Of a stretch of 64,000 nt of DNA, positions 1 through 64,000 are shown one piece after another. Where the stretch lies: NCBI RefSeq assembly GCF_002237575.1, contig NZ_CP022535.1:372001-436000 (forward strand), in the 5' to 3' direction. Positions within the stretch are counted from its first letter, which is position 1. Each line of letters starts with the position of its first letter. Source of the DNA: Spiroplasma corruscae. GTDB lineage: Bacteria; Bacillota_I; Bacilli_A; Mycoplasmatales; Mycoplasmataceae. The position numbers were made by a program, and so were the translations under genes. The notes below the pieces were generated by a model. That model ran no database searches. It was given only the letters and a program-made list of their open reading frames with translations, and had not been told where the DNA came from.

Positions 1-1354
1 CTCCAGTTCTTCCCATATCAAATAATCCATCAAGTGGTGCAATTACCCCTAGAACAGACATTATAAATTCAGAATATCCAATTCCACCAATAACACCAAC
101 TGTAACAACTGTAGCAGTTCCTGGTACACCTGCAATACCCAGTGATGCAACCACAGTAACAAATAACGAAATAATAAAGTAAGTAAATAATCCCATTGAA
201 TGTGGTGCATTAGAACCTGTTCATAATATGCTTGTTGCTAAACCAGCTTGTATACCAGCACATGCGATAAGACCCATTGTTGTTGAAATTGGAGGTATAC
301 TACTAACAACTTTTTCATTAATTTTCATATCTTTCAAAGCGTTCATTGATACTGGTAAAGAAGCATTTGATGATTGTGTTGAAAATCCTTGCACTAAAGG
401 TCTTCAAGCATTCTTCCATCAAGCACCAAGTTTAACTCTTGACAATAGTATTTGTAATGATAATCAAATAATAGCTATTATTATACATAAATAACCAACA
501 CCAATAACCTTACCTATATTTGCAAGTTCGCCAATTGGTCTTTCGGTAATTGATGTTGAGAGCATAGACATAACTGCTAACGGCATTATTTTCATAAAAG
601 TTGAAAGCATTGATGATGTTATTTTTCATGCAGTATCAGCACCTTTTACAATTGCTTCCATTTCTACTTTATTTCTCTTTGATAAAATTTTTACTGAAAT
701 TCCAGCTATTGCAGCAATTACCATTACTGGGATAATTGTATTTTGTGTTAATGCTGAAAAGAAATTTATTGGTAAATATTCTCAAATTAATTTTGGTAAT
801 GGGACATTATTCTTACCATCAGGTATTGCTTCATCAACTAACTTAAATATTCCACCACCAACATCGGTTGCAATTCCAATAAAGAAAGTTATTGTAAACA
901 TTACTGCAACATTAGTTAGTAATATCGCAATTCCTTTACCTGTTATACGTGCTAAGCCGTTTTCTCCTGGTTTTGCAGTAATTTTAAATATTGCTATAAA
1001 GACAATTGGTATCGTTAATAGGTTTACACCACGAATAAATATGTTTTTAAAGAATTGTGATCAAATATTTAGTTCATTTACTCAATAAATATCACTGTTA
1101 CTATCTAAATACCCTTTTTTTAAGGTTTCTGAGTCAGGAAATTCTATTATTCCTTGGACAACAATACCAAATATTAACCCAATAACCATACCTATAATAA
1201 CTCTATACATAAACGTAATTTTTACTTTTTTTAAAAATATTCATAATCCTATTTGAAGTCCAACAAAAATTAGAATTCCAACTGCTGATTGTCATTTACT
1301 AATTGCAAGAAAATCACGTAAGATGTCATTCTTATTTGATGCTAATAAATTCAT
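1..1354 (-). CDS. Dicarboxylate/amino acid:cation symporter, L-cystine TcyP-like (3' end outside window)
   Basis: Membrane carrier of the DAACS family, which takes up acidic amino acids, dicarboxylates or cystine with Na+ or H+. About 451 codons are visible; the C-terminus lies beyond base 1. The protein is strongly hydrophobic throughout, with several membrane spans. Near the visible end it carries GVPGTATVVTVG and DGLFDMGRT, which correspond to the conserved re-entrant loop and transport-site region of the family. The start ATG (1352-1354) has an aaggagg Shine-Dalgarno sequence. It begins 32 bp after the stop of the CoA-disulfide reductase gene on the same strand, so the two are probably co-transcribed. 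That pairing favours cystine as substrate, but this is inference from context; the family assignment is firm. Confidence 0.85.
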
Positions 1355-1386
1355 TATAATCCTCCTTCTAAGTTAATTAAAATATA

Positions 1387-2709
1387 TTATACTAAAAGTT
1401 TAGATAATGCTATGTGAATTATGTCGTAAGTTTTAGAAAAAGGAGGTGAATAGGGCAAATCAATTTGTTCAATTGATTCAGTAATCTTTGTTTTATTTCA
1501 AATTAGCGTAGCAATACAATAAAACCTTAAGATTGAGTCTTTATCTCCATACATTTGTCCACCAATTATTACATTATCATCCTTATTCATAATTAATTTT
1601 ATATAGATATCTTTTTGACCTTTTAAATAATGAGTATGATCTTTATCTTTTATAAATACTGTTTTTATGTTTAAATTATTTAATTTAGCTTCGTTTTCTG
1701 TAACCCCAGCTCTAGCTACACCTTTATCGAATAATTTGATAATTGAACTTTGTATTGTTCCATTAAATTTACTTTTTATGTCACAAATATTATTTGCTAT
1801 AACTTTTGCTTGTTTTGATGCAACTGTTGCTAAAGGTGAATAACAATATTTCTTTGTAATAATATTTTCAATGACACAACAATCACCACCAGCATAAACA
1901 TCTTTTATATTTGTTTTTCCAAATTTATCAACAATTATAGCATTGTTACTTGATAATTCTAATTCTGAGTTAATTAAACTTTCAGTATTAGGTTTAAAAC
2001 CTGATGCAATAACTACCAGGTCGCATTCAATTTCTTCACTATTTAGTCTTGCTAAAATTTTTGACTCTTTACTTATAAACTCCTTAACTGAGTTACCAAG
2101 GTATAATTTAATATTATTATCTTCTAAATTATTTTTAATTAACTCAGATATTTCAAAATCATATAATCTTGAAGATATTTGATTTTCTAACTCAACAATT
2201 GAAACATTTTTACCAATATTTATTAGATTTTCAGCTAACTCCATACCTATAAAACCAGCCCCAACAATTAACACATTTTTTATATTATTAGAGTTAGAAA
2301 GTTCTTTTAGTTTTTCTGCATCTTCATATTTTGTTAACTTATGATATTCAATATTTTCTAAACCTTTAATTTTAGGTATAAATGCATCAGCACCAGTTGC
2401 TAAAACTAATTTATCGTAGACAATCTCTTTGCTATTTACTAACATTTTCTTATTTTCAAAGTTAATATTTGATATTTTAGAGTTTAGTATAACATCAATA
2501 CCACTTTCATTAAACTTTTCAATAGTTCTTGCAAATAACATTTTCTTATCTTCAAACTCATTACCAACAAAATAAGGTAAACCACAAGCGCCTAGCGAAA
2601 CATAATTTCCGGTTTCTAATACTAGAACTTCATAATCTTTTTTTAGTCTTTTTATTTTAGCGGCAACTCCCATTCCTGTTGCACCACCACCAAGTATTAC
2701 AATTTTCAT
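1387..2709 (-). CDS. FAD-dependent CoA-disulfide reductase / NADH oxidase family protein
   Basis: Flavoprotein of 440 residues in the pyridine nucleotide-disulfide oxidoreductase family. Members reduce CoA disulfide or oxidise NADH with O2, and keep thiol/redox balance in the cytoplasm. Seen in the sequence: an N-terminal FAD Rossmann motif (residues 5-15), the single redox cysteine Cys42 in SLGACGLPY typical of CoADR/Nox, a second Rossmann motif for NAD(P)H near residue 150 (VGAGFIGME), and a C-terminal PYSPPFSKTYD that matches the family's YAPPFSPxWD. The coding frame runs past an in-frame TGA at 1498-1500 to a TAA at 1387; without UGA = Trp this conserved tail would be missed. The cystine-type symporter gene follows 32 bp downstream. 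CoADR versus water-forming Nox cannot be decided from sequence alone. Confidence 0.88.
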
Positions 2710-2748
2710 ACGTTTTCCTCTCTTGATAAAACAAAATGTTTTAAATGC

Positions 2749-2783
2749 TATAATTTATAAGGTTATAACAAAATTATTATAAT
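2749..2783 (+). promoter_or_regulatory. Candidate promoter region of the ECF S-component gene
   Basis: An extended -10 (TGCTATAAT, hexamer 2749-2754) and a second TATAAT (2778-2783) lie in the divergent spacer between the reductase gene and the rightward gene at 2828. No convincing -35 box is visible. In such AT-rich DNA these hexamers are only suggestive. Confidence 0.35.
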
Positions 2784-2827
2784 TGAAATCTAACTAAAAA
2801 TAACCAAATAAATTGAGGTAGTTACTA

Positions 2828-3358
2828 ATGAAAAAATGAATTTGTTCTAAAAATATAGCTAATTGTAGTTTATTAGTTGGAGTAATGTTCATAATGGGGG
2901 CAGTAATAACTACATTGTCATCAGTTACAGGTAAATCAATAATACAATTTTCTGATATTGTTTATTTAATATTATTAGGTAGGATAAACTTATTTACATT
3001 AGTATTAAGCGCTTTAATTTCTGGTATTTTAATTGATTTATATGCAGGTGGATTAATTTTTATTCCAATATCAATATTAGTAAAAATATTAATTGGTTTA
3101 ACGTATTATTTACTCAGAAAAAGAGTAAACATTCACTTAATATTTATTATTAGTTATTCTTGAGTTTTTATTTATAATTTGTACTCTTATCTATTATGAG
3201 ATGCATCTGTTTTAATTGTTGAATCAATTGTTAATGCAATACAATACTCAGTTACAGTAGTAATGTCATCAATTATCGTGTTATCTTTAGAATTAAATAT
3301 GTTTAACAAAAATAAGAAGTTTCATAATAATAAAAATAATAAAGAAGAGATATCCTAA
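2828..3358 (+). CDS. ECF transporter S component-like membrane protein
   Basis: Hydrophobic protein of 176 residues with about five to six membrane spans. The central part, with a GILIDLYAGG-type turn followed by a hydrophobic IxxLVKILIG segment, resembles the conserved core of substrate-binding S components of energy-coupling factor vitamin transporters. These work with a shared EcfA/EcfT energising module that is not in this window. The C-terminus is a short Asn/Lys-rich cytoplasmic tail. The start ATG (2828-2830) is preceded by a gaggt Shine-Dalgarno sequence, and a TGA Trp codon is the fourth codon. The substrate cannot be named. The next gene, convergent, is another S component-like protein. 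Confidence 0.55.
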
Positions 3359-3365
3359 TATAAAA

Positions 3366-3391
3366 AAATCTACACTTGATGGTGTAGATTT
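3366..3391 (-). terminator. Intrinsic terminator of the leftward ECF gene
   Basis: A 10-bp perfect stem (aaatctacac / gtgtagattt) with a 6-nt loop. The T-run lies on the minus-strand side, so it terminates the leftward gene ending at 3408. It sits 8 bp after the stop of the rightward gene and may act on both. Confidence 0.75.
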
Positions 3392-3407
3392 ACCAGTTTA
3401 CAAAATT

Positions 3408-4076
3408 TTAAAGTAATCTTTTATTTACAATTTTTTGAATTCTTATTGTAGTGAGTGTGAATAATACAATTGCAAATAAGTCGAAAATCATAAAACTAAT
3501 TCAAGCTTGGAAAAAAGCAATAATACCATATGCAGAACCTAATTCTACATATCTTTGAAATGCATTTAACAATGCTGAAATTAGTGGAGCAGTAATGAAA
3601 ACAAATACTGCACTAATTGTTAAACTAGTTGTCTTTTTAAAGTTATTTGTAACTTTATAAACACAAAATAATTTATTAAAAAATAATCAAAATAATAATA
3701 CTCATAGCATTAATCCAATACTTGAGGTAAACCTAAACAATGGGCTTTGACCTCAAATAATGAATTGTAGAACGCCATCTAACAAACCTATTATCATACC
3801 CCAGTATAAACCGACTACTTGAAAGCTTATAGCAATAATGTAATATTTAAGTGAAAAACCAACGTTTACACTTGTTATACCTAGTGGTAATAATACATTT
3901 ATAAAACTAACAGCTGTAGACATACTTAGTAACAAACTAACAAGGGTTATTTTAAGAGTCTCACTTCTTAAACCGTTATGTTTGCCTGTTTTGTTAAGTT
4001 TGCTGATCTCATAATCTATATCAATTTCATCTTTTTCAGACTCAATTTCATCAAGATTAGTATCAACTTTCTTCAT
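3408..4076 (-). CDS. ECF transporter S component-like membrane protein with charged N-terminal extension
   Basis: About 222 residues. A charged, acidic/basic N-terminal stretch of roughly 40 residues is followed by about five to six membrane spans. The pattern of a short helix, SxxTAVSFINVLLP, then SLKYYIIAISFQVVGLYWGMIIGLLDGVLQF-like spacing (shown here only as description) fits folate/riboflavin-type ECF S components. The ATG at 4074-4076 was chosen because ggag lies 6 nt upstream; an in-frame ATG 12 nt earlier (4086-4088) has no Shine-Dalgarno sequence. The gene ends at TAA 3408, and several TGA Trp codons are read through. A terminator follows at 3366-3391. The substrate is unknown. Confidence 0.6.
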
Positions 4077-4169
4077 TCTTTTCTCCATTCTAAATAAACA
4101 ATGTATTTAGAATTCAAACATATTCACCTCATAAGTATTATAATATAAAGTATGTAGGTGGAGAATAGA

Positions 4170-4895
4170 ATGTACCAATATTTTACAAATAAAAAAGTTA
4201 ATAATAGTTTTATCATTGACGGTAATGATTTTCATCATATAAAAAATGTAATAAAACTTAAATTAAAAGAGCATATTCATATAGTATTTAATGAACAAAA
4301 GTATTTATGTGAGTTAGAAATTATTAAAGAATCAGAGTGCATTGCTAAAATTATATCTAAAATAGATATTACAAAAAATAAATTTAAACCTATTATTAAT
4401 CTTTATTGTGGAATAATAAGAGAACAAAAATGAGACTATGTCCTCCAAAAAGCAACAGAATTAGGTGTTAATAATATTTACCCAGTTATATTTACTAGAA
4501 ATGTTGTAAAAATAAATAGTAAAGATGAAGATAAAAAAATTTTTAGATGACAAAGTATAATTGATACTGCAGCAAAACAAACAAAATCAATAATAATCCC
4601 TAAGGTCGGAAAAATTATTTATAATTTTAAAGATATTAAAATTGATAACAATTATTTAAATATCATATGTTATGAAAATGAAAAAAATCAAAACTTAAAA
4701 AATATACTTAATAAGAATAATCTTGTTAATGCAATAAATATAGTAATTGGGCCAGAAGGCGGCTTTACAGACAATGAGGTAACATTTTTTGTAAAACAAA
4801 ACTTTAATTCGGTTAGTTTAGGAAATAATATATTAAGAGCGGAAACAGTACCATTATTTGTTCTTAGTTGCTTAATATACGAATATGATATGTAG
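4170..4895 (+). CDS. rsmE: 16S rRNA (uracil(1498)-N(3))-methyltransferase RsmE
   Basis: SPOUT-class methyltransferase of 241 residues that methylates U1498 of 16S rRNA with S-adenosylmethionine. The N-terminal part is a PUA-like RNA-binding domain (HHIKNVIKLK near residue 22). The C-terminal trefoil-knot domain shows WDYVLQKATELGV, IGPEGGFTDNE and LGNNILRAET, the family's SAM-binding motifs. The ATG at 4170 was preferred over an in-frame GTG at 4158 because ggtggag lies just upstream of the ATG. In-frame TGA codons fall where the family has tryptophan. The next gene begins 8 bp after the stop, so both are likely on one transcript. Confidence 0.93.
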
Positions 4896-4903
4896 GTGTA
4901 TTT

Positions 4904-6082
4904 ATGAATAAAATTGAACTAAATAATTTATTAATTAATGATTTGTCGATAATTAATGAACAATTAGATAAGGTTAAATTAGGTAAAGATATCAATAATA
5001 TAATCAAGAAAAATATTTATCTAATTAGAAATAAATTAAAAGGTTCTTTAGATATAAAGACTCATGGAAGTTACTCTATAAACAATGTTTATAATTTTGA
5101 TGATTATATTTCAGTTGATCTAATAGCTATAAAACATGTAAGTAAAAAAATATATATGAAGTATCAAAAAGAATTTGATACAAATGACCATTTTGTTTCT
5201 TGCATTATATGTAACTCTAATTTAATCTTATTTAAAAAAATAATTAATATTTATTTAAAAGACAAAGATGTAAAAGTGAAATGAAAAGAGAAAAATTATT
5301 CACTTCCAACTTCAAATGAAATTATTACCTTTAAAGATTCATTGATAATACATATAAATTATGAAAATCAAAAAGAAATAAGGATAAATCTAAGAACTTC
5401 TATCAAACATGCTGACTACCCTCTAATAATTTGTAATAAAACCATGTATAGAAGAACTTTTACACTAGAGTATACAAAAATTTATAAAACATTAAATAAA
5501 CTTACTCTAAAGAAATTACAGCTACTATATTTTTATATTAGAGTTAAATATAAAAATAAAATAAGTAAGAAAAGGGAATTAACACTAAAGTTAGAAATAC
5601 TTCAAGATTTACAATTACAACTATTAAAAAACAAGTATTTCCAAATTTGATTAGATACAACATTTGAAAAAGTTTTTAAGTCACCAAAAGAAGTAGAACT
5701 ATTATTAGAATCAAAATTAATTTATTATAAAAAGTATAGAAAGATTGATAAACTATACAGATTAATAAAATTGAAAAACTTAAAATGAGTATATCTGTGT
5801 TCTTATAAATCAATAAAGAGGTTTCTAGATTTCTATTTAGATTTTTGTGATGGGTATATTAATAACATAGAAGAGAATTATAGCAATGAAATAATGTTTT
5901 ATTATGATTCGGTTGCTTATTTAAAAAATAAGCTAGATACAAATAATTTTTCTGTTAAAAAGAATAATAAGTTATATGATGAAATTGATATAAAAATAAT
6001 TACTAAGACAATTTATCCGTATGATAAAAACAATGGATTGTTCCTTGTTTTTCTAAAGTTTTTTAAATTTGAAATAATATAG
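4904..6082 (+). CDS. Unknown protein with degenerate nucleotidyltransferase-like N-terminus (tandem copy 1)
   Basis: 392-residue, Lys/Ile/Asn-rich soluble protein that I do not recognise. Residues 54-73 (HGSYS...FDDYISVDL) follow the layout of the nucleotidyltransferase-fold active site, hG[GS] then DhDh after about 15 residues. Only one Asp of the DhD pair is at the expected spot (Ser-Val-Asp), so activity is doubtful. The rest is helical and basic. The following gene starts 12 bp later and shows the same motif layout at the same place, suggesting an old duplication. It follows rsmE closely (8 bp). Three TGA Trp codons join the reading frame. Function is unknown, and the NTase link is a pattern-based inference. 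Confidence 0.6.
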
Positions 6083-6094
6083 AAGGGTAACTAT

Positions 6095-7432
6095 ATGAAA
6101 CTAAATTATGAAATTAATAAATTTAATAGTGCTGTAAAAAAAATGACTTTTAAAAGAAAAGATTTACTTGATTTTATTAATAGTAAATATAATTATATTA
6201 AGGATGAGTTATCAAAGGTTTATATTAACTTTAAAAAAATGGGTGACTTTGCTTATAATACATTTACTTCAAATAATAAAATAATTAATTTAGATCTTTC
6301 AATTGTTAAGTATAACTTTTCTTCTAAAATAACACACGATTCTATACAAAATGAGTTTCTTGAAGTTATTAAGAACATTGATTTTATAAGTGAAATACAT
6401 ACTCATAAAAAGGGTAGCTACTTAAATATTATTCTTAAGTTTAAAAATTATAGTATTAATTTTAGAGTAATTAGTATTCTTTATAAAAAATATAATAAAG
6501 GAAGGTTCTATATTATTAATAAAAATAATGAGAACTACGAAGAAATAGCTATCAAATTACAAGAAGATTTTATCTATGCAAATAAGTTAAGTTCTGGGCT
6601 ATTGTTTTCTTTAAAAAGACTAATGAACTATATTTTAAAAAATGAATTTTGTTATACCTATAACTTAGACATGATAATGCTTAGATGATTCTATGAATAC
6701 GTATGTAAATCAGTAGATGACTTTATATTAAAAAATTATAAAGATAACAATAACTTAAATATTAAAAAGTTTTTAACACCATCGGTGTTTAAAAAATGAA
6801 TAAAAAATAACATTAGTTTCTTGGATTTAGTATATTTTATTTTCGTTAAGTGAGATTCTACAACAACATATTATTATAAATTAAGCGGATTTTTAAATGA
6901 AGAAATGTTTGATGATATTTCTAGATGAAGTCAAAATACATATTCAGCATTTAGTTTACCAAAAAATTACATATCAAGAATAAGTATATTTGATTCAAAT
7001 AATTATGAAGATAAAAGGTATATGCAAAATAATTTATCTGAAGAAGATGGTTTCTCAGAAATAGTGTGATCAAAGTATAAAAATGAAGGCATGAAATATT
7101 TAGTCACTCCAAAATTACGTAGTGGCATACCAAATTTTATAATGTTTAAAAAATGATTAGTTTCTAAATCAAATAGTTTATATTTAATGCTTGGTGAAAA
7201 TTTACAATCAGAAATAAAAACTACTAAAACAAGGGAAGCTATAAATGAATTAAATTACATTGCTAATAATTGATTTACAAAATATAACCAAATGCTAAAA
7301 TATTTGCAACCATTTTTTGATAGAAAATACTCTTTTTTTAATAGTTTTAAAATTGATGAACTTGTAGCATATATACTAAATACTGTTGATAAAATAAGCA
7401 AAGATGATTGACTTATTAAAAATTATTTCTAA
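6095..7432 (+). CDS. Unknown protein with degenerate nucleotidyltransferase-like N-terminus (tandem copy 2)
   Basis: 445-residue soluble protein with no recognised family. Residues 49-70 (MGDFAYNTF...INLDLSI) resemble the GSfaxxT...DhDh signature of CD-NTase or poly(A)-polymerase-like nucleotidyltransferases. The canonical Gly-Ser is Gly-Asp and the first catalytic Asp is Asn, so it is probably catalytically dead or strongly diverged. Residues from about 170 onward are rich in aromatic residues, with many TGA-coded Trp. It has an aaggg Shine-Dalgarno sequence and begins 12 bp after its likely paralogue. A hairpin-rich non-coding stretch follows. Function unknown. Confidence 0.6.
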
Positions 7433-7768
7433 CTTTGAAATTAATTTCTTGGAAAAATTTTGATTTCTTTTATGAAATATGGTAATTATTATATTGAGGA
7501 AAGTTTTTCGTTCCTCATCAGAATTACATATGGTTTTCAAAACTATTAAAAACCATTAAAATGTGATTTACACATTTTAAATAACTACACTAACTTTTAT
7601 ATGTTTATTCCTTCTAATATTTACTCATTTCAATTGTAAGATCCCACAATTAGAAATTAAGAAAATAATAAAAGTAGTTATTTATTTGTTAAAAATTAAG
7701 AATAACATCTCTATACAAATAAAATAATAGTATATTTAGCAAATGCTTAATATACAAATAATTAGTAT

Positions 7769-7834
7769 AAACCTTAATAAATATGCAAAACAAATTACTT
7801 ACTAATTTGCATTACATTTTATTAAGGTTTTTTA
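7769..7834 (+). terminator. Large stem-loop with T-run, probable terminator
   Basis: The arms aaaccttaataaa and tttattaaggttt (13 bp) are followed by an inner atgcaaa/tttgcat stem. A T-run (ggtttttta) follows on the plus strand. It probably ends transcription from the tandem unknown genes or from a structured RNA in this interval. Confidence 0.6.
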
Positions 7835-7882
7835 TATTTATTTAAAATAATAAGTTATGTTTAAACATATATCTAATTAAAA

Positions 7883-7908
7883 AAAAGTATAAATATAACT
7901 ATACTTTT
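7883..7908 (-). terminator. Intrinsic terminator of the leftward gene at 7910
   Basis: A 9-bp stem (aaaagtata/tatactttt) lies immediately after the leftward stop codon. The plus-strand A-run just left of it gives the minus-strand transcript its U-tract. Confidence 0.7.
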
Positions 7909-7909
7909 A

Positions 7910-8434
7910 TTAATTTTCATCATTTATTTTATTTTTTAAAATTTCATTTCTTTTTTTTACATAGTTCTTTTCAGCAGAACCAATATTATGATATAAGTCA
8001 CGACTTACTCTAGTTCTTAGTTTTTTTAATTCCTCGTCACAGAATATTCATGTTAATCATACAATGTGGAAATATCTTAAATACTTTAACTCCTTTTCGC
8101 TATACATTTCAAAACTTAGGTTTGATGCTTCCCCTTGAGCAAAATCAATTCATTTCTGAGGGTCAATCTCTTCTTTATATGCTTCTTTTGCCAACCTTTG
8201 ATACTCAAATGCTTTTTTGACAATTATATCTTCCAGTGATTGAAGTGTATTTGCAATTTCAGTAACTAATGCTTGATCAAAATCATCAAATGAATTGAAT
8301 TGATGCTTAGATAAATAAAACATTTTAGTACTTAGGTTACTCATTGCATTCCCACCGTTACCTAAATGTTCTTTTTCTGATATTATTTTAAATTCTGACT
8401 CTATTTCTTTGTAAAAATCTGATTTGATTCTCAT
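7910..8434 (-). CDS. Conserved-looking hypothetical protein, soluble
   Basis: 174 residues with no signal peptide or membrane segment. It is mixed-charge and largely helical: an N-terminal half with acidic/Gln content and a basic C-terminal tail (KKLRTRVSRDLYHN, then Lys/Asn-rich). I cannot assign a family. It starts at ATG 8432-8434 and reads through TGA Trp codons (for example 8150-8152) to a TAA at 7910. It is divergent from truB, sharing a 110-bp promoter spacer, and ends directly on its own terminator. Codon use matches its neighbours, with no sign of transfer. Confidence 0.7.
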
Positions 8435-8544
8435 TCAATCACCCTTAATTGTTATTAGTATTATACCATAAATTAACTCAAAAAAACCTATGATAAATAG
8501 GGCCTGTATATGTATAATAAAGTTATATTGAAAGAGGAGTATTT

Positions 8545-9462
8545 ATGACTGAATCAGGAGTTTTTTTAATTGATAAACCAAAAGGTATTACATCAAATCA
8601 TTTGATACAGCAATTAAAAAATAAATTAAATATTAAAAAAATCGGTCACGCAGGTACTCTAGACCCAATGGCTAGAGGTTTAATGATAGTTTTAGTTAAC
8701 CAAGCTACAAAAATTTCAAATTATTTATTAAGTAGTGATAAAAGATATATTGTTACATTGGATTTTTTTATAAAAACAGATACAATGGATATCACTGGAG
8801 AAGTTATTGAAAAACAACCATATGAAAAAATTGATAAAAAAATTGTTGCTGATATGGTTGAAAAATTTAATGGTTTTATGTACGAACAATATCCACCTAT
8901 TTATTCCGCAACTAAAGTTAATGGTAAAAAATTATATGAATATGCAAGAGCAGGTCAAGATGTAGAGATAAAGTCAAAAACAGTTACAATAAAAAAATGT
9001 ACTTTAATAGATTTTGATCAAAAAAATGGAAAACTTAGTTTAGATGTCTTATGTAGCAAAGGAACATATATAAGAAGTTTAATTGGTGACATGGCAGAAA
9101 GTATTGGCTTAATTGCAACTATGTCAGTTTTAAATAGAATAGAATGTGGAAAGTTTAGTATTAATGATGCAAAAACCGTTGAAGAAGTCCAAGAAAGTGA
9201 TTTAATTTCAGTTTATGATAGTTTAATGATAAATGATCAAAATTTAATTGAATATCATAAGGAGTCAGACATTATACAAGGTAGAACAATTGAGTTGCAA
9301 GGAATTAATTATCCAATTATATTTATAATTAATCATCAAAAAGAAGTTATTGCAATTTACAAGCATGTAGCACAGAACATTTATAAATGTCAACGTGGTT
9401 TATGAGAAAGTAAAGACCCACTATTTTTAACTGAAGCTGAAAAAGAAGGAAATTATGATTAA
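8545..9462 (+). CDS. truB: tRNA pseudouridine(55) synthase TruB
   Basis: Isomerises U55 to pseudouridine in the T-loop of tRNAs. 305 residues, normal for the family. The N-terminal motif IDKPKGITS and the catalytic segment GHAGTLDPMARGLM (nucleophile Asp40) are intact, as are PPIYSATKVNGKKLYEYAR and CSKGTYIRSLI. A C-terminal PUA-like part follows. The Shine-Dalgarno sequence gaggag lies 7 nt before the ATG. The stop overlaps the start region of ribF (the ribF ATG is at 9455), the usual truB-ribF translational coupling of Firmicutes and Mollicutes. Confidence 0.96.
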
Positions 9463-10195
9463 AATTGTTACTAACCTTAATAATGACGAAGTAATTAATT
9501 TAAATAATAATTTTGTCGCTTGTATTGGTTTTTTTGATGGTTTACATAAAGTTCATTGAAAACTATTTATGAAAGCAAAAAGAATTGCTAAAAAAAATAA
9601 TTTAGGTTTTTTAATTCTTACTTTTTCAAATAAAATTACTAACTTTATAACCGGAAAAGATTATGTGCTATATAATAATAAAATTAGATATAAGCTATTT
9701 AAAGAGAAATGTAATCCTGATTTATTAGTAGAGATTAATGTTAATAAAAAAACTATATCTAAAAGTAAAGAGGATTTTTGTAACTTTTTGATCAATAAGT
9801 TAAATGTAAAAAAAGTTGTAATTGGAGAAGATTTTAGATTTGGTAATAATAAATCAGGAAATGTTAATGATCTAATATATTTTTTAGGTATGGGTAATGT
9901 TAAGATATTTAAAAGAGAAGAAAAAATATCTACTTCAAATGCTAAGATGTTACTTCAAGATGGAAATATTAGAAAAGTAAATAAACTACTGAAATATAAA
10001 TATTTGATCATAATTAAAAAAAATATCAATAATGAATTTTCTATAATAAGTACAAATATCGTTCTAAAAGACGGGTATTATAAGCTGCTAATTAACAATA
10101 AAAAATATGTTGCTAAAATAACAAACAATTTAATAATATTCAAAGAAACTGATTTAGCAGTTTTTTTTAGTTTTTTTAAATATAATTTGTTATAA
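9455..10195 (+). CDS. ribF: RibF-type FAD synthetase, apparently without riboflavin kinase domain
   Basis: 246 residues against about 310 for bifunctional RibF. The N-terminal adenylyltransferase (FAD synthetase) half is recognisable: GFFDGLHKVH (canonical GxFDGxHxGH, second Gly changed), VVIGEDFRFGNNKSG and ISTSNAKMLLQDGNI. After about residue 175 the expected riboflavin kinase barrel with its PTAN motif is not visible. A short basic/hydrophobic tail is found instead. The ATG at 9455 lies inside the end of truB (8-bp overlap) and uses aaggaa upstream. If functional it would make FAD from FMN, and FMN would have to come from elsewhere. It could also be a decayed gene under weak selection. Confidence 0.85.
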
Positions 10196-10227
10196 TTTTA
10201 AAGTGTTTTTACATTGTTTTAATTTTA

Positions 10228-10274
10228 CCCTAGAATTATTACTTTGTATTTACATAAATAAAATAGATTTAGGG
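10228..10274 (+). promoter_or_regulatory. Possible translational control element of rpsO
   Basis: The segment ccctag (10229-10234) can pair with ttaggg (10269-10274), which is part of the rpsO Shine-Dalgarno sequence (ttagggggaact). Such occlusion would fit the known autoregulation of S15 in other bacteria. The pairing is short (6 bp including one wobble), so this is tentative. Confidence 0.3.
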
Positions 10275-10284
10275 GGAACTAGTT

Positions 10285-10551
10285 ATGGTATCTAAAGAGG
10301 CGAAATTAGATATTATTAAGAATTTTGGAGCTAACCAAAGTGACACAGGTAGTGCAGAAGTGCAAATTGCAATTCTAACTAAAGATATTCAAAACTTGAC
10401 AGAACATCTTAGCATTCATAAAAAAGATATAACATCAAGAAGAAGTTTATTGAAAAAAGTTGCACAAAGAAGACATTTATTGAACTTCTTACTAGGAAAA
10501 AGTGTTGCTAGATATAAAGCGATAATCGAAAAACTTAATATTAGAAAATAG
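10285..10551 (+). CDS. rpsO: 30S ribosomal protein S15
   Basis: 88 residues, the full family length. It binds 16S rRNA early in assembly of the small-subunit platform. The signature regions [31 protein letters not shown] and RRHLLNFLL are all present (quoted as short separate motifs). A strong Shine-Dalgarno sequence, agggggaact, precedes the ATG. It is preceded by truB-ribF and ends on its own terminator. A -10-like TATAAT lies inside the end of ribF (10190-10195), so it may have its own promoter. Confidence 0.98.
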
Positions 10552-10556
10552 AACAT

Positions 10557-10580
10557 TCTTTGCTTTTGGCAAAGTTTTTT
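10557..10580 (+). terminator. Intrinsic terminator of rpsO
   Basis: Stem ctttgc/gcaaag with a short loop, followed by a run of T. Confidence 0.85.
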
Positions 10581-10905
10581 TATTATTAATTATTTATAGA
10601 GGGTCAAATAAGTATTTTGAAAATGTAATATGATAATTGTAGAATAAATGTGTAAAAATTTCTTACAACCATTTATAGATAATAAGTTGATATATAGTTA
10701 AAATTTTGTTTTAATATAATTAACTTTTCAAATGAAAAGAATATAACTATAATTGTTAAATAAATGCTAAAATATATTAATAAATTTAATTTTTACACTA
10801 TGTATACTACTCAAAATTACAAAAATAGTGTATAATAAATATATGTTTTGGTGTTTATTATGCTTAAACATTAAAATTTAATTTATTAGAAAGATGGTGC
10901 AAGAT
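10581..10905 (+). promoter_or_regulatory. Non-coding spacer with promoter and inverted repeat upstream of the HNH-like gene
   Basis: About 325 bp with no gene. At its right end, TATAAT (10831-10836) sits inside TAGTGTATAAT, a string also found before the ABC ATPase gene (33796-33806). The 8-bp inverted repeat tacactat (10794-10801) / atagtgta (10825-10832) has its right arm overlapping this -10 box, so it could be an operator or simply a hairpin. No -35 box is clear. Confidence 0.4.
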
Positions 10906-11460
10906 ATGGCAAGTTCAAACAAAGCAGCTGTAAAAAGAGCTGCATCAAATAAAAAAAGAGTTGAACATATTCAAACTAGAAAAAAAGTCACTGACCCAAA
11001 ACCTACTAAAATTCCAAGTACAGTAGCAAAATTATCAGATGGTCAAGCTAAATTTATTTGGGAAAAAGCAGATAATGTTTCAGCAACAAACGCAGCTATT
11101 TACAGACAAGATGTAGCAGGTGCTATTATAAAAATTAATGAATTTGGTCTAGAGTCAGAATTTGGATGAGTTTTCTCATTGGTTGATCCTGAAGGAGAAG
11201 TTGATGATGTAAACAACATCGTAGCAATGCATTGAATGAATGCTAAGGTTAAACGTAAACCTTTTGAACAATGAACTGCAGTTGTAAGTGGTGGTAAAGA
11301 TGTTACAGGATTATTTAATTATAAAAAAGAGGTAAAAATCCATGGTTTAACATTGTCAAAAACAAGAAAAACTGTTTTGTTCCAACCTTCAGTAGTAGAA
11401 CCTAAAAAAATTAATGTTGAAATTAGAGAAACTATGAACCCAACTCAACAAAAAAAATAA
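10906..11460 (+). CDS. HNH-endonuclease-like protein lacking catalytic residues
   Basis: 184 residues with a basic N-terminal third. Residues 64-118 follow a small HNH family closely: IYRQDVAGAIIKINEFG, then FGW, then DDVNNIVAMHWMNAKVKRK. In HNH enzymes this block reads YRxDxxGxxIxxxxYGxxxxxxGWEIDHIxPxxxGGxDxxxNLxxLHWxxNxxK. Here WEIDH is replaced by WVFSL (residues 88-92), so the metal-binding Asp-His is gone, while the fold-forming residues and LHW-like segment stay. The rest has no recognised domain. Start ATG 10906 was chosen over an in-frame ATG at 10894 because a ggtg Shine-Dalgarno-like sequence sits at proper distance only for the former. It may be a domesticated DNA-binding protein; that is inference. 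Confidence 0.65.
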
Positions 11461-11508
11461 TATATAATAAAAAAATATTTACTTAAGTAAATATTTTTTT
11501 ATTATATA
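11461..11508 (+). terminator. 48-bp perfect palindrome, bidirectional-type terminator
   Basis: Two exact 24-nt arms meet at cttaag, and each contains a 7-base A or T tract. It begins at the base after the stop codon at 11458-11460, so it can end the HNH-like gene's transcript. Confidence 0.8.
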
Positions 11509-11510
11509 AT

Positions 11511-11645
11511 ATAGTTGTCCGTAAGGACACCAAGAATATATGTTATTCTTAACGTTTGTATGAGATCTTTTAAAACCGCTCAATAAATAAATATTTCCTT
11601 TCTCATGCATTTTATAGCGGGTGGAAGTATTTTTTTTATACAGAG
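11511..11645 (+). ncRNA. Candidate structured leader or small RNA with pseudoknot upstream of miaA
   Basis: Seen: hairpin gtcc-GTAA-ggac (11517-11528, a GNRA-type tetraloop), and hairpin aagaata/tattctt with a 5-nt loop (11532-11550). A 9-bp stem tgtatgaga (11557-11565) / tctcatgca (11601-11609) interleaves with ccgct (11576-11580) / agcgg (11616-11620), which makes an H-type pseudoknot. A T-run (11630-11637) follows the G-rich segment, then the miaA Shine-Dalgarno sequence. This may be a riboswitch-like attenuator or a free RNA. It fits no class I know; the gggtgga near the end is only a partial T-box resemblance. Confidence 0.4.
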
Positions 11646-11653
11646 GAGAATAA

Positions 11654-12583
11654 ATGAAACCTATAATTGTAATAGTTGGTCCAACCGCAAGCGGTAAGAC
11701 AGACTTGTCGATAAGAATAGCTAAAAGTCTTAATGGTGAATGCATAAATGCGGATTCTACACAAATATTTAAAGGAACTGATATAGCAACTAATAAAATA
11801 ACTTTAGAAGAAATGGACAATATAAAACATTATTTATTATCTATAAAAGAAGTTAATGAAACATATTCTGTTGCTGAGTTCCAAAAAGATGCAAGAAATT
11901 TTATTGATAAAATACATAAAATGAATAAAATACCAATAATAGTAGGTGGTACAGGATTATATATTAATGCCTTGCTAATGAATTATAAATTTAGTGGCGA
12001 TGATCATATAAAAGACTTCTCAAAAAAATTTGATGAACTTGATAATATTGAATTATGAAATATTCTTAATAATATTGATAAAATCGAAGCTAATAAAATC
12101 CATCCTAATAATAGATATCGTGTTATTAGAGCACTTGAAATAATAGAACTAAATAAGAATAGTAAATCAAATATTATTAAAAATAATAAAACTTTTTATT
12201 ATAAAAATATTATTATGATTGGATTAGAACCAAAAAGAGAAGAATTGTATGTTAGAATAAACAATAGGGTTTTAGATTTGGTGAATAGAGGTCTCATACA
12301 AGAAATTGAATTAGCATATAAAATGTGCGAATATAACGAGAGTTCACAATCGCTAAAATGTATAGGTGGCCCAGAAATAATAAGTTATTTAAAAGGCAAA
12401 ATAACTTATGAATCGGCAATTGAAGAAATGCAAAAAAATAACAGACACTATGCAAGAAGACAATTGACTTGGTTTAAAAATCAATTTGATTGTATAAAAT
12501 GATATGAATTTTCATATATTAATTTTGAAGAAACTTGTAATAGTATTTTAACTTACTTAAAAAAAGTCAAAAGAGTAGATTAG
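11654..12583 (+). CDS. miaA: tRNA dimethylallyltransferase MiaA
   Basis: Transfers a dimethylallyl group to N6 of A37 in tRNAs that read UNN codons. 309 residues. The P-loop GPTASGKT (9-16), the NADSTQIFKG segment, VGGTGLYINAL and the C-terminal RRQLTWFKNQ are all intact. In-frame TGA codons stand for Trp near residues 135 and 283. The Shine-Dalgarno sequence is gaggag, 5 nt from the ATG. The gene follows a candidate structured leader, and the RpiR-type regulator gene begins 9 bp after its stop, suggesting one transcript. Confidence 0.95.
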
Positions 12584-12592
12584 GGGTTTATA

Positions 12593-13342
12593 ATGGTATC
12601 TATATATGAAAGAATTGAAAATCTTGTAAAGGATAATAAGAATACTACTTTTAAAATAATCGGAAAGCAAATTCAAAGTGATTGACATTTAGGAATATTC
12701 AAAACTCAGTATGAAATATCTGAGGCTTGTTTTGTTTCTTTGGCAACTGTTACTCAGTTTGCTAAAGCTTGTTTATGTGAAGGATACAAAGAATTAATTA
12801 TTAGGTTGCGTGTTGAATATGAACAAAGAATGCAAACTCAACAATCAACGCCACTTGATTATGAGCCTGATAAATCAAAAATAATTAATGAGATGTATTT
12901 ATGAATAGAAAATAATGACGATTTTATTAATAATTTTGTTAGTAAACTTAAAACATCAAAAAAGTTATGAATTTGTCCTTCTTCACAAGCGATGTACTCA
13001 TGCAAGTTCTTAGAAGATATATTAACTAACGCAGGAATTGATGTAAAATTAGTAGACCTATCAGTTAGTTTAGAAATGGCAAGAACAAGAGAGTTCAAGG
13101 GTGAATTAATTCTTGTTATATTATCAGGTAGAGATACTGAGACTTTAAATAGAACTATTGAATATTTATTAAATTTTAAAAATGAATTATTTATTATCAC
13201 AACACCAAATAATATTTATGAAATTGCAGAAGAAAATCAAGTAAATACAATGCTGATTAACTTTACTGATAATAATTTTCTTTATAAATATAGAGCTTAT
13301 GCTTTACTAACATTATTTTTAAAAATTTCAGAAAAACTTTAG
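12593..13342 (+). CDS. RpiR/MurR-family transcriptional regulator
   Basis: 249 residues. The N-terminal helix-turn-helix region (about 15-75) has SEACFVSLATVTQFAKACLCEGYKEL-like spacing (described, not quoted in full), close to the HTH_6 consensus ISxxSxASxATVxRFxxxLGFxGxxEL. The C-terminal part (about 110-230) resembles a SIS sugar-phosphate isomerase domain, with LWICPSSQA and LILVILSGRDTET corresponding to the phosphosugar-binding strands. Such regulators sense sugar phosphates and control carbohydrate genes, but no sugar gene is adjacent, so the target is unknown. Start ATG with agggg 6 nt upstream, directly behind miaA. Confidence 0.8.
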
Positions 13343-13421
13343 TTTATTACTTTAATCTCGTTAATAATTAAACATATAAGTTTTTTTGTAAAGAAAAATA
13401 AATTATTTTATATATAATTTA

Positions 13422-13450
13422 TTGACATAATAAACTAGTTTATATATTAT
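13422..13450 (+). promoter_or_regulatory. tRNA-Gly promoter
   Basis: A perfect -35 TTGACA (13422-13427), 17-bp spacer, then -10 TATTAT (13445-13450). It lies 18 bp before the tRNA gene, and is the best sigma-A type promoter seen in the window. Confidence 0.8.
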
Positions 13451-13468
13451 TATTAATGTGATTGTTAT

Positions 13469-13542
13469 GCGGGTGTAGTTTAATGGTAGAACTTCAGCCT
13501 TCCAAGCTGACTGTGAGGGTTCGATTCCCTTCACCCGCTCCA
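13469..13542 (+). tRNA. tRNA-Gly (anticodon UCC)
   Basis: A complete cloverleaf: acceptor gcgggtg pairs with cacccgc, the D-arm contains the tagtttaatggta segment, the anticodon arm is cagcc-TTCCAAG-ctg with anticodon TCC, and the T-arm is gaggg-TTCGATT-ccctt. The discriminator is T and CCA is encoded (13540-13542). It stands alone with its own promoter and terminator. UCC with an unmodified wobble U can read all four glycine codons in Mollicutes. Confidence 0.97.
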
Positions 13543-13555
13543 ATTTGAATTTTAG

Positions 13556-13578
13556 CTCTTTTATAAGAGTTTTTTTTA
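13556..13578 (+). terminator. Intrinsic terminator of tRNA-Gly
   Basis: ctctt-ttat-aagag stem-loop followed by nine T residues. Confidence 0.8.
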
Positions 13579-13615
13579 TATTTAGAGTATTATAATTTAA
13601 GTAAAGGAAATCAAG

Positions 13616-14335
13616 ATGAAAATATTCAAAAATTTTAGTGATTGCAAAACACCGTTTTTTAAAAGTTTATTTTTTATAAGTATTGAATCAATTATACCTG
13701 GGTTATTAATTTGATTTTTATTAGGCTATGATTTTTCCTATTCATTTAAATATGATCTCCCAACCCCGAGGGGAGCTTATATATTTTTAATACTTTTCTC
13801 ATATTTAATTTATACTTTTTCTATAACTGCAGTTTTTTATTTTTTAAAGTTGCATAAGGCTGATAACTTTACTTACTCACTAACAATTACTTCGTGTTTG
13901 ATAGTTTTATACATTTTAGGTATATTAATTGAAAATGTTAGTTATTGAATTTTTGTTAAGTTTTTAATTATATTAGTTGTTGCCATTTTGGTTTTACCTT
14001 TTTCAGTACTTATAACAATGTTATTCAATAATTTAAGTATTAAGAAAAATGAAGAATATGAACAAATGTTATTAGCATATAAAAATGGTGAAGTAATACC
14101 AACTAGTAGGTTAATTAAAGCGCAAAGATATCAAAAGTTTATTTTAAATAAACAAAAACAAAAAGAAGAATTAGAGAAATTTAAAGAAAGCTTAAATAAT
14201 AAAATTGAAGAAAAAATAAATGAAGAAAATATCAAAAAATTAGCAAAAATAAAGAGTATAAATGAAAAGTTAGATAAAAAAGAATTAAAACAAAGAAAAA
14301 AAGAAGAAGAAAAAAATAGTCAATTTAAAAAGTAA
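13616..14335 (+). CDS. Membrane protein with long cytoplasmic coiled-coil tail
   Basis: 239 residues, no recognised family. Four hydrophobic segments lie in about the first 135 residues. They are followed by a charged Lys/Glu-rich helix of roughly 100 residues (from YEQMLLAYKNGEVIP onward) that should form a coiled coil. The segment after the last span, LAYKNGEVIPTSRLIKAQRYQKF, looks like a conserved motif (described only). ATG with aaagga upstream. It is convergent with the kinase gene: the last 11 bp overlap that gene's 3' end. Function unknown. Confidence 0.75.
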
Positions 14336-15140
14336 TTTGTTTCCTAAATTTTAGTCTGTCATATTTTTCCATATAAATTTTTTTATAGATATCATCTTTT
14401 TTATTTTCAAACATATAGTTTGCTCACAAAGTCCACAATAAATCTTGATATTTAATTACTGTATTTAAATTATTAAACTCATTTTTATCTATTATCAACA
14501 TTCTTTTTTTTATTAGCTGATTTATAAAAATACCTATATTCTCATTATTTTCATTAAGTGTTTCTGTTATAAAACTTGCATAATCAAAATATTTATCATT
14601 CATCATAATGTAATCATAATCAATTAATAAAAAATTATCATCTTTGAACATTATATTTCCAGGTACAAGGTCATTGTGTGAAATGACTTTTTTTAATCCT
14701 TTTAAATTTTCTAGTTTATTACATATTTCTTTATAGTATTTATCTAAGTTAAAAAAAGGTTTTTTAATATTTTTATAAAAATAATCAAGCATTTTTTTAT
14801 AATCAAATACTTTTATGCTATTAAATAAATTAGATTTAAGTTTATGAAACGAATAAATTAAATCAACTACTTTTCTAATATGAAACTCTTCAATATTAAT
14901 TTTACTTAAGTCTTTATAATTTTCTAATATTTCAAATTTAGAAATAAGCTTCTTTTTTGTTAATTTAAAACTTATTGGTTTTAAAAGTATATCTTGGTTT
15001 AGGTTTTTAAATATATTAAGTACTTCATATTCATTTTTTTTGTCTAAGTAGTCAACTTTTTTCAACATGTAGATTTTAACTAATAAATTTCTTTTATTTA
15101 TAAGTTTATTAGTCAAACCATTGTATATATTTTTTTTCAT
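14325..15140 (-). CDS. Choline/ethanolamine kinase-like phosphotransferase
   Basis: 271 residues of the aminoglycoside phosphotransferase/choline kinase fold. The catalytic loop ISHNDLVPGNIMF (Brenner-type HxDxxxxN) and the metal-binding LLIDYDY (DxD) are present, followed by DYASFITE as in LicA-like choline kinases. The N-terminal lobe is poorly conserved but long enough. It probably phosphorylates choline or a related small molecule in the cytoplasm. The start at 15138-15140 has gggga upstream; an in-frame extension to 15215 would overlap the divergent rdgB and is unlikely. Reads a TGA Trp at 14424. Confidence 0.72.
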
Positions 15141-15193
15141 AGTTCCCCATATATGATAATATATACATATTGTATCATTAAAGGAGTAAGTTT

Positions 15194-15790
15194 TTGGAAA
15201 TAGTACTGGCAACAAATAACCAAAAAAAAGTTGATGAAATACAAAAAGTTTTAAATAATCATAAAGTATTAACTCTAAAAGATGTTGGTATATGTGTAGA
15301 AATTCCTGAAGATCAGAATACTTTTAAAGGTAATGCATTACAAAAAGCGTTATATGTATCAAATTTAACAAATTATCCTGTTATTGCTGATGACTCGGGA
15401 TTATCAATAACTGGTTTAAATAATTTCCCAGGAGTTTATTCTGCAAGATGAGCATTGCCTGAAACTGATTATGATATTATTAATAAATTATTATTAAAAA
15501 AGATGAGTGATCATAATCTTATTGACAAGTTTAGTAGGGACGCAAGTTTTATTTGTGCAATTGCATTTGTTGATAAAATCAAAGGGATTAAAGAAGTTTT
15601 TGAAAAAACATTAAAGGGCTATATTTCAAATGAACAAATAGGAAATAATGGTTTTGCTTATGATAAGATATTTACTCTATATGATAATAATAAAACATTA
15701 GCACAACTATCATTTGAGGAAAAAAACCAAATTTCTCATAGAAAGTTAGCTTGTGATGAATTGAATAAGTATTTAGAAAATATTAAATAG
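15194..15790 (+). CDS. rdgB: RdgB/HAM1 family non-canonical purine NTP pyrophosphatase
   Basis: Hydrolyses ITP, dITP and XTP to monophosphates, cleaning the nucleotide pool. 198 residues, the usual size. Motifs: LATNNQKKVDEI at the N-terminus (substrate site), FKGNALQKA, IADDSGLSI, GVYSARW (Trp from TGA), and SHRKLACDEL at the C-terminus. The start is TTG at 15194, with aaggag 7 nt upstream. It is followed 9 bp later by trmL, so both are co-transcribed. Confidence 0.93.
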
Positions 15791-15799
15791 AGGATTTTT

Positions 15800-16312
15800 A
15801 TGAAAAAATTAAACATTGTTTTATTTGAACCTGAAATTGCAGCGAATGTTGGAGCAATCATGAGAACCTGTGCCTTGGTAAATGCTAAATTACATTTAAT
15901 TGAACCATTTGGATTTATTTTTGATAAAAGAAATTTTGCTAGAACAAGCGCAAATAATTTTGAGGGTTGTGAATATATTAAATATGATGATTTATCTTCG
16001 TTTTTTGAAATAGTTAATCCAAAGAATATGTATTTATTAACAAGATATGGAAAAAAACCATTGAGTGATTTTAATTTTAAATCAATTGATGATGAAGTTT
16101 ATTTATTTTTTGGTAAAGAATCAACTGGTTTACCAATAGATTTATTAAAAAGTAATAAAAGCTTATGCTTTAGATTTCCAATGGTTGATAATGGAAGAAG
16201 TTTAAATATAGCTAATTGTGTTGGAATAGCTTTATATGAAGTTTTAAGACAATGAGATTATTTAGATTTAAGTAAAGTAGAAGTTGAAAAGGGTGAAAAT
16301 TACCTAGATTAA
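15800..16312 (+). CDS. trmL: tRNA (cytidine(34)-2'-O)-methyltransferase TrmL
   Basis: SPOUT methyltransferase of 170 residues that 2'-O-methylates the wobble base of tRNA-Leu species in model bacteria. Seen: LFEPEIAANVGAIMRTCAL at the N-terminus, FGKESTGLP (SAM-binding knot) and RSLNIANCVGIALYEVLRQW near the C-terminus, all described as short motifs. Shine-Dalgarno agagga. It lies between rdgB and the RNA helicase gene with short gaps (9 and 11 bp), consistent with one operon. Confidence 0.93.
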
Positions 16313-16323
16313 AGGAGATAAAA

Positions 16324-17688
16324 ATGAGTTTTGAAAATTTTGGATTAAAAAAATTCCTTAATGATGCAATTAAGGAAATCGGTTTTAAAGACCCAACAAG
16401 TATTCAAGAAAAAGTAATACCATTAATAAAAAGAAGGAGATCAGTAATAGCTCAATCTCACACTGGAACAGGAAAAACTCATGCATTTCTTTTACCGATA
16501 ATTAATAATATAAAACCTGATGAAAAAAAAGTGCAATCATTAATTATTACTCCAACAAGAGAACTTGCTCGTCAAATATGACAAAATACTAGAGAGTTAA
16601 TTAAAAATAACCCAGATATTAGTTGCGCACTATATGTAGGTGGAGAAGAATATGATAAACAAAGTGCTGCGTTAATTAATAAACAGCCACAAATAGTTAT
16701 AGGAACACCATCAAGATTAAAAAAATTGTATGAAGAAAACTTTCTTCAGTTAACAACTTCTGATAATGTAATAATTGATGAATGTGACATGATATTTGAA
16801 TTAGGTTTTATAGATGAAGTTGACTTTTTAATATCAAAAATTAATAAGCAATGTAATATTTCATTATTTTCAGCAACACTAAATAATGAACTAAAACCAT
16901 TTCTAAAAAAATACTTAAGAAACTCAATTTACATTAATAATTTAGAAAATATGACTACAAATAAAAATATAGAGCATATATTAATATGAACTAAGAATAA
17001 AGAAAACAAAGAAGTTATGCGTGCACTTACTTCTACTATTAACCCATATGTATGTTTAATTTTTGTTAATAAAAAAGAAGAAATTAAGCATTTGGTTAGT
17101 TGATTTAAAGAATTTAAAATTGAAAACTTTACTGAACTTCATGGAGGGTTAGACCCAAGGCAAAGAGTAAATGTCCAAAAAAGAATAAAAAACATGGAGT
17201 TTAAGTGAATAATTGCTAGTGATGTTGCTGCTCGTGGTATCGACATTGATGGTGTTAGTCATGTTATTTCGATTAATCTACCTAACGACTTAAGTTATTA
17301 CATCCATAGAAGTGGGAGAACTGGTAGAAATAAATACGAAGGAATAAGTTATGTTTTACATAACTCTGATAATGAAGATAAAATACTAAAATTAAAGGCA
17401 AAACAAATTGTTTTTACAAACTATAAATTAGCTGATGGTAAACTAATAAAAGTTGAACAAAAAATAAAAAAACCACCGAAAGAAAATACAAAGTTAGCAA
17501 ATGAAACTAACAAAATAATTAATAAATATAAATCAAAGAAACTTAAACCTGGTTATAAAAAAAAGAGAAAACTTGAAATTGACATTATAAAAAGACAATT
17601 AAAAAGAAAACATATAAAAGAATCAATTGAAAGAATAAAAAAAGCAAGATATAAAAAACGAAGAGATGAATTGTTTGATGATGAATAA
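16324..17688 (+). CDS. DEAD-box ATP-dependent RNA helicase (DECD variant)
   Basis: 454 residues. Helicase core: Q-motif region PTSIQEKVIP, Walker A HTGTGKT (46-52), PTRELARQI, GTPSRL, motif II as DECD (152-155) in place of DEAD, SAT, then the second RecA domain with SDVAARGIDID and HRSGRTGR. A strongly basic C-terminal tail of about 75 residues (poly-Lys/Arg) probably binds RNA. It unwinds RNA in ribosome assembly or mRNA decay; the CshA/CshB-type role is inferred. Several Trp residues are TGA-coded. Last gene of the rdgB-trmL cluster; the next gene starts 61 bp on, with its own possible promoter. Confidence 0.93.
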
Positions 17689-17749
17689 AAATTTTATTTA
17701 AATAAAAGTGTACATTTAATTTATAATTAAAGTATTTAAAGGGGTTAAC

Positions 17750-19246
17750 ATGGAAATAAGTGAAAGAATTGAGAAATTAATAAAAGAAGTTTCATATCAA
17801 GTTTATGAAAAAGAAACTATTTTTAAGTTAGCGATGCTAGCATTATTAGGTGAAGAATCAATATTCTTGCTAGGTAAACCTGGAATAGCAAAATCATTGA
17901 TTTCTCGTAGAATGAAGTTTGTTATTTCGGGTGGAACAAACTTTGAATATTTAATGAGTAAATTCTCTACACCAGAAGAAATATATGGACCAATTGATTT
18001 AAGACTTTTAAAAGATGGAAAATATGTTAGGGTTGTTGATGGATATTTACCATCTGCTAACATTGGGTTTCTTGATGAAATATGAAAAGCTGGACCAAGT
18101 ATTCAAAATACATTACTAACTATTATTAATGAAAAGATATTTAGAAATGGTGGAGTTGATATAAAGGTTCCGTTAAAACTATTAATTTCAGCATCCAATG
18201 AGTTACCAGCAGAAGGTGAAGGTTTAGAAGCTTTATTTGATAGATTTATTATTAGATATATTGCTGTTGGATTAGAAAAAAGAGAAAATTTTGAACAATT
18301 ATTAGATGGTGATTCTTCACTTGATGTAAACGTAGATCCGTATTTACAAATTTCAATTGAGGAATTAGATGCTTGAAGAAAACAAATGAAAGAAGTAAAG
18401 CTAAGCAGAAAAGCACTAGATTTTATTCATTATTTTAGAAATAAGATATATCGCGATACAAATGGAGAAGCCTATATTTCTGATAGACGTTGAAAAAAAA
18501 TATCTGGTTTAATTAAAACCAGTGCATTTTACAATGGAAGAGCAATCGCAGATATTCCTGATTTATTTATAATTCCACATTGTATTTGAGATAACGAAGA
18601 ACAAGAAGCATTATATAAAAAAATATTCTTAGAAGCTTTTCTTGAGCAATTTGGTTTAGAATGAAGAACAGAAAAAAATAATTTATTAAATCAATTAGAT
18701 GTAATTAATTCACAAATTGGTCAAATAGAAGCACAATACCTTAGATTAACTCCTTTCGATAGTCCTTTTAAAGGTAAGTTAACAGGAACATACTACTTAA
18801 TTAACTTTACTGATGGTGGTTCTGAGTATTCTCACTGTTTCATTTCTGCTGCTGATTGAAATAAAATGAGAAATCTTTCGTCAGAAAACTTTTCTATTGA
18901 TTTACATTTTGGACCAAACCAAATGAAGTATGTTGGCTCACAGAAAACTTTAGTAAAGGCTTATAAAGCGGATCAAATTTTATTTGTAAATGAAAACAAA
19001 AAATATCAATTAATGAACGATAGTTCTAATGAGTATAACAATCAAATAGCAAGTCTTGGTAACCAATTAAAAGATTTTGAAAATAAATATAAAGAACTAT
19101 CTTATGAAATGCTTTCTGAATATAAAAAGTATACAAATATGAAATGTATATTCTTTGATGAAGAGTATAAAAAAATTATATCTGAAGCATTTGATTCTAA
19201 ACAAAAAGAAGAGAATACAACTGAACAATATCAAGAGAGTATTTAA
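17750..19246 (+). CDS. MoxR-family AAA+ ATPase (RavA-like)
   Basis: 498 residues. The AAA+ domain in residues about 1-270 has Walker A GKPGIAKS (42-49), Walker B FLDEIW, and sensor/arginine-finger region SASNELPAEGEGLEALFDRF, typical of MoxR/RavA. The rest holds a helical lid and a C-terminal region with coiled coil, as in RavA's LARA/discoidal part. MoxR proteins act as chaperones with a VWA partner, and a VWA gene follows 64 bp downstream. Starts at ATG with a gggg Shine-Dalgarno-like sequence. Its place just upstream of the fibril gene is notable. Family is firm; client is unknown. Confidence 0.88.
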
Positions 19247-19310
19247 AATTATAAATATTAATAACTACTAAATTTATGTAACAATAAATTTATTTTTTTA
19301 AGGGGCATTT

Positions 19311-20966
19311 ATGGAATTCGATTTAGAAAAACCAATGAGTGAAATTAATAAAGAACTCGAAGAATTAAGAAAAAAAGATCTACACAATAGTGACTTTTTG
19401 CTTTTTAAAAAGAATAATGATTTTGCAGCTGAACAGTTAGATGACAAAATCAATAATTTTTATAGTGCATCTAATCTATCGACAATTAAACAAATTAAAT
19501 TACCGGAACCAATTAGGAAAGAAGTAATTTATTATAATTATATTTCTGATAAATATGATGAAGTGAGTTTTGCTAAAAATCTTAGTTTAATTAAACAAAA
19601 ACTAATAGAATTTGATTCACCATTTGCAACATACATTGATACAATGGAATGAAAGATTGATAATGGATATATTGAGTTAAAAGACAGGGATTGATTAACA
19701 GAGTTTTTTAGAACTTGAACTTTTATGCTTACAAAAAGAATAATTGATTTTAGAATGAAGGCAGTTGAAGATTTAAGATACAATTACTTGGTAGAAGTTT
19801 ATTCAATAATAAAAAATTATGGTAGATATGCAAAGATATACAAAACAATGTATGATGTTTTTGGTAAGTTAGCGAATATTGAAGATGAATTAAAAAACAA
19901 AAATATTGAATCAGTTGCTAGGTTTGCAGAATTCCTATACAAAGACCCATCAATTTTACGTATTGCAGAGTTATTAGGAAGACTAAATGGCGAAGATGAT
20001 TTAATGGAAAAAAATATAACTGAGCAAATTGTAACTTATCCAACATATAAAAAACTACCATATAACCCTGAAGAAATAGTAGGGTTAACAATTTCAAAAG
20101 ATATAGAGAGATTGTTACCAATGGAGTTTGCCAGCTTATTTGACGAAGACTTTGAAATAGTTTTTTTTAAAAAATATATTGAAGCACAGTTACAAACATT
20201 TCTTTTTGAATCAAATGAAAGAGTAATAGAACATGACGTTGAGGAAGTTGAGTATGAAGCACCAATTCCGCTTGAACAAGGAAAATTTATTATTTGTATT
20301 GATACTTCTGGATCAATGGAAGGTTCAGGTGAGTATATATCAAAGGCCTTAGCTTTAGCAGTTGCTAAAGTAGCATTAAAAGAAGAAAGAGATTTAGTTT
20401 TCTTAAATTTTGCAAATGATTTTGTTGATGAATTTACAATAAATGCAAAACACTTAAACATTCAAAAACTACTTGAATTTTTATCTAAATCATTTTATGG
20501 TAAAACAAATGCTAAAAAGGCTTTTACTAAATTGATTGAGAAGATGCATACTGATGAGTTTAAAAGAGCAGATTTGTTAATGATATCAGACTTTATGATG
20601 GATTCTCCATCTAACTCAATTAGAAGTAAAATAAACGAATTGAAAAATAATTACAATAGATTTCATTCATTAGTTGTTGGAACTATGCCTAATGTTGAAA
20701 CACAAGATGTCTTTGATAATGTTATGTATTATGACCCAAATGATCCATATGCTACAACTCAAATTGTTAAGTCATTAAATGATACATTAAGAGATCTTAG
20801 AGAATTAAAAGATGAAGAAGTCGCTTATAGAGATGAGCAATTTGCAAAATTTAACGCTGTCCGAGATAAAAAAAGGTTTAGAGAAGTTCAAAAAGATTCT
20901 CCTAAGTTTAAAAAACTTGAAGAAAAAAAGAGAAAATTAAAAGAGTTAGAGAAGGCCCAAAGTTAG
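19311..20966 (+). CDS. VWA-domain protein (ViaA/CoxE-like partner of MoxR ATPase)
   Basis: 551 residues. The N-terminal about 310 residues are helical and charged. A von Willebrand A domain follows, with the MIDAS motif DTSGSMEGSG (Asp331 first), the conserved Thr segment, and ISDFMMDSP near the C-terminal side. The extreme C-terminus is a Lys/Glu-rich helix. In ViaA-RavA and CoxE-CoxD pairs this protein stimulates the ATPase and binds substrates or membranes. It begins 64 bp after the ATPase gene, with aagggg Shine-Dalgarno, and the PPC-domain gene follows at 12 bp, so it forms an operon. Confidence 0.86.
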
Positions 20967-20978
20967 AGAGGTATTGCT

Positions 20979-21341
20979 GTGGAAATCGAAGAAAAGTCAA
21001 ATTTGCTTATTGTATATTTAAAAAAAGATGAGGATATTTTTTTGCAATTAACTGAAATTACAAGAATTTATAGATTAATAAAGGCAAGAATTACAGGTTT
21101 CGGATATTTGAATAGACTTGAGTATGGTATTCTAAGTACTGTAGAACCATTGTTCTTAACAAAAAATTTAATTGAAGATTTCATTACGGTCTCATCGATT
21201 AATGGAATGATTTATAACAAAGATACAAATCTAATGATTAACTCTGTTGACAAACAAAAACAAATACATTTAGGTAGATTCATTAGTGGTTTGGTGGCAG
21301 ATTCATTTACAATATTTTTAAATATAATTGAAACCGAATAA
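20979..21341 (+). CDS. PPC (DUF296)-domain protein
   Basis: 120 residues, the size of a single PPC domain, a small alpha/beta trimeric fold found in stand-alone bacterial proteins and plant AT-hook proteins. The pattern fits: a strand LLIVYLKKDEDIFLQL, helix, ITGFGYLNRLEYGIL, then FITVSSINGMI and LGRFISGLVADSFTIFL. The usual His-rich metal site (HxH) is reduced to one His (IHLG). GTG start with gaggt upstream, 12 bp after the VWA gene. Likely co-transcribed with the AAA+/VWA pair. Function unknown; alternative folds cannot be excluded. Confidence 0.6.
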   Translation: MEIEEKSNLLIVYLKKDEDIFLQLTEITRIYRLIKARITGFGYLNRLEYGILSTVEPLFLTKNLIEDFITVSSINGMIYNKDTNLMINSVDKQKQIHLGRFISGLVADSFTIFLNIIETE

Positions 21342-21414
21342 TATAAATAAATCACTTCATTAGTGGATTTTTAACTTTTTAGTAATTTGAGTAGTTATTT
21401 TGGCAAAAATAAAG

Positions 21415-21420
21415 TATAAT
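21415..21420 (+). promoter_or_regulatory. -10 box of fib
   Basis: AAGTATAAT ends at 21420, 71 bp before the fib start codon. A long untranslated leader with a strong gaggtgaag Shine-Dalgarno sequence follows. No standard -35 is visible. Confidence 0.55.
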
Positions 21421-21491
21421 CTAATTAATCTTTATGTAAATGTTATTTTATCATAAAGGTAAATGAGAAAAAAACGAGGTGAAGATAAAAG

Positions 21492-23030
21492 ATGATTGGT
21501 ATTGTTTCAACAGCATACTTCACAGTAAAAGACCGTCCAGGTATAAAAACAGTGAAAAAATATTGATGGCGTAATGTGGTTATTCAACATCTTAAATTTA
21601 GAGGGAAAGCATTTATAATTGCTACAACAGGGTATGGTAAAGCCAACGCTGCTATGGTTATTACTTATTTGATGGAAGAGTATCCAAGTCTTGAAACAGT
21701 TGTTAACGTCGACTTAGCATTATCAACTAATGATAAGTTTGATACAACAGATACAGTTTTAGCAACTAAATTCATTTATAGAGACGCTGACTTAACTGTT
21801 TTTAAAGATATTAAATATGGACAAATTGTTCATGAACCAGAAGCATTTTCATTTAGTAATGAATTTGTAAATCAAGTTAAAAACTTCAAATTAGGTGTTT
21901 CTGACGGTATTGTTGGTACTGCAGATATGCTTATTTATAATTCAAAACAATTTAAAGAAATGGTTGACAAATATGGTCAAACAATTGACGTAATTGATAC
22001 AGAAGCTGGAGCTATTGCTCAGGTAACTAAAAAATCAAGAGTTAATTTTATTGCTTTAAAAATTATGTATAACAATGCATTGTCTCCATGAGATAATGAT
22101 CCACTTCATAAATTTAAAATTTATGAAACAACTAATACTTTAAAATATCTTTTAGCAAGATTATTTAATTTATTATCATCAAGACTTGTTTTAGATTTCA
22201 CAAAAAACAACAATGATGAGTTAGAAGTAATTAATGAATTATTTGAACTGAATCATGATGCTTGACCAAAAATGTTTAAAAAAGACGTTGTAAAATTGGT
22301 TTCAGGTTTAGGACCATCTTTAATGTTAATTGATAAAAAAGGTATTAAACCTGAAGCTCTTGACATTGTTGAGGTTATGAAGAAAAAAATTGAAGACGAA
22401 GGTCCAAGTAAAATTATCTTAGGAGAAGATGAATGAAAAAATGCTCCTAAAAAATGATTACGTAAATTAATGTTCTTACAAAATATTCATGTTAACGATG
22501 ATGAATTATTATGAAATAAATCAGCTAAGTATGATTTACAAACTGAAAAAATGTTCTCAGTTGAAGATTATGCAAAAGCAGTTGCAAAAGTAATTGCTGA
22601 TCGTTCACAAGATAAATCATCATATACATATGATGGTGGAACAGTTATTAAAAAACACTTACTAGTAGCACTTGATGCATCAATTTCATTCTACATTACT
22701 CATAATCAAACTCATGAGTTTGTAGAAACTGCAAAACAAGGTTCACAACTGGTAGCAAATGAATTCATGAAATTCTTAAACGAACAATTAGCAGAAGTAG
22801 AATCACCATTCTCAAAAATAGTGGTTTACATTAAAATTCCAGCAATGGGAGCTGCAAAATTGCCAGTATATTTAACTACAAAAAGCAAAGTAAACACTCC
22901 AATTGTATTTGGTGGATATTCTGAAAAAGATCAAAAAGTTTACACAGTTGTTGATATTACAAGAAATGACTATGACCCATTAAAAGTTGGTTCATTCAAA
23001 GTTACAATTCGTTTGAAAAACGATAAATAG
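21492..23030 (+). CDS. fib: Fibril protein Fib, Spiroplasma cytoskeletal ribbon
   Basis: 512 residues, the known length of Spiroplasma Fib. It assembles into the flat internal ribbon that follows the shortest helical line of the cell and is tied to cell shape and kinking motility. The N-terminal half (about 1-200) is related to methylthioadenosine/S-adenosylhomocysteine nucleosidase: NVDLALSTNDKFDTTDTV, YRDADLTVF and TEAGAIAQV line up with it. The catalytic Glu of VEME is kept as Glu171, but the catalytic Asp of ISDxA is Asn (MYNNA, about 194-195), so nucleosidase activity is not expected. The C-terminal half has no known relative. Contains TGA and TGG Trp codons. Own promoter and terminator; a MoxR/VWA/PPC operon lies upstream. 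Confidence 0.97.
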
Positions 23031-23041
23031 TCATAAATAAT

Positions 23042-23068
23042 AAAAAAAGCACCAAAGGTGTTTTTTTT
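23042..23068 (+). terminator. Intrinsic terminator of fib
   Basis: A short stem agcacc-aaa-ggtgtt extended by A/T pairs, with eight T residues following. Confidence 0.85.
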
Positions 23069-23107
23069 ATTATTTTTTAATTTATACTATTTTAATAGGG
23101 GTATAGA

Positions 23108-23497
23108 ATGTCAGAAAATAAGAAACTAGAAGATGTGATTGATGATTCAGCTGAACAAGCATTCCAAGATTTGTTGGATTTAGTATTTACTGATTTAGAA
23201 AAAAATGATGTAAAAAAAGAAAAAAAATTACCATTTAAATATACCAATAATGATTCTAATAATTTAAGTTCTATCATTAATAGAGCAAAAAATGAAATCA
23301 ATAGCATTAAGACTAAGTGTGAAAAGAATTATATTATTGACCCTGAAGAAGAAATTATTAAGAAAGCTAAAATTAAAGGAAAATCTCAATATGATTCGGA
23401 TGTCTTGAGAGAAATAATATTAAATAGACAAAAAAATAAAAGGTCTGTGAGTAATGATTTAACAGATATAATAAAAAAAGCAAAATTTAAAGGATAG
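23108..23497 (+). CDS. Small acidic/basic hypothetical protein
   Basis: 129 residues, unrecognised. It is soluble and charged, with two similar segments EEEIIKKAKIKGKS and LTDIIKKAKFKG near the end (an internal repeat IIKKAK[IF]KG). The N-terminus is acidic and predicted helical. ATG with a gggg Shine-Dalgarno. It lies between the fib terminator and the YitT-type gene (19-bp gap), so it is probably the first gene of that transcript. Confidence 0.7.
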   Translation: MSENKKLEDVIDDSAEQAFQDLLDLVFTDLEKNDVKKEKKLPFKYTNNDSNNLSSIINRAKNEINSIKTKCEKNYIIDPEEEIIKKAKIKGKSQYDSDVLREIILNRQKNKRSVSNDLTDIIKKAKFKG

Positions 23498-23516
23498 AAG
23501 GAAGTAAGAAATAGAG

Positions 23517-25142
23517 ATGTCGAATGGAATGAACACTAGTGATACTGAAGTTACTGTTGAGGTTGACAACAATGCTGTAAATGTTGAAGAACATATAAAA
23601 CCAGTTTCAAAGAAAAATAAAATCGATAAAAAAACTGCTAAAACATTATTATTAAAAGATGACCAAGAACATTTGTTTTATATTGAAAATAAAATAATAT
23701 CAAAAAAAGAACAAACATTATTAGTTCAAGAATATTTTAAAAAAAGATTTATTAAAGAGTTTTTTATGATTGCATTATCATCATTGCTAATTACTATTGC
23801 TTTTGATTATTTTGTAACACCAACTGGTAGAACAGGTTTATTCCCAGCTGGTATTGGAGCATTAGCTAGATTTTTTTCAATACTTTCATTTCAAAATGAT
23901 AGACATATGCAAGGTTCATTTTATTTTATCTATTATTTTACTATAAATACCCCTTTATTTATATTTGGTTTTTATAAACTTGGTAAAAAGTTTACATATA
24001 CAACAACAGTATATATTGTTCTTCAAATTGCATTTGACCAGTTCTTTCAAAATATGCCATTTATTAATCCGATCGAGTTCAACTTCATAGTCAATTTTTA
24101 CCAATTAAATTCAATGCCTAATGCACTTAACACTTCAATATGACTATTTATTTTTGCAGCAATAGCGGGTGCTATATTAGGTGTTGCTTACTCATTAGTT
24201 TATAGAGTAGGGTCGTCTACTGGTGGACTAGATTTTATAACTATTTATTATTCTAATAAAACAAATAAATCAGTTGGTTCTATAAATAGAAATGTTAACT
24301 TAATAATTCTTGGTACTATTATTATATTAAACACTCTTATACTACCTGTATCACAAATTAATAGTGATATAAAAATGAGTGTACTTAAAGGTTTAAGCAT
24401 TGAAGAAGCTAATAATAATGGATTATTAGATCAAATGTGAAAGTTTGCGCAAAATGTAAACCAAGTATCACCAGATTTTCAAATGCAACAAATACTTGAT
24501 AAGTATAGTAATACAGCAACTGCTTCGATGAGTATTGATGATTTTAAATACTTGGCTGAATTTGTATCTAAACATAATTTTGATGGTGATATTCCAACTT
24601 TATTAGTAGTTAAAATGAAAGTATTATTTATTTTTGGACCTTCATTATTTGCATCAATTGTTTTAGTTTTAACAGCTGGTATGACAACTAATGCGATGTA
24701 TCCAAAATTTAAAGTTAGAACATTTATGATTACTACAAATATGCCTAAGGAAATTAATAAATTACTAGTTGAAAAAGGTTATCAAAATGATATTTTGAAT
24801 TGAGATACAACAAATAGAATTAACGGTAATTATTTACACAGAAGTTTAGTCATGGTTGCTATGACGGTTTTAAATTGACAACAAGTTGAAAAAGAAATAT
24901 TTTTAATAGATCCAGAATCGAAAGTTACAATATTAAAAACCAAAAAAGTTAAAGGTATATTTAAGTATGATATTAAGACTAATGAAGCAAGGGATTTTGT
25001 CACTCATAAAGTAAGAAATAATGAAAAAGAGTTAGAAAAAATTAAACAAATTGCAATTGTAAGATTAAATAAAGAAAACGAAAAAATAAATAAAAGAAAT
25101 AAAAGAATCACAAAAAGTAAGTCAAAATCTCCTAATAATTAA
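23517..25142 (+). CDS. YitT-family membrane protein with DUF2179-like C-terminus
   Basis: 541 residues. A charged cytoplasmic N-terminus of about 75 residues precedes a YitT-type membrane core: FDYFVTPTGRTGLFPAGIGALAR, GVAYSLVYRVGSSTGGLDFI (motifs described separately) and further spans. Within the core, a loop of about 100 residues between spans (DIKMSVLKG to GDIPTL) is an unusual insertion. The C-terminal part (TTNMPKEINKLLVEKGY ... FLIDPESKVTILKTKKVKGIF) matches the DUF2179 ligand-like domain of YitT. A Lys-rich tail follows. Function of the family is unknown. Many TGA Trp codons. Confidence 0.8.
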
Positions 25143-25210
25143 AATAATTTAAGAATTAATAAACATTTAATACAATTTTTGTTTATAATTATTTAGGTAA
25201 TGGTGATTAA

Positions 25211-25489
25211 ATGAATTATAAAGAATTAGAGACGGCTACATATGATATGTTGGATCTAAAATTAACAGAATTAAGAAAAGAAATACCAATCATTAGTTTT
25301 AAAAATCTTATTGATTATTTTGAAAATATAATATTAAAAAATAATAAGATTTATGACCTAAATGATATTGCATTTTACGTAATGAATATTAAAATAAATA
25401 AAGTTTGTGAATATTTAAATTTTGTTGAAATATCTACTGCTAGTAATTCAGATATAAAAAATGATTTAGAAAGTATATTAGAGGGATAA
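25211..25489 (+). CDS. Small protein at the ComN position upstream of secDF
   Basis: 92 residues, soluble, helical. It ends at the base before the secDF start. In Bacillus the gene just before secDF is comN (yrzD), a small post-transcriptional regulator of similar size; the pattern LKLTELRKEIPIISFKNLIDYFENI loosely fits that family's KxxEFxxxGY...LWxxL layout. The identity is inferred from size and gene order, not from strong similarity. ATG start with ggtgat upstream. Confidence 0.5.
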   Translation: MNYKELETATYDMLDLKLTELRKEIPIISFKNLIDYFENIILKNNKIYDLNDIAFYVMNIKINKVCEYLNFVEISTASNSDIKNDLESILEG

Positions 25490-28400
25490 GTGATTAACGT
25501 GAATAACAATAATAAGAAAAAAAACTTTAAAAAATCTACAATATTCAAGTTTTTTACTTTATTTATAATTTTATCTTCATTAATTCTTTCGATTTTTTTC
25601 TCTTCTCTATTCTTTTCAGAAAAATATAAATTAGGTTCTGATTTTAAAGGGTATTACTCGGCTTTAGTAAGTGTCAATAATATTAATAGTGATAATACCA
25701 CTGATAATCAACCTAACGGAGATGCAAAAGAAGCTGCTAAAGTTCTTAATGATCGTTTAAATCCAATGGGAAGTAACCAAATTATTATTGAAACAGCTGG
25801 TAAAAACTTCTTGAAAGTAATGTCTCCAATTGATATTTATGATAGTGAAACTGTTTTTGAAAACCAAATTCAAAGAAACGGTGGAATAGTACTACTTAAC
25901 AGCGATAATAAAGATCTACAAATATCTGGTGAAGATGATAAAGTAACAAGAAAAGGTATTACTGATTATTTTTCTTCAGCATCATCTACAACAATTACTG
26001 CAAGGTCTGCAAAAGAGCCCGCAATTTCATATGATTTAAATGGAGATAATTTCACATCTTTATTTCCATCAGACGAAACAAATGCAACTCCTTTAAATCT
26101 AAAAATTATGATTGATGCAGATGGTTTTTTCAATGATATTCGAAACTATTACAAACTTGTATCTGGTGAAATGAAAGATAGAGTTTCAAACTTTTTTGAT
26201 ATAATTATTACACCTTTAAGAGACGCTTATAAAACTGCAGATGATGACACAAAGGCAATTTTATATGATTTGTTTTATGGAAGATGGAGAACAACTACTT
26301 CAGGTGGTGTTAATGACTATAGTTATGATTCTATTATAAGCAATGATTCTATTACTAAAGATGTATTTTTAAACGATATTGTTGATTCATTTACTTATGA
26401 ATCTGATACTTCTAAATATGTTTATGATGCTAATGCAAAAACAGAAGATTTTACTAATGATGATGGTAAATATAAAAACCCAATAAAAATTTATAAAGCC
26501 AATCAAGGTCATAACCTTATCGACTTTAAACGAATTGATAAGAGTTTCTCATTATTAAGCACAAGTTTAATAAATTTCTATAATAATAATAAAGAAACAA
26601 TTTTAAATAAAAATAAAAAATATTATAACAACATGGAAAGTTATTTCTTATTTAATGGTTCAATACTTAAATCAGGAAATGAACTAAACGAAGGTTATAT
26701 CAAAGATAATAAGCTTTACACTAAAGTTGATACAGATTCAAAAGCGAGAATTGGTGCTTCATTATTTAATGCATCTGGTAAAGGGTTTGTATTTAAAGTA
26801 AATAGTATGGCAGTAAATACAGCCTCTGTTACAAATATAATGTTGATAATAGGTTTAGTTTTTATAGCGATTGTTACACTATCGTTACTAATCTATATGT
26901 GTTTCTTCTATAGAATTCTTGGATTATTTGCAATGGTTATTACCTTGGCAATAATAGGAGTGACTTTACTAATAATTACATTATGATTTGGATTAACTAT
27001 TGGTCCTGAAACTATAATTGCAGGTTTCATAATCGCGGCAATAAGTGTTGAACTATTCTCGATGATCTTTGAGAACATGAAGGAAAGTTACTTCCTAAAA
27101 CAAAGAGGTATTAAAACAAGTTTTAATATTTCTATTAAGGAAAATATATCTTTAATGCTTGATATTTTAGTAGCTATATTAATACCTGCTATTAGTATGT
27201 TTTGATTAACTTCTAACACTATTCAATCATTTGCAATTATATTAACCATAGGTAGTTTAGTGACAGTATTATTCGGTATCATTGTGGGTCTAATATTATT
27301 TAAAGTATTTTTATCAACAAACATAATAAATAAGTGACCAAGCATGTTTGCTTTAAACACAGTAGCGCCAAATTATAATGTTTCAAAATTGCTTATAAAT
27401 ATTAAAATAAATAGTTTAAAAAATAAAATTTCAAAAAATAATAAAAATGGTAAAGAATCATTAAACGATCCTTTAAACACTAAATTAGATATACTAATAA
27501 AAAAACTTGAAGAATATGAAGTTAAGAAACAAGCTAAATTAAATAAAACAAACGATAGATACATTAAAAAACTAAATTCAAAACTTGATAAATATAATGC
27601 ATTTATTCAAAAACTTGATAAGGATAAAAATGCTTATCGTTATCAGAAAGTAGAGTTTAAAATTAGAGATATAAAATACTTACTTGGTAATGATGCGCAA
27701 CAAGTTGATGATGAAATTTTACTAACTTCAACTAAAGAAAAATTAAGAATTAAATCAACAGAAAAAATTATTTACACAGGATTAAAAACTATTCCATTTA
27801 TCTCAATGTTTTTAATTATGTTATCAATTATTTTAGGGTTCTTTGTTGGTGTTAGATATGATAATACATTTGGTGGTAGAACCGAGTACACATTATGAGG
27901 AGATAGAATAGGTACTGTTTATGATCAAATGAACAACCTTGATGATGAAGCTCCAACTCATTTGTTAGATAAAGTTCAAGCTTTACAAAAAGAGTTTGAT
28001 GATTATAACAATTATAATCATTCTCAAACAGAGATAGATTTTAAGAAAACAGAAATTGTAAAAGAATTTATTAGTTACTCTTTTTTAAATATTGATGTTG
28101 TAAATAATATTGCACATGCACCTACTAATAAATCTTATAAATCAACTCCATTTACTATAACTGATGGAAATTCATTCTCTTATAATGATACAAATTCAAC
28201 ATTAGAAAATGATATTAATTGAATAACTTTAAGCGTATCAACTACTGATAATTCTCAATCTGCGATTGTTAAAAGATATTTTGCTAATTTATATGTTTCT
28301 AAAGAAGATGAATCTACATACGATTCAGGATTTATTACAAAACGTATTAGTCCTTCAACAATGCTTGATTTAACAATTCAACTTGCTTATAGTGTTTTAG

Positions 28401-29194
28401 CACTTATATTAGCTCTAATTATTTATATAATAATTAGATTTAAGTGAACATATTACGTTGCTATTGCATTGTCAATAATTATTACTCCTTTAGTTTTAAG
28501 TGCAATAATAATAGCATTCCAAGTTCCTTTCGGAAACTTGATAATTGTTGGTATTACAACTTCAATCATATTTGCAATTACTACAGCATTTGCTATTTTT
28601 GGTAAGGTTCGTAGCACAATTGCATCAAGAAATGAAAAATCACTTGTCACTTACTTTAATAAAGAAGTGGATTATGCATATGAAATTAAAGACAAAAAAC
28701 GTAAAATAAATCATGAAATTTTCTTAGAAAAACAAGCTATTAAAATTAAATTAAGCGAAAGAAAACACTCGCGTGAAGAATTAAGACAATATAATCTTGA
28801 CTTTAATAAGTTTGTTTATGATAAAAAAGCAGAATACAAACAGTTTGCAAAAGAGAATAAATCATTGATTTATAAAGTGGCTAAAGAAAATAACTACCTT
28901 TCAGAAGTATTGGCAAAAACATTTAAATTTGGTATTAAAAGATTCATATTAATGTCAGTTCTATTCTTTGCCCTATCTTTATTATTGATCATTGCAATTA
29001 ATCCAATAGTTTATTTTGGAATTTCAATAATATTAGGTGTATTAATTTCAAACTTAGTTGTTTTATTTATATCATTACCTGTATTTATATATCTTGAAAA
29101 AGTTAGAATAAGAAATAATTTAGCTAGAAAAAGATTTATTAATAAATTAGTTGTATCAAATGAAGAGCAAATAATAGAAGGATTAAACGACTAA
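25490..29194 (+). CDS. secDF: Protein translocase SecDF fusion
   Basis: 1234 residues. Integral membrane protein that uses the proton gradient to help SecYEG/SecA export proteins. One N-terminal span (about 20-40) is followed by the SecD start motif LGSDFKG, a large external P1 region with low-conservation insertions, and SecD's spans (about 445-620). Then come a charged cytoplasmic linker of about 130 residues, a further span and the SecF start motif GVRYDNTFGGRTEY (about 790), and SecF's spans and Lys-rich tail. Much longer than Bacillus SecDF (about 740). GTG start abutting the upstream stop. apt starts 3 bp after its stop. Joined across several TGA codons. Confidence 0.9.
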
Positions 29195-29197
29195 AAA

Positions 29198-29719
29198 ATG
29201 AAACAATTTGACTTAAAAAAGTTCATAATAGAAATTAAAGATTTTCCAATCAAGGGAGTTGGTTTTAAAGACATAACTCCATTATTAAAAAATGCTGAGG
29301 CATTTAGATTTGCGGTTGATAAAATGGTGGACTTTGTTAAAAAAGTTAAAGCAAATGTGATCGTCGCACCTGAAGCAAGAGGGTTCTTGTTTGCTTCTGC
29401 AGTAGCTTATGCATCAAATTGTGGTTTTGTTGTTGTAAGAAAACCAAAAAAGTTACCAAGAGAAGTATATGAAGAATCTTATGATTTAGAATATGGTACA
29501 AATAAATTACAATTACATAAAGATGATTTAAAGTCTGATGATAAAGTTGTTGTAATCGATGATGTTTTAGCAACCGGGGGTACAATTAAAGCAATTATAA
29601 AACTTGTACAACATACAGGGGCTAAAATAAATGGTTTATTATTTCTTGCAGATTTAAAGTTTCTTCATGATAAAGATTTATTTTCAGAATATGAAAATGT
29701 ATCGTTAATTGAATATTAA
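29198..29719 (+). CDS. apt: Adenine phosphoribosyltransferase
   Basis: Makes AMP from adenine and PRPP; purine salvage is essential in Mollicutes, which cannot make purines. 173 residues, the family norm. Motifs: FPIKGVGFKDITPLL, PEARGFLFASAVAY, RKPKKLPREVYEESYDLEYGT and the PRPP loop VVVIDDVLATGGTIKA (described as separate motifs). The start is 3 bp after secDF, without a strong Shine-Dalgarno of its own, suggesting translational coupling. A terminator follows. Confidence 0.96.
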   Translation: MKQFDLKKFIIEIKDFPIKGVGFKDITPLLKNAEAFRFAVDKMVDFVKKVKANVIVAPEARGFLFASAVAYASNCGFVVVRKPKKLPREVYEESYDLEYGTNKLQLHKDDLKSDDKVVVIDDVLATGGTIKAIIKLVQHTGAKINGLLFLADLKFLHDKDLFSEYENVSLIEY

Positions 29720-29744
29720 AAAAGTAATTTTATGTTACTTTTTT
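29718..29744 (+). terminator. Intrinsic terminator of secDF-apt
   Basis: Stem aaaaaagtaa/ttactttttt with a 7-nt loop overlapping the apt stop codon, then further T residues. Confidence 0.8.
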
Positions 29745-29895
29745 TCTAATTTTAGTTAAATTACGATATTTTACATATTAATTAAAATATTATAAAATAA
29801 ATTAATAAGAAAGTATAATATCTACAAATTAAATTTTATGTTAATAAAACATATATATTAATATTTATAAAAAAATTATGAAAGGATGTATTATT

Positions 29896-32208
29896 TTGAC
29901 TTCACTTGATTATGAGTTTGACTATGTAGAATGTAGAGATGTTAATACTTTAATATCTGAAATGAAAAAATATATTAAAAATAAAAAAACGATCGATGAA
30001 GTTAAAAGGGCATACTTTTATGCAGAAGATAAACACAAAGATCAGAAAAGAAAAAATGGAGACCCATTTATTGTTCATCCATTATCATCAGCGTACTATT
30101 TAGCTCAATGAAGAATGGGACCAAAAACTATAATTGCAGGACTTTTACACGATGTTATTGAAGACACCCCAGTAACATTTTCTGAAATTGAAGAAATGTG
30201 AGGAACAGAAGTCGCTGATATTGTTGAAGCTGTTACAAAAGTAAGTTATTTCACTAAAGAAAATCGTGAACAAATGAAGGCTAATTATTTAAGAAAACTT
30301 TTCTTATCAATGATTAGAGATATTAGAGTTATTATTGTTAAAATTGCAGATAGAATGCATAACCTTCTAACATTAAAATATATGAGTGTTGAAAGACAAA
30401 AAGTTATTGCAAAAGAAACTTTAGAAATTTACTCAACTATTGCTCATAGAATTGGTATGAAATCTGCGAAAAATATATTAGAAGACTATTCATTCTATTA
30501 TTTGAATCCTCAAGAATATAATAAAATTAAAAACTTACTTGAAGAAGATATTGAAGCAAGAAAACAAATAATTGTTGATATGATCAACGATATATATAAA
30601 AAATTTAAAAGCTATGGATTATCGAATGATACTATGGTATTTGGAAGATCAAAAACAATTTATTCTATATATAGAAAAATGCACCAATTTGGTAAAGCGT
30701 TTTCAGATATTAATGACATATTAGCAATTAGAATAATCACTCCAAAGGTTGATGATTGTTATAAAATTTTAGGTTGAATACATAGTATGTTCACTCCTTT
30801 ATCTGGAAGATTTAAAGATTATATTTCTACTCCTAAAAATAATTTATATCAATCAATTCATACAACTTTAGCTAATAGGGATGGTATTATTTTCGAGGTT
30901 CAAATTAGAACTATTGAAATGGATGAAATTGCAGAGCACGGGGCTGCTGCACACTGAAAATATAAAGAAGGAGAAAGATCAATTAGTGTAGAAGAAAAAC
31001 AAAAGGAAATTGATCAAAAAGTGGATATGTTCACAAGATTAATGAATCTTGAAAAACTAGCTTATGAAAACTTAGAAATGGAATTTAATGACGAGCATAA
31101 TTTTGATTTTGAAAGTGAACTTGAAGAAACTTTTAAAAGTGATTACTTAGCTCCATTAATTTATATACTTACACCCGATGGAACGGTAGTTACATTACCG
31201 TTTGGCTCTACTGTTTTAGACTTTGCATATAAAATTCATACTGAAATAGGTAATACTACTGTTGGTGGAAAAATAAACGGTGTTTTTTCACCATATAATA
31301 CAATTTTAAACTCTGGTGAAATGGTAGAAATACAGACATCAAAAGAAGTGAAACCTCAAGAAAAATGGTTAAGATTTGTTAGAACAGCTGCTGCAAAGAA
31401 AGCTATTGAATCATATTTATCAGAACAAAAGATTAAAGAACAAAAAGAAGAGAAAATAACTAATAAAAAAATAATATTAAAAACAAAAAGAAGAATTGAT
31501 AAATATATTATTGACAATCAATTAAAATGAAAAGTTAATTCTCATGAAGAAATATTGAAAAAACTTGAAGAACTAGACTTTAAAAATATAGATGAATTCT
31601 TGTTAAATGTTGGGAATGGTCATTATACAATTGAAGAGGCTGTTAACTATGTTTTTATATCAAAAGAAAAATTAAAAGATATTGAAGTTATAAATGATAT
31701 TAAGACTAGAAAGTTTATGTCTTCCAAAGCTAGAAAAGATTTAATAATAAATGGACTTAATCAGGTAGAGTGTACTTTAAGTAATTGTTGTTATCCAATA
31801 CCATACGAAAATGTAGTAAGTTTTATTACTAAATCTAAAGGTATTCAAGTTCATAAGGATAACTGTATTAATATTAAAAATACAAAATCTGTTAAAAATC
31901 TACTAAGAACTTCTTGAAATAAAGAAATTTCACAAGACATTAAGTATAATACTAAAATTAGAATTGAAACTTATGATAGACCTTCGTTATTCTTAGATAT
32001 TATTTCATTAATAGCAAATAGGAGATCAAGTATTCACGAGGTTAGACTGATAGTAAATAACGAGACTTATACTGTTAATATTAGTTTAAATATATTAGTT
32101 TCAACATTGGATGAATTAAATTCATTATTAACAAATATTACAGAAATTCCAGGTGTAATAAGTGTAAGAAGATCTACCAATGAAAAAGAAGATATAAAAC
32201 AATTCTAA
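29896..32208 (+). CDS. rel: Bifunctional (p)ppGpp synthetase/hydrolase Rel
   Basis: Stringent-response enzyme, about 770 residues. HD hydrolase domain first: HPLSSAYYLA and the diagnostic HDVIEDT are intact. Then the synthetase domain with GRSKTIYSIYRKM and YISTPKNNLYQSIHT, then TGS (TPDGTVVTLPFGSTVLDFAY), a CxxCC-like zinc region (CTLSNCCYPIPY) and a C-terminal ACT domain. Both activities are expected. The start is probably TTG 29896, with aaagga 9 nt upstream; an in-frame ATG at 29878 lacks a Shine-Dalgarno sequence. secDF-apt-rel gene order is shared with Firmicutes. Confidence 0.94.
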
Positions 32209-32227
32209 TATATTTAAAAGGTGAACT

Positions 32228-32590
32228 ATGGAGAAATTATATTTAAAAGATGTATCAAAAGAATTAAGTATACCAGAATATGTCTTACGTTTCTATGACA
32301 AAAAAGGAATTATTCCATTTATTCAAAGAGATGAAAATAATTATCGTTTTATATATAAAGATAAAATTGAATGATTAAAAATAATTGTATGTTTAAAAAA
32401 AGTCGGAATGCCTTTAAAACAAATTAAGAAGTATATTGACCTTGCATTAGAAGGTGACTCAACAATAAATCAAAGATTAGAAATGATATTAAAACAAGAA
32501 AAAGAGACTTTTAAACATATTGATATGTTAAAAGAACAATTAGAATACATTGATTATAAAAAACAATATTATAAAAATAAATTAAAATAG
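32228..32590 (+). CDS. MerR-family transcriptional regulator
   Basis: 120 residues. The N-terminal winged helix-turn-helix motif LKDVSKELSIPEYVLRFYDKKGIIPF is clear (residues about 5-30, described). A dimerisation coiled coil follows (LEMILKQEKETFKHIDMLKEQLEYI). No Cys cluster is present, so it is not a metal sensor of the MerR/ZntR type. aggtg Shine-Dalgarno. It sits directly before an aldo/keto reductase gene, which it probably regulates from the 76-bp spacer, as seen for aldehyde-stress MerR/AKR pairs in Firmicutes. Confidence 0.9.
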
Positions 32591-32636
32591 TTATCAAAGT
32601 ACTTGCATTAACCTTACTTCAATCTATTAGTATTAA

Positions 32637-33656
<1,020 letters not shown>

Positions 33657-33660
33657 GATT

Positions 33661-33692
33661 AAAATCACTTTAAAATTATAAGGTGATTTTTA
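33661..33692 (+). terminator. Intrinsic terminator of the aldo/keto reductase gene
   Basis: An 11-bp stem (aaaatcacttt / aaggtgatttt with one wobble) and an 8-nt loop, followed by tattt. Confidence 0.75.
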
Positions 33693-33800
33693 TTTATATA
33701 ATTCTTTTATTATTATTAGTGTTAAAATATATGAAATTAATATTTAAAAAATGTATTTAAGACAACCAATATATGGGTAGTAAAAAACTAGGTTTTAGTG

Positions 33801-33806
33801 TATAAT
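33801..33806 (+). promoter_or_regulatory. -10 box of the orphan ABC ATPase gene
   Basis: TATAAT in the string TAGTGTATAAT, identical to the one upstream of the HNH-like gene (10826-10836). It lies 31 bp before the TTG start. Confidence 0.5.
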
Positions 33807-33837
33807 ATATTTATTATTTATGTTTCGAGGTGAAATA

Positions 33838-35010
33838 TTGGAAAATTATGTAATTGAGTTTAAAAACTATGTAAAAAAATTTAAGAACACAAAAATTGGT
33901 CCCCTTAATTTCCAAGTTGAAAAAGGTAAAACAACTGCAATATTAGGAGCTAGTGGTAGTGGTAAATCAGTGGTTATTAAAACTATGATTGGTGCAATTT
34001 CAAACTTTGATGGAGAAGTAAAGGTTTGTGGATATTCAAAAAAGAAAAGAAAAGCTCACTTAGCAAACAAGGATATAAGCTTTTATACACAAATGGACTT
34101 TTCATTATATGAAATGAACGTTGTTACATACTTAAAAAATATGTGTATTGTTTTAGGGGTTAATAAAAAGTCAATAAATCACAAAGTAGATTATTGATTA
34201 GACTTTTTTGATTTAAAAAAAGATGCTCATAAAAAAATTAAAAACTTTTCATGAGGTATGCAAAATAGATTAAGTCTAATATTGTCACTAATAAAAGATA
34301 CAGATGTAATTATATTAGACGAACCAGGTGCAAACTTAGATTCTTCTTGAAGAAATAAAATGAGAAATTTATTAATCGATTACAAAAATAGAGGTAGAAC
34401 AATAATAATTACTTCTCATAATATTGATGAAATTAATGATTTAATTGATTATTATGTTGTTCTTGAAAAAGGTAAGTTAGTATTTACAGGTACAAAACTT
34501 GATTTAAATATGTATGCAAAATACAAAATGTATTTTTATGAAAAATTTGATTACGAATCATTCCAAAAGTTTTTAAGTGGTAAGAATATTAAAGCATTTA
34601 AATATGATGAGTTAGAAAACTCTATTGTTTTTGCAACTAACTCTACTAAGGAAATTAACTGAATTTTCTTATATTTAATAAAAGAAACAACACCAATTTT
34701 AAACTTAGTAAAATTACCTGTAAATATGGATTCAATATATAAGGCTTTAGAAGATAATAATGATTATCAAAAAGAAGTTACTCAAATATTCCAAAATGCT
34801 GTTCCAGACAAAAAATCATTGAAATTAGCTGAAAAACTTGAAAAAAAGGCAAAAAAAGAAATGGAACAACAAAACTTAGAGATAGAAGATAAAAAATATT
34901 ATAAAACTTTAGAGAATTCAAATTTTTCAAAGCCAATTGAAAATATAGAATCAAAAGAATTAAATGCTTTAGAAGATATCAAAGATAAAAAGGAAGCAAA
35001 TAATAATTAG
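33838..35010 (+). CDS. ABC transporter ATP-binding protein with long C-terminal extension
   Basis: 390 residues. The nucleotide-binding domain (about 1-215) has Walker A GASGSGKS, Q-loop, Walker B VIILDEPGANLDSS and H-loop SHNIDEIND. The signature motif is unusual, FSWGMQNR rather than LSGGQ. Residues from about 290 on are a charged Lys/Glu-rich tail. The subfamily resembles ABC-2 exporters, but no permease gene is next to it. TTG 33838 was chosen as start because gaggtg lies 5 nt upstream; an ATG at 33820 would put that Shine-Dalgarno inside the gene. The next gene starts 48 bp after the stop. Confidence 0.85.
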
Positions 35011-35058
35011 AAATTAAGTTGGAAAAATATAAGTACAATTTAAAGTAAGGGTGAAGAT

Positions 35059-35751
35059 ATGTATTACATAATGTGGGTAAGAAATAACTTATTTTATATA
35101 TTAGATCAAAACAGAATTTTTTGTGGAATGTATGATAATTTCCAAAAGGCTCTTTATGCTTGTCAACAAATGAATGGGAATTTATTATCTGGTGCTATTT
35201 CAACATCTCCATACTCATTACCATACAATAGTGGTTCTGTGTATACTCCGATGCCTTTGATCAACCCGAACAATTTAAATACTTATAGTTTCTTAAGTCC
35301 AAATCCTGCACCAAACTATAATTACCAACAACCTCAATTTAGACAACCTCAATATCAACAACCTCAATTCCAACAACCATTTGTAAGTAATTTTAATTAC
35401 CAACAACCGCAAATGAACCAACAACCTCAATATCAACAACCACAAATGGCTGAACAACCTCAATATCAACAACCACAATATAACAACTTTAATAATGGTT
35501 ATACAAGTTTTTCTCAACCAACCCAAGATTTGGTTACTCCTCAACCTGTCTATCAACAACCAATTGTTAATGAACCCCAACCCCAACCACAGCCTCAACC
35601 CCAACCAATTAAAGAAGTTGAACCGATTGTACCAAAAGTTGTTGAAAAACAAAAAACAGAAGAGTTAATAAATTATGATAATTCAACTGATGAATGGAAT
35701 ATTGATTCAAAAAAAGTAAAAAACTTTATTGATAAGTTTTCTAAAAAATAA
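35059..35751 (+). CDS. Pro/Gln-repeat protein (YQQPQ repeats)
   Basis: 230 residues, unrecognised. Residues 1-45 form a compact N-terminal segment (YYIMWVRNNLFYILDQNR). From about 85 to 185 the protein is low-complexity, with repeated QQPQ, QYQQPQ and PQPQPQ units. The C-terminus (about 195-230) is charged. No signal peptide. Such P/Q-rich domains occur in Mollicute cytoskeletal and tip proteins, but the parallel is only compositional. aaggg Shine-Dalgarno; lies behind the ABC ATPase and ends on a terminator. Function unknown. Confidence 0.75.
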   Translation: MYYIMWVRNNLFYILDQNRIFCGMYDNFQKALYACQQMNGNLLSGAISTSPYSLPYNSGSVYTPMPLINPNNLNTYSFLSPNPAPNYNYQQPQFRQPQYQQPQFQQPFVSNFNYQQPQMNQQPQYQQPQMAEQPQYQQPQYNNFNNGYTSFSQPTQDLVTPQPVYQQPIVNEPQPQPQPQPQPIKEVEPIVPKVVEKQKTEELINYDNSTDEWNIDSKKVKNFIDKFSKK

Positions 35752-35753
35752 TT

Positions 35754-35773
35754 CTGTTTTTAAAACAGTTTTT
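35754..35773 (+). terminator. Intrinsic terminator of the Pro/Gln-repeat gene
   Basis: ctgttt/aaacag stem with a 3-nt loop, T-run after it. Confidence 0.7.
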
Positions 35774-35831
35774 ATTTACCAGGATACGCTCTTGTACTTA
35801 AATAGACAATGAAATTATACCCATTTTATGG

Positions 35832-35837
35832 TATAAT
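35832..35837 (+). promoter_or_regulatory. -10 box of the gene at 35862
   Basis: TATAAT (ggTATAATgtt) lies 24 bp before the ATG. The aggagga Shine-Dalgarno follows. No clear -35. Confidence 0.5.
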
Positions 35838-35861
35838 GTTAATTATAGTAGGAGGATTTCT

Positions 35862-36674
35862 ATGAAAAAAGAAATGATCTATTTACCAATACAAGAATTC
35901 ATACAGGCAAACTTAGATTTTAATATTGCTTCTAATAGAAAAGAATCTGAATATGATTTTAATTTTACTAGATGAAAAACAATTATCTTCTCAAGTCAAA
36001 AGCTAAAGTTTATTCTAAAATATTGTCAAGCAGTATTCCAATGGTTAAGTAAAGTTGTAAATATACAAAATTTTAATATATCAATTGATACAACAACTGT
36101 CGATAGATTTAATTTATCAATATATGAGTTTGATAGACATGTATTTAATTGTTCTCTATTTACAAATTTTTATTTAATAGAGGAAGAAGATTGATCAACA
36201 AAAGTATTCGAGATGCATTTTTCTAAGTACGACCTAACAAATGGAGAATTAAGTTTAAAAGACTTAACAAGTTTCTGGAAAGGTGAGGAAGGTTTTGAAA
36301 AATTTGTTAATGTATTATATGCGATAATAAAAGAACCTTATAAATACGAAAAAGTTTCTCCAATACAATGACAAATTGATTTTAAAGATAAAAAAATATC
36401 TTCATCACAAATTAGAATGCAACTTGCATCATTAGTACAAACAGGTATTAGACCTCAAGACCCGTATTTAACAATTGAACAAGCAGAACAAATTGAAAAT
36501 GGTGCAAATCCATACGCAATTGCTTCAAAACTTAAAGAAGAGTCAAAAGATAAAGAAATTATCAATCCGATTTGAGATGAAGCTATTGAGCAAGAAAATA
36601 TTTATAAAGATTTAAACTTTGCAATGAAAAAATCAAGGGGAATATCTGACAAACCAAGAAAAAGAAGAAGATAG
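35862..36674 (+). CDS. Hypothetical soluble protein with basic tail
   Basis: 270 residues that I cannot assign. No signal peptide or membrane span. Aromatic- and Lys-rich, with several TGA-coded Trp. The C-terminal half has a TSFWKGEEGFEKF segment, an Ile/Gln-rich helix (SSSQIRMQLASLVQ) and ends in KPRKRRR, a strongly basic tail that may bind nucleic acid. A good aggagga Shine-Dalgarno precedes the ATG. It stands alone between two terminators. Confidence 0.75.
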
Positions 36675-36692
36675 ACTAAATGTCTTTTTTTT
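36672..36692 (+). terminator. Weak intrinsic terminator overlapping the stop codon
   Basis: A short agac/gtct stem with a 5-nt loop followed by eight T residues. Confidence 0.5.
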
Positions 36693-36794
36693 ATTATCAA
36701 AAAAACCAAAAAAAACCAAAAAAAGACATAATTTTAACAATAATAGTTGTTTTTTGGTTTATTAAGAGTATTATATATTTGAGGTGAGTAAAGG

Positions 36795-37499
36795 ATGTTT
36801 AAAGAGAAACGATTTGAATTAATTGTTGACTTTGTAAATAAAAATGGATATGCAACTAATGAAACCATATCAAAAGTATTAAAAATACCTTTTACCACTT
36901 TAAGACGTGATTTAAATGAATTACATAAAAAAAATTTTATTGTTAAAGTTCATGGTGGAGCTAAAACATTAAAAGAAAAATCAATATTAGAATTAAACTA
37001 TCTAGAAAAAATGGGTGATAATATTGAACAAAAAAAGATAATTGCTGAAAAAGCATTATTATGTATAAAGCCGAATGAATCTATTTTTCTAGATGCTGGT
37101 TCAACAACTTATTATTTAGCTAAAATTATAAAAAAAGAATTTAATAATAAAATTTATACTAATTCAATACTTCATGCTCAAACCTTAGCAAATAATGGTA
37201 TAGAAGATATAAATATTCTTCCTGGGAAGTTAAAATTAAAAACTAATGCCATTGTAGGGGTCGAAACCATTAAAGCGTTGAGAAAATATTATTTTGATAT
37301 TTCTTTTATAGGAATTAACGCGATCGATTCAGAGTATAATTTCTATACCACTGATGAGGATGAATCTGAAATTAAGAAACTAGTGATTCAAAATTCACAG
37401 TTTGCATTTGGATTGGCAGATAAGAGTAAACTAAAGTCCAAGTCTTTTGTAAAATGTGGGGATAAATCACAGCTTGCAGTTATAGATGAAGAGGTGTAA
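36795..37499 (+). CDS. DeoR-family regulator of the fructose operon (FruR-type)
   Basis: 234 residues. N-terminal winged HTH (FKEKRFELIVDFVNKNGYATNETISKVLKIPFTTLRRDL in the first 40 residues, described) with the DeoR signature TLRRDLNEL followed by KVHGGAK. The C-terminal DeoRC sensor domain has ALLCIKPNESIFLDAGSTTYYLA and FIGINAID, which bind a phosphosugar such as fructose-1-phosphate. aggtga Shine-Dalgarno. It begins the operon with fruK 3 bp after its stop, then fruA. Likely represses fruRKA until fructose is taken up. Confidence 0.9.
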   Translation: MFKEKRFELIVDFVNKNGYATNETISKVLKIPFTTLRRDLNELHKKNFIVKVHGGAKTLKEKSILELNYLEKMGDNIEQKKIIAEKALLCIKPNESIFLDAGSTTYYLAKIIKKEFNNKIYTNSILHAQTLANNGIEDINILPGKLKLKTNAIVGVETIKALRKYYFDISFIGINAIDSEYNFYTTDEDESEIKKLVIQNSQFAFGLADKSKLKSKSFVKCGDKSQLAVIDEEV

Positions 37500-37502
37500 T
37501 AG

Positions 37503-38441
37503 ATGATATATACATTAACATTAAATCCTGCTTTAGATCACATTATTTTAGTTGACAATGAAATTGAACTTGGTGTAACTAATTACTATAACGAAGATTA
37601 TAGTGTTATTGGCGGAAAAGGAATAAACGCTGCAATTATTTTAAATAATTTAAATGCAGATGTTAAAGCCATTGGAATATTAGGTAAATCAAATCAAAAC
37701 ATGTTTCTAGATAAATTTAAAGAAATAAAACTAAAAAATAGTTTCTTTATAAACGAAGGAAGTACAAGAGTCAATTATAAGATAAAAAATTTAAAAATGA
37801 AACAAGAAACAGAATTAAATGGATTAGGTTTTAATGCTGAGCAAAAAAATTTAGATAGTATTAAGGATTTCTTTGAAAGTAATTTAAAAGAAAATGATAT
37901 TGTTGTATTAACTGGAAGTATTGCTAAAGGCATTACTAATGATATCTATAAAGTTATTGGAAAAATAGTTAAAGAGAAAAGGTCATTACTAGTTTGTGAT
38001 TGTACAAAAGACTTATTAACAAATGTTTTAGAAGTAAAACCTTATTTAATAAAACCAAACCTTGAAGAAATATGTGCAACATTGAAAATAAGTTTTAGAG
38101 ATGATTTTAGTTTAGATGAGATTAAAAAACTTGTTAATGAACTTAAATCAATGGGAGCTGAAAATGTTTTGTTAAGTATGGGATCTAAAGGTAGTATGTT
38201 CTTTGCTAATAATAATGATATTTATAAAGTCGGAGTTGCTAAAGGTAAACTCGTGAACTCAGTTGGTGCTGGAGATAGTATGTTAGCTGGATTTGTTTAT
38301 GGCTTACATAATAACTTAAGTATTGAAGATACATTGAAATATGCTGCTGCATCTGGTGGTGCTACAGCATTTACTGAGTGATTAGCAAATAAAGAACAAA
38401 TTTATTCATTGGTTAACCAAATCGAAGTGAATAAAATTTAG
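37503..38441 (+). CDS. fruK: 1-phosphofructokinase
   Basis: PfkB-family kinase, 312 residues, converts fructose-1-phosphate to fructose-1,6-bisphosphate after PTS uptake. The N-terminal TLTLNPALDHIILVD and GGKGINAA match FruK/LacC; VVLTGSIAKG and the C-terminal anion hole/catalytic SVGAGDSMLAGFVYG are intact. The start ATG is 3 bp after the regulator's stop; the fruA gene starts 22 bp after its stop. Together these make a standard fruRKA operon. Confidence 0.95.
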
Positions 38442-38463
38442 TAAAAAAATAGAGAGGTAAATT

Positions 38464-40791
38464 ATGGAATTAAAAGATTTATTCAAAAAGAATATTGCTT
38501 TTTTCAATAAAGACTTTAAATCAAAAGAAGAAGTTATTAGTTTTTTATCAAGCGAGTTGCTAAAAACTAAACAAATTGATTCAAAAGAAGATTTTGAAAA
38601 AGCAGTATATAAAAGAGAATCTGAAGGTTCAACTGGAGTTGGTGATGGTATTGCAATCCCTCACGTATTAAATCCAACTGTTAAATCTTCAGCAATAGGT
38701 TTTGTTAAATTGAAAAATAAAGTTGATTGACAGTCATTAGACGATCAACCAGTTGATTTAGTATTTATGATAATGACTAATGGAAAAGACGGTAATGAAC
38801 ATCTAAGTGCATTAGCAGATTTATCAGGATTTTTAATGAAATCAGAAATTCAAAAAAAATTAAGAGAATCTAAATCAATTGAAGATGTACAAAATGCATT
38901 AACTAAAGATGAAGTTAAAAAAGAAAGTGAATCTGTTAGTGGAGGGTATGACGTTATCGGTATAACAGCTTGCCCAACAGGAATAGCACATACTTATATG
39001 GCTGCTGAAAAATTAGAAGAATACGCAAGACAAAAAGGTATGACTTATAAAATAGAAACACAAGGAAGAAGAGGGACTGAAAATAAACTTACTCCAAGTG
39101 ATATTGAAAATGCTAAAGTAATTATTTTTGGTCATGATAAAGCCCTTGAAGGACTATCAAGATTTAATGGAAAAAAAGTAATAGATACTTCAACAAAAGA
39201 AGTTATTTTCAAAGGTGATAAACTTATTGAAAAATTTCAATCTGGTGAAGGTTTAAAAACAATTAAAGCCAATGCAGATTCTGAGTCTGGTAGTGGTGAG
39301 TTAACAATGAAAAAATTCTTAGATATAAAAGGGAATTTACTTGGTGGTTTATCAAGAATGTTACCATTTGTTGTAGCAGGTGGTATTATTTTAGGAATAG
39401 GATTTTTAATTGACTTTGCTGCAGGTAATGGTGGAGCAAAAGGAAGCTTTGGTGTAACTAGTCCTGTTGCCGGATGATTTTCTGCAATAGGAAAAACTTC
39501 AATGACAATGATGGTACCAATATTAGGGGCGTTTATTGCATATTCAATTGTTGGGTCACAAGGATTAATGCCTGGTATGGTAGCTGGTTTATTCTCAACA
39601 AAAGTTATGAGTTTTGCATATGGTCTTAATTCATCAGATTCATGAAGTGGATTATTTGAAAAATTATTACCAAAAAGTATTGCTGGACAAGAATCTGGAT
39701 TTATAGGAGCAATATTTGGGGGTTATTTAGCAGCTTTATTAGTATTTGGACTAAGTAAAATGATGAAAAAACTTCCAAAATCATTACAAGGTGTAAGAGA
39801 TATTGTATTTATACCTGTATTATCATTATTATTAATTAGTTTAGTGATGTTTGCTATAAATATCCCATTAGGATATTTAATGAGTGCAATTCAAAGTGGA
39901 ATTCAATGATTAGCAGAACATGACTTATTAGTACTTGTATCTGTCATAGTTGGATTTATGATGTGTGTTGATATGGGTGGTCCAATTAATAAAATTGCTT
40001 ATGCATTAGGTAACTTAGCGGTTGCTGGTACATTAATAGATAAGAAACTTGCTGGATCAGAATTACAAACTGTAATAATGGCGTCAGCAATGATTGCAGG
40101 AATGGTTCCGCCGTTAATGATTGCTGTAAGTACTATTTTATTCCCTAAAATTTGAACTGTTAAAGATAGAGATGCTGCAAAAGCTAACTGATTAATGGGA
40201 GCATGCTTTATATCAGAGGGTGCTATACCATTTATGGTTAAAGATCCAAAAAGAGTTGCAGTAAGTGCAATGGTTGGTGGAGTAATTGTTGGTGTTTTTA
40301 TCGGTTTAGGAAAAGTTACTTTAGCAGCTAGTCATGGTGGTGTATTTGTATTTGCATTGCTATCATCACACTTAGTTGAAACTAATGGTGCATTAACTGG
40401 TTCATCAATTGGTATTGGTATTGCATTTTCATTAGGTGGACTAATAGTAGCGTCATTTGTAAGTGCATTAGTATTAAGTTTCTGAAGATTATTTGACATT
40501 AAAAGAGGTGTTTTATCACTTGACTCAACAAATGGTGTAAAAGAATCATTAAATACAAAACTAACAAAATGAAAATCAATGGATACTTCTAAAGGTAAAG
40601 TTTCTGTGGATAAAAAAAACTTATTAATAAATGCATTAGAGTCTAAATTAAGCAAATATAATGAGTATGAATCTATATTAAAAACAAAACACGAACAACA
40701 TTTAAAAATCCAAGAAGAAAATAGACAGAAAAAAATGGATTTACTAGCAGTAAAAAAACAACAAAAAGCGTCAAAAAGAGCAAATAAATAA
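38464..40791 (+). CDS. fruA: PTS fructose transporter subunit IIABC
   Basis: 775 residues. EIIA domain first (about 1-148) with the phosphorylated His67 in GIAIPHVLN; EIIB (about 160-262) with Cys170 in GITACPTGIAHTY; EIIC membrane domain (about 285-690) with about nine to ten spans. The protein ends in an about 75-residue Lys/Gln-rich coiled-coil-like tail that standard FruA lacks. Takes up fructose and phosphorylates it to fructose-1-phosphate. Several Trp are TGA-coded. agaggt Shine-Dalgarno; last gene of the operon, ending on a strong terminator. Confidence 0.95.
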
Positions 40792-40810
40792 ATTTAATTT
40801 AAATTATAGG

Positions 40811-40848
40811 AAGTCTACAATAATAAATACTTATTGTAGACTTTTTTT
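40811..40848 (+). terminator. Strong intrinsic terminator of the fructose operon
   Basis: A 13-bp perfect stem aagtctacaataa/ttattgtagactt, 7-nt loop, then seven T. Confidence 0.92.
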
Positions 40849-40941
40849 ATTTTCCTTTATAAATTTAATGCACAAAAAACCTTATGTATTATTTATAATC
40901 TATACTATTAATTTGATATAATATAAAAATAAGGTGGTAAT

Positions 40942-41646
40942 ATGAAAAAAATAAGAAACAATCGTAGTTTATTAAATTCATTAATTTTTATTTTTTTATT
41001 ATCATATGCGTTTACTACATTTATCACTAGGTTATCATACTTTTACAGTTTGTTTTACAATTTATTAAGTCTTAATTTAAGTCTAATGCTGTTATTAATA
41101 CTTTTTATATCAATCTTTATAATTGTAGAAATGATTATTATAACTAAAAAAATTAATTTAATTTCATCAAATACTGATATTTTAAACATAAAAAGATACT
41201 ATCAAGCTAATAAAAATTTTAAAACATTAAAAAATTTTATTATTGTATCTTCATTAATACTAACTATCAAACTTATTATTATATTTTCAAATGTAAAGTT
41301 TTTTAAAAACTATGATTATTTATTGCTAGTAGTAGTTTTTAGTTTGATATTCTTAATGAATTTCTTATCAATAATTTGCTCTATTTTTTATAATAAAATT
41401 TTAAAAAATAAAAGTATTTATATTCAAAATAATTCATATATTGAAGATGATTTATTATACATTTTTGATTACTATGAATACATTAATGATTATTCATTTA
41501 TTAAAACAAATCTAATAAAAAGTAATTTGATTGTTATCTTTCTAATCAATTCAAGAAATTGCATTGAGATTATAATTAATAGTATATTTACAAAAACATT
41601 GAACAAAATAAAAAAAGCTTCATCTCCACCTATTTCATTAGATTAA
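40942..41646 (+). CDS. Hypothetical membrane protein
   Basis: 234 residues with four hydrophobic segments (about 15-35, 45-70, 95-115, 130-150) and cytoplasmic Lys/Asn/Ile-rich loops. The end KKASSPPISLD is distinctive. No signal peptide and no family recognised. aaggtgg Shine-Dalgarno. It is preceded by the fructose operon terminator and a TATAAT-like box near 40917 (gatataatataa). A 174-bp, extremely AT-rich spacer with no gene follows. Confidence 0.7.
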   Translation: MKKIRNNRSLLNSLIFIFLLSYAFTTFITRLSYFYSLFYNLLSLNLSLMLLLILFISIFIIVEMIIITKKINLISSNTDILNIKRYYQANKNFKTLKNFIIVSSLILTIKLIIIFSNVKFFKNYDYLLLVVVFSLIFLMNFLSIICSIFYNKILKNKSIYIQNNSYIEDDLLYIFDYYEYINDYSFIKTNLIKSNLIVIFLINSRNCIEIIINSIFTKTLNKIKKASSPPISLD

Positions 41647-41820
41647 GTACTTTAAAATTTTTAAATAATTTTTTAAAACTTAATATTTTTTAACATCTAT
41701 AATTAATATTTTAATTAATAAATAAGTTTAATTTTAATTAAGTAGTTTAATTTCTATAAAAATTTAGAAGTTGAGATATATTTATTTTTAAAAATATATT
41801 ATATAGAAGGTAAGGTAAGA

Positions 41821-44800
41821 ATGAAAAATCAAAAACCATTTTTTAAAAACTCATTCAGGAATTTGACTAAGAATAAAATTCAGTTAGTAGCAATATTGTT
41901 TTTAGTTCTATTGACATCATTTATATTTACTGCTTGTTTTTCGTCTTCAAGTAGAATAAATGATTCATTTCAATTATTTAATTCTAATGAAAAGAGTAAC
42001 ATTCATGATTTTGTAATTGACTTAGATGGTACAAGTTATCAAAATAACTATGATAATGATAAATTTAAAAATGTATCAGATGCTGAGCAAAGAAATAACT
42101 TAATCATTAACTATGTGCAAGATAAAATTAGTGACACAGAAAATAGTTTTAACTTTGAACGTGTTGAAACAAGAAATTTTAGTCTATCTTCAGATAAAAC
42201 AATTAAGGCAGTTTCGTTAAATCCATATCAGACAATTGATAAGTTAGTTGTGAAAGAGGGAATGGATTTAAATACATGAAAAAATTATACTTTAGCAACA
42301 AATAATTATACAAAAAAATGAGCATATGTTAGTGAAAATTTTGCTAAAGAGAATAACATTGCGATTAATGACATAGTAAGATTTCAAGACGATGATTATG
42401 GTACTTCAATTCTTGTTAAAGATAGTGAAAAAAAATCTGTAGATTTATCTAAATATGAATTAAAAGATATTAACTTATGAATAGATAATAGTGAATATTC
42501 ACAAGAAAATTGATTTCAAGTGGTAGGATTTGGAAATTCAGCAGATTTTTCAACTCCAATACTAAGTAAAGAAAAACCATTACCAAATACAAAAAATGAA
42601 GGTTTATTTTATGTAAACCCTGAAAACTTTGGTTACAAATTAACTTTTTACGATAAATTATATCCAGATAACGAATTCAATTTTACTAATCACGAAAATA
42701 AAAGAATATGGTATACAAATGGTGAATTAAAAGGAAAAGAAACACTTAAAGCTAACTCAAGCACTGATATTGAAACATATTATGTAGGTAAATTTGATAA
42801 CAAAAATGCATCAACAACTATAATAAACTCATATTTAACTGACTTAGATGTTGCTAAAAATATTAATTTATATGCAATATTTGACAAAAAAAATACTTCA
42901 AATAACAAAATTGTATATTCATTAAATGATAATGATTATAAATTTCATAATAGAACTAATTTTATTAACACTACTTTAAAATATTTCAAAATAGTAGGTT
43001 TAATTATTTCTGGTATTACTTTATTTATTGCAATAATTATGCTGTTTTTAATGATAAAAAATGATCTTAAAAAGTCATTTGCTCAAATAGGTGTAATGAT
43101 TTCACTAGGTTATAAAAAGTCGTCCTTATTACTTTCTACAAGTATTTATCCAGTATTTGTTTCATTAATTGGTGGTTTGGTTGGATATTTTATTGGTTCT
43201 GGTTTACAAGAAGTTGTTGTTAATATATTTAATCAATTCTTTCAAATAGAGATTACAAGTTTTAGTTTTTCATGAGTATCATTTATGGTCAATATATTGG
43301 GAATATTTGTTTTTTTAGAGGCGGTAACTTTAATAACATATTTTTATGTTTTAAATTTTTATAAACCACTTGAAATGATTTACTTCGAGCATAATAAAAA
43401 TACCACTAAATTTAATCTAGCTTTAAAAAAATTATTAACAAATAGAAAAAAATTTGATTCTAGATTTAAGGGGGCTGTTTTATCAAGTTCATTTACAAGA
43501 TTATTGTCCGTGTTCTTTGTAATTACAACTTCTTCATTTTTATTAACGTTAGGTACAATATTTCCAGGAGTTTTAAAAAGTAATATTGATAAAACTTATG
43601 GTTCTACAAAGTATGATAATATGGTTGAATATACAAGTCCATTGTATAATAGTCCAAAAAGTTTTTATAAAACTTACAATCCAAGTTCCACAATCGATAG
43701 TTTAGAGGATAAAAGTTCTTTAGATATTGCAAACATGTTTATTGAAAATAATATTAAAAATACATCATTTAGTCCTTCTAAAGATTTAACTTCATTAAAT
43801 GATTTAACATATAAAGCAATTGATATAAATTACTTAAAAGATTTTGATTTATCTATTGATAGTATTCCAAATCAAAATAATGATGAACAAGTTGAAAACT
43901 ATCGTAAGCTTACTATAATGAACTTATGAAAAGACTTAAAAAATTATAAGTTAGATAAGTATTGAAAAAAAGAAAGCTTATTAAAAGTTATTTTAAACCC
44001 AAAATTAGCAGAAGAAAATATAGAAGACTTAGAGTCAATTAGAATTTTTTATTTTAAATACAAAAACTCTATTGGATTAGATGATGTATTTAAAAATCCA
44101 AAAAGAAGTACCTACTTTATTACTGACACTAATATCTTAGATACTAGCAAAGATAACAAAAATAAAAATTTAATAACATCAGATGACATTAATGTATCAG
44201 AAGTAAATATACCACCAATCGAGTTAACCGAAAACGGTTCAATTGATAATGATGAAACACTTTCTACCAGTTTATATAATTATCTTGGTGGTTCAGATTG
44301 AGAAGAAAGAGTAATAACTTCGATTGTTACTGTATATGACTGATTCCAGGCACAATTCTATAATAATTTTCAACAAGCGTTTTTACAAGGTATATATAAT
44401 AACTCTCCAGCGATAATAAAAGAAAATATTAGGGAAAATTATTATAGTAATAATGGTAATTATAATATTGGATTTGGTGTAATCCCTTATAATGAAAAAA
44501 CTGATGATATTGGAATTTATATTAATTCATTGATAAAAGATCAAAGTGTAAAAGTTTACGGAATTAAAGAAGACAACAAAACACTAAACCTAACTAATAC
44601 AAAAGGAGATAATCTATTAAATGATTTATTTACAAATGATAACTCTATTTTAATTAATCAATCTGTTGCTAAAAGATTAAATATTAGTATTGGTGATATA
44701 ATCGATGTTAATCACTTAGTTGATGTATTAAATAATAAATCTAATGAATTGGACATCAACACTTGAGATATGACAAGTCTAAGTGCTAAAAATAAAAATG

Positions 44801-45912
44801 ATGACTATACAAGTTTCAATAATTTTTATGATAATTCTGTCTTTGACACAAAACATTCTGATTGAAAAAATGAATCAATTAACAATGACAAACTCACTTA
44901 TAAAAATAATGAGGTTTATTCTTCTAATCTAGAATTATCATCTGAAACAATAGTTGGTCCAAACATGATGACTGATGATTTATCTAAAGGAATTATTTCT
45001 AAACAAAATTTAAAAGTAAGTCAAAATTACAAAGTTGTAGGTATTGTTGATAAGTATGGTGATAATGCTGCTTGAATTAATAACGAACAGGCAAAAATAA
45101 TTACAAAATATGATTTATCAGAAAAATTATTGTTTAATTTATTTATGAAAGAATGAGAAAATCCTAAAGATACAAATGGATTATCTGATCTTATATCATT
45201 TATAAAAAATAATATAAATAAAAATGATGCATTTGATAATTTTAAAACATTCACAAAAGACGAAGCAACAAAAAAATATTGAAAACTATTTGAAAATGAA
45301 TACCCTCTATTTAACTACAAAACTTCACTTGATACAACAGTCACAGATATAACTAATAGTGCTTCAACTATGAGCTCATTTGGCGATTATTCAATGTTTG
45401 GTTTAAATGGGGGAACTTCAAATGAAAGAAATTATAGTTCTACATCTTCAAACTCAATTGATAATTTAGTCTCAGTTCCTGAAGCTAAGAAAATATTACA
45501 AAGAATCAATTCTACAATCGTTTCAATTATATTTGCGATTGTATTAGTATGGTTATGTTTAAGTGCCGTAATAATATTACTAACTATAAATCTAGTTATA
45601 AATGATAACAAAAAAATTATTTCTTCAATGAAAATATTAGGTTATAAAGATATTTACATAGCAAAATTATTTATATTTATATATGTTCCAATTGTTATAG
45701 TTAGTGCTATATTTGGTTTTATTGTTTGTTACTTTGCAATAGCGGCCTTACTAAGTCTATTCTACTCGTCTATTGTTTTACCAATGATATTCTTATGGTG
45801 ATACTTTATTCCAGGTGTTATAGGTTCTTGACTATTGTATATTGTAAGTGTTAACTTAAGTTGATTCTCACTAAAAAGATTAAATATGCTACATATTGTT
45901 ATGGGGGGTTAG
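41821..45912 (+). CDS. Large FtsX/MacB-type ABC transporter permease
   Basis: 1363 residues. An N-terminal signal-anchor span (about 20-42) is followed by a large external domain (about 45-390), three spans (about 391-510, with LKKSFAQIGVMISLGYKKS as the FtsX coupling motif), a span at about 565, a second, larger external domain (about 590-1225), and three more spans (about 1225-1350) with a second FtsX motif ISSMKILGYKD. Layout is that of a duplicated MacB/FtsX permease as common in Spiroplasma. No ATPase lies beside it; a lipoprotein gene starts 2 bp after the stop. It may export lipoproteins or peptides, or have a mechanotransmission role; inferred. Many TGA codons joined. Confidence 0.83.
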
Positions 45913-45914
45913 AA

Positions 45915-46949
45915 ATGAAAAAGTTATTAATTAAATGTCTTAGTTTATTTATAATGTTATCTCCAGTAGCAACATTATCTTGTGCAAATGATATGTCTTG
46001 AAACAATATTGAAAGGCCTGATCCAATTTTACCAATAAGCAAAAAAGGCTTTGATAATATCAATGTTGAAGATATTGAGATGGATAGATTTTTATATTGT
46101 AATGATGTAATTGACTTACTTAATGATAAGTTAACTAAAGGCGGTTACTTACTTGATGCATTAAATTATGATGTATTTAAAAATGAACAAAAAATAAGTA
46201 TTGACGATAATTTATATAGAAATGGTAGTTATAAATTTATTATTACAAATAAAAATAATAAAGAAGATGAAATAACATTTTATTTAAAAATAACTAATTC
46301 ATTGTATCTTAGTGATAATTTTAGTATTACAGACATAGGTACAATCTATGATGAAAGACCAAGCTCGATTTTAATGGGGTTAATATTTAATAATCTTAGT
46401 ATGATTAATCAATTACAAAGAATTGCAGATGAATTAAGAAATCCAAATAATTATATATATAAAAGCGATGCCTCTGGAGCGACAATAGAAATAAATAATA
46501 AAAAACCAACTAAGCCACCAACAACTTTTTATGGTAGTTTGGATATTAATTACAATGTTAGTTATTTTAAGCCCTCAGAACAAAATATAGATTTTCCAGC
46601 GACAATTAAACAATTGGTAAAAGATAATGACAATAATAAAGATGTTATTACAGAAATGGGTAACATTAGTGATAAAACACCTTATGGAGTAATAATGAAT
46701 TTTATTGCAAAAAATCAAATAAATTATAATTATTGAAGTATATTATTAAATGATCTTGATTTTGATAAATTTAAAATAGAAAACGGAAAGGAACAATATT
46801 CATACACTATGAATATATATTCTAAAGAATATGAGAAAGTTGAGTTAACTCCATCAACTCCTGAGTTACAAAATGGTGATTATAATAAGAAATCACATTT
46901 TATAAATGATGAAGAGGGACTAGAATTAAAATTCACATCATTGAACTAA
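45915..46949 (+). CDS. Lipoprotein, unknown function
   Basis: 344 residues. Signal peptide KKLLIKCLSLFIMLSPVATLSC ends in a lipobox ATLSC, so Cys23 should be lipidated and the mature protein anchored outside the cell (signal described). The rest is soluble, Asn/Lys/Asp-rich, with no recognised domain. It starts 2 bp after the FtsX-type permease and presumably works with it. A terminator follows the stop codon. A TGA Trp lies early and another near residue 273. Confidence 0.8.
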
Positions 46950-46972
46950 AACCTTTTATAAAAGGTTTTTTT
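46948..46972 (+). terminator. Intrinsic terminator of permease-lipoprotein unit
   Basis: aaaacctttt / aaaaggtttt hairpin beginning at the stop codon, then T-run. Confidence 0.85.
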
Positions 46973-47041
46973 AATAGTATAATTAAAAAGTTATATTTTT
47001 TAATTACTTCTTATATAATCATATTGTTAAAGGTAAATTAA

Positions 47042-47638
47042 ATGGGAAAGTCAAATAAATTATTTTTTTTAAAAGATTATATATCAAATAAAAATATTCA
47101 AGTAGGTACTTATAGTTACCTATACACTTTTAAAGGTGAAAAAGGTGCTCAGGAGTTTCAAAATTTTAATGTATTATATCATTTCCCAGATATTTATAAT
47201 GATTGATTAAGAATAGGAAATTATTGTGCTATAGCTGATGATGTTAAATTCTTAATGAATGGAGCAAATCATCGTATTGAAACGCTATCAACATTCCCAT
47301 TTGAATTATTTAAAGAGTTCGAACATAAAATAAGTATCAAAAACAATAAAGAATATAAGGACACAATAGTGGGCCATGATGTTTGAATAGGTAATAATGT
47401 AATGGTTTTACCAGGAATAGAAATTGGTAATGGTTCAATAATTGGAGCAGGTTCGGTAGTTACAAAAGACGTAAAACCTTATTCAATAGTGGCCGGAAAC
47501 CCTGCTAAGTTTATTAGGATGAGAATTGATGATGAAAAAATTAATTACCTTGAAAATTTAAAATGATGGGACAAACCAATTAACGAGATAAAAGAGCTTA
47601 TAAATGATTTAACTAATATTAATAGTTATATAAAATAG
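47042..47638 (+). CDS. Vat/CatB-family acetyltransferase (left-handed beta-helix)
   Basis: 198 residues. Hexapeptide-repeat acyltransferase of the xenobiotic acetyltransferase group, which acetylates streptogramin A or chloramphenicol with acetyl-CoA. Diagnostic features are [22 protein letters not shown] with the catalytic His in NHR, the STFPF segment, [20 protein letters not shown] and [12 protein letters not shown] (short motifs). The C-terminus with LKWWDKP closes as in Vat. Whether it gives drug resistance or has a metabolic role is not decidable here. Single gene after a terminator; hisS begins 16 bp after its stop. Confidence 0.88.
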
Positions 47639-47654
47639 CAAGAGGTGGTATTAA

Positions 47655-48890
47655 ATGATTCAAAAACCAAGAGGTACAGAAGATTTATTTGGAGATAAAG
47701 CTAAACAATATCTAGCATTAGAACTAATTATTAGAAATATTGCAGAGAATTTTAATTTTAATGAAATAAAAACCCCAATGTTTGAAAGCTCTGATTTATT
47801 TAAGAGTAATGTTGGTGAGTCGACTGACATAGTAACAAAAGAAATGTATAATTTTTTAGATAAAAAAAATAGAGAATTAACTTTAAGACCAGAAGGAACT
47901 GTACCAACTGTTAGGGCAATTATTGAAAATAAATTGTATATTCAGGAAAATTTACCATTAAAGCTGTTTTATTTTTCTAAAATGTTTAGATATGAAAGAC
48001 CTCAAAAGGGTAGAATGAGAGAATTTAGTCAGTTTGGGGTTGAAGTATTTGGTCCAAACAGTCCAGAATTAGATTCAGAATTAATCTCATTTTGTTTCAT
48101 GATATTAAACTCTATAGGGTTAAAAAATTATAAGTTAAATATTAATTATATAGTCACTAATGAAGAAAGAAAAAAATATATTGTAGAGTTAAAAAAATAC
48201 TTATCTTCAAAAAAACTCTGTGATGATTGTGCTACGAGAATAAATACAAATCTACTTAGAGTATTAGATTGCAAGATTGATAGACATCAATTTGATGACA
48301 TAATCGATATGAAAGACTTCTTGAGTGAAGAAGATAAAAAGTTCTATAATGAACTAAAGAGAAATATTAAAAATATAGGAATTGAATTTATAGAAGACAA
48401 GAAGTTAGTAAGAGGACTAGATTATTACACTGGTCTTGTATATGAAATTGTCGACCAAGATGGTATTACTATAATTGGTGGTGGAAGATATAATAATCTT
48501 GTTGAAAAAATGGCAAACATAAACTTACAAGCATCAGGTTTTGGTGTTGGAATGGAAAGATTATTAATCTCATTAGATAACCAAAATATTAGCTTATTTG
48601 AAAGTTATAAATTAGATGCATTTTTAATAGCGCTTACAGATAAAGCAAAAGCATTGTCTAATATATTATTATTTATGCTAAGAAACTCAAATTTAAAAGT
48701 AGATTTGGAATATATGAATAAAAACTTAAAATCTGCATTTAAATCAGCAGAAAGGTATAATCCAAAAAGCATAATTATTATTGGTGATAATGAAATTAAG
48801 GAAAATGTAGTAATAATTAAAAATCAAGATACAAAAAAAGAAGAAAAAGTATCTTTTGATAAAATTGTTGATTATTTAAAAAAGGGGTAA
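47655..48890 (+). CDS. hisS: Histidyl-tRNA synthetase
   Basis: Charges tRNA-His. 411 residues, typical. N-terminal PRGTEDLFG, class II motif 2 region with TLRPEGT and FRYERPQKGRMREFSQFGVE, RGLDYYTGLVYEI, IGGGGRYNNL and GFGVGMERL (motif 3) are all clear. C-terminal anticodon-binding domain about residues 320-411. aggtgg Shine-Dalgarno. aspS follows after 2 bp; hisS-aspS is a conserved gene pair in Firmicutes and Mollicutes. Confidence 0.97.
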   Translation: MIQKPRGTEDLFGDKAKQYLALELIIRNIAENFNFNEIKTPMFESSDLFKSNVGESTDIVTKEMYNFLDKKNRELTLRPEGTVPTVRAIIENKLYIQENLPLKLFYFSKMFRYERPQKGRMREFSQFGVEVFGPNSPELDSELISFCFMILNSIGLKNYKLNINYIVTNEERKKYIVELKKYLSSKKLCDDCATRINTNLLRVLDCKIDRHQFDDIIDMKDFLSEEDKKFYNELKRNIKNIGIEFIEDKKLVRGLDYYTGLVYEIVDQDGITIIGGGRYNNLVEKMANINLQASGFGVGMERLLISLDNQNISLFESYKLDAFLIALTDKAKALSNILLFMLRNSNLKVDLEYMNKNLKSAFKSAERYNPKSIIIIGDNEIKENVVIIKNQDTKKEEKVSFDKIVDYLKKG

Positions 48891-48892
48891 TT

Positions 48893-50623
48893 ATGAAAAG
48901 AACACATAGTTGTGGAGAGTTAACATTAAAAAATATTAATACTGAAGTAATAATTCAGGGATGGATATCAAAAATTAGAAGATTAGGAGCAATGACTTTT
49001 ATTGATTTGAGAGATATTCATGGAATTACACAATTAGTTATTGGAGAAAATAGTAGTATAAATGTTTCAAATCTAAAATCCGAGTATGTAATTGAAGTTG
49101 TGGGAATTGTATTAGAGCGAAAGTCAAAAAACTTAGATATTAAGACTGGTGAAATTGAAATAGATGTTAAAGAGTTAATTATTATCAACGAATCTGAATT
49201 AACACCATTTGAAATAAGAGACAATATTGAAGCACAAGAAGATACAAGATTAAAATACAGATATTTAGATTTAAGAAGACCTGAAATGCAAGAAAAGTTT
49301 GTTATTAGACATAAAGTTTATCAATGTATTAGAAATTATTTTAGCGACAATAGTTTCATCGAAATAGAAACACCAGTATTTGGTAAGTCTACACCAGAAG
49401 GTGCTCGTGACTTTTTAATTCCCTCAAGGTTAAATAAAAATAAATTTTATGCTCTACCACAATCTCCTCAACTTTATAAACAATTATTTATGATCTCTGG
49501 ATTTGATAGATATTTTCAAATTGTTAAGTGTTTTAGAGATGAAGATTTAAGGATTGATAGACAACTTGAGTTTACACAACTTGATATGGAAATGTCTTTT
49601 GCTGAACCAGAAGATATTATGAATATGATTGAAAATATGCTTAAAACTATTATGAAAAGCATAAAAAACATAGACATAGAAGATAATTTTATTAGATTAG
49701 ATTATAATGAAGCTATTGATAAGTATGGTATTGATAAACCTGATTTAAGATTTGGTTTAGAAATTAAAACTTTAAATAAAATTTTTTCTAACACAGAGAT
49801 TAATCTATTTAAAGATTTAAAAAATAAATCAATTAGATCTATATGTGTTGAAAAATCTTTATCAAAAAAAGAAGTAGAATATCTAACTGAGGTTGCAAAA
49901 CAAAACTCAGTTAACATCTTAGGTTTTGCTAAGTTTGATACTAATGAATGAACTGGTTCGGTTGGTTCAAAGCTAAGTGAAAAAGAAAAAAAATTATTAA
50001 TTGAAGAGTTTAATATTAAAATAGAATCTACAGTTCTGTTTATTGTGGAAGAATATAATGTCGCAAGTAAGGCTATGGGAGCGATAAGAAATGCGTGTGG
50101 AAGTTTGTTGCAATTAATTAAATCAAATGATTTCAAATTTTTATGAGTAGTTAACTTCCCTTTATTTGAATATTCTGATGATGAAGATCGATATGTTGCT
50201 GCTCATCATCCCTTTACTATGCCAGCAAATGAATGTTTAAATAATTTTGATAAAGATTTAGCCAATGCAAAAGCTAAAGCGTATGATGTTGTATTAAACG
50301 GATTTGAAATAGGTGGAGGAAGTCAAAGAATTACTGATAAAGAAGTTCAAACAAGAATGTTTAAAGCTATTGGTTTCTCCGAAGAAAAAATTCAAGAAAA
50401 CTTTGGTTGATTTGTTAATGCATATAAATACGGTGCGCCTTATCATTCTGGTTGTGCAATCGGATTGGATAGACTATGCATGTTATTAACTGAAAGTAGT
50501 TCAATTAGAGAAGTTATCGCTTTTCCAAAAAACTCTTCAGGAGTTGATCCAATGACAAATGCACCGGACTTAGTATCGAATGATCAACTTAATGAATTAA
50601 ATATCAAAACAAATATTAATTAA
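48893..50623 (+). CDS. aspS: Aspartyl-tRNA synthetase
   Basis: Charges tRNA-Asp. 576 residues. An N-terminal OB-fold anticodon-binding domain ([19 protein letters not shown]), then the class II core: [31 protein letters not shown] (motif 2 region, described), the GAD insertion domain (about 270-410), HHPFTMP, and motif 3 in [12 protein letters not shown]. Trp residues at WTGS, GWF and elsewhere are TGA-coded. Starts 2 bp after hisS. Its last 8 bp overlap the convergent gene's 3' end at 50616. Confidence 0.97.
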
Positions 50624-51311
50624 AATTTTTTAATAATTTATATGAATAATATGAAAATGAATAATTAAAATTAACAAGTTCTAAAGTTAGTGAAGATATT
50701 TTTAAATAAGTTTCTTCACTAATTTTCTTTTTTCTAAATAGAGTTTTTGCGTATTTTATAATTTTATTAAGGGTATCATTTACAATTAAAATTTGCTTAT
50801 CTGGAACTACAACGTCGTTAGTTAATAATTTAATATATTCATCATCCTCTAATGCTTTCAATACTTCTTTTTTATAGATAACAAATAGTTTAAAAATAGT
50901 ATCATTAACAAGTTTTAAATAATGAATTGAAAGTTCTGATATTGTATCTGTTTGTATATCGTCATAATATTTAATAGTTATTTCGATAAAATTTGCTCAT
51001 CCAAGTAAATAAGAATAATCAACAAATATTTTATAAAACTTTGAATATATTTTTAAATTTGCTTTTAAAGAATCTGATTTCTGATTCAAAAAGTTATTAA
51101 AATTACTTACTTCTCTTAAAAATTTAATATATTGTGTATAACTTCCGGGGTAATCAATTTTAAATTTTAAATCACTTCTTTGAAATTTAAAAAGCCATTT
51201 TTTTAGTTTTTTAACTTGTTTTTTTATACTTTGTTGTCAAAAAGGACGTACATTTCTTAAGTTATTAATGCTTGTTTCATTTACTTTGTAGGCTCTTAAA
51301 TATTGGATCAT
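50616..51311 (-). CDS. Hypothetical helical protein
   Basis: 231 residues, soluble, Lys/Ile/Phe-rich, largely helical; no recognised domain. Starts at ATG 51309-51311 with an agaaag upstream and reads through TGA Trp codons (early PFWQQ, and GWA). The stop at 50616 overlaps the end of aspS by 8 bp on the opposite strand. Divergent from the next gene, with a 58-bp shared spacer. Its length, helical character and neighbour 51370 are similar, but I see no clear homology between them. Confidence 0.7.
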
Positions 51312-51369
51312 ATTATTTTCTTTCTAGTAAAATGTCATATATTATTAATATATATCAAAAAGGAAAAAT

Positions 51370-52077
51370 ATGTTAGGAAAGTATAATTTTACAAAAGATC
51401 AATATTTAATATTCAAGCCTTTTTTCGAGGAAGTTTTAGTTACTCTAGATACATTACTTTTATTAATTGATAAAGATTTGAAGATATCAACAGTATATCG
51501 AAAGAGTTTTGATGATGTATTAAATGCTTTTAATAACATTACATATATTGATGATTTCAATGATTTTAAAGATAATTACAAGTTGTTTTATCAGGATATA
51601 TTAAATACATTAATTGTGGAAAATAAAAAAAGAGTTGTTGATCGCCACATTGTATTAAAGTTTATTGAGCAATCCGCTGAGTTGATTAGAATATCAGATT
51701 TAGCAGCTAAAATTAGTTATGAAAATGTCCTTTCAGGTAACGAAGTATTAAATATTGACGATACTATTGCTATTATTTGAAACGAAATAAAAAAACATAC
51801 TTCTCATATTGAATATTATAATAAAAATTACCCTAATATATTTTCAGAAGAGTCCAAAGAAAAATTATTAAGAATTTTTAATTCAAGAAATTTATATGAT
51901 TGAGAGAATTCTATAAATGATATTTTAGATGAGTTAGAAAGTTATGCATTAAAAGATGAAAACCTTCATGATATTTTTATTGAGGGTACAAGCGATTATT
52001 GATTTATAGTAGGTATATTAAACAAAATTTCTATTCTTATTTTATTAATTTTATCATTATTAAAGAAAAGAAAATAA
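51370..52077 (+). CDS. Hypothetical helical protein with C-terminal membrane anchor
   Basis: 235 residues. A mainly helical cytoplasmic body is followed by a single hydrophobic segment in the last 25 residues (ISILILLILSLLKKRK), so it looks tail-anchored. No family recognised. The Shine-Dalgarno is aagga. Contains TGA Trp codons at about 137, 178 and 211. It is the divergent neighbour of the hypothetical gene at 50616. Confidence 0.7.
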
Positions 52078-52163
52078 TTATGTAGTTTTTATTATTTTAA
52101 CCATTATTATTTTATAAATATGATATTATCTAAAAGTAATTATATACAAACGGGAGTAATATA

Positions 52164-52742
52164 ATGAATAATTTATTTAGAAAGTTTTTTTTGTGCTCTT
52201 TCGCAATTTTTATCATTTTGATATCTAACTTAGTAATTTCTTGTGGTAGTAACAATTTGGATAACACTACTATTAATAATAATGTTAAAGAATTAAACTA
52301 TAAAGAAGGCAAGAATGAAAATGATATAAATAGTTTACTAATGAGTGTAGAAACCAAGATTTATTCTGATAAGGTTAATCCATTGATATTAGAAAACAAT
52401 AAATTAGCTATTGATTATAAAGATACAGAAAGTTATAGAACTAAAAATAGTGATTGAAGTTATGATGTAATGGGATATAAAGGGACTTATTTAGAAGTCG
52501 ATAATATTAGTAATTACGCATTTTCAAAATCAATAAGAGATATTTTCGAAGAAACAACAACACTAAAAAACAAGGACGCAAATAAAGATTATTGAAGTTA
52601 TTTTCTTACAATTAGTGGAAAAAAAGGCGAATCAGAATTTACATTAAGAATTTATTTAGAAGTAGGTACATATTATGATGATATTAAATTAGTTTCTTGT
52701 ATAAATTTTGAAAGATATAAAAAAATTATTAAAATATTATAA
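52164..52742 (+). CDS. Lipoprotein, unknown function (first gene of the ENGase/ABC cluster)
   Basis: 192 residues. Signal peptide with hydrophobic core FFLCSFAIFIILISNLVIS ending in lipobox VISC, Cys27 lipidated. The mature part is soluble and Asn/Lys/Asp-rich with no recognised domain. cgggag Shine-Dalgarno. The next gene begins 11 bp later. It probably shares a transcript and a surface role with the following membrane protein, the ABC ATPase and the glycosidase-like lipoprotein. Confidence 0.78.
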
Positions 52743-52753
52743 GAAGGAATATT

Positions 52754-53509
52754 ATGAAAAAGAAATTAGGATATATATTTTTAATACCTATTTTATTTGT
52801 TGCTATTGGTAATTCGGTTGCTAGCATTAAAACATATAACAAATACGAAAATAGCTTAGAAGGAAATATTGATAAAATTACAAGGAAATATGATGAATGA
52901 CCAATTGAAGGTAAGGATTATTTAGACTCTTGATATTCTTTACAAAGGAAAAATATAGAGGAGTTGAATAACTCAACTAATATTATTAGAAACTATTATA
53001 TTAACAACTATGTTGATAAATTTAGACATTATAAACAAATTCCATATGATGGTGAAGTTGATAGTAATGGTGTTCCAAACTTTGAGATCGAATTAATCTT
53101 AAATGATATTTACCGTTCTGATGAAATTCAATATCAAAGCGCATATATTTTAAAAGCATTATATATTGAAAGCAAAATTAACATGATTAATGAAAATTAT
53201 GATATTTTAATAAATCCATCAAGTGAAATAGTGCTTTGATCTTTCAAATATTTTAATGCCTTAGTATTTTATCAATGATTAAAAATATGAATTTATGAAT
53301 TAGGTAAAACAATTGAAGTAGGTTTAAGTATTGATTTTTATTCATTTGGACAATATGTACAATATGATAGTAATTATAGACCGTTATGAAATAAAGGACC
53401 GAATCCAAAGTATACAAGCCCAAGTCCTGTTACTAGTATTAGTAAGTCTTTAAAATGATTTATTGATTATATTTATGAGTTTGTATTTATAAAAAAAGGA
53501 GTTGATTAG
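52754..53509 (+). CDS. Membrane-anchored or secreted protein, unknown function
   Basis: 251 residues. An N-terminal hydrophobic segment (about 5-25, GYIFLIPILFVAIGNSVAS) has no lipobox Cys, so it is a signal anchor or cleaved signal. The exterior part is Tyr/Asn/Ile-rich, with several Trp from TGA (about 54, 158, 176). No family recognised. gaagga Shine-Dalgarno. The ABC ATPase ATG is 1 bp after its stop, indicating translational coupling within the cluster. Confidence 0.72.
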
Positions 53510-53510
53510 T

Positions 53511-54200
53511 ATGATACTAGTTGAAAAAGTTAATAAATATTTCGGAAAAAAACAGGTTTTAAAAGATATTAGTTTGAAAATAGAAGATTCTGAAGCAGTT
53601 GCGTTTCTTGGTTCCAATGGATCTGGAAAAACAACATTGGTTGAAATAATAGCCAAGTTACTTGAACCAACATCTGGAAAGGTAAAGTTTTTGGATTCAA
53701 ATAATATTATAGTTGATAAAACTGTAGGTATGCAGTTTCAAGATGGAAGTTGGCCACAAGGAACAAAGATAATAGACCTAGTGAAGTTTTATAAAAGTAA
53801 GTCATATCTACAATCAGATGAATTTAAGGAGTTATCTAATTCGTTTAATTTAGAAAGTCTAATGAAAAAGAATATTGACTCTTTATCAGGGGGCGAAAGA
53901 CAAAGAGCAAATTGTTTTTTATCAATTATAAATAATCCTCAGGTTTTAATATTGGATGAATTAATAACTGGACTTGATTTAGAAATGCAAATAAAGCTTG
54001 TTAATTACTTTAAAAAGTATAAGCAAAAAAATAAAGTATCCTTACTTATTATCTCTCATAACCCTGAAGAAGTTGAAGAATTGTGTGATAGAATAATTAT
54101 TTTAAAAAATGGTGAAGTTTTTGAAGATTGTAAAATTGATAAAGTTTTAGAAGAATATGGTTCTATTAGAAAAAGGTTGTTAAAATATTTTGAAGTTTAA
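53511..54200 (+). CDS. ABC transporter ATP-binding protein
   Basis: 229 residues, a complete nucleotide-binding domain. Walker A GSNGSGKTT (about 35-43), Q-loop MQFQDGSW, signature LSGGERQRA, Walker B VLILDELITGLD and H-loop ISHNPEEVEEL. The D-loop and switch region fit ABC-2 type exporters. Start ATG 53511, with aaaaggag-type Shine-Dalgarno 9 nt upstream. The permease gene starts 11 bp before its stop; the two permease-like proteins around the GH85 gene could form a heterodimeric channel driven by this ATPase. Confidence 0.92.
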   Translation: MILVEKVNKYFGKKQVLKDISLKIEDSEAVAFLGSNGSGKTTLVEIIAKLLEPTSGKVKFLDSNNIIVDKTVGMQFQDGSWPQGTKIIDLVKFYKSKSYLQSDEFKELSNSFNLESLMKKNIDSLSGGERQRANCFLSIINNPQVLILDELITGLDLEMQIKLVNYFKKYKQKNKVSLLIISHNPEEVEELCDRIIILKNGEVFEDCKIDKVLEEYGSIRKRLLKYFEV

Positions 54201-55044
54201 AACTAATTACTTAAATTTCTATAGAATATTTTTATTATTCTTTAAAAACATATTCACAAATTATAAAACTTACGTTTTTTGTTATTTATTATCTTCACTA
54301 TTGTTTATTCTATTTTCAACATTATTATATAAAACGTTTGAGGGTCTTTTGTTGCCTCCTTTACTTTTGAATGTAATATCTATATCAATTTTTCTTATTC
54401 CACTTTATATTGGTTTAGTTGTAATTGAATGAAAAAGAAGACAGTACCTAATAAAACTTAAACTAGGTACTCTAAGTAAACTGCACTTTATAATTATATT
54501 ATTTTTAATAAGCATAATATTATATACAACAAGTTTTTTAATTAATTTATTTATTTATAATATTTTTTTGTGAAGTAATTATTTTTTTTATAATGTTCCA
54601 ATATTGAAAAATTTATCAGCAATTATTTATGTTATGTATTTTTTTAATAATTTATTACTATTACTATTCATTACAATATTTGTAGTTACCATTTCATCTT
54701 TATCTAAAAAAAGATCAATAGCATTACTATATTTAATACTATTTTTTATTTATTCTATATGCTTTTCAGATTCAATAATGGATGCTAATTTACTTAATAA
54801 AAATATAGTTTATGTTATTATTGGATATTTAAACCCTATAAAGTATTTCATATGAACTAATATGTTGATTACTTCATATACATTTATTGATTTTTATGGA
54901 ATTACACAGATTATTTCTGATTATTTTAATGGTGGATATGCTCCTTTTTATAATTTATGGATGACACTTTTACCTTCTTTGTTGTTTATAACTGTAATAG
55001 CTTTTGTGTATTGAAAAAAATTTTATTGGGGGTTTAAAAAATAA
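54190..55044 (+). CDS. ABC-2-type permease-like membrane protein (first half-transporter)
   Basis: 284 residues with six hydrophobic segments (about 25-45, 55-80, 95-120, 135-160, 165-185, 260-280) and a cytoplasmic amphipathic start, the layout of ABC-2 permeases. A conserved-type span set with ISSLSKKRSIALLYLI in the middle fits. TTG start overlaps the ATPase gene by 11 bp, without its own Shine-Dalgarno, so translation is coupled. The stop overlaps the start of the GH85 gene by 1 bp (taATG). The sequence is too divergent for firm family placement. Confidence 0.75.
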
Positions 55045-57725
55045 TGAAAAAATTAATGAGTTTATTACTAGTTCCGATATTATCAAGTATATTTCTAAGC
55101 CAAAGTGTCTCTTGCTCGGTTATTGGTAATTTAAATAAATATAATTATTTAGGTAGTTTAAAAAATTTTGATTGAAGTGATAAAGATTATGGTGATGGAA
55201 TTGAATATAATACATATTCTGATGATTATAAATTAAATAATGATGAAATTAAGTCAAGTGATATAGGATCTGTTACAGCAAATAATAGTAATAATTATCT
55301 AGATTTCGAAAATTTTAATACAGGTTTTCAATGAAAACAAAACATTCAAAAACAAGCAGTTACAGGAGTTCCGCTTAATAAAGGATTTATGCCAAATGGA
55401 AATTTTGCATCTGATTTTGGTGTAACTTCACCCGCACAATCATATAGAAGATTAAATTCGATTCTAAATTGGAATCCAGATGTGGATAATGATGCAAAAT
55501 TTAATAAATCAGAAAAAAGTTTAAAAAAATCTGATTTTACAGGGGCTAAAAACGTGAAGTCTCAAGATGAAAGATTAAATTATAATTATCTAGGTTTTTC
55601 TTCAAGAAAACATAGAACTTATGATAACACAGTTGTTGGTACTAAGAATCCTTATGAAAATACAAACCTAAATTGACAATACAATAATGAGTTTATAAAT
55701 TGATCAGGATCTTGATTTGAGGGACCAATTATCCCACCACCTTCTGATGTGATAGAGTTAGCTCATAATAATGGTTCAAAAATTTTTGGAAATATATTTT
55801 TAGATGGTTATCATGGATTGACTAAAGAAATGCTAAGTGATTTTTTAAAAAAAGATAGTAATGGGGAATTTTTAATTGTTAATAAGTTAATAGAAATTGC
55901 AAATTATGTTGGTTTTGATGGTTGATTTATAAACAATGAAGCAAATGGTGTAAATCCTAATGGTTCAGTTCTTGATTTTAATGATATGACTACTATTATT
56001 AAATCATTTAATGAAAAAACGTTGAAATCTAATAATGAACAAATAAAAAATTTAAGATTAATTTATTATAGAAATGATGCAAATTTAGGGTATTCAGGAA
56101 CACAATATTATGATAATGAAACAACATCCGTTGCTTCTCAGAGTGTCTATAAATATGGTAACCTTACTAAGACAACTGAAATTCAAGTTAACTTTGGGGA
56201 AATTCCTGATAATTCTGAACATTTTTTGAATGAATTTAAAGATTTTAATGGTTCTGATATTTATGGTTTGATTGATGGAAGTTCAAATTATTTTATAAAT
56301 GGTGTATATGATTATAAAGATATGGCTTACAAAAAAAATTATAATTCAACATCAAACGAGGACAAATATAACAAGAATGTTTATAGTAGTATTGGAACTT
56401 ATTTCGATGCGGGGACTGATCAATCTGCTGATGCCGCATTTAAACTTGTGACCAGAAAATTATCTAAACCAAGAGAATTTATTTTCAAAAGTCAAGTTCA
56501 GCATTTATTTAACGACATTGTATATAGTGGAACAAATTTATTTTTAAGCGATAATGATAATGGCCTATCAGCAAGTAATTTATCTAAAATTACAAAAAAT
56601 ATTGATTATAAAACTGAAATTGTTAAAGCTGATCCTAGAATCCATTTTGATAAAGAGTATACTCCTGATAATACAATAATAAATGAACTTTATAACTATA
56701 ATTCTGGTGATAACCCGACCGGTTATAACAACTTTAGTTATGGAATAGGTGATTTAATCCATGAGAAAACAACATTAATAGATGAGAATATTGATAATTC
56801 AATATTAAAAACTAATTTTTCAACTGGTAGTGGTATTAAGTTTGTGGATAACAATCAAATAGATAATTATCCTTGAACTAATAGAAGATTAGGGGATGTT
56901 CTACCAACCTATAAATGGCGTATTTTTGATAGCACTGAAATTTCAAAACCACTTAATATTTCAGAATTTTCAGGAGGGTATGATTATGATGAACCATACA
57001 AAAAAGGGAATTCAATTGTAATAGGGTCTGGTTTTGATGAATCAGGTAAAATTGTAGATTCTAAAAGTTGAGATATTAATAAAACTTATGGTTGAGATAT
57101 AATGGGTTCTAAAATAATGAATAATAAAAAGACTATATCTTTTGTATATAAGGATAATGCGAATAAATCTCCAGACGTATCACTGAGATTATCATTTGCA
57201 GATTCAAAAGGAAATCTATTAAAAGATCAAATAAAGTCTATTGATGTTTCGAATGTAGTTGATATGAATAATGGTTGAAAAGAAATATCATATGATCTAA
57301 GTGGTGAAACATTAAATTCAAATAGGGTCTTATCAATGATAGGTTTGAATATTAAGCCAAATTCAGATACATTTAAATTTAATGTTGGTGAGATGGTAAT
57401 AAAGGATAATAATTATCAAGATAATTTTAAAAAAGCGATTATATCAAATCCTAATGTAGAGTATCTAGTCTATCGAGAGTTTGAAAAAAATATATTAAAT
57501 AATATAAGAATAAGTTTTGAATCAAGCAATATTGATAGTGTTGATTATTTTGAGTTTTATGTATATGATGGTAAAAATTGATATAGAGATGGAGAAACTA
57601 CACAATTAAATTATTATTTAAAAGATCTAAAAAGTTTTAATAATACCTTATCAGTATCAATAAAGCCAGTATATAAAAACAGAAACATAGAAGGGAACGC
57701 TTATAAATTTGACATAAATTTATAA
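55044..57725 (+). CDS. GH85-like endo-beta-N-acetylglucosaminidase lipoprotein
   Basis: 893 residues. Signal peptide with lipobox (SQSVSC), Cys24 lipidated, so it is on the cell surface. The core from about residue 170 to 480 fits glycoside hydrolase family 85 (ENGase, which cuts the chitobiose core of N-glycans): NWSGSWFEGPIIPPP, DVIELAHNNGSKIFGNIFLD, then YVGFDGWFINNEANG, which carries the family's Asn-x-Glu catalytic pair at Asn297 and Glu299, and IYYRNDAN, FGEIPDNS and DIYGLIDG. The C-terminal about 250 residues look like beta-rich modules. Sits inside the ABC cluster between two permease-like genes, 1-bp overlap upstream and 10 bp downstream. GH85 assignment is from motifs; substrate is inferred. 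Confidence 0.8.
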
Positions 57726-57735
57726 AAAAGATGTT

Positions 57736-58569
57736 ATGAAACTGACTAAATTCAATAAATGTATTAAATTTATATTTAAGACTACTTTATCTTCTGTTTT
57801 TACTTATATTTATATTTTATTAATTCCTTTAATTATTGAAATTTTTTTATATGTTTATTATATTAAAAGTGCATTAGACCAGTCAAGAATTATATTAGTC
57901 GGTAGTGCATTAATGTATGTTATTCCTCTTACTTCATTATTTATAACTAACTTGATAGTTTCTTGAAGAGAGACTATATTTTTAAAGCAAATTAGAAACT
58001 TTGGAATCACACAAAAAACATTTATTTCATCTTTATTCATTGTTTATTCTATCTATTGTTTATTTTCAATTATATTTTCAATTTTTATTGTTTCTATGGT
58101 TGATGTAATCGAGAATAACCATAAAATGACATTATTTCTAAGTAATTTTTTTCATAACCCATCAAATATATTTTCAATATTAATTATAATGGTGGCAATC
58201 ACTTTTACTTATTTTATTTCTGTACTTCTATCTGGTTTTATTAAAAATATTTATATAATTCAAGCAATCTCAATTTTATTTATAATTTTATCACTTTTTA
58301 CAGGAGATTACTTCTTGGATTTTAATTATATAGAAGACAACTACTATCAGTTTTTTAGTTATTTTAATTTATATAAGTACTTTAATTGACTTTATTATAT
58401 TTCTTATACTAGTTCTTTTAATGGTGGAAGACAATTATTTCTAATAGTTATTTATATTGATAATAAACTTTCATTTAATAATATATATATACCGCTATTT
58501 TCATCATTAATTGTAACTTTAAGTATAATAACTTCAAGCTACTTGTTATTTAAATTATCAACTAAATAG
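57736..58569 (+). CDS. ABC-2-type permease-like membrane protein (second half-transporter)
   Basis: 277 residues with six hydrophobic segments (about 20-45, 50-75, 90-115, 130-160, 165-185, 250-275), like the permease at 54190 in length and layout, but low in identity. With that protein and the single ATPase it may form one heterodimeric ABC-2 transporter. ATG start 10 bp after the GH85 stop. Last gene of the cluster; a terminator follows. Several Trp are TGA-coded. Confidence 0.72.
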
Positions 58570-58573
58570 TGAT

Positions 58574-58606
58574 ATAGTATACTAGTTCTTTAGATACTAT
58601 TTTTTG
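58574..58606 (+). terminator. Intrinsic terminator of the GH85/ABC cluster
   Basis: atagtat/atactat stem (7 bp), 13-nt loop with inner cta/tag pairing, T-run after it. Confidence 0.65.
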
Positions 58607-58654
58607 CTATTTTTTTTTGGTATAATTATTTAAATATCTTTAAGGAGACAAGTT

Positions 58655-59902
58655 ATGCACGTAAAGAAATTGATAGTTAAGAATTTTGTTACACCAGGTG
58701 TTCAATCATTTGAATTTAATGAGGATGGAGAATTAATAAATGGAAATTTTTTAAATCCATATATCTTAAGAAATATTAATGATCTTATTAATGGATTGTG
58801 AATTGAGAATACAATTAGTTTTGAAAAATATTATCCAAAGTTTGCTAAAAAAATAAATGAAAGGGACATGGATTTACAGATAGATGCATTATTTGAATTG
58901 TCTAAAGATGAACTTGTGTCTATGAACAGAATTTTAAAGGATTTAGGTAATAGAACACCTTATTTATCTAGGGTATATTATTATTCAATTAAATGTGTCT
59001 ACCCTTATATTTTTCCTATAATTACAATCGTGCCAGCAGATGATCATCATGCAGAAGATGTACCGTTTGGATTGGGACTTCATTACGATAAGTTTTTTAG
59101 ACCAAACATATCTAAAAAAGAAATAATTACAAATACTGGAATTAAAGCTGTTGGTCTAATTAGAGACAAATACTTTCAGTACTTATCAAAAAAAGTCGAT
59201 GATGATTATTTATTAATACATAGAGAATATCTCGATTTAATAAAATCATTATTTAGATTTGATAATGATTTTATAAAAAAATTAGGAAAAATAATATATG
59301 AAATTAATGATGGAGACATAATTAATTTTGGTGATCAAGAAGGATTCTTCTTAACTGTTCCTGAATTTAATAATTATTTAGATTCTTTTCATGTACTAAG
59401 AGAAAATAGTGAATTAAAAGAAGACTTTCTTACACTATTATTTGATACATATTTAGTAGATTTGCAATGAATATACAGTGTAAAATCAGCTAATGATATT
59501 TATGAAATGAAAACTAATCTACTTAATAATCATTGTGATAAATCTTTCTATTCAAAAGAATTACTAGATTTTTTCAACTTTGAATTTGATATGATATCTG
59601 ATTCATTTGATTTTACTAATATAGTTGAATTAAATGAACATAAATTAGATAAATCTTTAATTGCTGATGAAATTGTAAAAGATAGAAAAATTATAACAAT
59701 TTATAAAGATGAAACAAATGAAACATTACCCGAAAAACCAACTGATACCAAATCTTTAAAAACATACAAAATTCAAAGAGCACAGTCAATCAGACGTTTA
59801 AGAGATCAAGTAAGATTATCAAAAAAAGAAAAAGTGCAAAAACAAAAAAGAATTAAGGAATTAATGTCTAGAATTAAAAAACAACAACAAGCAAAAAAAT
59901 AA
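58655..59902 (+). CDS. Hypothetical cytoplasmic protein with basic helical tail
   Basis: 415 residues, no recognised domain. No signal or membrane segment. The N-terminal two thirds are mixed alpha/beta with conserved-looking aromatic content (FPIITIVPADDHHAEDVPFGLGLHYDKFF, described, with a His-His-Ala-Glu cluster). The C-terminal about 45 residues are a highly basic coiled coil (RRLRDQVRLSKKEK, KKQQQAKK). TATAAT at 58621 and an aaggag Shine-Dalgarno mark its own promoter and start. Function unknown. Confidence 0.72.
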
Positions 59903-59903
59903 G

Positions 59904-59948
59904 AATCTATTTATATTGTTAATTCAATTTACCTAATAGATTTTTTTT
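59904..59948 (+). terminator. Intrinsic terminator of the gene at 58655
   Basis: aatctatt/aatagatt outer stem, inner attg/caat pairing, followed by eight T. Confidence 0.7.
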
Positions 59949-60034
59949 ATTATTGTGCAAGTTTATTGTTTATTAATAAATTTATAAATAATAAGTTAAA
60001 ATAATATTATGCTTAATATAACAAAGAGGTTTAA

Positions 60035-61339
60035 ATGCTAATTAATGATGATAAAAATTTAAAACTTTTAGTTGATAAACAAAAAGTATTTAAAGAAGCT
60101 TTGGATAACAAAATATCAAATTTGGAAGCAAAGAAATTTGTTGATGCTTTATTTGAAAATTATTTTTTAGATAACGACAATATAAATTTTCTTGTTTCAA
60201 ATGGTGTAAATTTCTTTAATATTGATAATAACGAAGAATGTTTTTGTTTAAGCACTAAATTATTTAAGGATTGTTGTTTCAAAAATATTAGAAAAAACAA
60301 AAAAACAAATTATTATATATTTCTAAAAGCCTTAATAAATAAAGAAGAATATCCTAAATATCTTGAGTACTCTAATAGTTTGTTTTTAAAAAACTATAGA
60401 CAAATGGGTAAAGAAGAGGTTTGTCATTTTTTAGATTGTGAAAAAAATGCTGTTGAAAATACCTTATATAAGATTAATTTTGAAAATGATTCATATTATT
60501 CAACTTATAAAAAGAATCCATTTGACATTCATTATTCTTTCGGTGAGATTTTTTTTAACAAAATAAGAAACGATAATTTCAATTTTTATGGTTTTTGCTC
60601 TGAACATTTTAATTATATTTCAAACATTGATATTAAAGAGGGTAGTACAAATGAACATATTGCACTAGTTAATTTTTCAAGTATTTTGTTTAAGTTATTT
60701 ATAAGTAGAGTACAACTCCAATCAATGAAAGAAGAATTTTATGAGGTATTTAGCTCATTAGATAGTAGCATAAAACCATTGTACGTATACAATTTACGTA
60801 AGTTATCTAATAGAGTATCTTCACTATTAAATCTATTCTCATCTTATAAGGGTTTTTTAAAAAAAGAAAATAATGATTTTGAAATTATAAAATTTGTATT
60901 ACCAAAAACAAATAATTTTCTTGTATCAGATTTAATGTATCCACAAGTAACACCCGATGATTTCAAAATGGTTAATTCAATTAATAATGTTTTTGTAGAA
61001 GAAAAATGTGCATTAATAAATACTTTTAAAAATGATAGATATAATTATGTAACAATAATTTATAACAAAAAAGATGAAAAACTAAGTGATTTTTTTGATC
61101 AATATTTAAAAATAATTGATAATAAGCAAAAAAATATAGAATATTTTGTAACAAATTGTGCTCTTATTTTATGTGAAAATACAATATTAAGTGAGAATTT
61201 CTTTAATAAATTTAGTAATGAGGAAAAGTCATTTTATTCAGCTATGAATAAATTTAGATTTGAACATCCAAGTATGGGACAAGAATATTTAAAAATGAAA
61301 TTTTTTGCAGGATTTACTAAGGGAAATAATTTCTTTTAA
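60035..61339 (+). CDS. SEC-C-motif zinc-binding protein, unknown function
   Basis: 434 residues, cytoplasmic. Residues about 69-82 (ECFCLSTKLFKDCCFK) match the SEC-C zinc motif CxCx8CC, usually seen in SecA and assorted small proteins. A second site, FCSEHFNYISNID (about 189-201), resembles the CxxH...ID element of a family in which SEC-C is followed by a Cys/His site. The rest is helical and Phe/Asn-rich. No partner gene is evident. It ends on a long terminator shared with the convergent guaC. Metal binding is inferred from motif only. Confidence 0.7.
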   Translation: MLINDDKNLKLLVDKQKVFKEALDNKISNLEAKKFVDALFENYFLDNDNINFLVSNGVNFFNIDNNEECFCLSTKLFKDCCFKNIRKNKKTNYYIFLKALINKEEYPKYLEYSNSLFLKNYRQMGKEEVCHFLDCEKNAVENTLYKINFENDSYYSTYKKNPFDIHYSFGEIFFNKIRNDNFNFYGFCSEHFNYISNIDIKEGSTNEHIALVNFSSILFKLFISRVQLQSMKEEFYEVFSSLDSSIKPLYVYNLRKLSNRVSSLLNLFSSYKGFLKKENNDFEIIKFVLPKTNNFLVSDLMYPQVTPDDFKMVNSINNVFVEEKCALINTFKNDRYNYVTIIYNKKDEKLSDFFDQYLKIIDNKQKNIEYFVTNCALILCENTILSENFFNKFSNEEKSFYSAMNKFRFEHPSMGQEYLKMKFFAGFTKGNNFF

Positions 61340-61378
61340 TTAAAAACAGGTAACTAACTAAAGTTACCTGTTTTTAAT
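61339..61378 (+). terminator. Bidirectional terminator between convergent genes; contains the guaC stop codon
   Basis: A 17-bp perfect stem with a 6-nt loop and A/T tracts on both sides. On the minus strand the last codons and stop of guaC (61354) form part of the stem-loop. Confidence 0.92.
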
Positions 61379-62319
61379 ACTACATAATCAACATTTTTTA
61401 TATCTTCTAATTTTGTTCCACCAGCATATGAGATAGATGATTGTAAATCTTCGCACATTTCTTTATAAGTATTAAGAATTTTTCCCCTAATTTTTATAAT
61501 TTCTTTTTTACCTTCAACATATCTTTTTTCGCCTTTATTGTATTCGCTAGCACTACCATAATATTCTTTGTACAATTCACCATTGACTTCAACTGTTTTA
61601 CCAGGTGATTCTTCATGAGCGGCGAACAAACTACCAATCATACACATTTTTGCACCGAATCTAATTGATTTAGCAACATCTCCATTAACTCTTAAACCAC
61701 CGTCAGCAATTATTGGTTTCTGAGCAGCTTTACTACATCATTTAATAGCTCCAAGTTGTCAACCACCAGTACCAAATCCTGTTTTTAATTTTGTTATACA
61801 AACTTTACCAGGACCAACACCAACTTTAGTTGCATCAGCTCCTCAGTATTCTAGATCTCTTACTGCTTGAGGTGTTGCGACGTTACCAGCTATTATAAAA
61901 CTCTTACCTTTTGTTTTATCTTTTATGTGAAATATCATGTTTTTAACTTGAACTGAGTGCCCATGAGCAATATCAATTGTAATAAAGTCTGGTATCAAAT
62001 CTTTTGATGCAAGTTCATCAATTAATCTATAATCGTCATCTTTTACTCCAACGCTTATTGATGTAAATAATTTTTGACTTTTCATTCTTTGTACAAATTT
62101 AACTGCATCAACATTAAAACGATGCATTACATAAAAGTAATTCTCTTTAGCTAATATTTCAGCTAAATCTTCATTAATTACTGATGCCATATTAGCGGGA
62201 ACTACTGGTAACTTGAATTTGAATCCACCAAGTTCTACAGAAGTATCACATTCACTTCTTGATTTTACCTTACAAAAGTTAGGTATTAATTGAACATCTT
62301 CATAATCTATTACGTACAT
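61354..62319 (-). CDS. guaC: GMP reductase
   Basis: Converts GMP to IMP with NADPH, linking guanine and adenine salvage. 321 residues of the IMPDH/GMPR TIM-barrel family. Seen: [52 protein letters not shown] with the catalytic Cys, [30 protein letters not shown], and the C-terminal YYGSASEY. The pattern is GMP reductase, not IMP dehydrogenase, since no CBS insert is present and the [10 protein letters not shown] loop fits. Reads TGA Trp codons at 61843 and others. aggaag Shine-Dalgarno. Fits purine salvage with apt in this window. Confidence 0.94.
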
Positions 62320-62341
62320 TTTCTTCCTCCATAATTAGATA

Positions 62342-62944
62342 TTAAAATTTAGCAACAACATTTTTAATTGTATCATTGATTGTACTAATTGCTTCTTTTG
62401 GGTTCATTTTTGAGATTGGGTCTACTTTTGTTCCTGCAAATAAAATTGGCTCATTAACTTTTGCACCTACAAATTCAAATGTTCCTTTTAAAAATGCTGT
62501 ATGATCACCAAATGGATATCAACCTAATGGTGCTCCTTGGGTTGTTAAAATCTGAACTTTTAAATGATCTAATAGTCCTACAGAACCATCTTTTTTTGCA
62601 TACTTATATGAAAAACTATGGTCAGCTAACAATACGTGATCCAAGTAATTTTTTATCAGTGCACTAACATTAAAGTTATTCATTGGACTTGAAATTATAA
62701 CTTTATTAACTTCTTTTAATTGATTAATATATTTAATTGCATCATTTTCATTAAAATAATTTGACATATTTTCTCTTGTCAAAGTCTTTTGTGCCATTTC
62801 TTCTTTGTTTAAATCAAGATATATAATTTCATCTTCTTTATTTAATTTTTTGTATTCGTCTACAAATTGATTTGTTAGTTCTATTGAATATGATTTTTCA
62901 ATAGGACTAACTGTACCATTAATTACTAATACTTTATTTTTCAT
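62342..62944 (-). CDS. FMN-dependent NADH-azoreductase family (AcpD/AzoR)
   Basis: 200-residue flavodoxin-fold quinone/azo reductase. N-terminal KVLVINGTVSPIEKSYS binds FMN phosphate; SSPMNNFNVSALIKNYLDHV and LTTQGAPLGWYPFGDH (Trp from TGA) are the AzoR active-site loops. It reduces quinones and thiol-reactive compounds with NADH. aggagg Shine-Dalgarno 5 nt from the ATG. Its stop (62342) is 22 bp from the guaC start on the same strand, so these two are likely co-transcribed. Confidence 0.93.
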
Positions 62945-63057
62945 AAATCCTCCTGGTATATATTACATATATATTATTATTTTAATTAACTTTGTATTAA
63001 AAAACTAAATTATTTTAATATTTTAATTTATAATAAATTATAAATAATGAGGTTTTT

Positions 63058-63696
63058 GTGGAAAAAGTAACTATTATATCAATTGCTGGTGGTAGTGCTA
63101 GTGGTAAAACAACATTTGCTCAAACATTAAGTGATAAAATTTTTGAAAATCACTCTGTATCACATCTGTCAATGGATAACTATTATAAAGATTTTAGTAA
63201 TCTTAGTTTTGAGGAAAGACAAAGCTTAAATTTTGATCACCCTAATTCTTTAGATATAGACTTGATTTGCCAACATTTAGATGATTTAAAAAATTTTAAA
63301 TCAATAAAAGTACCAATTTATAATTTCACAACTCATAGTCAATCAGGGGAGTATAAAATAATTGAACCATCAGAAGTAATTATTTTAGATGGTATATTGG
63401 CGCTTCAAATTGAAGAAGTAAGAAAAAGAAGTAATATAAAAATTTTTATTAGAACTGATGATGATATTAGATTCATAAGAAGGTTATTAAGAGATGTTGG
63501 TGATAGAGGACGTAAATTAGAGGATGTTGTTCATCAATATTTAACAACAGTTAGACCAATGTATAAATTCTTTGTTGAACCGTCAATTGAGCATGCTGAT
63601 ATAATTGTTCCTTATTATGAAGGTAACACCATAGCAATGGATTTAGTTGCTGCAAAAATTAATACATTATTATCTAAAAACATTAAAACTAGTTAA
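63058..63696 (+). CDS. udk: Uridine kinase
   Basis: Phosphorylates uridine and cytidine to UMP and CMP in pyrimidine salvage. 212 residues. P-loop GGSASGKTT (11-19), MDNYYKD, FDHPNSLD, PIYNFTTHSQSGE and ILDGILAL are all intact, as are RRLLRDVGDRGR and the C-terminal PSIEHADIIVP. GTG start with tgagg upstream. Divergent from the azoreductase gene, ending on a terminator whose stem covers the last codons. Confidence 0.96.
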   Translation: MEKVTIISIAGGSASGKTTFAQTLSDKIFENHSVSHLSMDNYYKDFSNLSFEERQSLNFDHPNSLDIDLICQHLDDLKNFKSIKVPIYNFTTHSQSGEYKIIEPSEVIILDGILALQIEEVRKRSNIKIFIRTDDDIRFIRRLLRDVGDRGRKLEDVVHQYLTTVRPMYKFFVEPSIEHADIIVPYYEGNTIAMDLVAAKINTLLSKNIKTS

Positions 63697-63714
63697 TTAA
63701 AACTAGTTTTTTTT
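63685..63714 (+). terminator. Intrinsic terminator of udk, overlapping its stop codon
   Basis: A 10-bp stem aaaactagtt/aactagtttt, loop aattaa which holds most of the TAA stop, then T8. Confidence 0.9.
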
Positions 63715-63858
63715 ATTAAAATTAATTTCCTATAAATAAATTATTTATTTTAATAATATAAAAGATAGATAAATTAATGACATAGTTAGCTTATCTTTAC
63801 ATAAAAACATTATTAATTTAATTTTAGTAATAATAAATATAAGAAAAGAGCAAATAAA

Positions 63859-64000
63859 ATGAGAAAAATATTAAATATATTATCATCTATAATAATTTTT
63901 GCTATGCCTTTTACGTCTGCTGTATCTTGTGGTAAAAATAAAAACTCAAATAAGAATGATTTAAATTTAACAAGCATTCAAAGAGAAATGGTTGAAGGTG
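63859..64000 (+). CDS. Lipoprotein (5' end only)
   Basis: 47 codons are visible before the window ends. Signal peptide RKILNILSSIIIFAMPFTSAVSC with lipobox AVSC (Cys24), followed by an Asn/Lys-rich linker, as in the other lipoproteins here (described). Nothing can be said of its function. agaaaag lies upstream as a weak Shine-Dalgarno. The 160 bp between udk and this gene hold no other gene. Confidence 0.8.
   Translation, partial: MRKILNILSSIIIFAMPFTSAVSCGKNKNSNKNDLNLTSIQREMVEG

What the first reader, a model, noticed from the sequence alone, without database searches (positions are those of the whole stretch)
52164..58569. Surface GH85-type endoglycosidase embedded in its own ABC-2 transporter cluster
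Six genes are packed with gaps of -11 to +11 bp: lipoprotein, membrane protein, ABC ATPase, permease, GH85-like lipoprotein, second permease. The GH85 protein keeps the FINNE block with Asn297 and Glu299 and a lipobox. Family knowledge: GH85 enzymes cleave the N-glycan chitobiose core. Inference: an insect- or plant-associated Spiroplasma could trim host N-glycans at its surface, and the half-transporter genes flanking the enzyme gene suggest that the ABC system exports or matures it, or handles the product. A transporter/ENGase operon of this form is new to me.
Basis: partly seen in the sequence, partly recalled or inferred. Interest (0 to 1): 0.68.

Follow-up and report, generated by a model that had tools for sequence, protein, structure and literature searches.

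The report
Surface N-glycan cutter with ABC-transporter partner
This Spiroplasma-like genome carries a surface-anchored enzyme predicted to cut sugar chains off host proteins, and across its whole bacterial family the enzyme is almost always encoded with its own dedicated ATP-driven membrane transporter, a pairing I found no description of.

Summary
Under genetic code 4, six genes are packed at 52164-58569. 55044-57725 is a true GH85 endo-beta-N-acetylglucosaminidase: Pfam E 4.7e-25, and a confident model matches Endo-A at Z 29.4 over about 600 residues. N297/E299 fall on Endo-A N171/E173 and are invariant in 27 relatives. The rest is a dedicated ABC module: ATPase, two 6-TM ABC-2-type permeases and a membrane-tethered helical protein of unknown fold, plus an optional lipoprotein.

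The pairing is general. In 60 genomes of the family, 53 of 57 GH85 places have a permease of this subfamily within 6 kb. All 79 strong subfamily permeases lie beside GH85, and none occur in the 27 GH85-free genomes. The window's genome has three such cassettes, from different lineages. Enzyme and permease trees agree although gene order differs.

Export of the enzyme by the transporter is unlikely, because it has its own Sec/lipoprotein signal. Uptake-and-feeding is weakened: four N-glycan exoglycosidase families (GH20/38/92/125) are absent from this genome, and no known-type binding protein is recognisable. I favour a surface deglycosylation complex coupled to the ABC ATPase. What the transporter moves is unknown. 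The pairing seems undescribed: a new variant built from known parts.

The parts
52164..52742 (+). Optional lipoprotein (192 aa, lipobox VISC); member of a lipoprotein family with many copies in this genome
   Evidence: directly upstream of the cluster in 3 of 13 loci of this layout; no Pfam hit
52754..53509 (+). mem2: membrane-tethered extracytoplasmic helical accessory protein (251 aa), unknown fold
   Evidence: found in only 14 of 60 genomes, in 13 beside this GH85 layout; model pLDDT 89.9: TM helix 2-32, 42-residue helix 54-95, helical bundle; no confident PDB match
53511..54200 (+). ABC transporter ATPase (229 aa)
   Evidence: PF00005 E 2e-24; all ABC motifs
54190..55044 (+). Permease 1 (P1), ABC-2-type, 6 TM, TTG start, overlaps the ATPase gene by 11 bp
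   Evidence: belongs to P1 clade, support 98
55044..57725 (+). GH85 endo-beta-N-acetylglucosaminidase lipoprotein (893 aa)
55932..55940 (+). Catalytic N297-N298-E299 codons (residues 297 to 299)
   Evidence: align with Endo-A N171/E173; at the end of barrel strand 293-299; invariant in 27 sequences
57736..58569 (+). Permease 2 (P2), ABC-2-type, 6 TM
   Evidence: belongs to P2 clade, support 99
58560..58612 (+). Possible weak terminator hairpin followed by T-run after permease 2
   Evidence: fold z -2.19; the consensus scan reported none

Best explanation
The locus encodes one functional module: a GH85 endo-beta-N-acetylglucosaminidase held on the outer face of the membrane, plus a dedicated ABC-2-type transporter (one ATPase, a P1/P2 permease heterodimer) and a membrane-tethered helical accessory protein. 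The enzyme reaches the surface through Sec and lipoprotein processing and cuts the chitobiose core of N-glycans on host glycoproteins (inferred from family and active site). The ABC part serves that reaction at the membrane instead of exporting the enzyme. Most likely mechanism (about 0.3): enzyme, accessory protein and permeases form a complex in which ATP hydrolysis drives capture, release or clearance of the glycan or deglycosylated protein. Next: uptake of the released glycan (about 0.25). Shown: enzyme identity, gene content, genome-wide exclusive linkage, parallel lineages. Inferred: physical complex, activity, direction of transport.
For: GH85 by HMM, sequence and fold; catalytic pair invariant in 27. 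53 of 57 GH85 places in 60 genomes have a subfamily permease within 6 kb; 79 of 79 permease hits over 140 bits are within 6 kb of GH85; none in 27 GH85-free genomes. GH85 and permease trees give the same layouts as groups; P1 and P2 are separate clades shared by layouts with different gene order, so content is kept while order changes. mem2 is found only with one layout. The unlinked paralogue pair forms its own clade, support 100, and lies by dnaK/dnaJ in this genome. Membrane attachment seems kept even where the lipobox is lost: 6 members keep an N-terminal hydrophobic segment without the cysteine.
Against: No biochemical or expression data. The permease model was trained on GH85-linked permeases (41 rows), so the 79 of 79 count is partly circular. 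Layout B cassettes have one permease and no accessory protein, so neither a second permease nor the accessory is essential to the pairing. A physical complex is not shown. Four GH85 places have no permease nearby. Linkage could also reflect co-regulation or joint horizontal transfer.
Confidence: 0.5

Rival explanations
1. Nutrient scavenging: the ENGase frees N-glycans and the ABC system imports them for catabolism, as EndoD with the ABC importer ABCNG does in Streptococcus pneumoniae.
For: Enzyme-transporter linkage is what a product-uptake system would give; pneumococcal precedent (PMC5215778). A GH85 locus outside this family (L134) lies beside an ABC ATPase-like gene and genes of importer-like sizes (judged by size only).
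Against: Permeases look ABC-2 (exporter class), not importer-type. No known solute-binding protein recognised. This genome has no GH38, GH20, GH125 or GH92 hit. GH38 does not track GH85: 8 of 33 genomes with GH85, 7 of 27 without. The one GH85 flanked by GH38 genes, in G031, has no ABC-2 partner.
Confidence: 0.25
2. The ABC system secretes or matures the GH85 enzyme.
For: Tight gene packing and exclusive linkage.
Against: The enzyme has its own signal sequence and usually a lipobox (about 42 of 49); a 100 kDa enzyme is an unlikely substrate for small ABC-2 permeases (family knowledge); a GH85 lipoprotein without ABC-2 partner has the same kind of signal (L048).
Confidence: 0.1
3. The ABC-2 pair exports a small molecule or lipid-linked sugar that the enzyme modifies or uses as acceptor, for example transglycosylating host glycans onto a bacterial acceptor.
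For: ABC-2 transporters are usually exporters, including of lipid-linked glycans, and GH85 enzymes can transglycosylate (family knowledge).
Against: No acceptor-synthesis gene in the cluster; nothing in the sequence points to it.
Confidence: 0.12
4. Mere neighbourhood: unrelated genes in a hitch-hiking island or in one horizontally moved block.
For: The cassettes sit in different genomic places in different genomes.
Against: 79 of 79 and 53 of 57 linkage, order changed but content kept, congruent trees.
Confidence: 0.05

Closest known systems
GH85 endo-beta-N-acetylglucosaminidases (Endo-A, PDB 2vtf/3fha; Endo-D, 2w91/3gdb)
   Same: Same barrel plus C-terminal domains, Z 29.4 and 26.1, catalytic N and E in place
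   Different: About 20% identity, about 100-residue N-terminal extension, lipoprotein anchor, paired with ABC-2 transporter
Streptococcus pneumoniae EndoD + ABCNG (NgtS-NgtP1-NgtP2) N-glycan system (PMC5215778)
   Same: Surface GH85 enzyme functionally linked to an ABC transporter with two permeases
   Different: Pneumococcal system is an importer with solute-binding protein NgtS, a separate locus and no ATPase nearby; here ABC-2-type permeases, linked ATPase, no known SBP, no GH38/92/125/20
ABC-2-type ATPase + two small permeases + lipoprotein (LanFEG/LanI-like immunity exporters; from memory)
   Same: Similar anatomy: one ATPase, two 6-TM permeases of 250-300 aa, a lipoprotein
   Different: Lipoprotein here is a large glycosidase; no bacteriocin genes seen
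Mycoplasma surface hydrolase systems, e.g. MIB-MIP immunoglobulin cleavage (from memory)
   Same: Wall-less bacterium, surface-anchored enzyme acting on host glycoproteins with a linked ATPase
   Different: No homologous part known; protease instead of glycosidase

Membership tests
GH85 (PF03644) | Profile match over curated cut-off | tested here: met
   89.2 bits against cut-off 22.2
GH85 (PF03644) | Catalytic Asn and Glu (Endo-A N171/E173) in the barrel | tested here: met
   N297/E299 align and are invariant in 27; strand 293-299
GH85 (PF03644) | GH85 fold | tested here: met
   Z 29.4, rmsd 2.9, 597 aligned to 2vtf_A; Foldseek E 9.4e-38
GH85 (PF03644) | Cleaves the chitobiose core of N-glycans | not testable with these tools
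   needs enzyme assay
ABC-2-type transporter | ABC ATPase with full motif set | tested here: met
ABC-2-type transporter | Permeases of ABC-2 family | tested here: met
   at family level: 10 of 41 hit PF12698, 6 of 41 hit PF01061; window members themselves have no hit
ABC-2-type transporter | Export direction | not testable with these tools
   needs transport assay
EndoD-ABCNG type N-glycan importer | Solute-binding protein of known SBP family | tested here: inconclusive
   no Pfam hit for mem2 or lipo1; mem2 model has no clear PDB match
EndoD-ABCNG type N-glycan importer | GH38/GH92/GH125/GH20 exoglycosidases in the genome | tested here: not met
   none in G000

The most novel reading that the evidence does not exclude
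An ATP-driven surface deglycosylation machine: the ABC-2 ATPase and P1/P2 permeases work through the helical accessory protein on the anchored ENGase to capture host glycoproteins, cut their N-glycans and let them go. It would be an ABC system whose job is to power an extracellular glycosidase and not plain solute transport.
Probability: 0.2. Interest if true: 0.8.

Novelty: new variant of a known kind. Interest (0 to 1): 0.6.

Why it matters
Spiroplasmas and relatives live in arthropods and plants and have few recognised tools for acting on host glycoproteins. GH85 is in 33 of 60 family genomes, often in several copies, nearly always with its own transporter, so host N-glycan cutting may be a common trait of the group. 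Two published Spiroplasma studies name the enzyme as a possible virulence or metabolic gene (PMC9666726, PMC7187355); in the passages read neither mentions the transporter link. The exclusive linkage makes a genetic test simple: delete the ATPase and ask what the enzyme, its glycan product and host glycoproteins do.

Tried and rejected
The search for related loci in genome contigs gave nothing; the genome search did the work. Window permeases alone hit no Pfam or NCBIfam model, so the family-wide alignment was used. mem2 (A2) against other accessory families: hhalign probability 87 (X of layout C) and 85 (layout D) over partial stretches, suggestive of one family but not settled. mem2 fold search: no match with E <= 0.001; best Z 6.2, in the range of chance for helical bundles. 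The GH85 tree's outgroup rows were mostly short fragments and are not used for rooting. Lipo1 as a sixth core part: rejected, it is a lipoprotein family with many copies in several genomes. Defence system: only generic ATPase hits. Promoter and terminator scans are at shuffle level. Literature searches for GH85 plus Mollicutes or Spiroplasma plus ABC transporter found no description.

Full report
Observation. All lie on the + strand, flanked by unrelated genes.

The enzyme. 55044-57725 matches PF03644 at E 4.7e-25, and Endo-A and Endo-D in the PDB by sequence. N297 and E299 align with Endo-A N171 and E173, and both are invariant in 27 family members aligned. The AlphaFold model (pLDDT 89.6) matches Endo-A over about 600 residues (Z 29.4, rmsd 2.9) and Endo-D (Z 26.1). 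The catalytic pair sits at the end of strand 293-299. About 42 of 49 near-full-length relatives have a lipobox; six have an N-terminal hydrophobic segment without the cysteine, so membrane attachment seems to be kept.

The transporter. The ATPase has all ABC motifs. Each permease has six predicted TM segments. Relatives of the permeases hit Pfam ABC-2 models, though the window's own two do not. mem2 has one TM helix and a confident helical extracytoplasmic domain with no clear match in the PDB. It occurs in 14 of 60 genomes; in 13 it lies beside this layout of GH85 cluster, and in the other (G022, a decayed locus) about 22 kb away.

Generality. Of 60 genomes of the family, 33 carry GH85, at 57 places. 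With a permease profile (A1), 53 of the 57 places have a permease within 6 kb. All 79 hits above 140 bits lie beside GH85, and none is in the 27 genomes without GH85. The profile was trained on linked permeases, so the count is partly circular. The separate clade of 21 sampled paralogues (support 100), one of which lies by dnaK/dnaJ in this genome, shows that the model can see unlinked relatives and scores them lower. Layouts: A, (lipoprotein)-mem2-ATPase-P1-GH85-P2 (window; 13 loci); B, GH85 with ATPase and one permease; C, ATPase-P1-P2-GH85 with another accessory lipoprotein or membrane protein; D, accessory-ATPase-permease-GH85-permease. Layouts A, B and C each occur once in the window's genome: the window, L033 (B) and L034 (C). 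P1 genes of A, C and D form one clade (98), and P2 genes of A and C another (99). GH85 groups the same way. So the gene set has been kept together while its order changed.

Exceptions. G031 has two GH85 genes without the permease; they are distant from the rest, and one is flanked by genes with GH38 hits. L043 and a fragment in G045 also lack it. None of seven GH85 loci in other Bacilli has a hit to this permease family.

Mechanism. Export of the enzyme is unlikely given its own signal. Feeding on the glycan is possible, as shown for pneumococcus EndoD plus ABCNG (PMC5215778). Here, however, the permeases are of the exporter-like class and no known binding protein is seen. GH38, GH20, GH125 and GH92 are missing from the genome, and GH38 does not track GH85 across the family (8 of 33 against 7 of 27). 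I therefore favour, at about 0.3, a surface complex in which the ABC ATPase drives capture, release or clearance around the ENGase, with uptake of the glycan at about 0.25. All statements on direction, complex formation and host target are inference.

Novelty. Two Spiroplasma papers mention an endo-beta-N-acetylglucosaminidase (PMC9666726, PMC7187355), as a possible pathogenicity gene or an up-regulated gene; the passages read do not mention the transporter linkage. Other searches found no description. The library is not complete. Parts are known; the combination is a new variant.

Noticed in passing
L033 (G000:C1:803001-822000) and L034 (G000:C1:731001-750000): Two further GH85-ABC cassettes in the same genome, from other lineages (layouts B and C).
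   Followed up: yes
L048 (G031:C1:165001-182000): GH85 without ABC-2 partner, flanked by genes with GH38 hits and lipoproteins, distant from the other family GH85 proteins: looks like a separate acquisition.
   Followed up: partly
L112:6706-8281: Paralogous ATPase/permease pair (same family, not GH85-linked) next to dnaJ/dnaK; a scored paralogue of this kind is in 33 of 60 genomes.
   Followed up: partly
L057, L086, L075, L071: GH85 genes broken into fragments: decaying copies in several genomes.
   Followed up: no
window 52164-52742 and G000:C1:678671, 746035, 747130, 756607, 809215, 834029: Lipoprotein family with many copies in this and a few related genomes; members lie near all three GH85 cassettes of G000 but also elsewhere.
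   Followed up: partly
L033:13505-17505: Genes resembling a GH1 glycosidase and a PTS transporter upstream of the layout-B cassette.
   Followed up: no
window 60035-61339: 434 aa protein with a weak SEC-C motif match (E 0.014); function unknown.
   Followed up: no
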